From positions 1-32,021 of IMG/VR virus record IMGVR_UViG_3300049255_000590: DNA of 32,021 nucleotides, one strand, 5' to 3'. Below, one piece after another: positions 1 through 32,021 of this stretch; position 1 is the stretch's first letter, and each line of letters begins with the position of its first letter. The notes beneath the pieces are model-generated. The model made no database searches and had not been told where the DNA came from. It saw only the letters and a list, made by a program, of their open reading frames with translations. Source of the stretch: a virus. A program made the translations under genes and the position numbers.

Positions 1-996
1 TTATCCAATCGACTTTACGACAACACCGAGTTTCGGCGTCGGCAGCAGCGCGGCCTTCCTTGCTTCCTCGGTGACGACGACGTGCTCGTATCGGTCGGCG
101 CTCTTGCGGTCGCGCCACGCGCCAGTCGCTATCAAGCCCCTGGTATCCAATCCCGCCTCTCTCCGCATCCACGTCGCATAGGTGTGGCGGAAGATATGGA
201 ACGCGGCCCGCTCGGGGAGGTCGACGCCGGCTTTGATAGCTGCCACCTTGAGAAGCGAATAGAGATGGCCAGACTTGGAAAACCGGAAAATCCGAGTTCG
301 GTCGGCGGGCAGGTTCCCCAGCGCAGCCATGGCCACCGGCGGAAGAAATACAGGTCGAGGGTCGTCATTCTTCGTTTGAGATACATAGGCAAATGCCTCC
401 GTCAGTCGGACATCGTTCCAGGTCAGCCTCAGCGCCTCGTTAAGGCGCAGTCCGGTGTAGGTGAGGACGATCAGCAACGCCTCGAACTCCGTGTTGAGCT
501 TGCGCGCTTGAGCAAAAATACTGAACGCCTGCTCTGGCCACAGCCACGCCGTCACCTTCGTGCCGCCGGCTCCGATCGGCCGTTTCAGATCCAGCCGCAC
601 ACCGGCTCGCCGCATGACCGCGCTGATCGGCGTGTAAACCTGGCGGTTGCGCGTCGCCGGCGCTGCTTTCGGGTACAGCTCGTTCGCCGCGGCGTCGATC
701 GCCGCCTGGTCAATCCTGGAGAGGGGCGTATCAGCAAAATGTCTGAGCAGCGGCGCCATGAACCGCCGATCTCCGCCCGCCTTCATATAGTCCGCCGCAG
801 CTGTCACGAAGGTCGCCGCCGGCCGCTCGGAAAATTCACCACGCTCGATTTCTCGCTCAAGCTGGTGGAGCGCCTGGGCGGCGAGCGTTCGCTTGCGAGC
901 TTTAGTGCTTCGGTCAACGTACACGCCGAGGTAAGTCCCGCGGATGCGCCAGTACGGCGAGCGGTGCGCGACCGGCGCGATGAGCTTGAGGGGCAT
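1..996 (-). CDS. int: Tyrosine-recombinase phage integrase
   Basis: This 331-aa protein should integrate and excise the phage by site-specific recombination between attP and attB. The C-terminal catalytic domain (about residues 150-310) shows the expected residues: Arg184 in TGLRLNE, Lys209 in QTKND, His267 and Arg270 in HIFRH, Trp294 in place of the second His, and the nucleophile Tyr303 in DRYEH. Trp at that position is a known variant in the family. The N-terminal part (about 60-140) fits a SAM-like core-binding domain. The start at 996 has a GAGGCG ribosome site about 5 nt upstream and lies inside the preceding HTH gene. It is the last gene of the leftward operon, the usual place for int. 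The ORF is complete and ends on the first base of the window, so the neighbouring att site is not visible. The family is clear from the residues; the attachment target is unknown. Confidence 0.95.
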   Translation of the reverse strand: MPLKLIAPVAHRSPYWRIRGTYLGVYVDRSTKARKRTLAAQALHQLEREIERGEFSERPAATFVTAAADYMKAGGDRRFMAPLLRHFADTPLSRIDQAAIDAAANELYPKAAPATRNRQVYTPISAVMRRAGVRLDLKRPIGAGGTKVTAWLWPEQAFSIFAQARKLNTEFEALLIVLTYTGLRLNEALRLTWNDVRLTEAFAYVSQTKNDDPRPVFLPPVAMAALGNLPADRTRIFRFSKSGHLYSLLKVAAIKAGVDLPERAAFHIFRHTYATWMRREAGLDTRGLIATGAWRDRKSADRYEHVVVTEEARKAALLPTPKLGVVVKSIG

Positions 997-1151
997 GGCA
1001 ACGCCTCATACAGCCTGATGATGTCGGCTTCGGTGAATAGCTTAGTCCGTCCGGCTAGCCGGTAGTAGGGATGCTCTTTCAGGAAGTCTTGGAGCCAACG
1101 CTGCGATTTCCGCAGTCGTGCTGCCGCTTCCCTCATTGTCAGGAGGTTCAT
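804..1151 (-). CDS. Excisionase-like helix-turn-helix protein
   Basis: This 115-aa protein has an HTH_17/MerR-like domain in residues 1-50 (LTMREAAARL, then RLAGRTKLFTEADI). That is the fold used by many phage excisionases and by small regulators next to int. The start at 1151 is fixed by an ATGA overlap with the preceding 56-aa gene, and AAAGGA lies upstream. Position next to int suggests a role in excision or in control of int, which is inference. Oddly, the frame runs 193 nt into int. The tail beyond residue about 52 is Ser/Arg-rich and looks like an out-of-frame reading of int. An original stop near residue 55-70 may have been lost, or the overlap is simply tolerated. Confidence 0.75.
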   Translation of the reverse strand: MNLLTMREAAARLRKSQRWLQDFLKEHPYYRLAGRTKLFTEADIIRLYEALPCPSSSSRRSRTARRTGASAGLTSACTLTEALKLASERSPPRRSTSLSEKSSVVNFPSGRRRPS

Positions 1152-1318
1152 TGACGGTCCCATCCTTTCTCGGCTGGGAGCCGGCGTATCCGTCTCTTCT
1201 CCTCTTTTTTGACCGGGCGCAAGGAACGTGACGGCCACCTATCATCTGTCCCCGAACGAAATATCGTCTCCACCCATTCAAACTCCTCGATAAAGTCCCA
1301 CACGCCGCCCATCGTCAT
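1148..1318 (-). CDS. Small 56-aa protein between HNH nuclease and excisionase-like gene
   Basis: Reading the junction between the HNH gene and the excisionase-like gene gives an uninterrupted 56-codon frame. Its ATG overlaps the HNH stop (ATGA) and its stop overlaps the next ATG (ATGA again). Two such couplings at once are strong evidence for a translated gene. The N-terminal half is acidic and aromatic (GGVWDFIEEFEWVETIF). The C-terminal half is very basic (RPVKKEEKRRIRRL). No known family is recognised. The charge split would suit a small DNA- or protein-binding accessory factor, but that is a guess. Confidence 0.7.
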   Translation of the reverse strand: MTMGGVWDFIEEFEWVETIFRSGTDDRWPSRSLRPVKKEEKRRIRRLPAEKGWDRQ

Positions 1319-1674
1319 CTCTCAGCGGGTGCGATGACAATCTGGCCGTTAAATTTTCGCCAGCGTCTTATCTTTCGAGGCTTCTGTATTCCTAGGTGCT
1401 TGGCGCGGACCCGATCACCCTTCGCACGCAGCGCAACGTCATCGGCTGTTTTCCCGCGGTGAGGTTCGCGCAGCGCCGGCGCCATATTGCTTTCCCGGTT
1501 TTTGCCGCCATTGCACAGCGCGCGGACGTGATCGATGTCCCACTCATCGCCCGGCCGTATCTTGCGGCCGGTGATGTGGCACACGCCGCCATGAGCCAGG
1601 AATACCCTCACCCGCACCCGAGGCGGCGGCCTCTGGTCGTCGTCCTTGCCGATCCATTCAGTTAGTGAGCGCAT
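1315..1674 (-). CDS. HNH endonuclease
   Basis: This 119-aa protein has an HNH nuclease core: Asp48-His49 in DIDHV, Asn63 in ESNM and His72 in REPHRGKT. This is the layout of small metal-dependent HNH nucleases common in phages. Cys32 in GGVCHITG matches one position of the zinc-binding Cys pairs seen in some relatives, but the full set is absent. It lies in the leftward early operon, not beside terminase, so it is more likely an accessory or homing-type nuclease than the packaging HNH that works with TerL. It overlaps the 106-aa gene upstream by 13 nt and is ATGA-coupled to the 56-aa gene downstream. Confidence 0.85.
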   Translation of the reverse strand: MRSLTEWIGKDDDQRPPPRVRVRVFLAHGGVCHITGRKIRPGDEWDIDHVRALCNGGKNRESNMAPALREPHRGKTADDVALRAKGDRVRAKHLGIQKPRKIRRWRKFNGQIVIAPAER

Positions 1675-1982
1675 CGCCGTTCGGTGTGTTGGATTTCGGG
1701 TAACAGCGGCTGGTCGACCTCGACAGAATTGACCAGGACACTAATCAGGCATTTGAGAAGGCTCTCCGCTGGATAGCGCGGTGGGCCGGCCTCTAGAACC
1801 GCCAGCGCGCCCTTCAATAGCCAATACATTTCCGGCGCACGCTGGATGAGGCGGACGTTGGCGCGCCCTTCCTCGGTCCTCAGCCCAACAACTGCGGCGA
1901 CGACCGTCCCATCGCTCGTGACCTCGGCATAAAAGGTGCTGTTTATTTTCTCAATGCGGAGCTTCCATGGCTCGGGTGACAT
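1662..1982 (-). CDS. Hypothetical early-left phage protein (106 aa)
   Basis: I do not recognise this 106-aa protein. The N-terminal half is strand-rich (WKLRIEKINSTFYAEV, then VVAAVVGLRTEEG). The middle is helical (RAPEMYWLLKGALAVLEAG). No Cys cluster, signal peptide or membrane segment is visible. The start at 1982 has GAGG about 7 nt upstream. The gene overlaps the HNH gene by 13 nt and should be co-transcribed with the recombination genes. Small proteins of this style in phage early operons are often nuclease partners or inhibitors of host functions, but nothing here points to one. Confidence 0.65.
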   Translation of the reverse strand: MSPEPWKLRIEKINSTFYAEVTSDGTVVAAVVGLRTEEGRANVRLIQRAPEMYWLLKGALAVLEAGPPRYPAESLLKCLISVLVNSVEVDQPLLPEIQHTERRCAH

Positions 1983-2040
1983 TAAATCCTCGCTGCTCGT
2001 CGACCTCGGTGTCGGTGATGAATGATGTCCGGTTATTCAT
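1951..2040 (-). CDS. Possible 29-aa leader or small peptide gene
   Basis: A 29-codon frame starts 1 nt after the stop of the hexapeptide-repeat gene and runs 32 nt into the next gene. The peptide is polar and acidic (FITDTEVDEQRGF). A weak GGAAT lies upstream of the ATG. It could be translated by re-initiation and couple the two flanking genes, or it could be a chance frame. The GAGG that serves the 106-aa gene lies inside it. Confidence 0.25.
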   Translation of the reverse strand: MNNRTSFITDTEVDEQRGFNVTRAMEAPH

Positions 2041-2041
2041 G

Positions 2042-2920
2042 CTAAATTCCGAAAGGCTTCACGCTGCGGAGCACTTCCAAACAATCGAGTATCTTGAGCG
2101 TTTCGGAACCTAACGGAGTTCCGCCGCGCGTTTTTTGCCAATGCTCACGCGCTTCACTCATCGTGAAGCAGCGACAACCGGCTGTGACGCGCCACTCACC
2201 GTCTAAAAACGGGAGGTAGCAAAAAGAAAAACCATCGCTTCTTTTAATGCCGTAGACCAGCGCGTTGCCGCGGACCAGCGCCTCGCCGTCGACCCGCGCG
2301 TTGCCGTAGACCCGCGCGTTGTCGTAGACCCGCGCGTTGTTAGAGACCAGCGCCTCGCCGTAGACCAGCGCCTCGCCGTAGACCCGCGCGTTGTTAGAGA
2401 CCTGCGCCTTGCCGTCGACCCACGCGTTGCCGTAGACCCGCGCGTTGCCGTCGACCCACGCGTTGTTAGAGACCCGCGCGTTGCCGTAGACCCGCGCGTT
2501 GCCGCAGACCCGCGCCTCGCCGTAGACCAGCGCCTCGCCGTAGACCTGCGCCTCGCCGTAGACCCGCGCGTCGCCGTAGACCCGCGCGTTGCCGTCGACC
2601 CGCGCGTTGCCGCAGACCCGCGCCTCGCCGTAGACCAGCGCCTCGCCGTAGACCCGCGCGTCGCCGTAGACCCGCGCGTTGCCGTAGACCCGCGCGTTGT
2701 TAGAGACCAGCGCCTCGCCGTAGACCAGCGCCTCGCCGTAGACCCGCGCGTTGCCGTCGACCCGCGCGTTGCCGTCGACCCGCGCCTCGCCGTAGACCTG
2801 CGCGTTGCCGTAGACCCGCGCGTTGTTAGAGACCTGCGCGGTGTCAGCTACCCAACCACCGCCATTGGGGTGCTGGTGTGCCGGGACAGGCCCGGCTCCA
2901 AAATCGAATAGGTTGCTCAT
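2042..2920 (-). CDS. Hexapeptide-repeat left-handed beta-helix protein
   Basis: This 292-aa protein contains about 33 tandem hexapeptides (residues 24-221) of the form V-Y/D/S-G/N-N/E/D-A-R/L/Q. That is the [LIV]-G-x4 pattern of left-handed beta-helix proteins. Three hexapeptides make one triangular turn, so about 11 turns are predicted. A non-repetitive C-terminal domain of about 70 aa follows, with WRVTAGCRCFTMSEAREHW and LECLEVL-like segments. Repeat proteins of this kind occur in phage genomes with no known role. The acyltransferases that share the fold have active-site His residues and loops that I do not see here, so an enzyme is unlikely. It overlaps the YqaJ exonuclease gene by ATGA and is therefore coupled to the recombination module. 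A structural or DNA-mimic role is possible but unproven. Confidence 0.85.
   Translation of the reverse strand: MSNLFDFGAGPVPAHQHPNGGGWVADTAQVSNNARVYGNAQVYGEARVDGNARVDGNARVYGEALVYGEALVSNNARVYGNARVYGDARVYGEALVYGEARVCGNARVDGNARVYGDARVYGEAQVYGEALVYGEARVCGNARVYGNARVSNNAWVDGNARVYGNAWVDGKAQVSNNARVYGEALVYGEALVSNNARVYDNARVYGNARVDGEALVRGNALVYGIKRSDGFSFCYLPFLDGEWRVTAGCRCFTMSEAREHWQKTRGGTPLGSETLKILDCLEVLRSVKPFGI
2258..2851 (-). repeat. Tandem 18-bp coding repeat array
   Basis: About 33 copies of an 18-bp unit encode the hexapeptides. Typical units on the coding strand read GTCTACGGCAACGCGCGG-like, with changes that mostly alter codons 2 to 4. Longer blocks recur as well: the unit series with the VCGNAR hexapeptide appears twice, which points to block duplication by slippage or unequal recombination. 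Copy number is expected to vary between relatives. Confidence 0.95.
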
Positions 2921-3543
2921 GCCGCCCTCGCGTTCTCGTACTGATCGAGTAGAGCCCGATGCTTGGTGTCCAACTCCTGTAGGAAAATCTTGGCATCCTC
3001 TTCCAGTTGCGCGATCATTGCGTCGTCGCGCTCGATGCGACGGCAGAAGAAGCGCATCGACAAGGGCATACGCGGATCATAGCTGACCCAATCGCACCAC
3101 TTGCGCCCAGTGCATGACATCTGCCATTGCATCTGCTTGATGTATTTGCCGTCTATCGGGGCGCCTAGCAGCGTCTCGATATGCGTTGCCGTGTTGGGGC
3201 ATTTAGTCTCGACCAGGCCGTCATCGCCGACGAGACCATCCGGAGACGCCCCAGAATTGGCGATGCTTGGGTGGGGAATAAAGCCTACCTGGACAACCTC
3301 GGCGTTGAACTCGAACTCATAAGCCTCGCGCGCCTCGCCCTCGAACGCGGTGCCGTGCTCCATTGCTTGGTTGGTGTAATGCGGCGCAGGCGCGCCAGTG
3401 AGACGCTCGACGAGCAGTTCGGCCATGTAGTCAGCGCGCGACGCGCCCCAGCCGCCCTTGATCCTCGCCGTAGCGTCTGCGACGCGAGATGCAGTCAACT
3501 TTCCGACTCGCGCCAGATGCCACTCGGGTGAACGTTGTTCCAT
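2917..3543 (-). CDS. YqaJ-like (lambda-exonuclease family) recombination nuclease
   Basis: This 208-aa protein belongs to the YqaJ/lambda Exo family, which degrades one DNA strand 5' to 3' to expose single strands for annealing. The motifs are in order: RSPEWHLARVGKLTASR at 4-20, Glu70 in FEGEARE, Asp102 in GASPDGL, and Glu112 and Lys114 in LVETKCP. The last three form the PD-(D/E)XK catalytic set. Length matches phage members (about 200-230 aa). It is paired with the ERF annealing protein just upstream, a two-component recombination system like lambda Exo-Beta. The start at 3543 follows a purine-rich AAAGGGAA. Confidence 0.92.
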   Translation of the reverse strand: MEQRSPEWHLARVGKLTASRVADATARIKGGWGASRADYMAELLVERLTGAPAPHYTNQAMEHGTAFEGEAREAYEFEFNAEVVQVGFIPHPSIANSGASPDGLVGDDGLVETKCPNTATHIETLLGAPIDGKYIKQMQWQMSCTGRKWCDWVSYDPRMPLSMRFFCRRIERDDAMIAQLEEDAKIFLQELDTKHRALLDQYENARAA

Positions 3544-3586
3544 GTGCCTAAATTCCCTTTTGTGGTGTTAGTGCCGGGATTTCCTC

Positions 3587-3613
3587 GACCCGCTCCGGGC
3601 GGGCAGGCGGGTC
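3587..3613 (-). other. GC-rich hairpin between annealing protein and exonuclease genes
   Basis: Arms GACCCGC (3587-3593) and GCGGGTC (3607-3613) can form a 7-bp stem with a GC-rich loop in the leftward transcript. There is no U-run, so it is not a classical terminator. It may set relative mRNA stability or be incidental. Confidence 0.35.
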
Positions 3614-3634
3614 CGCGATGCCGCCGTGCGAGGA

Positions 3635-4420
3635 CTAGGTTCCGCTGTTCTGTATTTTCCTCAGGCACAGCATGAAGTGCTTGTCTGCAATGTCGCTGAT
3701 CGTCTCAAGCTGCTCGACGCCGCGGTATGAGGCTCTCGCCCATTTCATGAAACGTTCGATCGGCATATTGCGGGCCTCAAGAGCCGCCTTAATCTGCTCG
3801 ACGTGATCCTCGGTCATTAGCGGCTCGCTAACGTCAGGGGCCGGCGACGTGTTCTCACGGCCACCACGGCCGTCGTCGTCCTCGCTGGCGGAGAGGCCAA
3901 GCGCGGCCTTGAGCGTGTAACGCTGTAGGTAGGTCTGCGCCGAGGCGATCGCTTGGTGCGGGTTCTTCTGGCCGCTGGTGTCGTGCGGCGCGGAGAGCGT
4001 GTTCTCCTCATAGTGCCCATCGCTATGCGACAGGATGCAGGTCACCGTCAGCCGGCCGGCCTCGCACGCCGTCCGGAAACGGTATGTTAGGCCGTGCCTG
4101 GCGAGGGGCGGATCGACCTGTCGGGCAATTCCGGCCAGGTCCTCGTGGCGATAGCTGGTGCTGCCGCCGGTGCGGGACGACGTAAACCCAACGGAGCGGT
4201 TTTTGATGATGACGGGCAGCTCGGCGCGGACGAGAGACATCGCCGCGTCGAAGGACTTGCGCGCCTGGTTCTTCTCCCACCTCTCTTGCAACACCATCAT
4301 GCGCTCGACAAGCTCTAGATTTCCGGCCTCTAGCGCGCGCTGCATCAAATCCATCGGCGTCATCGGCGATGACGCCTGCACTGACGCCGGCTTCGCGATT
4401 TCAACAACTTGGTTCATCAT
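3635..4420 (-). CDS. erf: ERF-family single-strand annealing protein
   Basis: This 261-aa protein matches the ERF superfamily (P22 Erf-like), which anneals complementary single strands during phage recombination and genome circularisation. The core is at about residues 40-185: ERWEKNQARKSFDAAM, the hallmark GGSTSYRHEDLAGI, and the later HQAIASAQTYLQRYTLKAALGL. A charged linker (SEDDDGRGGREN) follows, then a helical C-terminal segment. It lies one gene upstream of the YqaJ nuclease in the same operon, with a 91-nt gap holding a hairpin. The start at 4420 has AAGGG upstream; a second ATG follows directly and either could be used. Confidence 0.92.
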   Translation of the reverse strand: MMNQVVEIAKPASVQASSPMTPMDLMQRALEAGNLELVERMMVLQERWEKNQARKSFDAAMSLVRAELPVIIKNRSVGFTSSRTGGSTSYRHEDLAGIARQVDPPLARHGLTYRFRTACEAGRLTVTCILSHSDGHYEENTLSAPHDTSGQKNPHQAIASAQTYLQRYTLKAALGLSASEDDDGRGGRENTSPAPDVSEPLMTEDHVEQIKAALEARNMPIERFMKWARASYRGVEQLETISDIADKHFMLCLRKIQNSGT

Positions 4421-4435
4421 TTGATCAACCCTTGT

Positions 4436-4531
4436 TCAACCAACGATACCGATGAAATACATGGCCCCGATGAGTGATCCGGCGATTAACAAGAGCCCGG
4501 AGATTGTGATGACGGCTGCCTCGGTAAACAT
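4436..4531 (-). CDS. 31-aa hydrophobic single-pass membrane peptide
   Basis: This 31-codon frame encodes almost only a membrane helix: MFTEAAVITI, then GLLLIAGSLIGAMYFIGIVG. GGAGTG sits about 6 nt before the ATG. The stop lies 15 nt before the annealing-protein start, and the previous gene ends 3 nt upstream, so the fit inside the operon is tight. The function is unknown. Early-expressed phage membrane peptides often affect host membrane proteins or block superinfection, but nothing in this sequence shows a target. No charged C-terminal tail typical of a holin is present. Confidence 0.65.
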   Translation of the reverse strand: MFTEAAVITISGLLLIAGSLIGAMYFIGIVG

Positions 4532-4534
4532 CCG

Positions 4535-4666
4535 TCACTCCGTCTGCATTGAGGCTGCATGGTAACTCTCGTTGAAAAGACGACGGGCTATCTCAAGCCA
4601 CAGATCAGTGGCGGCCGGGGTCGCCTCCTGATCGTCATCGGCCACCGGCGGTATTTCGGCGTTCAT
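4535..4666 (-). CDS. 43-aa acidic protein
   Basis: This 43-codon frame starts in an ATGA overlap with the stop of the 120-aa gene and ends 3 nt before the start of the membrane peptide. The first 20 residues are acidic and proline-rich (NAEIPPVADDDQEATP). The rest looks helical (LWLEIARRLFNESYHAA). No family is recognised. The tight packing supports translation; the role is unknown. Confidence 0.65.
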   Translation of the reverse strand: MNAEIPPVADDDQEATPAATDLWLEIARRLFNESYHAASMQTE

Positions 4667-5025
4667 CGGCGGTAGCCCTCGGCGACCTCTTCGAGCGTCT
4701 CTTCGACGCCGCGCTCGATGACGTAGGTCGCGTTGCCGTCAATCGCGCCGAGCAGGATGTCGGTGAAGCAATTCTTCACGTCGCGCTCCGACAGCACGCC
4801 GAAATGCTCGAGGTATTCGCCATAGGCGAGGATCACGCGGTCAACGCGCTCGGCGAGGAGGCGCAGATCATTCTGAAATTCTGCGGCGTCCTCCATGTCG
4901 GGGATGAACGCGCGGCCTTGGACGGTGTGGGGAATGATGCCGGCAGCGAACTTGGCGAGCGCGGCATAAGCGTCGCGGATGTCGGCGTCTGGCGCGCGGC
5001 GGACTGTTTCGTGTGCTGTGGGCAT
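4663..5025 (-). CDS. Hypothetical first gene of the early-left operon (120 aa)
   Basis: This 120-aa, mostly helical acidic protein is not recognised. Features include a helix around AYAALAKFAAGIIP and a C-terminal half of alternating helices (RDVKNCFTDILLGAI, then ERGVEETLEEVAEGY). There is no signal peptide or zinc motif. The ATG at 5025 has a strong GAGGGAG site 6 nt upstream. It is the first gene behind the predicted left promoter, so it would be made at once after infection or induction and shut off by the repressor. The equivalent slot in other phages holds anti-host or antitermination genes, but I see no N-like Arg-rich motif. Confidence 0.75.
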   Translation of the reverse strand: MPTAHETVRRAPDADIRDAYAALAKFAAGIIPHTVQGRAFIPDMEDAAEFQNDLRLLAERVDRVILAYGEYLEHFGVLSERDVKNCFTDILLGAIDGNATYVIERGVEETLEEVAEGYRR

Positions 5026-5052
5026 CGACGGCTCCCTCTGTTGATGGGAGCC

Positions 5053-5080
5053 AGTGTAGCGCTTATCGCTACCTTGTCAA
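5053..5080 (-). promoter_or_regulatory. Predicted early-left promoter PL
   Basis: Read leftward, a perfect -35 TTGACA (5080-5075) and a -10 TACACT (5058-5053) are separated by 16 bp. The operator at 5056-5072 fills the spacer, so bound repressor would block polymerase. The start would fall near 5046, giving a leader of about 20 nt with a good ribosome site before the gene at 5025. Confidence 0.8.
5056..5072. promoter_or_regulatory. Operator palindrome in the left promoter
   Basis: Perfect 6-bp arms GTAGCG and CGCTAC with spacer CTTAT. It matches the sites at 6137 and 6196 and sits between the -35 and -10 of PL. Probably bound by the repressor, and possibly by the Cro-like protein. Confidence 0.8.
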
Positions 5081-5087
5081 GCGTATT

Positions 5088-5104
5088 GTAGCGAAAAAAG
5101 CTAC
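5088..5104. promoter_or_regulatory. Second left operator palindrome
   Basis: GTAGCG-AAAAA-AGCTAC: the same 17-bp layout with one arm base changed. It lies 32 bp (centre to centre) from the first left operator, about three helical turns, which would allow cooperative repressor binding. It begins only 3 bp beyond the lipoprotein stop codon. Confidence 0.7.
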
Positions 5105-5106
5105 GA

Positions 5107-5400
5107 TTATGGATGCTGCCCTTGGTCCGCAGGTACCCAGATGTATCCGCTTTTGGCCATGCAGGCTTTATAGGCGCCGTCCGCTGACAGAGAATACATC
5201 AGCAGCGACACGCTTCCATTTGCTCCAGCCTCCGCGGAGCCGTGGCAATATTGATTATCCTGGATGAATTTCGGGCCTGACGCCGTTCTGTTATCGAGCG
5301 TGCGCCACTCAAAGGGCGTGTAACTGGGCGCCCTTGAAGGAGCGCAGCCCGATACGGCGCATGCGGCCGCCAAAATAAGCCATTTCACAAAAGGGCGCAT
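5107..5400 (-). CDS. Small lipoprotein co-transcribed with the repressor
   Basis: This 97-aa protein starts with a lipoprotein signal peptide: basic MRPFVK, hydrophobic WLILAAACA, then lipobox VSGC with the lipidated Cys near residue 19. The mature part is about 79 aa, polar, with two more Cys (QYCHG and KACMAKSGY) that could form a disulfide in the periplasm. The ATG lies 10 nt after the repressor stop, with GAGAGG at 6 nt. It should therefore be made from the maintenance promoter in the quiet lysogen. That position suggests lysogenic conversion. Exclusion of related phages at the cell surface is the leading idea, by analogy with phage lipoproteins such as T5 Llp, but no homology to that is claimed. 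Confidence 0.85.
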   Translation of the reverse strand: MRPFVKWLILAAACAVSGCAPSRAPSYTPFEWRTLDNRTASGPKFIQDNQYCHGSAEAGANGSVSLLMYSLSADGAYKACMAKSGYIWVPADQGQHP

Positions 5401-5410
5401 TTGAAACCTC

Positions 5411-6127
5411 TCAAAAAACGGAAAATCTGCCGATGTAGCGGCCGATAATTGTCACTTCCTCAGGCGAATATTCTTCTTCCGGGTAGGTTTCATTATCGGA
5501 TTTGAGGATGTAGCGGACCTGATCCTTTGAGCGACGCACTAGGACACGTTTCATCGTGCGGCCAAGGCCGTAGTCGACCGCCCAAACGCCATCCGGTTCC
5601 AGCTCGCGTCTGGTCGTGTCAATGAAAACGATGTCCGTGCGCTGGATTATCGGCTCCATGCTGTCGCCATCCATCCGGAACGCGACGACGTTTGGGGCCC
5701 TAGAATGGGCCATCTGCAACACCGCCGCTGGGATCTGCCACCAGCCATCGACCACTTCGCGGGTGTGACCGGCGACCTCTATTGTAACCGGCTGGCTCGT
5801 CGATCCGCCTCCTATGCGACCCGCAGTTTGAGCGATGGCGTGTGGCGATGGTTTCTCGCTGACAGTTTGGATCGGATCGCCGTCCTCAGAAAGGGGCATT
5901 CTGCGAGCGGCTGGCCGCCCGGCCTGCGGCGAGGGGATACCTGAGATTGCGGATATGGCGACCGCCTCAGCAGCACTTACGGCCCGCTTCCCGACGCACA
6001 TTTTCTGGACCTTGCTGCGGTCGTAGGGCGACCCGAGCTCCTCGGTTAGTAGTCTGGCGAGTTCCGCTTGGCCGCCGACAGCGCCAGCGGCCGTTTCCAC
6101 GAAGCGCGCATACGGGCCCCTTTTCAT
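5411..6127 (-). CDS. CI/LexA-type repressor with S24 autopeptidase domain
   Basis: This 238-aa protein is the predicted lysogeny repressor. The N-terminal part (about 8-65) contains an HTH-like region (GGQAELARLLTEEL, then DRSKVQKMCVGKRAVS). The C-terminal half (about 145-235) is an S24 peptidase: the nucleophile is Ser156 in MDGDSMEPI and the general base is Lys193 in TMKRVL. A candidate self-cleavage bond is Ala102-Gly103 in AQTAGRIGG. DNA damage should therefore trigger RecA-dependent cleavage and induction, as in lambda. I chose the ATG at 6127. The upstream TTG at 6145 would place codons inside an operator, and the predicted -10 puts +1 on the 6127 ATG. No ribosome site precedes that ATG. 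Confidence 0.92.
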   Translation of the reverse strand: MKRGPYARFVETAAGAVGGQAELARLLTEELGSPYDRSKVQKMCVGKRAVSAAEAVAISAISGIPSPQAGRPAARRMPLSEDGDPIQTVSEKPSPHAIAQTAGRIGGGSTSQPVTIEVAGHTREVVDGWWQIPAAVLQMAHSRAPNVVAFRMDGDSMEPIIQRTDIVFIDTTRRELEPDGVWAVDYGLGRTMKRVLVRRSKDQVRYILKSDNETYPEEEYSPEEVTIIGRYIGRFSVF

Positions 6128-6133
6128 GTGCCA

Positions 6134-6161
6134 AGTGTAGCGCAAAACGCTACTTGGCGTC
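6134..6161 (-). promoter_or_regulatory. Predicted repressor (maintenance) promoter
   Basis: Leftward -10 TACACT (6139-6134) has a weak -35 GACGCC at 16-bp spacing. The first operator overlaps its spacer. Transcription would start at about 6127, the A of the repressor ATG, so the mRNA is predicted to be leaderless. The weak -35 would fit a promoter that needs activation by bound repressor. Confidence 0.6.
6137..6153. promoter_or_regulatory. Right operator 1 (repressor-proximal)
   Basis: Perfect arms GTAGCG and CGCTAC around CAAAA, with CCAAGT and TTGG extending the symmetry. It overlaps the repressor promoter, so occupancy should turn repressor synthesis down, like lambda OR3. Confidence 0.8.
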
Positions 6162-6162
6162 C

Positions 6163-6179
6163 GTCGCCATTTTCGCTAC
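6163..6179. promoter_or_regulatory. Right operator 2 (degenerate middle site)
   Basis: One perfect arm, CGCTAC (6174-6179), and one degenerate arm, GTCGCC (6163-6168), in the same 17-bp layout. Centres are 26 bp from operator 1 and 33 bp from operator 3. Likely a weaker or cooperative site. Confidence 0.55.
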
Positions 6180-6187
6180 GTTCGGTC

Positions 6188-6215
6188 TTGCATTTGTAGC
6201 GATAATCGCTACTAT
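6188..6215 (+). promoter_or_regulatory. Predicted early-right promoter PR
   Basis: -35 TTGCAT (6188-6193) and -10 TACTAT (6210-6215) are 16 bp apart, the same spacing as PL. An operator fills the spacer. Transcription would begin near 6222, within a few bases of the cro ATG at 6225. Confidence 0.75.
6196..6212. promoter_or_regulatory. Right operator 3 (in the cro promoter)
   Basis: Perfect arms GTAGCG and CGCTAC around ATAAT. It lies between the -35 and -10 of PR, so bound repressor would block lytic transcription. Confidence 0.8.
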
Positions 6216-6224
6216 AGGTTTCGA

Positions 6225-6455
6225 ATGGAACCGGCACAGACAATCATCCGAAAGTTCGGAGGCCCTTCGGCGGTCTCAACCATCGTGGGCGTCCATCGCA
6301 CTCGCGTCTCGAATTGGCAGCGGGCGAAGCGGTCTGGCGGGACCGGAGGCATCATTCCTCAGAAGCACCACCGGAAACTGATCGACTACGCGCTTGAACG
6401 CGGCATCAATCTTTCGGCGGACGAGTTTTTGCCACCTCGCGGGGAGGTGGAGTGA
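6225..6455 (+). CDS. Cro-like helix-turn-helix regulator
   Basis: This 76-aa protein is divergent from the repressor and is the first rightward gene. The HTH is at about residues 5-35: IIRKFGGPSAVSTIVGV, then HRTRVSNWQRAKRSGG. This resembles YdaS/Cro-type phage repressors, which end with a segment like IIPQKHHRKLIDYALERGI. Length is normal for the group. It probably binds the GTAGCG-N5-CGCTAC operators to silence the repressor promoter during lytic growth. No clear Shine-Dalgarno precedes the ATG; only AGG at a short distance is visible, and the predicted +1 is 2-3 nt upstream, so translation may be leaderless. Confidence 0.88.
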   Translation: MEPAQTIIRKFGGPSAVSTIVGVHRTRVSNWQRAKRSGGTGGIIPQKHHRKLIDYALERGINLSADEFLPPRGEVE

Positions 6456-6471
6456 TGGCGGGGGTACAAAC

Positions 6472-6807
6472 ATGCGTGCAGTGTCGGACGAATTGCCGGC
6501 GGCTGGGACCAAATACGGCGGACAATTTCGTCCCACGCCGGACACGAACCGAAATCGGCGGACAAATCTGTCCCTCACGGACAAATCTGTCCGCCCCACC
6601 TCGGTCACGCGCATTAACGGCCGACGGATCACGTTCCGTGAGCTGGCGCGGTTCGCGTGGCCGTCCAAGACAGAGTTTTTTCTTTCTGACCTCACCCGCT
6701 GCGACGCGCGCACTTGCCGCCGGTGGCTTGCCGGATCGAACGACCCTCCCGCGAAGGCTCTTGGCGTGATCCTGCAAGAGATTTTGCGCCTCTACCACCT
6801 GCGTTAA
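6472..6807 (+). CDS. Putative DNA-binding early-right protein with internal repeats
   Basis: This 111-aa protein has two parts. Residues 1-48 are low-complexity and coincide with a cluster of DNA palindromes. Residues 50-111 look like a real helical domain (RRITFRELARFAWPSK, then CRRWLAGSNDPPAKALGVIL) of the small phage regulator type that follows cro. I chose the ATG at 6472, 17 nt after the cro stop, because a longer frame back to 6394 would overlap cro. The GGGGG about 8 nt upstream could serve as ribosome site. By position it could be a CII-like or replication-control regulator, but no family is certain. The N-terminal coding is weak and may be shaped by the DNA sites. Confidence 0.65.
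   Translation: MRAVSDELPAAGTKYGGQFRPTPDTNRNRRTNLSLTDKSVRPTSVTRINGRRITFRELARFAWPSKTEFFLSDLTRCDARTCRRWLAGSNDPPAKALGVILQEILRLYHLR
6520..6592. repeat. Cluster of three near-identical palindromes
   Basis: Sites at 6520-6533 (GGACAATTTCGTCC), 6560-6573 and 6579-6592 (both GGACAAATCTGTCC) share arms GGAC(A) and (T)GTCC. The last two are identical and 19 bp apart; the first is 40 bp from the second. Spacings near two and four helical turns suit a protein-binding array on one face of the helix. They differ from the GTAGCG operators, so another protein is implied. Confidence 0.8.
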
Positions 6808-6834
6808 CCACTTTCTTCAACGATCTACGGCGAA

Positions 6835-7149
6835 ATGCGGCAGTTGGACCTTCTCAGCTACCGGCCTCCGACATACCCGGACGAGCCCGGCTTCAAAGCG
6901 AGATCGACATCACGCGACGCCGCTAGGTCAATGTCGCCGGCGAAGGCGCGGCTTTGCGCCGATGTCCTCGCCTGCATCAAAAACACCGATGGATTAACGG
7001 CGGACGAGGTCGCGGCGCGCCTTGATCGCGACATCCTTTCGATCCGCCCGCGCGTCTCTGAACTCGCGGCGCAGGAACGCATCATCGACAGCAAACAGAG
7101 GAGAAAAAACCGCTCAGGGAAAAACGCGATTGTGTGGGTCACAACGTGA
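6835..7149 (+). CDS. Putative winged-helix DNA-binding protein
   Basis: In this 104-aa protein, residues 35-103 fit a winged helix: a helix (AKARLCADVLACIKN), then a turn and recognition region (GLTADEVAARLDRDILSIRPRVSELAAQERI), then a basic wing (QRRKNRSGKNAIVWV). The pattern is shared with phage-encoded HTH proteins that follow cro in many temperate phages. It lies between two DNA-binding genes and just upstream of the replication genes. The start at 6835 has only a weak ribosome site. Role in transcription or replication control is inferred from position. Confidence 0.7.
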   Translation: MRQLDLLSYRPPTYPDEPGFKARSTSRDAARSMSPAKARLCADVLACIKNTDGLTADEVAARLDRDILSIRPRVSELAAQERIIDSKQRRKNRSGKNAIVWVTT

Positions 7150-7197
7150 TCCGAGGGGCAAAAGTATCAACTAACGATCCCAGGAAAGGGGTGGGTC

Positions 7198-7824
7198 ATG
7201 CCAGCACTTATGGCAACGGAAGATCATTGCAAAACCGCAGCCGATGTCATGGCCGCGGCTCGAAAAGTGGCCGAGCGGCGGCGACAAAGTTTTCAACGGA
7301 TACCGACTTTTAAACACGGGATTTCCCGGTCTGTTCAAGCCGGCGAAACCCCCGATATTACCCCCTATATTCCCACAGGGAAGAATATCGTGGCCGGCGC
7401 CCAAGCGACCGATGGGATAGAACTCACTCCCCGTGAGAAGGTCATCGCCGACTACGTGTTAAGCCACATTAACGGCGTGCGGCAGCTAGCGCCGGGGGTG
7501 TTTCCGCCCGGCATCGCGGATATTCAGCGCGCTGTCGCAAGGCGGTGGGCCGTTACCGTCACTGAGCTGACATCCGTCTGCCGCACAAAGCACCTGGTCT
7601 TCGCTAGGCAAATCGCCATGGTGCTGTGCCGGCTCCTGACATGCCGCAGCACGACGGAGATCGGCCGCGCTTTTGGAGACCGGGACCACACGACAACATT
7701 GTACGCATTGCGGAAATACGAATGGCTTGCTGCCATTCTCCGCGATGAGATGGTCGCTGGCGCCACGCTCGCCGACTGGGTCTGCCGCGCCTATCAGATA
7801 GCGATGGAGGCGCGCGATAAATGA
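7198..7824 (+). CDS. DnaA domain IV-like replication initiator protein
   Basis: In this 208-aa protein, residues about 108-176 match the DNA-binding domain IV of DnaA. The segment FARQIAMVLCRLLTCRSTTEIG is followed by the signature GDRDHTTTLYALRK (RDHTT at 162-166), which in DnaA contacts the DnaA box. The AAA+ ATPase domain of DnaA is absent. The N-terminal half is charged and looks partly disordered. The protein may thus bind DnaA-box-like sequences and recruit or compete with host DnaA. It overlaps the next replication gene by 4 nt (ATGA). A strong AGGAAAGGGG ribosome site precedes the ATG. The domain match is clear; whether it starts or inhibits replication is not. Confidence 0.88.
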   Translation: MPALMATEDHCKTAADVMAAARKVAERRRQSFQRIPTFKHGISRSVQAGETPDITPYIPTGKNIVAGAQATDGIELTPREKVIADYVLSHINGVRQLAPGVFPPGIADIQRAVARRWAVTVTELTSVCRTKHLVFARQIAMVLCRLLTCRSTTEIGRAFGDRDHTTTLYALRKYEWLAAILRDEMVAGATLADWVCRAYQIAMEARDK

Positions 7825-8549
7825 AACGTCCCTGGATCAAATTCTATACTTCTGACTGGCGCGCTGACCCGCGGCTCCGCATGTGTTCGCTGTCTGCACG
7901 CGGTTTGTGGATCGACCTAATCTCCTACATGGCCGAAGGAGAACCCTTCGGGCACCTCACCATCAACGGCATTTCGCCCGACCTGGCCGGTATAGCGGGG
8001 CTTGTTGGGCGTCCCATTGCTGAGGTCCGTAAGGCAATCGTCGAACTCTCGTATCACCAAGTGTGCAGCACGACTGAGGGTGGCGTGATCTTTTCGCGCC
8101 GCATGGTGCGCGATCACCAAAAGGCTCAGGAGGGGTTAGACGCTGCGGTGAAGCGGTGGGAAAAATCAAAAACACCTAATGGGTCACCTAATGGGTCACC
8201 TAATGGGTGTTATGGCAAAACACCTAATACTCAGAAGCTAGAAGCTAGAACTCAGAGGTCAGAGGATAGCTCTGAGTTAGCTTCACCACCTTCACCAAAC
8301 CCTCCAAATCTAGATTTTATTCCGGGTTTTTTGGATCGAAGGGGTGAAGCGGTGAAGAATTTTCCGCGTCACGGTGCTCGATCTGGCGATGGACGCTTCG
8401 TTTATTTTAAGCGCGGAACGGACGAATTTGCGGCCTACTCCGAGGATTTCAGGGAAGCGACGGGAGACACGCCAGGGGCCACGAGCGACGGCCGATGGTT
8501 CAAATTCGCGGGCAGTGCGGCGGGGAGTGCGGCCCGTGGCACGCGGTAA
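7821..8549 (+). CDS. Phage replication protein with internal candidate origin
   Basis: In this 242-aa protein, the N-terminal part (1-115) resembles N-terminal domains of phage replication organizers: RPWIKFYTSDWRADPRLRM, SARGLWIDLISYMAEGEP, then a winged-helix-like segment ending GGVIFSRRMVRDHQKA. The middle (about 115-175) is low-complexity (NGSPNGSPNG, SPPSPNPPN) and is encoded by repeat-rich, AT-rich DNA. The C-terminal part (YFKRGTDEFAAYSEDF onward) is a separate small domain. The gene sits directly after the DnaA-like gene, ATGA-coupled. It is in the position of lambda O, and like O it seems to carry the origin inside it. No helicase or primase motifs are visible, so it probably loads host DnaB. 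Confidence 0.75.
   Translation: MKRPWIKFYTSDWRADPRLRMCSLSARGLWIDLISYMAEGEPFGHLTINGISPDLAGIAGLVGRPIAEVRKAIVELSYHQVCSTTEGGVIFSRRMVRDHQKAQEGLDAAVKRWEKSKTPNGSPNGSPNGCYGKTPNTQKLEARTQRSEDSSELASPPSPNPPNLDFIPGFLDRRGEAVKNFPRHGARSGDGRFVYFKRGTDEFAAYSEDFREATGDTPGATSDGRWFKFAGSAAGSAARGTR
8173..8228. repeat. 12-bp direct repeats, candidate origin iterons
   Basis: CACCTAATGGGT occurs three times end to end (8173-8184, 8185-8196, 8197-8208). A partial fourth copy, CACCTAAT, is at 8221-8228. Each unit has ACC/GGT symmetry. They lie in the low-complexity centre of the replication gene, as the lambda O-binding iterons do. Confidence 0.85.
8242..8357. other. Candidate replication origin: hairpin and inverted repeats round an AT-rich core
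   Basis: A strong hairpin has arms at 8242-8257 and 8270-8283 (AAGCTA and ACTCAGAG pairing, with a 2-nt bulge). It is followed by paired CTTCACC boxes (8281-8287, 8290-8296) and their inverted partners GGTGAAG (8343-8349, 8351-8357). Between these lies a 46-bp AT-rich stretch that would open easily. With the iterons just upstream, this is the usual composition of a theta origin. Function is inferred. Confidence 0.5.
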
Positions 8550-9102
8550 GCGTTTGGAAAAAATCCGCCGGGCCATGCTGCCGGACCTGCCGTTCAACGC
8601 CGAGGTAGCGACGACGATCGAGCACGACCCGTACTCGCCAATCGGCGAGCGGATGCTGGTCACGCGCTCGATCCGCAACGACCCTCTGGCGGCCATGCTG
8701 TCGCGCCGGCAGATCGACCGGGCGCAATTCGAGGCCGGCCGCCGTTGGCAAGCAAACCACGAGCGCGCCGAGGTTGGCAGCGTCATCGCGATGGACCCGC
8801 TTAAGGAGCCCGTCGACGGCAGCGCGCCGACGCGCGCCGTTTTCACCGATCACCAGCTCATCGCGTTTCAGGAATTGCGCGAGGCCGAGCGCGCTCTTGG
8901 CAGGCAGGGGTCTAGGATGGTGTGCGCTATCTTGGGCGAAGGATTAACAATCACTGATTTTGTCGTGCGGCACGGTGGAAATTCGCAGCGGGAAATTGAT
9001 TACGCTTGGCGACGACTGCGCGAATGTCTCGAAACACTCGCGGTTTTATGGGGCTTTGCTGCCCGTCCTGTGGAAAGTGTGAGAAAGTCGGGGCGCAGTT
9101 GA
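8527..9102 (+). CDS. Putative late-gene or early-right regulator (HTH-like)
   Basis: This 191-aa protein overlaps the replication gene by 23 nt and starts with GTG at 8527; GTG at 8536 is an alternative with better spacing to GGGGAG. The middle has a conserved-looking helix (RRQIDRAQFEAGRRWQANHE). The C-terminal part looks like an HTH bundle (VCAILGEGLTITDFVV, then REIDYAWRRLRECLETLAVL). The layout is reminiscent of DUF6456-type alphaproteobacterial proteins, but I cannot confirm that. It is the last early gene before the late block, the lambda Q position, so a late-transcription switch is a reasonable idea by position only. Confidence 0.7.
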   Translation: MRPVARGKRLEKIRRAMLPDLPFNAEVATTIEHDPYSPIGERMLVTRSIRNDPLAAMLSRRQIDRAQFEAGRRWQANHERAEVGSVIAMDPLKEPVDGSAPTRAVFTDHQLIAFQELREAERALGRQGSRMVCAILGEGLTITDFVVRHGGNSQREIDYAWRRLRECLETLAVLWGFAARPVESVRKSGRS

Positions 9103-9374
9103 CGCCGTCGGGCAAATCACTTCAATTAGGCATGCTCGGCGAGATCAACTCCGGGCACTTGTACCCCAACGGCGAGCGGCTTTCTCCCCCACCCCCTCCG
9201 GCAGGATCGAGAGCTGCTCGCCCTCCCACTCCTCAGGTCCTCGCATGTTCCTCGAGCGAAAAATCGAGGACGGCCGCGCGAGGATACGCGAAGCCTTCCG
9301 CGCCGGCGACGCGGAGCTCGCTTGGTTCTGGGCTCGCATTGTCATCGGACACCGCATTTTACTCGGAGAAATCA
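9103..9374. other. Gap between early and late genes
   Basis: No confident gene fills this 272-bp stretch. A poor sigma70-like TTGACG-N16-TTCAAT lies at 9099-9126 and might be a late promoter, but it is weak. A C-rich run at about 9187-9199 and a possible small frame from 9245 are the other contents. No tRNA or clear terminator is seen. Confidence 0.4.
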
Positions 9375-9550
9375 ATGTCAAAGTTGACAAGCGCAGCACG
9401 CAACAAGATCCCGACCAAGAAATTCGGCGACCCGCAAGACCGAAAATATCCGATCGAGAACCGCAGCCACGCGATAGACGCCAAGGCGCGGGCCAAGGAA
9501 ATGCTCGACGCCGGACGACTGACCCAAGCCAAGTACAACGAGATCATTAG
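9245..9550 (+). CDS. Doubtful small ORF overlapping the next gene
   Basis: A 101-codon frame begins MFLERKIEDGRARIREAF and looks protein-like and helical for its first 43 residues. It then becomes Arg/Gln/Pro-rich where it overlaps the gene at 9375-9578 in another frame. Either a real small gene has lost its stop, or the frame is chance. AGG lies about 7 nt before the ATG. Confidence 0.25.
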   Translation: MFLERKIEDGRARIREAFRAGDAELAWFWARIVIGHRILLGEINVKVDKRSTQQDPDQEIRRPARPKISDREPQPRDRRQGAGQGNARRRTTDPSQVQRDH

Positions 9551-9578
9551 CCGCGCCGACCGCGGGCTAGACGAATAA
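9375..9578 (+). CDS. Small conserved-type phage protein (67 aa)
   Basis: This basic 67-aa protein begins SKLTSAARNKIPTKKFG, then has a P-E-N-R-SHA segment and a helical end (AKEMLDAGRLTQAKYNEII). The pattern (short basic head, KFGDP/RKYPIEN box, SHAIDAKARA helix) resembles small proteins seen in many phages and genomic islands with no known role. The ATG has GGAGAA 4 nt upstream, so the start is firm. It opens the late block ahead of terminase. Confidence 0.75.
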   Translation: MSKLTSAARNKIPTKKFGDPQDRKYPIENRSHAIDAKARAKEMLDAGRLTQAKYNEIISRADRGLDE

Positions 9579-9605
9579 TTCAACCTCCAGCGACGGAATG
9601 GGGCG

Positions 9606-9812
9606 ATGCCGGACGCAAAAACACTTGGGAAATGCTGCCTCAAATGCACGCACGTTTGGCTCCCGGATGCTTTCGACGACAAGACCATCACCGGGGCCTG
9701 CAGACGCTTCCCGCCCTACCTCGATCCTCACCACGCCGGAACGTCGACATTCCCCACCGTTCACCTGGAACGCTTCCTATGCGGGGAGTTCAAGCGGAGG
9801 GCAGACGCATGA
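9606..9812 (+). CDS. Small Cys-containing protein upstream of terminase
   Basis: This 68-aa protein has Cys10, Cys11 and Cys14 (KCCLKCTH), then CRRF and LCGEFK. Four of the five Cys could hold a zinc ion in a C-x2-C ... C ... C arrangement. The ATG follows a purine-rich GGAATGGGGCG. It overlaps the 27-aa gene by ATGA. The role is unknown; zinc-ribbon-like small proteins near terminase may act in packaging or transcription. Confidence 0.7.
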   Translation: MPDAKTLGKCCLKCTHVWLPDAFDDKTITGACRRFPPYLDPHHAGTSTFPTVHLERFLCGEFKRRADA

Positions 9813-9892
9813 TGACCTGGCTCGCCGCGCTCCGGATTTGGTGGACCCTGAGACGCAACAATCCGAAAGATCGGTCATTCCCAAATGGCTAA
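9809..9892 (+). CDS. 27-aa basic tryptophan-rich peptide
   Basis: This 27-codon frame is ATGA-linked to the gene before it and overlaps the start of the TerS gene by 8 nt. GCGGAGG lies upstream. The peptide is amphipathic: hydrophobic with three Trp (MMTWLAALRIWWTLRR), then polar. It is small but tightly packed between two genes. It may only serve translational coupling to TerS. Confidence 0.5.
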   Translation: MMTWLAALRIWWTLRRNNPKDRSFPNG

Positions 9893-10163
9893 GGCATCGG
9901 CTGATATCAGGTCTTTGGCGCGAGCGTCGACTATGACAGCAATTAACGCCCTCAAGACCATCGCGGCCCGCGGTAAATCGGAGAGCGCGCGCGTCCAGGC
10001 GGCCGTAGCACTGCTTGATCGCGGCTGGGGCAAACCGCTCCAGGCAATGGAGATTACCAGCAAACCAGTGCGAGAAATGACGGATGCAGAACTGCTCGCC
10101 ATTATTGCGGGAGGCGGCGCAGGAGCTGCTGACCAGGCGGTCGATCCGGAACAACTTAACTGA
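9885..10163 (+). CDS. Putative terminase small subunit
   Basis: This 92-aa protein lies directly before TerL and overlaps it by 80 nt. The helical core, SLARASTMTAINALKTIAARGKSE followed by ARVQAAVALLDRGWGKP, is the pattern found in small HTH-type proteins that precede TerL in alphaproteobacterial phages. The C-terminal EMTDAELLAII also fits. It would recognise the packaging site and deliver DNA to TerL. It is shorter than many TerS proteins, and assignment rests mainly on position and style. Confidence 0.65.
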   Translation: MAKASADIRSLARASTMTAINALKTIAARGKSESARVQAAVALLDRGWGKPLQAMEITSKPVREMTDAELLAIIAGGGAGAADQAVDPEQLN

Positions 10164-11556
10164 TTGGTGCCAGCTCAACGGTTTCAAGCCGGCGCACCAT
10201 CACCGACTTCTGCTCGAGAAGCTTGAGCGTGTCGCCACGGGAGACTGCCGGCGCCTGGCGGTGTTCATGCCGCCCGGATCAGCCAAGTCGTCCTATTGTT
10301 CGGTGCTGTTTCCCCCGTGGTTTTTCGGCCAACACCCTGAGGCGAATGTCATCGCGGCGTCGCACACAATCGAGTTGGCGCAACGATTTGGCCGCCGCGT
10401 CCGGAACCTGATGCAGGAACACGGCCCGATATTGGGCGTGAACCTGTCGGATGATAACCATGCCGCGGGGCGATGGTCGACGACGGTAGGCGGGGAATAC
10501 TACTCCGCCGGCGTAGGCGTCGGCATCGCCGGCTTCCGCGCCGACCTAGCGATCATCGACGACCCGATCAAGAGCCGGCAGGACGCCGACAGCGAGACGG
10601 TTCGCGAGCATATCTGGGATTGGTTTAAGTCCGACCTGTCGACCCGCCTCAAGCCGGGCGGCCGCATCATTCTCATCCAGACTAGATGGCACGAGGACGA
10701 CCTCGCCGGCCGTATCCTGGCCGAGATGGAGGCCGGCGGCCAGGAATGGGAAGTTCTGTCGCTGCCGGCGGAGGCGATCGAGAACGACCCGCTCGGCCGC
10801 AAGCCGGGCGAGATGCTTTGGGACGACGCTTACGGCTACGGCCGCTTTCTCCGATCGGAGAAGGCGACGCAGACGCCCCGTAATTGGAGCGCGCTCTATC
10901 AACAGGCACCGGCCCCGGAAAGCGGAAACTTTTTCAAGGACGAGTGGCTGCGGACCTATATCACGCCGCCCGATCCCAAGACGCTGTCGATCTACGGCGC
11001 TTCCGACTACGCCGTCACCGAGAACGGCGGCGACTACACGGTGCACGTCGTGGTCGGCGTCGACCCAAAGGGCAATATCTACCTCCTAGACCTCTGGCGC
11101 GGCCAGACATCGAGCGACGTGTGGGTGTCGACCTGGTGCGATTTGGTCAAGCGGTGGAAACCGCTCGATTGGGCTGAGGAAAAGGGGCAGATCGCGGCCG
11201 GCCTCGGGCCGTTCCGAGACGCCGAGGCCAGCAGGCAAAAGGCCTACGTCAACGTCGAAATGTTCCCGACCCGAGGATCGAAGGCCGTCCGGGCGCAATC
11301 TATCCGTGGCCGCATGGCGATGGGATTTTTGTATGTGCCGGCGTCGGCACCATGGTTCGCTGATTTCCGGGCCGAGCTTCTGATGTTCCCGGCCGGCAAG
11401 CACGACGACCAGGTCGACGCGCTGGGTCTCGTCGGCCAACTCCTCGATCGCATGATCCCCGGCCGTATCCCGGCCAAGGACGAGGCCGTCAAGCAGACAG
11501 CGTCCGGCTACCGACCAGCCGACGCCGCAGGGATTGACGACTGGAAGATTTACTAA
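10084..11556 (+). CDS. terL: Terminase large subunit
   Basis: This 490-aa packaging motor and nuclease cuts concatemeric DNA and pumps it into the prohead. The ATPase half has Walker A MPPGSAKSS (62-70), a deviant form common in this family. Walker B is LAIIDDP (155-161), and the WFKSDLSTRLKPGGRIILIQTRWHEDD region is the coupling segment. The nuclease half (RNase H-like) begins around SIYGASDYAVTENGGDYT (about 298-315) and ends with the acidic HDDQVDAL (440-447). Length is typical. The start at 10084 lies well inside the TerS gene, so the two are translationally coupled. Confidence 0.97.
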   Translation: MQNCSPLLREAAQELLTRRSIRNNLTDWCQLNGFKPAHHHRLLLEKLERVATGDCRRLAVFMPPGSAKSSYCSVLFPPWFFGQHPEANVIAASHTIELAQRFGRRVRNLMQEHGPILGVNLSDDNHAAGRWSTTVGGEYYSAGVGVGIAGFRADLAIIDDPIKSRQDADSETVREHIWDWFKSDLSTRLKPGGRIILIQTRWHEDDLAGRILAEMEAGGQEWEVLSLPAEAIENDPLGRKPGEMLWDDAYGYGRFLRSEKATQTPRNWSALYQQAPAPESGNFFKDEWLRTYITPPDPKTLSIYGASDYAVTENGGDYTVHVVVGVDPKGNIYLLDLWRGQTSSDVWVSTWCDLVKRWKPLDWAEEKGQIAAGLGPFRDAEASRQKAYVNVEMFPTRGSKAVRAQSIRGRMAMGFLYVPASAPWFADFRAELLMFPAGKHDDQVDALGLVGQLLDRMIPGRIPAKDEAVKQTASGYRPADAAGIDDWKIY

Positions 11557-11570
11557 CGCCGAGGCGCCGC

Positions 11571-11732
11571 ATGATCGACGACGACGCCCTCGAACGCCGG
11601 CGCCGCCGCGAACGCTGGCAACGCATCGAACACGCAATGAACTGGATGATGCTATTCGCGGCCGTTTCAACGGTCGGCTGCATCCTGATGAGCATCGCTA
11701 TCACCGTCATGGCACTCCACGCCATTCGTTGA
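11571..11732 (+). CDS. 53-aa single-pass membrane protein
   Basis: This 53-codon frame follows TerL by 14 nt, with GAGG about 7 nt before the ATG. The N-terminal part is acidic then very basic (IDDDALERRRRRERWQRIE). The C-terminal half is a membrane helix (MMLFAAVSTVGCILMSIAIT). The positive N-terminal side suggests N-in, C-out. It lies at the head of the lysis module, so a spanin-like or antiholin role is conceivable, but no spanin motif is seen. Confidence 0.7.
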   Translation: MIDDDALERRRRRERWQRIEHAMNWMMLFAAVSTVGCILMSIAITVMALHAIR

Positions 11733-11746
11733 ACTCCGGAAATCTG

Positions 11747-12163
11747 ATGAAGAAAACGCTGCTCGCCGCGGCCGCGGTGCTCCTCGTGCTGACCTCTAGC
11801 GCACTCGCGCACGGTCGCCAGCATCACCGGCGCCACGCTCATGTCACGATCGGCACCGTTCGGGTCCACCATGCGTCGCGTGAGACCGGCCGCCCGGCTG
11901 ACTGCTACGGTATTCCCTGGTGCGGCTGCTGGCTGCGCCACTATTTCGGCCTGGCGAACCGCGCCCTCAACCTGGCGCGTAACTGGGCGCACTACGGTCA
12001 CGCCACCTCGCCGCATATCGGAGCCATCGTCGTTTGGCCGCATCATGTCGGGGTTATCTCCGGCCGCAATGGGAGCCAGTGGGTGGTGACCTCGGGAAAC
12101 GACGGTCATGCCGTCCGCACCCGGCCGCGGTCGCTCGCCGGCGCCATCGCGTTTCGGGAGTGA
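11747..12163 (+). CDS. Secreted cysteine peptidoglycan hydrolase-like protein
   Basis: This 138-aa protein starts with a Sec signal peptide (KKTLLAAAAVLLVLTSSALA, cut after ALA-21). The mature domain resembles NlpC/P60- or CHAP-like cysteine hydrolases of the TIGR02594 kind: the candidate nucleophile is Cys59 in GIPWCGCWLRHYFG, and the candidate His is in VVWPHHVGVI (99-100). The later SGNDGHAVRTRPRSLAGAIAF is typical of that group in rhizobial phages. It probably cuts cell-wall peptides in the periplasm. The ATG at 11747 was chosen because the signal peptide begins there; the longer frame upstream overlaps the small membrane gene. Confidence 0.8.
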   Translation: MKKTLLAAAAVLLVLTSSALAHGRQHHRRHAHVTIGTVRVHHASRETGRPADCYGIPWCGCWLRHYFGLANRALNLARNWAHYGHATSPHIGAIVVWPHHVGVISGRNGSQWVVTSGNDGHAVRTRPRSLAGAIAFRE

Positions 12164-12166
12164 GAG

Positions 12167-12565
12167 ATGGCGCGGCGATTACTTTGCGCCATCGTGTTCT
12201 TTCTCGCGGGCGTCATGTTCGCCTGGTCGCGTGATATCGGCCAATGGGGAAACGCCGACCCTGCGACCCGCTCCTGGTATGAGCATCTGATGATGCCGGA
12301 CCATCCGGCCGTGTCTTGCTGTCGAGAGGCAGACGCTTATTACGCCGATATCGCCGAGACGGACGCCGCGGGTGATCTGATCGCCGTCATCACAGATGAT
12401 CGCCCCGATGAACCATTGGGCCGCGTGCATGTTCCGGTCGGAACGCGGTTCATCATTCCGCAGAGCAAAATCAAGTTCGATCAGGGCAACCCAACCGGCC
12501 ATATCGTCATATTCCTCGGCATGGGGGAGACGGTGCTTTGCTACGTGCAAAACGGGGGTGTGTGA
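12167..12565 (+). CDS. Secreted hypothetical protein (132 aa)
   Basis: This 132-aa protein starts with a signal peptide or membrane anchor (RRLLCAIVFFLAGVMFAW). The mature domain has a double Cys in PAVSCCREADAYYADI (51-52) and Cys125, and mixed strands (DLIAVITDD, VHVPVGTRFIIP). The SCC-ADAY pattern is seen in unassigned secreted proteins of rhizobial phages and hosts. It begins 4 nt after the hydrolase stop and is likely translated with it. It may act with that enzyme in the periplasm, which is inference from position. Confidence 0.7.
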   Translation: MARRLLCAIVFFLAGVMFAWSRDIGQWGNADPATRSWYEHLMMPDHPAVSCCREADAYYADIAETDAAGDLIAVITDDRPDEPLGRVHVPVGTRFIIPQSKIKFDQGNPTGHIVIFLGMGETVLCYVQNGGV

Positions 12566-12567
12566 CG

Positions 12568-12870
12568 GTGAAGCGCCAACTCTCGCGAGGGTGCTTCTAC
12601 GTCCTAGAGGCGGTCGCCAGGCAGCCCGGCGGCAACCATGGTATGATCGCTGAAATCGCCGGGACGAGCTCAGGAAGTATTTATTACTTTCGGCGCCGGC
12701 TTGAGTTCTACGGGCTTGTAAGCGTCCTCAGTGGCCGCATGTGGCTCACGGAGAAGGGCAAGATCGCCCTCGCGATCCGACACGGCCAGCAGCAGAAGCA
12801 GCGAGCAAAGAAGGCAGCGCGCCATGGCAGCCATCACTTGGCCGAAAGCGCTCGCGTGGGTGCGAATTGA
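12568..12870 (+). CDS. Putative winged-helix protein in the lysis module
   Basis: In this 100-aa protein, residues about 5-70 look like a winged helix (CFYVLEAVARQPGGNHGMIAEIA, then SIYYFRRRLEFYGLVSV and LTEKGKIAL). A basic Gln/Lys/Arg tail follows. GTG at 12568 has GGGGG at good spacing; GTG at 12562 overlaps the previous stop and is an alternative. The tail overlaps the GH108 gene by 47 nt. It could regulate late or lysis genes, or be a leftover regulator. Confidence 0.6.
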   Translation: MKRQLSRGCFYVLEAVARQPGGNHGMIAEIAGTSSGSIYYFRRRLEFYGLVSVLSGRMWLTEKGKIALAIRHGQQQKQRAKKAARHGSHHLAESARVGAN

Positions 12871-13348
12871 CGAAGGTGGGAACGACGACGACCCGCACGA
12901 CCACGGCGGCCGGACATCGCGCGGCATAACGCAACGCGAGTATGACGCATGGTGCCACGAGCGCGGCAAGTCGACTTGCGATGTCTGGCACGCGCCCGAC
13001 GCAGACATAGATGCAATCTATCACGGCGAATACTGGAACCCGTGGTGCGACGGGCTGCCGATCGGCACCGACTACATTTTTTTCGACATGAGCGTGAACA
13101 GCGGGCCGCATGAGGCGACCGTGCTGCTGCAGCGCGCCCTCGGAGTTGCCGACGACGGCCGCATGGGACCGATCACGCGCAACGCGCTCGCTGCCGCCTA
13201 TCAGAAAAAGCTGATCACCGGCTTTTCTTCCGAGAAGCGCGTGTTCTACCGGCGCATTTCAATGAAGCCAGGTCAACGCAAGTTCCTACAAGGCTGGCTC
13301 AACCGCACCGATGCCGTCGAGAGGCGGGCCTTGACGCTTTTATCCTGA
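12824..13348 (+). CDS. GH108 N-acetylmuramidase endolysin
   Basis: This 174-aa protein has the GH108 signature IDEGGNDDDPHDHGGRTSRG, with catalytic Glu17 in the N-terminal helix, followed by a core helical region. The later DGLPIGTDYIFFDMSVNSGP and VLLQRALGVADDGRMGPITR match the peptidoglycan-binding part that follows GH108 in TtsA-type muramidases and phage endolysins. It cleaves the glycan between MurNAc and GlcNAc. There is no signal peptide, so it should rely on the holin encoded just downstream. The ATG at 12824 gives the standard length (about 170-180 aa). Confidence 0.92.
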   Translation: MAAITWPKALAWVRIDEGGNDDDPHDHGGRTSRGITQREYDAWCHERGKSTCDVWHAPDADIDAIYHGEYWNPWCDGLPIGTDYIFFDMSVNSGPHEATVLLQRALGVADDGRMGPITRNALAAAYQKKLITGFSSEKRVFYRRISMKPGQRKFLQGWLNRTDAVERRALTLLS

Positions 13349-13364
13349 CCTCTGGAGAGATCCG

Positions 13365-13619
13365 ATGGACGACGAAACCACCGGCCTAGTGAAACAGGTC
13401 GCCGGCGGAATGATCCGCCATGCGCTCACGACGTTCGGCGGAATGCTCGTCGCCGCCGGCATCATCGACAACACCGAGGTTTCCGCATTCGTCGGCGCCG
13501 GCATGTGCCTCGCTGGCATCGCTTGGAGCTGGTGGCAGAAGCGCGGTCAGGCGGCGATCATCGCCGACCTTAAGCGTTTCCGCGACATGATCCTCGACGA
13601 AAAGAAGGGAGCCGCATGA
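13365..13619 (+). CDS. Holin
   Basis: This 84-aa protein has two likely membrane helices (IRHALTTFGGMLVAAGII and VSAFVGAGMCLAGIAWSWW), separated by a short polar turn (DNTE), and a charged C-terminus (KRFRDMILDEKKGA). This is the size and layout of the Pam3-gp28-like phage holins. It follows the endolysin by 16 nt. It would form holes that let the muramidase reach the wall. Confidence 0.85.
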   Translation: MDDETTGLVKQVAGGMIRHALTTFGGMLVAAGIIDNTEVSAFVGAGMCLAGIAWSWWQKRGQAAIIADLKRFRDMILDEKKGAA

Positions 13620-14143
13620 TGAAGCGCAAAGCCGCGATCATCTGCGGCCTCGGCTGGCTGTGGCTCGATCCGCCCGGCGGTATGCGTTACATCGCGCCTC
13701 GGCTTCACGCGCTCGGGCTCATCGTCCCGCCGCAGCCGTTCCATTACGACGACAGCCAGGGCATTCATGATTTCCTGGCGGACGCTGACGAGGCTTACTC
13801 GATTGGCGACAGTTTCGGCGCCGACTACCAAGTGCAGGATTTTGTCGGTCTCAGCGTCGCATACGTCGCCGGCTTCCAGCCCTCGATGTATGCGACCGAC
13901 GTCCGCATCAATCCCGCGACGGGCATCGGAGAGATTACCGTTCCGCCGAACGTAAAGTACGCCCATTGCATCCGCGATCCTCAGTGGGCCGACACTGGCG
14001 GCCTCGGCTTCGCGACCTACGTCGCTGCCGATCCGAAACGCACCACGATCATCACCACGGAACACCGCGGCGCTCATCCTGATAACTACGGCGTGATGCA
14101 GGACCTGATCGTCGCCGAGATACGCCACCGCGTCGGAGCCTGA
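13616..14143 (+). CDS. Alpha/beta-hydrolase-like protein in the lysis module
   Basis: This 175-aa protein has a nucleophile-elbow motif YSIGDSFGAD (Gly-Asp-Ser66-Phe-Gly), a nearby glycine turn (IICGLGWLW), and His150/His154 near the C-terminus (TEHRGAHPDN). Together they suggest a Ser-His(-Asp) hydrolase of the alpha/beta fold. It overlaps the holin gene by ATGATGA and shares its transcript. Esterase or lipase activity on envelope lipids, similar in idea to mycobacteriophage LysB, would fit, but no similarity to LysB is claimed. A host-surface esterase for adsorption is the other option. Confidence 0.6.
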   Translation: MMKRKAAIICGLGWLWLDPPGGMRYIAPRLHALGLIVPPQPFHYDDSQGIHDFLADADEAYSIGDSFGADYQVQDFVGLSVAYVAGFQPSMYATDVRINPATGIGEITVPPNVKYAHCIRDPQWADTGGLGFATYVAADPKRTTIITTEHRGAHPDNYGVMQDLIVAEIRHRVGA

Positions 14144-14145
14144 CC

Positions 14146-14391
14146 ATGGGTGATTTCGTCGAGCAGATGGGCCTCCACATGGAAGGCTTCAACGACGATC
14201 AGATCAAACAGATAGACGCAATCCGCCCCGATATCGAGCACCTTGCCGGCGTCCTGCAGGTCCAGATGCCGGCGATCATCAAGCTTGTCGGCATCATCAA
14301 TGCAGAGCTGCCTCGCATCAATCGCGTCGTGCCCGTGCTGCACATGGCGATCACCCAGTTTAACCAGCACCAGAAGGAAATCGGAACATGA
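14146..14391 (+). CDS. Hypothetical helical protein (81 aa)
   Basis: This 81-aa protein is predicted helical, with heptad-like stretches (DQIKQIDAIRPDIEHLAGVL, then IKLVGIINAELPRINRVV). No family is recognised. It begins 3 nt after the hydrolase stop and overlaps the next gene by ATGA. Its pairing with the next gene suggests that the two act together. Confidence 0.65.
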   Translation: MGDFVEQMGLHMEGFNDDQIKQIDAIRPDIEHLAGVLQVQMPAIIKLVGIINAELPRINRVVPVLHMAITQFNQHQKEIGT

Positions 14392-14846
14392 GCTTTCTCG
14401 CGAACCTTGAGGCCGTCCTTCAAAAGGACGAGGAGTGGGTCGTTGCGGAAATCCGCAGGGGCTGGTCGCTCGTCCAGAGCGCGGAACATCAAGCAGAGAT
14501 CGACGTCTTGAACTTGTTCCACTGGATCCAGGCGCACCAAGCCGATGCGCTAAACTTGATGAATACGGTCCTGACCGACATCAAGGCTGTAGGAAGCGTC
14601 GCCGGCGCTTTGGTGCCTGGCTATGGGCCGTCGATTGTCGCCGGCGTCCAGATTGCGACCACGGCATTGCAAGCGGCCACGGCCGGCATCACCGTCCTTG
14701 CCCAGGGCATCCAACAAGGCTCGACGCCGATGTCGACGGTCAGCAACGCCTACACGCAGGTCAAGACCGCCGTGAACGCGGTCAACAACGTGCTTAAGGC
14801 GGCGACCACCCCGACTAGTGGGCTCCTGATGCCAGATGCCCACTAG
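14388..14846 (+). CDS. Hypothetical protein with hydrophobic centre (152 aa)
   Basis: In this 152-aa protein, the N-terminal part is helical and acidic (LEAVLQKDEEWVVAEIRRG). The centre (about 67-110) is a long, small-residue hydrophobic stretch (SVAGALVPGYGPSIVAGVQI, ATTALQAATAGITVLAQGI) that could enter membranes as a hairpin. The end is helical and polar. No family is recognised. It is the last gene before portal. Membrane insertion suggests a lysis accessory or an ejection role. Confidence 0.6.
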   Translation: MSFLANLEAVLQKDEEWVVAEIRRGWSLVQSAEHQAEIDVLNLFHWIQAHQADALNLMNTVLTDIKAVGSVAGALVPGYGPSIVAGVQIATTALQAATAGITVLAQGIQQGSTPMSTVSNAYTQVKTAVNAVNNVLKAATTPTSGLLMPDAH

Positions 14847-14874
14847 GGTTTCTGCGGCCTAAAGGTCTATTTGC

Positions 14875-16869
14875 ATGGCCGATTACAACATCGCCATCGC
14901 CGGTGGGAACGACGCCCCGGTCGACGCTGCCGTTGATGATGCCGAGCAGTATTACGACGTGGGACGCCTGCGCCGGCAGTACTATGACTATCTCGGCGTC
15001 AAGATGGGCGAGATCGAGGAGCAGAAAGAAGCGCGGCGCTACTATCACGGCGCGCAATGGTCCGAAAAGGAGATCAAGGCGTTAAAGCGTCGCCGCCAGC
15101 CGGTCATCACATCGAACCGGATCGTGCGGAAGATCGACGCTGTGGTCGGCCTGGTCGAGCGCCTGCGCCAGGACCCAAAGGCATACCCGAGGACGCCAGA
15201 TTGCGAACGAGGTGCCGATGTCGCAACCGCGACGCTGCGCTATTGCATCGACCACGTCGACTGGAAATCAAAATCTTCGCGCGTCGCGCGCTTTGCCGCG
15301 ATCGACGGCATCGCCGGCATCGAACTCGATCTCGCGACCGGCGACCACGGCGACCCGGATATTGATATCCATATCGTCTACGCCGACACATTCTTTTACG
15401 ACCCCCGTTCGTTCGACGATGGCTTTACCGATTGCCGCTTCATGGGCGTCTCGAAATGGGTCGACATCGACCAGGTCAAGGAGATGGTGCCCGACAAGGC
15501 CGAGGAGATAGACGGCTTGGCCGAGGCCGGCACGGATCTGACGCCAAACAGCGACCGCGAAATAACGTGGGTGAACACCTCGGCGCGCAAGGTGCGCCTT
15601 GTAGATCATTGGTACGTCAAGGACGCCAAATGGTGTTGGGCGCTCTATGTCGGCAATGTCGTCCTGATGGAGGGCGTCTCGCCCTATCTGGACGAGCGCA
15701 ATAAGACGTTCCCTAAATACATCATGTTCAGCGCGAGCGTCGACCATGACGCAGACCGCTATGGATTTGTACGCGCCCTGAAAGGGCCACAGGACGAGAT
15801 CAACCACCGCCGCAGCAAGGCGCTGCATCTGCTCAACTCGCGCCGCGTGATTTCCGAGAAGGGTGCTGTCGACGATGTCGAGAAGGCGCGCGCCGAATGG
15901 GCGAAACCGGATGGCTGGATTGAAATCAACCCGGCTAAGAAGGTGCAGCCGGATCAGACGACCCAGGACTTCGCCGGCCAGCTCCAGATGCTGCAAGAGG
16001 CGAAGAACGAAATTGAGAACTTCGGGCCTAACCCGGCTCTGATCGGCCAGGGCATTGAGAACAGCTCGGGCCGCGCCATCTCGCTGTTGCAACAGGCCGG
16101 CATCGCCGAGCTAGGGCCTTATCTGGTCAGCTACCGTACTTGGAAAATCCGCGTCTACCGCGCGATCTGGAACATAATTCAGCGATACTGGACCGCCGAA
16201 CGGTGGATCCGTGTCACCGACGACGAGGGCCTGGCGCAATTCGTGAAACTCAACGGGCTCGAGCTAGATCAGTACGGCCACCCGGCGATTGTGAACGCGG
16301 TCGGATCTCTCGACGTAGATATCATCCTCGACGAGGGACCGGACAATATCAATCTGATGGCGGACGCCTATGACACGCTCTCGGCGCTCGCCCAAGCCGG
16401 TCAGAGGATCCCGCCCGAAATCCTGATCCAGCTGGCGCCGCTGCAGAACAGCGTCAAGACGATGCTCCTGCAGAAGATGCAGGCGCTTTCGATGCCGGAC
16501 CCGGCGAAACAGCAAGCGCAACAGCTCGCGCTCGACGACCAACGCGCCAAGACCGACAACACCAGGGCGCGGACGATCCTCGACACGGCAAAGGCGGCCA
16601 AGACGCTGCACGATGCCCATCTCGATGCACGCCAGGCGATGATGCCGCAGGGGCAAGGTCAACTTCCGCTCGGCCCCGGTGCTCCTGGTCCCGGATTTCC
16701 CGGACCTGGCGCGCCTGGCGCCGGGCCGCTCCCTCCAGGGCCGGCTGGGCCACCGCCGCAGCAGCTCAACCCGCAACCGTTGCCACAGCCTGGCGGCCTC
16801 CCGCCGCCGATCACACAGCAACCGCTTCAACAGCCCGGCGTAATCCCGGCCGGCGCTCTCGCACGATAA
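14875..16869 (+). CDS. P22-like portal protein
   Basis: This 664-aa protein forms the dodecameric DNA gate at the head vertex. Features match P22-type portals: an N-terminal DNA-contact region (YYDYLGVKMGEIEEQKEARR, YYHGAQWSEKEI), the conserved RRRQPVITSNRIVRKIDAVV, the strand-rich stem (PDIDIHIVYADTFFYDPRS), and a helical crown. The C-terminal tail (about 600-664) is a Pro/Gly/Gln-rich low-complexity extension (PGPGFPGPGAPGAGPLPPG) probably disordered in the capsid. AAAGGTC precedes the ATG at 14875. Length is close to P22 gp1 (725 aa). Confidence 0.9.
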   Translation: MADYNIAIAGGNDAPVDAAVDDAEQYYDVGRLRRQYYDYLGVKMGEIEEQKEARRYYHGAQWSEKEIKALKRRRQPVITSNRIVRKIDAVVGLVERLRQDPKAYPRTPDCERGADVATATLRYCIDHVDWKSKSSRVARFAAIDGIAGIELDLATGDHGDPDIDIHIVYADTFFYDPRSFDDGFTDCRFMGVSKWVDIDQVKEMVPDKAEEIDGLAEAGTDLTPNSDREITWVNTSARKVRLVDHWYVKDAKWCWALYVGNVVLMEGVSPYLDERNKTFPKYIMFSASVDHDADRYGFVRALKGPQDEINHRRSKALHLLNSRRVISEKGAVDDVEKARAEWAKPDGWIEINPAKKVQPDQTTQDFAGQLQMLQEAKNEIENFGPNPALIGQGIENSSGRAISLLQQAGIAELGPYLVSYRTWKIRVYRAIWNIIQRYWTAERWIRVTDDEGLAQFVKLNGLELDQYGHPAIVNAVGSLDVDIILDEGPDNINLMADAYDTLSALAQAGQRIPPEILIQLAPLQNSVKTMLLQKMQALSMPDPAKQQAQQLALDDQRAKTDNTRARTILDTAKAAKTLHDAHLDARQAMMPQGQGQLPLGPGAPGPGFPGPGAPGAGPLPPGPAGPPPQQLNPQPLPQPGGLPPPITQQPLQQPGVIPAGALAR

Positions 16870-16878
16870 GGGGATACG

Positions 16879-17366
16879 ATGATGGGCTCATATCACTCGG
16901 TCGATGCCTTCACGCGCACCGCTGACACCAACGCCTACACCGCTCTTGACGTGGTCGGCTCGGCAACAGCGGCGGGGGGTGCCGTCCGCAAGCTCATGGC
17001 AGTCGGACCCGTTCTCGGCGGCGAGGCGCGCATCAAGTCGGTTTCGCTCGAGATCGACATCGCCGCGGTTCCGTCCGGCATGACAAGCTTCCGCGCTTAT
17101 CTCTACAGCGCCACGCCCGCCAGCAATCTTGGCGACAACGCCGCTTGGGACATCGCGTCCAACGATCGCCCGGCGTTCCTCGGCTATGTCGACCTCGGGA
17201 CGCCCGTCGATCTTGGCTCGACGCTCTACGTCAAGACCGACGAGGTGAATATGCAGATCACCGTCCCGGCAACCTATTCTACTACCTCGTCACCAATGGC
17301 GGTTACACGCCGGGCTCGGCGGACAAGTTCACGGTGAAATTCCACGCCGTCGACGCCATCACCTGA
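16879..17366 (+). pseudogene. Frameshifted virion-type gene
   Basis: The frame from ATG 16879 gives a strand-rich protein (SVDAFTRTADTNAYTALDVV, YVDLGTPVDLGSTLYV) up to Pro130, then turns into an Arg/Ser-rich tail that stops at 17337. In the -1 frame the natural continuation is visible: GNLFYYLVTNGGYTPGSADK, then FTVKFHAVDAIT, stopping at 17366. Adding one G in the CCCGGC at 17265-17270 would give a clean 162-aa protein. I therefore read a one-base loss or a sequence error, not a planned shift, because no X-XXY-YYZ slippery site is present. The protein is likely a head or tail accessory component. The 150 bp after it hold no gene. Confidence 0.75.
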
Positions 17367-17516
17367 CGACCAGTTCGTCTGATCCGACGACACAGGATCC
17401 GGCACTTGGGACGTTACGCCATGATCTCCGTCTGGCCTGAACGCACACAGGCTCGGCGCTTGCGACGACACAGCATGGACTTTCGTATCCCACTACGCAC
17501 AGGGGACTAGGAGCAA

Positions 17517-18509
17517 ATGGCTGACATTCCCGAAAATGAGAACCTGATTGATGCAGTCCAAACCGGCGTCCGCGAGACGGAAGCCGAGATACTGAACGAA
17601 GCCTTCATCGACCCGCCTGAGGATGGCGACGCCGACGAAGCGGACACTCAGGATCAGACTGACGCGCAAGACGCATCGAGCGATCGGCCCCGTGATGAAA
17701 AGGGCAAATTCGTCGCCAAGGATGCCGCCAAGCAAGCCGACCAGCAGACCCCGGAACAGCAGAAGGCTGCCGAGGGCGAGCAGGCCGGTGAGAAGGGCGA
17801 CAAAGATGACGGCGAAACGGTCCCGCGATGGCGCCTGCGCGAAATCGCCGAGGAGCGGCGCCAGGCGCAAGCCGAGCGCGACCAGCTCCGCGCCGAGCTG
17901 ATCAGGCTGCAGACCCAGCAGCAGACGCGGCAGCCGCCGCAGTCTCCTGCACAAGGTCTGCAACAGCAACCGCAGCAAGAGAACCAGGAAATCGACCCGC
18001 TGCTCGATCCCGTAGGCTTCGCGAACCGGCTTCGATCCGAGTTCGCGCAGCAGCTCGCGACGCAGCAGCTAAATTTCTCGCTCTCCCGCGCCCACGATCG
18101 GCACGGCGAGGTATTCGAGAAAGCCTATGAAGCCCTCGTCACTGAGGGCCAGCGTGGGAACGGCGCGATTGTCAGAGATCTGACGAGCCGTCCGAACCCA
18201 GGCGAGGCGATCGTAACCTGGCACAAGCAGCAGATGCTGCTCCGCGAAACCAACGGAGACCTCGACGCCTACAAGTCACGGGTGCGCGAGGAGCTACTGC
18301 AGGATCCGGAGTTTCTCAAGCAGGCAATGGAAACCGCTCGCGGCCAAGCCACCGGCGGCCAGCGGCAGCCAACTCAAGGTCAACGACCAAATACCATCAC
18401 GCGACTGCCGCCGTCTCTCTCCCGCACGGCCGGGTCCTCGGCGAACGTGGACCCGATCGACACGGACGACAGCGACGACGCGATATTCGCGTTTGCAACG
18501 CAACGCTAA
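17517..18509 (+). CDS. Putative capsid scaffolding protein
   Basis: This 330-aa acidic, Gln-rich protein lies directly before the coat gene, the scaffold position. The first 100 residues are acidic and disordered (PPEDGDADEADTQDQTDAQD). A coiled coil follows (about 105-145: WRLREIAEERRQAQAERDQL). The later helical part includes DPVGFANRLRSEFAQQLA. The end is low-complexity. Such layout (disordered acidic head, coiled coil, basic end) is common for scaffolds of P22/N4-like phages, which leave the prohead during maturation. No sequence family can be named. Confidence 0.75.
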   Translation: MADIPENENLIDAVQTGVRETEAEILNEAFIDPPEDGDADEADTQDQTDAQDASSDRPRDEKGKFVAKDAAKQADQQTPEQQKAAEGEQAGEKGDKDDGETVPRWRLREIAEERRQAQAERDQLRAELIRLQTQQQTRQPPQSPAQGLQQQPQQENQEIDPLLDPVGFANRLRSEFAQQLATQQLNFSLSRAHDRHGEVFEKAYEALVTEGQRGNGAIVRDLTSRPNPGEAIVTWHKQQMLLRETNGDLDAYKSRVREELLQDPEFLKQAMETARGQATGGQRQPTQGQRPNTITRLPPSLSRTAGSSANVDPIDTDDSDDAIFAFATQR

Positions 18510-18536
18510 GACCGTCCCGCTATATCGACAATGACG

Positions 18537-18559
18537 AGCCGCCTCCGGGCGGCTTTTTT
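18537..18559 (+). terminator. Rho-independent terminator-like hairpin before the coat gene
   Basis: AGCCGCC and GGCGGCT form a 7-bp stem with a TCCG loop, followed by six T. It lies 28 nt after the scaffold stop and about 30 nt before the coat ATG. As coat must be highly expressed, it is probably a partial terminator with a new promoter or read-through beyond it. Confidence 0.85.
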
Positions 18560-18590
18560 GTTGCGCGGACGGTAAGAAAGGAGAGGAGCC

Positions 18591-19736
18591 ATGGCTCTTT
18601 CAACCGTCCAGGCTAATAATAAACTCATCCGCTTCCGCAAAGAGATCACGCGGGAGTTCATTCGCGAGAATATGTTCTCGCCCTTCATGGGCACCGGCCT
18701 GACCTCGATCATCCGCGTGATGAACGACCTCAAGGCCGGCGGCGAACAGGTCAACGTCCCGCTGGTTGCCCGCCTCCAGGCGACCGCCATCGCTAACGGT
18801 ACGCTCGCCGGTAACGAAGAGGCGATCGACGAGTACGGCTTCCGGATGTGGATTGACTGGGCGCGCAACGCGGTCAAGACCAACAAGCAGGAACTGCACC
18901 GCGCGTCCGCCGACATCTTCGACTATGCTCGCCCGCTTCTGTCCGATTGGGGTAAGGAGCTGCTCAAGAACGAGATCGTTGACGCACTCAACTGCGTCGT
19001 CTCCGAAAGCGCGCCTCCGAACCTCGGCACGACAAACGGTCAGCGCGTCAACGGCATCTCGATCGACAGCGCCACCAGCACCCAGTGCAACACTTGGGTG
19101 TCTGACAACTCCGATCGCGTGCTGTTCGGTCACTCGGTATCGAACTATTCCTCGACATTCGCGACCGCGCTCGGCAACCTCACCACCTCGAGCGACAAGC
19201 TTACTGCGGCCGCGCTCAAGTTGATGAAGCGTCTCGCGATGAAAGCCAACCCTCGCATCCGTCCCTACAAGACGAATGACGGCTACGATTATTACATGGC
19301 GTTCATGGGTCCGAACTGCTTCCGCGATCTTGCGAACGACGCCACGATCATCAACGCCAACCTCTACGCTCGCGAGCGAAGCCCGCGTGCGCTGCAGAAT
19401 AACCCGCTCTTTAACGACGGCGATATTCTGTATGACGGCATCATCTGCCGCCAAGTCCCCGAGATGGATGTTCGCAACCCGACGCTCTACGCGACGGCGG
19501 GCGGCAGCTCCACCAAGGTCGCCCCAGTGTTCCTGTGCGGTCAGTCCGCGCTGGCCATGTTCTGGGGCCAGATGCCCAAGCCCACCACCCTCGACAACAC
19601 CGACTATCAATTCCTGCGCGGTGTCGGCATCGAGATGGCCTACGGCATCGGCAAGACCTTCAAAAAGACGACGGGCGGCGCTCTAAAGGAATGGGGCGTG
19701 TTCACCGGCTTCTTTAGCGCCGCTGACGACGCCTAA
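18591..19736 (+). CDS. Major capsid (coat) protein
   Basis: This 381-aa protein resembles the N4-gp56-like coat family (HK97 fold). The N-terminal region has FTREF-type helices (LIRFRKEITREFIREN), then the typical MGTGLTSIIRVMNDLKAGGE and VNVPLVARL strands. It continues with EEAIDEYGFRMWIDWARNAV and later NDGYDYYMAFMGPNCFRDL. Length and the downstream accessory gene fit. A strong AAGGAGAGGAG ribosome site precedes the ATG, as expected for an abundant protein. It sits between scaffold and the head-completion genes. Confidence 0.88.
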   Translation: MALSTVQANNKLIRFRKEITREFIRENMFSPFMGTGLTSIIRVMNDLKAGGEQVNVPLVARLQATAIANGTLAGNEEAIDEYGFRMWIDWARNAVKTNKQELHRASADIFDYARPLLSDWGKELLKNEIVDALNCVVSESAPPNLGTTNGQRVNGISIDSATSTQCNTWVSDNSDRVLFGHSVSNYSSTFATALGNLTTSSDKLTAAALKLMKRLAMKANPRIRPYKTNDGYDYYMAFMGPNCFRDLANDATIINANLYARERSPRALQNNPLFNDGDILYDGIICRQVPEMDVRNPTLYATAGGSSTKVAPVFLCGQSALAMFWGQMPKPTTLDNTDYQFLRGVGIEMAYGIGKTFKKTTGGALKEWGVFTGFFSAADDA

Positions 19737-19763
19737 CGCCTGATGGCATGAACCAGAGCCGAC

Positions 19764-19787
19764 GAGGGCGCCGGCAACGGCGCCCTC
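19764..19787 (+). other. Strong hairpin after the coat gene
   Basis: Perfect 10-bp stem GAGGGCGCCG / CGGCGCCCTC with loop GCAA, a very stable tetraloop type. No U-run follows, so it is more likely an mRNA-stability or processing element than a terminator. Confidence 0.8.
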
Positions 19788-19814
19788 TACGCTCCAGCAC
19801 AAGGAAACAGAGAC

Positions 19815-20219
19815 ATGTCAAATTCAGGCTCAGCCCGCGAACTGGGTTTCCACGCCGTCCATTACATCCGACGCCGGATGCAATATTCCGACGTAGGTTT
19901 CACGTCCGGCATCAAGATCGGTCGCCTCCCCAAGGGCGCGTTTATCAAGCGCATCCAGTGGCACAAGGCGACGGCGTTCAACTCGACCTCCACCGACACG
20001 GTGAAGATCGGAGTTTCCGCCGGTGACAACACCATCCTCGCGGCAACAGACGTGCATTCCACCGGCCACGTCGACCACACCTCGGCCGCAGGGCTGGGCA
20101 AGGTGGCCGCGACCACGGCCGATGCCGATGTCTATGTCACTTGGACGAGCGGCGGCGGCAAGCCGAGCGCTGGCGATTGCACGGTCATTATCGAGTACGT
20201 CCCCGATAACGATCAGTAA
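19815..20219 (+). CDS. Accessory virion protein after coat (possible decoration protein)
   Basis: This 134-aa strand-rich protein has features RRRMQYSDVGFTSGIKIG, ATAFNSTSTDTVKIGVSAGD and DADVYVTWTSGGGKP, which suggest a beta-sandwich. It is placed directly after coat, where decoration or cement proteins are common, and its strand-turn pattern resembles the frameshifted gene at 16879. The gene sits between two hairpins, which may give it its own mRNA level. The role is inferred from position. Confidence 0.7.
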   Translation: MSNSGSARELGFHAVHYIRRRMQYSDVGFTSGIKIGRLPKGAFIKRIQWHKATAFNSTSTDTVKIGVSAGDNTILAATDVHSTGHVDHTSAAGLGKVAATTADADVYVTWTSGGGKPSAGDCTVIIEYVPDNDQ

Positions 20220-20226
20220 GCATCGG

Positions 20227-20246
20227 GCTGGCGCTTCGGCGCCAGC
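20227..20246 (+). other. UUCG hairpin after the accessory virion gene
   Basis: GCTGGCGC / GCGCCAGC 8-bp stem closed by a TTCG tetraloop, 7 nt after the stop at 20219. A C/T-rich stretch follows without a T-run. Probably an mRNA stabiliser or weak terminator. Confidence 0.8.
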
Positions 20247-20277
20247 TCTCCCTCCCACGCCATCACTGGAGACATCC

Positions 20278-20529
20278 ATGGCGAAAGCATTGATTACGTG
20301 GCTCGGTGAGGATCACCTCCACGGTACTGACGGCAACGGCGACCCGCGACAGGGGCCGCGCTCGACGACGTGGAACGGCATAAAGTTCCCAATAGGGGAA
20401 CCAATCGAAATCACGAACGAGAAAATGATCGCAACCGCCCGCACAAACCCATTCTTCGAGGTCATCGAGGATAGAGGGCCGCCCGTGCAGAAGGGGAAGC
20501 GCGGCGATGGCAACGAAGAGCAGAATTGA
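20278..20529 (+). CDS. Hypothetical head-region protein (83 aa)
   Basis: This 83-aa protein has ITWLGEDHLHGTDGNGDPRQ near the start and NEKMIATARTNPFFEVIED at the end. Similar small proteins lie after coat in alphaproteobacterial phages, without known role. The ATG at 20278 is preceded by GGAG; an earlier ATG in the frame would overlap the hairpin and the previous gene. It overlaps the next gene by 23 nt. Confidence 0.7.
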   Translation: MAKALITWLGEDHLHGTDGNGDPRQGPRSTTWNGIKFPIGEPIEITNEKMIATARTNPFFEVIEDRGPPVQKGKRGDGNEEQN

Positions 20530-20866
20530 CCTCATCAACCAGGCGCTCGTTAATCTGGGCGTCCTGGCGGCCGGCCAGACGGCATCGGCCGAGGACACTG
20601 CGACGATCGACGCCTATATCGACCCGCTCGTCGAGGAACTCGAGGAGCGCGAGATTGCCTTTGTCGACGACACCGATGCCATTCCGAACTCCTGGTTTCT
20701 GCCGCTTGCGATCATCCTAGCGGACGCGGCGGCGATGGCATTCGGGCTAGCCGGCGTCCCCGTCTCTGGCGGGACCCCGGACCCGGTTCTGAAAGCCGAG
20801 ACGCGGCTGCGCGTGGTGCAATACGCCAGGCCCACCGGCGAGCCGCAAAAAGGCGAGTATTTCTGA
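20507..20866 (+). CDS. P22 gp4-like head-completion (tail accessory) protein
   Basis: This 119-aa helical protein begins KSRIDLINQALVNLGVLAAG, the usual start of gp4-like portal-ring adaptors, which attach under the portal to hold the packaged DNA. The rest is helical (YIDPLVEELEEREIAFVDD, LPLAIILADAAAMAFGL). It is followed directly by a gp10-like gene, the same order as P22 gp4-gp10. Length is a little shorter than P22 gp4 (166 aa). Confidence 0.75.
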   Translation: MATKSRIDLINQALVNLGVLAAGQTASAEDTATIDAYIDPLVEELEEREIAFVDDTDAIPNSWFLPLAIILADAAAMAFGLAGVPVSGGTPDPVLKAETRLRVVQYARPTGEPQKGEYF

Positions 20867-22305
20867 TGCCCGAGGAGGCCGTCCCGTTTCCCGTCACGTC
20901 TGCGCCTGGTCGCAACGTGTTCGATAGTGCGGGGCGCCTCATCAATGCCTACTCAGAGCCCCTCGTCGCCGGCGCTCGCGGGCCAAATGTCTGGCGCCGC
21001 GCGCCGGGCCTTACCTCGTTCAAGCTCGGCAGCTATTCCGGCTGGCGCGGCGGCATCCAGATCGGCAACCTCCTCTATGCCGCATTCAGCGGGTCATCGG
21101 GCAACGTTTGCAGCTATGGGACGGACGGCACCGAGACGTTGCTCGGCAATCTCTCCGGGACCAAGAAAGTATTTTGGGCACGCAACAACAAAGCAACGCC
21201 CGACGTCGTCTTGGTTGATCCAGATAACGGCGCCTTCCAGGTCACGACGTCACCTTCCGTCATCAACTATCCAGACACTAATGTCGGTTCTCCGAATAGT
21301 GTCTGTTGTCATGACGGATATTTTTTCTTCACGCATGGCGATGGCACCTGCATCGCGAGCGCGATCAATGATACGCCGGTCAATGCGCTGGATTTCGTCA
21401 AGGTCGACGGCAACGACGGCGCCCTTTTGCGGGCCATCGCATTCGATGAGCTGTACCTCTGTGGCACGAATACGATACAGCCGTTCCAGGACACGGCGAA
21501 CGCAACCGGCTTCCCCTATACGCGAGTGAAGGTCATTCCTCGCGGCCTTCTCGGCCGCTATGCGATTGCCGGCTTCGATAAGGGCATGGGCAAGGGAATT
21601 ATATTTGTCGGCGATGATCGGGTGGTTTACGGGCTCAACGGCTACGATCCGCAGTCGATCTCGACGCCTGACGTGGCTCGGGCGGTCAATGATTTCATCG
21701 AAGGCGGCGGCAGCGTCGATGACATCGAGATGTTTCCCTATGTCGTCGCCGGCCACGCCTGCGTCGTCATGCGTACGCCGAACTGGACTTGGGTTTTCGA
21801 TGTCGACAATCTCCGCTGGCATGAGCGCGCAAGCCCGGGTCAAACCAATTTCCGGGCTTACGGTTCCGTCTTTTTCAACGATCAGTGGCTGGTCGGCGAC
21901 AGCCTGACGAATAATATCTGCATAATCACCGAGACGACGCAGCAAGAGTTGGGCGCAGACCTGCCTTTCACTATCTACAGCGGGCCAGTCGCGAAATTCC
22001 CGAACCGCGAGCGCGTCGCGCAATTCACTCTCGACATCGCCCGCGGCGTCGGCATGGCGACCGGGTCGGACCCTGACCAGACGGACCCGCGTTGCTACAT
22101 CGCCTGGAGCGACGACGGCGGCATGAGCTGGTCGTCTCCGGTTGAGCGCCTTCTCGGGCGGCAGCAGGAAAACCGTGCGCCGGTGCGCGTCAATCGGTGC
22201 GGCCTCACCAAGGACCAGGGGCGCCGGTGGCGCGTTACGGTCTATGATCCGGTCGACGTGGAAATGACCGGCGCTGTACAATCCGACCAAGTCCGGAATT
22301 TCTGA
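20866..22305 (+). CDS. P22 gp10-like packaged-DNA stabilisation protein
   Basis: This 479-aa protein matches gp10-type tail accessory factors (P22 gp10, 472 aa), which plug the portal after packaging. The start FDSAGRLINAYSEPLVAGAR is typical. The beta-propeller-like body has WRGGIQIGNLLYAAFSG, DVVLVDPDNGAFQV, DGYFFFTHGDGTCIASA and, near the end, the DDGGMSWSSP motif resembling an Asp-box. It overlaps gp4 and the next gene by 1 and 1 nt, so the three are translated in series. Confidence 0.85.
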   Translation: MPEEAVPFPVTSAPGRNVFDSAGRLINAYSEPLVAGARGPNVWRRAPGLTSFKLGSYSGWRGGIQIGNLLYAAFSGSSGNVCSYGTDGTETLLGNLSGTKKVFWARNNKATPDVVLVDPDNGAFQVTTSPSVINYPDTNVGSPNSVCCHDGYFFFTHGDGTCIASAINDTPVNALDFVKVDGNDGALLRAIAFDELYLCGTNTIQPFQDTANATGFPYTRVKVIPRGLLGRYAIAGFDKGMGKGIIFVGDDRVVYGLNGYDPQSISTPDVARAVNDFIEGGGSVDDIEMFPYVVAGHACVVMRTPNWTWVFDVDNLRWHERASPGQTNFRAYGSVFFNDQWLVGDSLTNNICIITETTQQELGADLPFTIYSGPVAKFPNRERVAQFTLDIARGVGMATGSDPDQTDPRCYIAWSDDGGMSWSSPVERLLGRQQENRAPVRVNRCGLTKDQGRRWRVTVYDPVDVEMTGAVQSDQVRNF

Positions 22306-23126
22306 TGGGACAGATACTCCGCCCGAGCCCGCTGAGTGACACGCACCAGCACATGACAGACGGCGGCAAGCCGACCAAGGATTTTTTCAACTGGCTGAAA
22401 AAAGTCTCGTCGTCTATGCTGACGCCAGACAGCAGCGACGCGCTGACTAACAAGACGATCACTGACAGCAGTAACGTCCTAGGCGGCGTCACTATGACGC
22501 TAGGGAGTGATGCCGACGGAGACATCTACTATCGCAGCGGCGGTGTTCTGACCCGTCTCCCGAAAGGGACTAACGGCCAAGTGTTGTCACTGAGCAGCGG
22601 CGTCCCAAACTGGGAAACGATCTCGCTAACTCCGGTTACGATCCTAAACACACTTACGCCGAGCAACGTTGCCAGTATCGGCGACACAACGAGCTTCACA
22701 AGCACCTATCCGATATATGAGATAGCGCTCGATGAAATAGTGCCGGCGACCAGCGGCGCATATTTATATATGCGAGTCCATGAGAGCGGCGCCTATCAGA
22801 CGGGCGCTCACTACTATTCGCAGTCGGTCTTTTTTGGGTCCGCAGCGGCGGTGTTTTATGGCGCGAACAATGCAACCGCAATGACCGTCGCGCAATCGGT
22901 GCAAGGCGCTTATAGCGGTGTGATCCGAGTTAACAATCCATCTGTCACGACGCACGTCAAGCGGTTTGTTGGGAGTGGGACTTTCGCCTCCGGAACTACA
23001 TCACCCGGCACCGTCAGCCACTCCGGATGGTGGAATAACGACAACAATGCCATCGACGGTTTCCAGCTGTACTTTAGCTCCGGCAATATCACGAGCGGAA
23101 CGATCTACGTCCGCGGCATAAAGTGA
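22305..23126 (+). CDS. Tail needle or minor tail protein
   Basis: This 273-aa protein begins with a capsid-proximal segment (RPSPLSDTHQHMTDGGKPTK, then FFNWLKKVSSSML). It continues with Ser/Thr/Asn-rich strands and ends with a GFQLYFSSGNITSGTIYVRG motif seen at the C-termini of phage tail fibres and needles. It begins 1 nt after the gp10-like stop, the P22 gp26 (needle) place. A trimeric beta-structure is likely; whether needle or fibre is open. Confidence 0.65.
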   Translation: MGQILRPSPLSDTHQHMTDGGKPTKDFFNWLKKVSSSMLTPDSSDALTNKTITDSSNVLGGVTMTLGSDADGDIYYRSGGVLTRLPKGTNGQVLSLSSGVPNWETISLTPVTILNTLTPSNVASIGDTTSFTSTYPIYEIALDEIVPATSGAYLYMRVHESGAYQTGAHYYSQSVFFGSAAAVFYGANNATAMTVAQSVQGAYSGVIRVNNPSVTTHVKRFVGSGTFASGTTSPGTVSHSGWWNNDNNAIDGFQLYFSSGNITSGTIYVRGIK

Positions 23127-23135
23127 GGCTCTCTT

Positions 23136-23819
23136 ATGTCCCTCTTTTCTGACATCTTCGGCGGAAACAGCGACTACCAAAAGGCCGCCCAGGCCGAGCA
23201 GCAGGGCCTGCAGCAAGGCTATTCTCAAGCCACGCCGCTAATCCAGCAGGGCCGCGGCGCGATCACCTCATATGACGCCGCGGCGCTCGCACCCTATACG
23301 TCGCTTCTCAATAACTCGACGGCCGGGGCGGCCGCCTATGGCGACGCGACCGGCGCGAACGGCGCGGCGGGCTACACTCGCGCGACCAACAATTTTCAGG
23401 CCGGTCCCGGCTATCAGTTTCAGTTCAATCAGGGTTTGCAGGCGATCGACCGCGGCGCCGCGGCGAAGGGTATGGTCACGAGCGGCAATACGCTCAATGC
23501 AGAGCAGGCATACGGCACCGGCCTCGCGAACCAGAGTTACCAGCAATATGTCGCTAACCTCCAGCCTTATCTCGGCCAACAGACTGCGGCTGCGGCCGGT
23601 GTGGCGGGCGTAAATCAGAATGAGGGCTCGCAGCTCAATGCCAGCTACGGCAATCAAGGCAATCTCGCTTACAATACGCAAGTCGGTATCGGCAATGCGC
23701 AGGGCGCTTCCGATCTAGCGCAGGCGAACGCCGACAGCTCTTTCCTTAACGGCGCGCTGAACCTTGGCGGTAAACTGCTTGGGTATGCGTCAAGTCTGGG
23801 AGCGCGATCTAATGGCTGA
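23136..23819 (+). CDS. DNA ejection protein, small (gp7-like by position)
   Basis: This 227-aa protein begins SLFSDIFGGNSDYQKAAQAE, a short hydrophobic helix and then Gln/Ala-rich helices. The centre is Ala/Gly/Asn-rich and low-complexity (AAYGDATGANGAAGYTRA), and Gln-rich to the end. Three proteins of this type follow the needle in P22 (gp7, gp20, gp16) and enter the cell with the DNA. The order here is the same. It overlaps the next gene by 8 nt. Confidence 0.7.
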   Translation: MSLFSDIFGGNSDYQKAAQAEQQGLQQGYSQATPLIQQGRGAITSYDAAALAPYTSLLNNSTAGAAAYGDATGANGAAGYTRATNNFQAGPGYQFQFNQGLQAIDRGAAAKGMVTSGNTLNAEQAYGTGLANQSYQQYVANLQPYLGQQTAAAAGVAGVNQNEGSQLNASYGNQGNLAYNTQVGIGNAQGASDLAQANADSSFLNGALNLGGKLLGYASSLGARSNG

Positions 23820-25548
23820 TTTCTGGAGCGTCCCGCTTGCCACGAATGAGCTTCCCGGCAGCGTCAATAATCAGATCGCGCAGGGGCCTAACTTTAGTTG
23901 GATCGGCAACCTTCCGGACAGCTATGTCGCCGGCCGCAATGCCGGTTTCCAGGCGCGCAATCAGGATGTTTTCAAGGACGGCCTCCCGCGCGACCCTAAT
24001 GGCAACGTCGATTGGCAGCAGGCATCGGAAATGCTGGCGAAGGCCGGCGGCTCCGGCGCCGTTGGCAGCGTCGTCAATCTCCAGAATTACCAGCTCGCGC
24101 ACGACGCAATCAACGCCGCTGGCGACCAGCAAGGTAGCGGCGCCGGGCCTGCGATGTCGCCCCCTCGCACAGCCCTTGCACCTCCGTCGTCAGGCTCGGC
24201 AATCTCTGGCGCCGTTCCACCCGGCGGCGTTTCGATGCCGACCGCGCGGACGCCTGATCCTTCCTCGACGGCGAACGGGCCGCAACCGCAGCAGGCCGGC
24301 CTCGTCACCGCGCGCTCGATCGCGCAGCGCACCGGCGCCGACCCGCTGAAAATCGCGGCCTCGATCGGCGTCGGCCCGGACGATCAGCTTGATGGCGCGG
24401 ACCCGCAGACCCGCCAGGCGATCATTGACGCCATCCGGCAACAGCAGCCGCAGCAGCCTGCTCCGCAGCAAGAAGCCGGTATGCAGCAGTCCGACCAGCA
24501 GCCGGCGGCGTCCGGCGGCGGCCTCCCCGGGGCTCCTGCCTCTCCGAACGGGCCGACGGCAGCGGCGCAGTACGGTTCCGCGCCGAATGGTCCCGCGCCC
24601 GGTGCCACGGCGCAGATCGACGGCAGCATGTCATCGCTCGAGCAGCGGTACGAAGCGCAGGCCCAATCCTATTTCAAGAAGGGCGCGGCACTCTCCGTCA
24701 TCAATCCGGCGATGGGCGCGCGATATCAGGCTATGGGCGACGCCGCGGCCAAGCAGGCGCAGGCGATCCGCGACAGCATGTTGAAAAATGCCGAGCTGAC
24801 GCCGGAACAGAAAAACTCCACTGACCCGAACGTGCTTGGCTTCGAGCAGCGCAAGGCGCAGGGCACGCAGGTCGCGACCGATGATGCAAAGGCATTCGGG
24901 ACCGACGCGGAGGGGATCGCCCAGCTCGGGCGCAATTCCTACAACGGTATCCAGAAGGCGCAGCTCGCCAAAAACCTGACGCTCGACCCGAATTTCTATT
25001 CGGGACCGCTGCATGAAGGCGTCCAGACCTACAATCAATTCAAATCAATTTTCGGCTCTAACCCGACCTCCGCGCTCCCGCAGGAAGCATTCAATAAGGC
25101 CGTCAACGACATGCTGCAGGAGCAGATCCGCGCCATGGGCAAGTCCGGCGTCGGCCGGGTGCTTCAATCCGAGGTCGGAATTATGAAGCAGTCGATCGCG
25201 TCGCTCGGCATGACGCCGGCATCGAACCGGGCGCTCCTCGATATTGTCGGCCGCGTCTACAAGCAGCAGCAGGATATGGCTTCGATCGCCGAAACCATCC
25301 GCAACCGGAGAGACCTAGCGCCAGGTCAGATGAGCGCCACGCTTAACCAAGCGATCGACAATTACCAGCGCACGCACCCGCTTTTCGCTCCCGACGAGCT
25401 ACAGCACCCGCAGCTCCTCGCCGCGCCTGACGCGCCGCCGGCCAGCGCTCAATGGTCGCCGCAGCAGAAACGTGCATGGGCTAGCGGCATCGGCCTCAAG
25501 CCCGGTGACCCCGTTCGCATCGGCGGCCAGATCGTGGCGGTGCCCTGA
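23812..25548 (+). CDS. DNA ejection (internal virion) protein, medium
   Basis: This 578-aa protein contains a long low-complexity Gln/Ala/Pro segment (about 110-270: PQQPAPQQEAGMQQSDQQPA) and two helical parts before and after it (MLAKAGGSGAVGSVVNLQNY, then IQKAQLAKNLTLDPNFYSG). ATG 23812 starts MADFWSVPLA and overlaps the previous stop. The end is a basic, Trp-containing segment (QWSPQQKRAWASGIGLKP). By order it corresponds to P22 gp20. It has no membrane segment, so it may help to form a DNA conduit with its neighbours. Confidence 0.65.
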   Translation: MADFWSVPLATNELPGSVNNQIAQGPNFSWIGNLPDSYVAGRNAGFQARNQDVFKDGLPRDPNGNVDWQQASEMLAKAGGSGAVGSVVNLQNYQLAHDAINAAGDQQGSGAGPAMSPPRTALAPPSSGSAISGAVPPGGVSMPTARTPDPSSTANGPQPQQAGLVTARSIAQRTGADPLKIAASIGVGPDDQLDGADPQTRQAIIDAIRQQQPQQPAPQQEAGMQQSDQQPAASGGGLPGAPASPNGPTAAAQYGSAPNGPAPGATAQIDGSMSSLEQRYEAQAQSYFKKGAALSVINPAMGARYQAMGDAAAKQAQAIRDSMLKNAELTPEQKNSTDPNVLGFEQRKAQGTQVATDDAKAFGTDAEGIAQLGRNSYNGIQKAQLAKNLTLDPNFYSGPLHEGVQTYNQFKSIFGSNPTSALPQEAFNKAVNDMLQEQIRAMGKSGVGRVLQSEVGIMKQSIASLGMTPASNRALLDIVGRVYKQQQDMASIAETIRNRRDLAPGQMSATLNQAIDNYQRTHPLFAPDELQHPQLLAAPDAPPASAQWSPQQKRAWASGIGLKPGDPVRIGGQIVAVP

Positions 25549-27890
25549 TGGCAGGCGGCGTCGAGGTCGGCGCGGGCGGTGTCCCGCGCATCACCATCTA
25601 CCCGCCGGACCAGCCCGGCTTGGGCGGCTGGGCGCCGTGGTCGCCGCCGCAGCCCGAGCAGCCGCCGATGCCGTCTCCGCAGCCGGCGGACGCGGCAACC
25701 GCGCAACAGCAATCTCAGGCCGGCCCGGGCGGCTGGGCGGCGTGGACGCCTCCTCCTCCTTCTCCCGCGCCCGGTCGTGAAATCGGTACTGGCGAGGCCG
25801 CCCTCCGGGGCGCCCTCGAGGCCGTAACGTTTGGGTCGTCTCCGGCGGTCGAGGGGCTCTCCGCCGCTTCCGGGCTACAGCAGACCGAGGCGCCTGACGC
25901 CGGAACGCAAGTGGCGCCGGGTCAAGCTGACGCCTTCTCGCAGACGCCAGGCACAGACCTTTGGAATATCGCCAAGGGCGTCGCCTCTCCCTTCATTGGC
26001 GCGGCGCGCCTCGCCGGCAATGCCGTATCGTCTCAGCCAGACCAATCTATCGTCGACGCCTACAACCAGGCGCGTGAGGCGGCCCTTGCCGAGCAGCAGG
26101 CGGCCCAGCAGCAGCACCCGTACGCATTTCTTGGCGGGCAGCTTGCTGGCAGCCTGGCGTTGCCGATTGCGGGCGATGTCCAAGCCGTGGGAACCGGGGC
26201 GCGCTTGGCCAAGGCCATGACGGCCGGCGCAATTGGCGGCGGTGCCTACGGCGCTGGTGGCGCGGCCAGCGAAGGCGGCGGCCTGACCGATATGATGAAG
26301 GGCGCCGCCGGCGGTGCCGCGGCAGGCTTGGTCCTAGGCGGCGGCGGGGCTGCGGCGCTCGAGGGCGCCGGCGCGCTCGGCAGCAAGGTCGTCTCTGCCG
26401 TCCGCGGACATCGTGACATCGATGCCGAGGCCGCCAGGCGCATCGTCAGCACTATGCGCTCCGACTATAATAAAGAAGGCCCCCAGTTCACTCCCGACGA
26501 GGTCCGGTATATCCGCAGCGCCGGGGCGCCGGCCGCCATCGTCGACTCCGGCGGCGAGCGGACTATGGCCATGGCCAGGTCGGCGGCAAACACGTCGCCC
26601 GAGGCGCGCCACGCGCTCACCCGCCTTGCGGATCGCCGGTACGAGCAGCAGGCCGAGCGCATCGGGGGCGCGATAAACAATCTATCCGGTAGCGGCAGGC
26701 TCGATGTCGATGCCCTCCACGCCATGGCGCGGCGCGCCAACGCACCGCTCTACAAACGAGCCCAGTTCGCCGCCGAGAGGCGATTTAACAACGGCATATG
26801 GTCGCCTCGCCTCGAACAGTTACTTTCGAGCGAGGCCGTCCCCGCCGCGATGCAGAAGGCGATGAAAAGCGGCCGTGACCGAGCTGTCCTCGAGGGTATG
26901 GGCGCATTCAATCCGAAAGTTTCGTTTCACAACGGCATTCTCCGGACCAACGCCAAGGGCGGCGTGCCGTCGTTTCCGGATTTGCAGCTTTGGGACTATA
27001 CCCAACGTTCGCTACGCGACGCGGCCGTTGAAGCGCAGCGCGCCGGCAGAAACGAAGAGGCCGGTGCTAAATTTGGGCTGCATCGTGCGCTTTTGGACGA
27101 GATTGACCGCTTAGTGCCTGAGTTCAAGACGGCGCGCGGCGTCGCCCGCATGTTCAAGGGAGCAGAGAACGCACACGACGCCGGCAGGGCTTTCGTGACA
27201 GCGGACGTAAACGGCGCGGAAAAGCTTCTCCGCAAGATGAACCGGGCCGACCGCGAACTATTTGCCAGAGGCTTTGCTACAGAACTCGCCGACAGGGTGA
27301 TGAAAATCGGCGATCGACGGAACGTCCTCACCTCAGCTTTTCTTGATGCGCCGGCGGCGCGCGCGAAGATCGAGCTAGCGCTTGGCCCGCAGCGGGCTCG
27401 GGAGCTGGAGACGCTGCTGCGCGCCGAGGATACTCTTGACCGGCTGCGCCGGACGCTCGGAAACAGCACCACCGCCCGACAGCTCGCCGAGATGGGCCTT
27501 GCGGGTGGTGCAGTCGCCACTTTCGAGGGACTGAAAGAACATGAGTTCAACCCGGCGCATGTCATCGCTGCAGCGCTCACTATAGGTGCGGCCCGTCACG
27601 GCGCAAAGGTAATCGACGAAAAGGTGGCTCGCCGCGTGGGAGAAATGCTCGCCTCGTCTGACCCGGCCGTCCTCGCCAAAGGGATTAATATCGTCGCCTC
27701 GCGTCCAGTCCTGATGGATGCGTTGCGGAAGGCCACCAACGTCTCGATGAGGCAGATCCTCAATTATCTGCATCCATCCGGCGTGGCGGCGGCGGGGCTG
27801 GCGGCGTTCGATCATTTTGAGCCAGAGGCGCCTAAGCAAGACACACCCTCCGACTACTACGACGACGCCCAGGCTCAGGGCGCCCGCTAA
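25548..27890 (+). CDS. DNA ejection (internal virion) protein, large
   Basis: This 780-aa protein is the largest ejection candidate. The N-terminal 75 aa are Pro/Gln-rich (PPDQPGLGGWAPWSPPQPEQ). Glycine/Ala-rich hydrophobic stretches, about 205-285 (AMTAGAIGGGAYGAGGAASE, AAGGAAAGLVLGGGGAAALEGA), look able to line or enter membranes. The C-terminal half is helical. It starts with ATG overlapping the previous stop (TGATGG) and matches P22 gp16 in order. Internal virion proteins with this layout pass through the tail and form a channel across the envelope. Confidence 0.7.
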   Translation: MAGGVEVGAGGVPRITIYPPDQPGLGGWAPWSPPQPEQPPMPSPQPADAATAQQQSQAGPGGWAAWTPPPPSPAPGREIGTGEAALRGALEAVTFGSSPAVEGLSAASGLQQTEAPDAGTQVAPGQADAFSQTPGTDLWNIAKGVASPFIGAARLAGNAVSSQPDQSIVDAYNQAREAALAEQQAAQQQHPYAFLGGQLAGSLALPIAGDVQAVGTGARLAKAMTAGAIGGGAYGAGGAASEGGGLTDMMKGAAGGAAAGLVLGGGGAAALEGAGALGSKVVSAVRGHRDIDAEAARRIVSTMRSDYNKEGPQFTPDEVRYIRSAGAPAAIVDSGGERTMAMARSAANTSPEARHALTRLADRRYEQQAERIGGAINNLSGSGRLDVDALHAMARRANAPLYKRAQFAAERRFNNGIWSPRLEQLLSSEAVPAAMQKAMKSGRDRAVLEGMGAFNPKVSFHNGILRTNAKGGVPSFPDLQLWDYTQRSLRDAAVEAQRAGRNEEAGAKFGLHRALLDEIDRLVPEFKTARGVARMFKGAENAHDAGRAFVTADVNGAEKLLRKMNRADRELFARGFATELADRVMKIGDRRNVLTSAFLDAPAARAKIELALGPQRARELETLLRAEDTLDRLRRTLGNSTTARQLAEMGLAGGAVATFEGLKEHEFNPAHVIAAALTIGAARHGAKVIDEKVARRVGEMLASSDPAVLAKGINIVASRPVLMDALRKATNVSMRQILNYLHPSGVAAAGLAAFDHFEPEAPKQDTPSDYYDDAQAQGAR

Positions 27891-27916
27891 CACCGCTACA
27901 TTTCCAGGAATAGACA

Positions 27917-28915
27917 ATGGCTGGCACCATATTTGGGCTGGGGCTATCCCAGCGCGTCGACCTAAACGGAAAACCGGCGAGCGGGTGGCTACTCTATATC
28001 TATTCCGCGAACTCGTCCACGCCCGTTAATAGCTACCAGGACACGGCCCTGTCGGTGCTAAACCCCTGGCCGCTAGAGGCCGACGCGTCCGGCATGATGC
28101 CGCAATTCTGGCTCGCGGATGGGTCCTATCGGGCGCGTGGCATCTCCTCTGACGGATCCGTCACGTATTTCGATATCCCGGCCGTGCAGGCGCTCGGCCC
28201 GAGTTCAGGATCGGCACCCTCCGGCGGCGTCGACCCTAACGCGATTTTCCAGACTGGTGACGTGATCTGGCAGGACATCCAGGGCACGCGCTCCGGCTGG
28301 GTCCGCGACAACGGCCGCACGATCGGCTCCGCGACCTCGGGAGCGACCGAGCGCGCGAACGCCGACTGCCAATCTCTCTTTCAGTGGCTTTGGAACAATT
28401 TCTCGAACGCGCTCTGCCCGGTCAGCGGCGGCCGCGGCGCCAATTCGCTCTCTGACTGGACCGCGAACAAAACGATCACGCTGCCGGACAAGCGCGGCTA
28501 CATCCTCGGCGGCCTCGACGACATGGGTAACTCCGCGGCGAGCCGATGGAGCGGCGCCACCGTCGTGTCGGGGTCCGTGACGACCGCCGCCTCCACGCTC
28601 GGCGAAACGTCGCACACTATTTCATCGAGCGAGATGCCCTCGCACCAGCATAGCGTCTACCTCAAGGATCCTGGTCATACCCATACGGTTACCGTTGTGG
28701 GAGGCGGCGGATCGCAGGGCACGGCGGCCGGCCCATACTCATGCGCTAACTATTCGCAGAACCAGACGCCGACGATATCGACCGCCACGACTAGCATCAC
28801 GATCGGCAGCGTCTCTGGAACAGCAAACGACAACCAGACCGCAACGACCGGCGGCGGGTCCGCGCACAACAACGTGCAGCTCACGGTGCTTGGCACCTTT
28901 TTCCGGAAGCTCTGA
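27917..28915 (+). CDS. Tail fibre / collar-domain protein with His-metal motif
   Basis: This 332-aa protein has an N-terminal virion-binding region (GLGLSQRVDLNGKPASGWLL, YIYSANSSTPVNSYQDTALS) of the kind used by many phage tail adaptors. The C-terminal half is collar-type: LPDKRGYILGGLDDMG at 189-204, then the segment GETSHTISSSEMPSHQHS, then HTHTV at 254-258. The HxH residues bind metal in T4 gp12-like trimeric receptor-binding tips. It should recognise the cell surface. It is followed by the accessory tail genes. Confidence 0.85.
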   Translation: MAGTIFGLGLSQRVDLNGKPASGWLLYIYSANSSTPVNSYQDTALSVLNPWPLEADASGMMPQFWLADGSYRARGISSDGSVTYFDIPAVQALGPSSGSAPSGGVDPNAIFQTGDVIWQDIQGTRSGWVRDNGRTIGSATSGATERANADCQSLFQWLWNNFSNALCPVSGGRGANSLSDWTANKTITLPDKRGYILGGLDDMGNSAASRWSGATVVSGSVTTAASTLGETSHTISSSEMPSHQHSVYLKDPGHTHTVTVVGGGGSQGTAAGPYSCANYSQNQTPTISTATTSITIGSVSGTANDNQTATTGGGSAHNNVQLTVLGTFFRKL

Positions 28916-28918
28916 ACC

Positions 28919-29116
28919 ATGGGAATGTATGGAGGTTTGATCGCGCATCAGCAGGTGCGCGAGGCATCAATATCGGCCGTTGTCACGCGGGCCGATGGAA
29001 GCGTCGAGGATCTCGGCATCGTGTCGTACTACCACAAGAACCCCCTCAAGCGATGGGCGTTCGCAATCAAACGCAAGCTAAAGGAGGTTTTCCATGACCG
29101 CTCGCGTTCAAAATAA
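28919..29116 (+). CDS. Small tail-associated hypothetical protein (65 aa)
   Basis: This 65-aa protein has an N-terminal strand-rich part (VREASISAVVTRADGSVEDL) and a basic C-terminus (NPLKRWAFAIKRKLKEVFHDRS). The ATG is 4 nt after the fibre stop and the 3' end overlaps the next gene by 23 nt, giving a tight unit. No family is recognised. Confidence 0.65.
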   Translation: MGMYGGLIAHQQVREASISAVVTRADGSVEDLGIVSYYHKNPLKRWAFAIKRKLKEVFHDRSRSK

Positions 29117-29471
29117 CGGGCTCGCCCGTATTACTACGCTGCTGATCGCGGCGTCCTGGTATCTGCAATGGGGCACGTCATCCGGGGCGGCGGCCTCGGC
29201 CAACGTCGTCACCACTACATCGACGACCGAGGCGCGCACCACGGCCTCGGCTACGCAAGCGACGACCACGGTCACCAATGATACCATGCAGTTGACTGGC
29301 ACTATCACGGCCGCAGGCTCGCGAACGATTACCGAGGTCGGTGCCTTCGATGCGGCGGGCAGTGGCTCGCCTCCGACAGGCGGCAACATGGATGTCTACG
29401 GCGATTTCTCTGCGGTGAACTTGAACACCAGCGACAGCATTGCCTTCACCATCAAAGTCAGCTTTGCCTAG
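29094..29471 (+). CDS. Tail-associated beta-structured protein (125 aa)
   Basis: This 125-aa Thr/Ala-rich protein starts TARVQNNGLARITTLLIAAS and has the typical mid-segment TTTVTNDTMQLTGTITAAGS, followed by ITEVGAFDAA and FTIKVSFA. It looks like an all-beta domain. Similar proteins are found downstream of tail fibres in phages with a proposed role as baseplate/fibre accessory; the exact job is unknown. An AGGAGG ribosome site precedes the ATG. Confidence 0.65.
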   Translation: MTARVQNNGLARITTLLIAASWYLQWGTSSGAAASANVVTTTSTTEARTTASATQATTTVTNDTMQLTGTITAAGSRTITEVGAFDAAGSGSPPTGGNMDVYGDFSAVNLNTSDSIAFTIKVSFA

Positions 29472-29500
29472 TGAGCCGATGCTATGAGCAACAATGTTAG

Positions 29501-29520
29501 AAGCTCACCGACAATGACGA
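29501..29520 (+). repeat. Direct repeat copy A (20 bp)
   Basis: GAAGCTCACCGACAATGACG occurs here between genes and again at 31301-31320, exactly 1800 bp downstream. In one frame the surrounding bases here read KLTDND, the same residues as at the end of the repeat protein. This looks like a relic of a former 3' end. Confidence 0.9.
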
Positions 29521-29538
29521 TAGCCGAAAGGTGACGCC

Positions 29539-29793
29539 ATGCCCGTCTCTCAGGTCGGCATCGTCTACTATGCGGACGATCCGGAGAAGAAGGTTTTCCG
29601 GATCGTCTATCCACAGCACGACGACAGCGAACTGGACGAGCCGGCGCATGATGGCAATGGCAAGATCATGCGAGATGAGCGAGGCGAGCCGCACGGCTGG
29701 CACACTTTCGCAACTGACCCATCTCGGACGGCGGTCATGGAGAAGGTGGCAATCGGTGATCCGCGCGCGACGATTACCGGAACTCCCTTCTAA
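29539..29793 (+). CDS. Hypothetical protein in the accessory tail module (84 aa)
   Basis: This 84-aa protein is strand-rich with polar turns (SQVGIVYYADDPEKKVFRIV, DGNGKIMRDERGEPHGWHTF). No family is recognised. AAAGGTG precedes the ATG. It overlaps the next gene by 1 nt and lies between the two 20-bp direct repeats, so it may move as part of that block. Confidence 0.65.
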   Translation: MPVSQVGIVYYADDPEKKVFRIVYPQHDDSELDEPAHDGNGKIMRDERGEPHGWHTFATDPSRTAVMEKVAIGDPRATITGTPF

Positions 29794-31346
29794 TGGCTAT
29801 CTCAGTCACCGGCATCGGAACGAACAACGTATTCACCGGCACAACTATCACCCTGACCGGGGTGACGGTGCCGTCTGGGTCGCTCATCGTTGCCCATGTC
29901 GTCGAGAGTCAGACCGGCAATGTTGGATCGTGCGCCGATAGTGTCAATACTCCGTACACCGAAGTCACCAGCGTCCTAATCAACAACAGTTCATCGAATG
30001 GCGTACTAACGTCGTGGTATTTCGCAAACTGCGGCGCGCTTAGTTCGCAGACCATCACCTACACCAAGGGCAATAGCAACAAGGCTGCGACCATCGCTGC
30101 GCTCTACGCAACAGGTATCGCCACGTCCTCGCCGCTCGACAGCGCAGCGACAGCCACCGCCTACGGCAACAGCGCGGCCCCTACTGTCACGTCAGGCACT
30201 CCGGGCACAGCGGGTGATTTGTTCATCGGCGTCCTTGGTTTAGTCGTTTTCAAAACAATCACGCAAGACAGCAACTGGTCAACGTCGTTCACGGCTGCCA
30301 ACACGATGCAGGGCGGCTACCGGATCAACGCAGGGACCGGTACCCTTAGCTACGCCCCCACTTTCTCCGGTAGCAGTAGTTGGGCGGAAATGGTTTTCGC
30401 GTTCAAAGCGAACGGCGGGACTAACTACAATCAAACTGTTTCCGTGTCTTGCACGTCTACGTCGCTATTCGGCAAAGCGATGTCCCTGACGCGCTCGATC
30501 TCCTGTGTAAGCACAAGCTCTTTCCTGAAATCGGCGGCCAAGACGCTGTCGATAAGTTGCACGTCCACGACACAGGCCGTAAAAAAGACCGCCAACAAAC
30601 TCATCTCGGTATCTTGCACGTCGACAACGTTATTCGCGAAATCGGTCCTCAAGGCTATCGCGATCACCTGCACGTCCACGACGGCGGCCATCAGCGCGAT
30701 CAAGGTCAAACTTGTCTCTGTGGCTGTGTCCTGCGTCAGTGCGACCTTCGGCGCCAAGACTGTCGGCAAGTACGTCTCCGTTGCCTGCGTCAGCACGTCG
30801 ACATTTGCAAAGAGCGTCGCGCGGGTCCTCTCTATCGCCTGCGTATCGACCACGTCATTTATAAAAAGCGCGGCTCGCACTGTCACGGTGAGCTGCACCT
30901 CGACAACGTCAATCGCCAAGGTCTACTCCGCGCTGAGGACGATCACCGTGGCGTGCGTCTCGACTACGTCCTTCGGCGCAAAGTCAATCGCCAAGCATGT
31001 CACGGTCGCCTGCGTCAGCACGACCGCCTTTATCAAGGGCGTCAGCCGAAATATATCCGTCGCCTGTACGACGGCGACGCTCGTTCTCCATAGCACTTTC
31101 ACAATCTATTACAGGACGGTCACGGCCGCCTGCACCAGCACGACATCGGTCGCCAAGGGGGCCGGCAAGGTGGTCGTCGTGAGCTGTGTCTCGACGGTTT
31201 CCACTTTCGTTAAAGCGGTTCTTATACCGATCGTCAGGATTTTTACCGGCCTCACCGCCGCGATGGGGGTCGCGGTCCTAACGAGCCTCCAAGGCAAGTC
31301 GAAGCTCACCGACAATGACGGCAGCGCAGACGTGGAGATAGGCTAA
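29793..31346 (+). CDS. Cys-Ser-Thr repeat protein of the tail region
   Basis: In this 517-aa protein, the first about 210 residues form a strand-rich, Gly/Ser/Thr/Asn-rich domain (ISVTGIGTNNVFTGTTITLT, MQGGYRINAGTGTLSYAP, then EMVFAFKANGG). About 14 repeats of 18-22 residues follow, each with one Cys: hydrophobic-x-hydrophobic-x-Cys-x-Ser-Thr-x-x, then a Lys/Arg-containing stretch. The last segment is SKLTDNDGSADVEIG. The pattern predicts regular beta strands, perhaps a solenoid or a fibre shaft; regular Cys could give disulfide or metal bridges after release. The function is unknown; it may be a tail or surface fibre or head-bound spike. Related repeats are known in phage proteins only by general resemblance. 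Confidence 0.8.
   Translation: MAISVTGIGTNNVFTGTTITLTGVTVPSGSLIVAHVVESQTGNVGSCADSVNTPYTEVTSVLINNSSSNGVLTSWYFANCGALSSQTITYTKGNSNKAATIAALYATGIATSSPLDSAATATAYGNSAAPTVTSGTPGTAGDLFIGVLGLVVFKTITQDSNWSTSFTAANTMQGGYRINAGTGTLSYAPTFSGSSSWAEMVFAFKANGGTNYNQTVSVSCTSTSLFGKAMSLTRSISCVSTSSFLKSAAKTLSISCTSTTQAVKKTANKLISVSCTSTTLFAKSVLKAIAITCTSTTAAISAIKVKLVSVAVSCVSATFGAKTVGKYVSVACVSTSTFAKSVARVLSIACVSTTSFIKSAARTVTVSCTSTTSIAKVYSALRTITVACVSTTSFGAKSIAKHVTVACVSTTAFIKGVSRNISVACTTATLVLHSTFTIYYRTVTAACTSTTSVAKGAGKVVVVSCVSTVSTFVKAVLIPIVRIFTGLTAAMGVAVLTSLQGKSKLTDNDGSADVEIG
30430..31230 (+). repeat. Degenerate tandem repeats encoding the Cys-Ser-Thr units
   Basis: Units of about 54-66 bp begin with a hydrophobic strand and a TGC or TGT codon followed by (A/G)NS-T-like codons. 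About 14 units are visible; codon use varies between them, so the array is older than the 18-bp array in the left arm. The last unit before 31230 is diverged. Confidence 0.85.
31301..31320 (+). repeat. Direct repeat copy B (20 bp)
   Basis: Same 20-bp sequence as at 29501-29520. Here it is coding and gives KLTDND near the end of the Cys-repeat protein. Confidence 0.9.
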
Positions 31347-31700
31347 ATGAAAAATTTCGTCCGGGGCGCCGGCGTGCATATCGCGCTGACCTTCTACGAT
31401 GCGACCGGCAATGTCGTTACGCCAACCGGCGCCAACGTGACCCTGAGCTATATCCCTATCGCCTCGGACCCTCCGGAGCGCACATTCGTCACCTATGCGC
31501 TGATCAAGGATGGATCAGGCTCAGACTGGTATTACGACTGGGACAGCTCGGTAGCGACAATCGGCCCGGTCTACGGTCACGCCGTCACGACGACGCCGGC
31601 GCAGCCTGTCTCATCGGTTGATTTCGGATTTCGGCTCACGGCCAACCGCGCAAACAAGGAGCTGTCTGGAGACGATAGCAGCGACTGCTCTTACGGGTAA
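31347..31700 (+). CDS. Hypothetical partner of the repeat protein (117 aa)
   Basis: This 117-aa protein is all-beta in style (VHIALTFYDATGNVVTPTGA, VTLSYIPI, then WYYDWDSSVATIGPV). It starts directly after the stop of the repeat protein with no gap, so the two are likely translated together and may bind each other. The domain could be an Ig-like or carbohydrate-binding fold, but I cannot place it. Confidence 0.65.
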   Translation: MKNFVRGAGVHIALTFYDATGNVVTPTGANVTLSYIPIASDPPERTFVTYALIKDGSGSDWYYDWDSSVATIGPVYGHAVTTTPAQPVSSVDFGFRLTANRANKELSGDDSSDCSYG

Positions 31701-31736
31701 TGACGGCCCAACTGCCCAACAAAAAGGGTTATCTCA

Positions 31737-32021
31737 GTGGTCAATCCAAAGGTCGCCGACAATCTTTGGCTGATGATTGTCTCGCGCCTCGCAATTTTTG
31801 TCGTAACGTTCATGGTCCTGCCGATTGTTGGGTGGCTGCTGGTGCGGATGGTCTCCACCGGAGACACGATGCTCACGCAGCTCCAGCTCATCGAGGTGCG
31901 GCTCACCAGCCTCGACGGTCAAGGAGAGCTCATAATCGAAGAAATACAACATCTTCGCGCCAGCGAGGACGATCACGAAGCTCGTATCCGCAGGCTCGAA
32001 CAAGGTTCAAAACAAAATTAA
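31737..32021 (+). CDS. Single-pass membrane protein with coiled-coil tail
   Basis: This 94-aa protein has a membrane helix at 10-38 (LWLMIVSRLAIFVVTFMVLP, then IVGWLLVRMV) and a coiled coil to the C-terminus (LTQLQLIEVRLTSLD, EIQHLRASEDDHEARIRRLE). GTG at 31737 is preceded by AAAGGG. The layout is like inner-membrane spanins (Rz-like), but it lies away from the lysis genes and has no visible partner lipoprotein, so that is uncertain. The frame ends on the last base of the window and is complete. Confidence 0.7.
   Translation: MVNPKVADNLWLMIVSRLAIFVVTFMVLPIVGWLLVRMVSTGDTMLTQLQLIEVRLTSLDGQGELIIEEIQHLRASEDDHEARIRRLEQGSKQN

Follow-up and report, generated by a model that had tools for sequence, protein, structure and literature searches.

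A candidate replication origin of iterons, heptads and a hairpin inside a phage initiator gene

About 110 bp at positions 8169–8278 very probably form an initiator-dependent origin of replication that lies inside its own initiator gene, in the part that codes for the linker. On comparison of sequences, the three-part design to which it belongs (variable iterons, a fixed heptad array and, often, a hairpin) recurs at the same spot in replication genes from dozens of unrelated phages. The window, i.e. the whole stretch of DNA that was analysed, comprises 32,021 bases, positions 1–32,021 of virus record IMGVR_UViG_3300049255_000590.

Gene neighbourhood, protein and modules of the element

From the left end of the window onward, the minus strand carries genes for an integrase, a RecE-like exonuclease, an Erf annealing protein and an S24 repressor. 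The plus strand carries, in order, a gene with DnaA domain IV, the gene at 7821–8549, a DUF6456-like gene, the terminase, and P22-type portal and capsid genes. At 2042–2920 (minus strand), in an early phage operon, there is a gene for a 292-aa protein made almost entirely of 18-bp (six-residue) repeats, in about 32 copies, which matches the YdcK beta-solenoid and bactofilin models. The features of the element and its surroundings are:

7198..7824, plus strand: upstream gene with DnaA domain IV (DnaA-box-binding HTH), a possible partner (Pfam Bac_DnaA_C, E=9e-23)
7821..8549, plus strand: replisome-organizer/primosomal-type gene, 242 aa, bearing the element (PHROG and the PHROG labels of homologs)
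7848..8168, plus strand: region coding for the predicted winged-helix DNA-binding domain, residues 10–116 (AlphaFold2, Foldseek)
8173..8208, plus strand: iterons, three exact 12-bp copies of CACCTAATGGGT, class CCTAWTNGG (direct count; synonymous shuffles)
8217..8230, plus strand: partial fourth iteron AAAACACCTAATAC, which runs into the heptads (partial copy AAAACACCTAAT at 8217–8228)
8232..8266, plus strand: heptad array, five in-register 7-bp YAGANNY units (synonymous shuffles; homologous arrays in the unbiased set)
8249..8278, plus strand: hairpin AACTCAGAG/CTCTGAGTT, 9 bp with a 12-nt loop (arms 8249–8257/8270–8278)
8259..8275, plus strand: compact alternative hairpin TCAGAG-GATAG-CTCTGA (inverted-repeat inspection)
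8281..8296, plus strand: two CTTCACC boxes, 8281–8287 and 8290–8296 (sequence scan; not conserved in relatives)
8297..8342, no strand: 46-bp AT-rich tract, 39% GC (composition)
8343..8357, minus strand: two inverted CTTCACC boxes, GGTGAAG on the plus strand at 8343 and 8351 (sequence scan; not conserved in relatives)

The phage protein encoded at 7198–7824, directly 5' of the initiator gene, has DnaA domain IV but lacks an AAA domain. A Bac_DnaA_C gene likewise adjoins the element-bearing gene in one relative (L130), as does a DnaA-annotated gene in phage phiLM21. The protein may be a mimic of host DnaA or an accessory origin binder. Matches to the DnaA box all carry two mismatches and all lie outside the element, and a DnaA-box claim for the element was dropped on that ground. 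The GC skew of the window was uninformative; Rfam gave no match at the window element, and its sole match over 13 relatives was an unrelated sRNA. In the nearest relative (L127), a homolog of the cell-cycle regulator GcrA is encoded directly upstream of the initiator gene (1896–2489), and could link replication of the phage with the cell cycle of its host.

The protein that spans the site is of the initiator DNA-binding type, with a winged helix, structural matches to initiators, and relatives that carry replication labels. In the AlphaFold2 model, secondary structure extends over H10–H116 and the 10-residue means of pLDDT are 85–98 from residue 11 to about 110, while confidence is low from about residue 120, the stretch encoded by the element, and the linker is predicted to be disordered. 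A low-complexity protein had been reported over the element by the first-pass annotation, and it does read TPNGSPNGSPNG...SPPSPNPPN. The top Foldseek match in the PDB is 4pta ('MDR initiator', an iteron-binding RepA), then 5kbj (Rep-DNA) and 4pql, and these three iteron-initiator structures are within the top seven. The scores are modest (E=4.5e-3, low full-query TM), and at that level the folded domain appears to resemble solved iteron-binding initiators. The protein's own best PHROG match is weak (PHROG 13246, phrog_13246, replisome organizer, E=0.035). It reached no O-like match in the PHROG scan, and no Pfam match to DUF1376 (PF07120) or to RepA_N, the likeness to the latter being by fold only. 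Pattern scans of viral and genome contigs with the full protein found no close relatives; an alignment restricted to the N-terminal domain retrieved 200 homologs.

The three exact 12-bp repeats and the partial copy noticed earlier are present at 8173–8208 and 8217–8228, and their 12-bp period stands out from 5000 synonymous-codon shuffles of the gene (p=0.0002). Repeated 7-mers 5' of the heptad array form 34 pairs in this gene, with 3.5 expected from synonymous shuffles. The heptad array begins at codon 137, 3' of the iterons, and consists of CAGAAGC, TAGAAGC, TAGAACT, CAGAGGT and CAGAGGA, with AGA in register. These heptads are not especially AT-rich, and their 7-bp period has the same significance (p=0.0002, 5000 synonymous-codon shuffles of the gene). 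The inverted repeat described earlier as a hairpin was found at 8249–8257/8270–8278. Its folding energy is not significant and its loop (GATAG or 12 nt) departs from the C(TRNN)G consensus of other hairpins given below.

The paired inverted CTTCACC boxes (8281, 8290, 8343 and 8351) and the AT-rich core between them, also noticed earlier, are real but are not common to the relatives. With a further GGTGAAG copy at 8147, five of the window's nine copies of CTTCACC/GGTGAAG fall within about 210 bp (Poisson 6e-9), and any 7-mer reached five copies in 3 of 500 synonymous shuffles. By GC content, the tract at 8297–8342 ranks among the lowest 0.3% of the window's 46-mers. CTTCACC occurs near the element in 5 of 100 genes, with multiple copies in the window alone, and the boxes are therefore treated as window-specific. 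It is possible that those around the AT tract are extra binding sites, e.g. for the DnaA-domain protein.

Iterons, heptad arrays and hairpins in relatives

Iterons of the CCTAWTNGG class could also be aligned in Pam1, in Sinorhizobium and in six phages from IMG/VR. Core columns of the nine-member alignment are invariant and the DNA around them is unalignable, and the junction CCTANTAC[TC]CAGAAG is kept across all nine. The protein of Pseudanabaena phage Pam1 is 42% identical to that of the window over 144 residues; its gene is directly downstream of the replicative helicase gene, and the DNA at the equivalent place reads CACCTAATAGGTCACCTAATAGGGAGCCTAATACCCAGAAGCCAGAAGCCAGAAC. Prophage copies on Sinorhizobium plasmids and one IMG/VR contig show the order iterons, then AGA heptads, and in Sinorhizobium phage phiLM21 (NC_029046) the element is in a 'primosomal protein' gene (18500–19408) between genes annotated as DnaB-like helicase and DnaA. 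The 5' repeats vary by locus (GTTCAACG, ATGTCC, GGATAAC, ATGC..., CCTAAT) while the heptad is constant. In Moraxella Mcat24 and Methylophilaceae P19250A, CCAATAA/AACCACT heptads are 3' of GTTCAAC iterons.

The iterons exceed what the codons require, both by shuffling and by codon use. Repeated 7-mers 5' of the array exceed synonymous shuffles in 33 of 65 genes, against 5 of 65 for a control region. Among 15 genes of the CCTAAT class, proline is written CCT in 47 of 63 codons of the block versus 46 of 239 elsewhere (p=4e-16), and asparagine is written AAT in 32 of 37 versus 40 of 96 (p=2e-6).

Heptad arrays were surveyed in two ways. A search of viral contigs seeded with CAGAARCYAGAARCYAGAA gave at least 119 stretches, most of them in ORFs of 200–350 codons at about codon 130–150. 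All three reading phases are represented among the array starts (65/24/17 of 106 ORFs). PHROG names of 77 selected element-bearing ORFs are primosomal protein (41), replisome organizer (26), replication initiation and O-like (phrog_345 matched by 11, phrog_678 by 7), and DUF1376 (PF07120) is matched by 21 of the 77; several element-bearing homologs directly adjoin a full DnaB helicase gene or a DnaA-domain gene. The unbiased survey took homologs found via the N-terminal domain alone, with repeats ignored, and comprised 65 non-redundant genes including that of the window. Period 7 rises above synonymous shuffles (p<=0.05) in 40 of these, period 6 in 14, period 4 in 10, and periods 5 and 8–13 in 2–5. 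A significant 6- or 7-bp array is present in 47 genes (p<=0.01 in 38), and in 45 of these it begins within codons 123–151. About 18 of the 65 homologs are without a significant array, some having hexamers or a CTTCTT version. A pyrimidine array, CTTCTTCTTCATCTTC, with a 3/6-bp period, replaces the AGA heptads in a subset of homologs (L145, L147, L155, L157, L199 and L200), where it is located at codons ~143–150, 3' of GGGGGG...CCCCCC repeats.

The heptads are concentrated and oriented. A three-unit motif has 67 matches in the 11.5 kb of codons 110–170 (39 genes). Elsewhere in the genes (41 kb) it has 3, on the plus strand of 252 kb of flanks 1, and on the minus strand none; its density is about 1500-fold higher in the codon 110–170 segment than in the flanks. 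The consensus over 165 units is Y-A-G-A-R-N-C. Adjacent units mismatch at 5–19% in AGA and at 42–53% in positions 5–6, a contrast somewhat exaggerated by anchoring the unit phase on AGA, and the low rate of the core holds in all three codon positions. Since a 7-bp period rotates the reading frame, AGA being kept in three codon positions means that DNA, not protein, is selected. The first-pass annotation had suggested as much from the window, and this is supported by repeats that exceed synonymous-codon expectation and by their equivalent position in homologs. Many bacterial genomes also carry perfect (CAGAAGC)n as an ordinary short tandem repeat, and it is widespread in those of Phycisphaerales, Acidobacteria, Nitrospinota and cyanobacteria (L207–L286); none of the 139 such sites recorded was in a gene classed here as a replication gene.

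For hairpins, 100 non-redundant genes were searched within 60 nt 3' of the array for at least six perfect pairs around a four-base loop. They are present in 32, where synonymous shuffles predict 3.5 and a control region has 1. Loop sequences include TAAC (10), TACC, TAGC and TAAA (4 each) and TGAC (2); a C-G pair closes the loop in 27 of the 32, and the stem sequences are unrelated. The loop starts C|TR in 23 of 32, compared with 10% of null hairpins. In 20 of these 23 the T is at codon position 3; a protein-level or common-descent constraint on the loop is possible. Overall folding energy of the 3' segment is not clearly unusual (p<=0.05 in 7 of 46 genes vs 3 in the control). Heptads are present with the hairpin GAAGAACC-TATC-GGTTCTTC in Paracoccus phage Pkon1, and Erythrobacter phage ZS04 has CAGAAC hexamers with CTCCTCC-TGTC-GGAGGAG. 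The comparison thus shows the element's conservation at the DNA level, its position, its orientation and its gene family.

Proposed mechanism and alternative explanations

We infer that the element is an origin, and its modules would have the following roles. The winged-helix protein from 7821–8549 would bind the CCTAAT iterons, a step based on precedents with the origin in the initiator gene (lambdoid O, pSK41 rep, repC). The oriented YAGANNY array would serve as the opening or loading site, with one strand held by the initiator or a partner, by analogy with a winged-helix Rep that binds one strand of opening-region repeats (PMC4081077). Conjecturally, the downstream hairpin would mark the entry of helicase or primase. 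CTA and CTG are known primase start trinucleotides (PMC5204125), and the reading of the loop by primase is put forward as an idea only.

Iteron class agrees with the type of linker in all 57 scored genes, genes with iterons or linker in neither class being omitted: CCTAAT iterons go with the KRW-type linker (10 genes), and GGATAA/GTTAACC iterons with the NGKxGGNP-type linker (47 genes). A test on independent pairs was concordant, with too few pairs for significance. The N-terminal domain nearest to that of the window, in L127, is 70–71% identical, yet its linker and iterons are of the other type, which suggests that a cassette of linker plus origin has been exchanged between phages and that part of the specificity resides in the residues that follow the winged helix.

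Agreement of linker and iterons would equally be expected if the same protein bound them class-specifically as an autoregulatory operator, or as an incompatibility or copy-control site, with replication starting elsewhere. We consider this unlikely, as it leaves unexplained both the heptad array and hairpin, which come next in a set order, and a placement about 350 bp inside the gene, and intragenic repeats of this sort are origins in the precedents named above. Neutral tandem duplications or minisatellites tolerated in the linker are a poorer explanation still. The linker is indeed predicted to be disordered and the same heptad is common as a bacterial short tandem repeat, but the units vary at the N positions while keeping AGA in every codon position, the ~1500-fold density over the flanks is strand-specific, and junctions are kept between phages whose proteins are ~42% identical. 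Motif density and conservation of the core already count against neutrality. Slightly less probable again is that the linker peptide (PNG/QKPEARSQ) is what is selected, with the DNA repeats as its consequence. Peptides such as QKPEARSQKPEA do recur in relatives, but shuffling synonymous codons with the peptide unchanged abolishes the periodicity, array starts fall in all three phases (65/24/17), and CCT and AAT codons are enriched in the block only. The pattern of the AGA core is hard to reconcile with either peptide selection or neutral slippage.

A wider reading can be offered tentatively, as a hypothesis that may well prove wrong: the YAGANNY array, often with a C(TRNN)G hairpin, might be a common phage origin module that serves many unrelated pairs of iteron and initiator. 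One conserved factor, from either the host or the phage, would read it to open and prime the DNA strand-specifically, and iteron-linker cassettes would be exchanged between phages and change the specificity of replication. Origins within initiator genes are already well known. In the openly available literature, a scope outside which most subscription papers fall, no relevant paper contained the heptad strings or the QKPEARSQKPE peptide and none was found that describes the heptad array or the composite element; the common heptad array plus hairpin looks undescribed. Origins are known for few phages beyond the lambdoid models, and the element provides a signature for locating candidates in phages of Alphaproteobacteria and others, one that splits a variable recognition part from a constant part. 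If the proposal is true, synonymous recoding of 35 bp would abolish replication with the protein unchanged, and the low-complexity peptides that recur in phage replication proteins (QKPEARSQ, PNGSPNG) would be by-products of selection on DNA.

Comparison with known origins

At oriV of RK2, oriented 13-mers beside the iterons are bound on one strand by the winged-helix TrfA, and all of the repeats are needed (PMC4081077). Oriented repeats beside iterons and a winged-helix Rep are shared with the window element; the RK2 repeats, however, are 13-mers, AT-rich and outside the gene, and strand binding in the window element is proposed by inference only. At the corresponding place, the ydaU gene (DUF1376) of the E. 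coli Rac prophage has GTGTTCAAAC-like repeats (GTTCAAA) and then a short-period A-rich stretch but, unlike the window, no YAGANNY array.

In repABC plasmids the origin is within repC, and synonymous changes in its A+T-rich part abolish it (PMC3155836). The location within the initiator gene is the same, although RepC is a different protein and what is conserved there is A+T richness, not heptads. The rep gene of pSK41 encodes a winged-helix N-terminal domain of ~120 residues and has Rep boxes mid-gene, in a central, origin-coded region that is dispensable (PMC5703833). The window resembles this RepA_N type in its winged-helix N-terminal domain, mid-gene repeats and top Foldseek matches, and differs in lacking a RepA_N Pfam match, in its repeats and in its phage context.

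In lambda and Stx phages the origin is mid gene O, with several iterons and then a 3' opening region (PMC7466680), single strands of which are also bound by lambdoid O (PMC7466680). A lambda-O-like origin in the replication gene had been proposed by the first-pass annotation, which missed the most conserved part, the 7-bp array; the proposal itself has gained comparative support and is kept here as a probable reading. Both systems would place the origin midway along the initiator gene, with iterons followed by a 3' element. The window protein has no detectable sequence match to O, and its iterons are unrelated; in place of the plain AT-rich tract of lambda there is an oriented 7-bp array, and a conserved hairpin module often accompanies it among the relatives.
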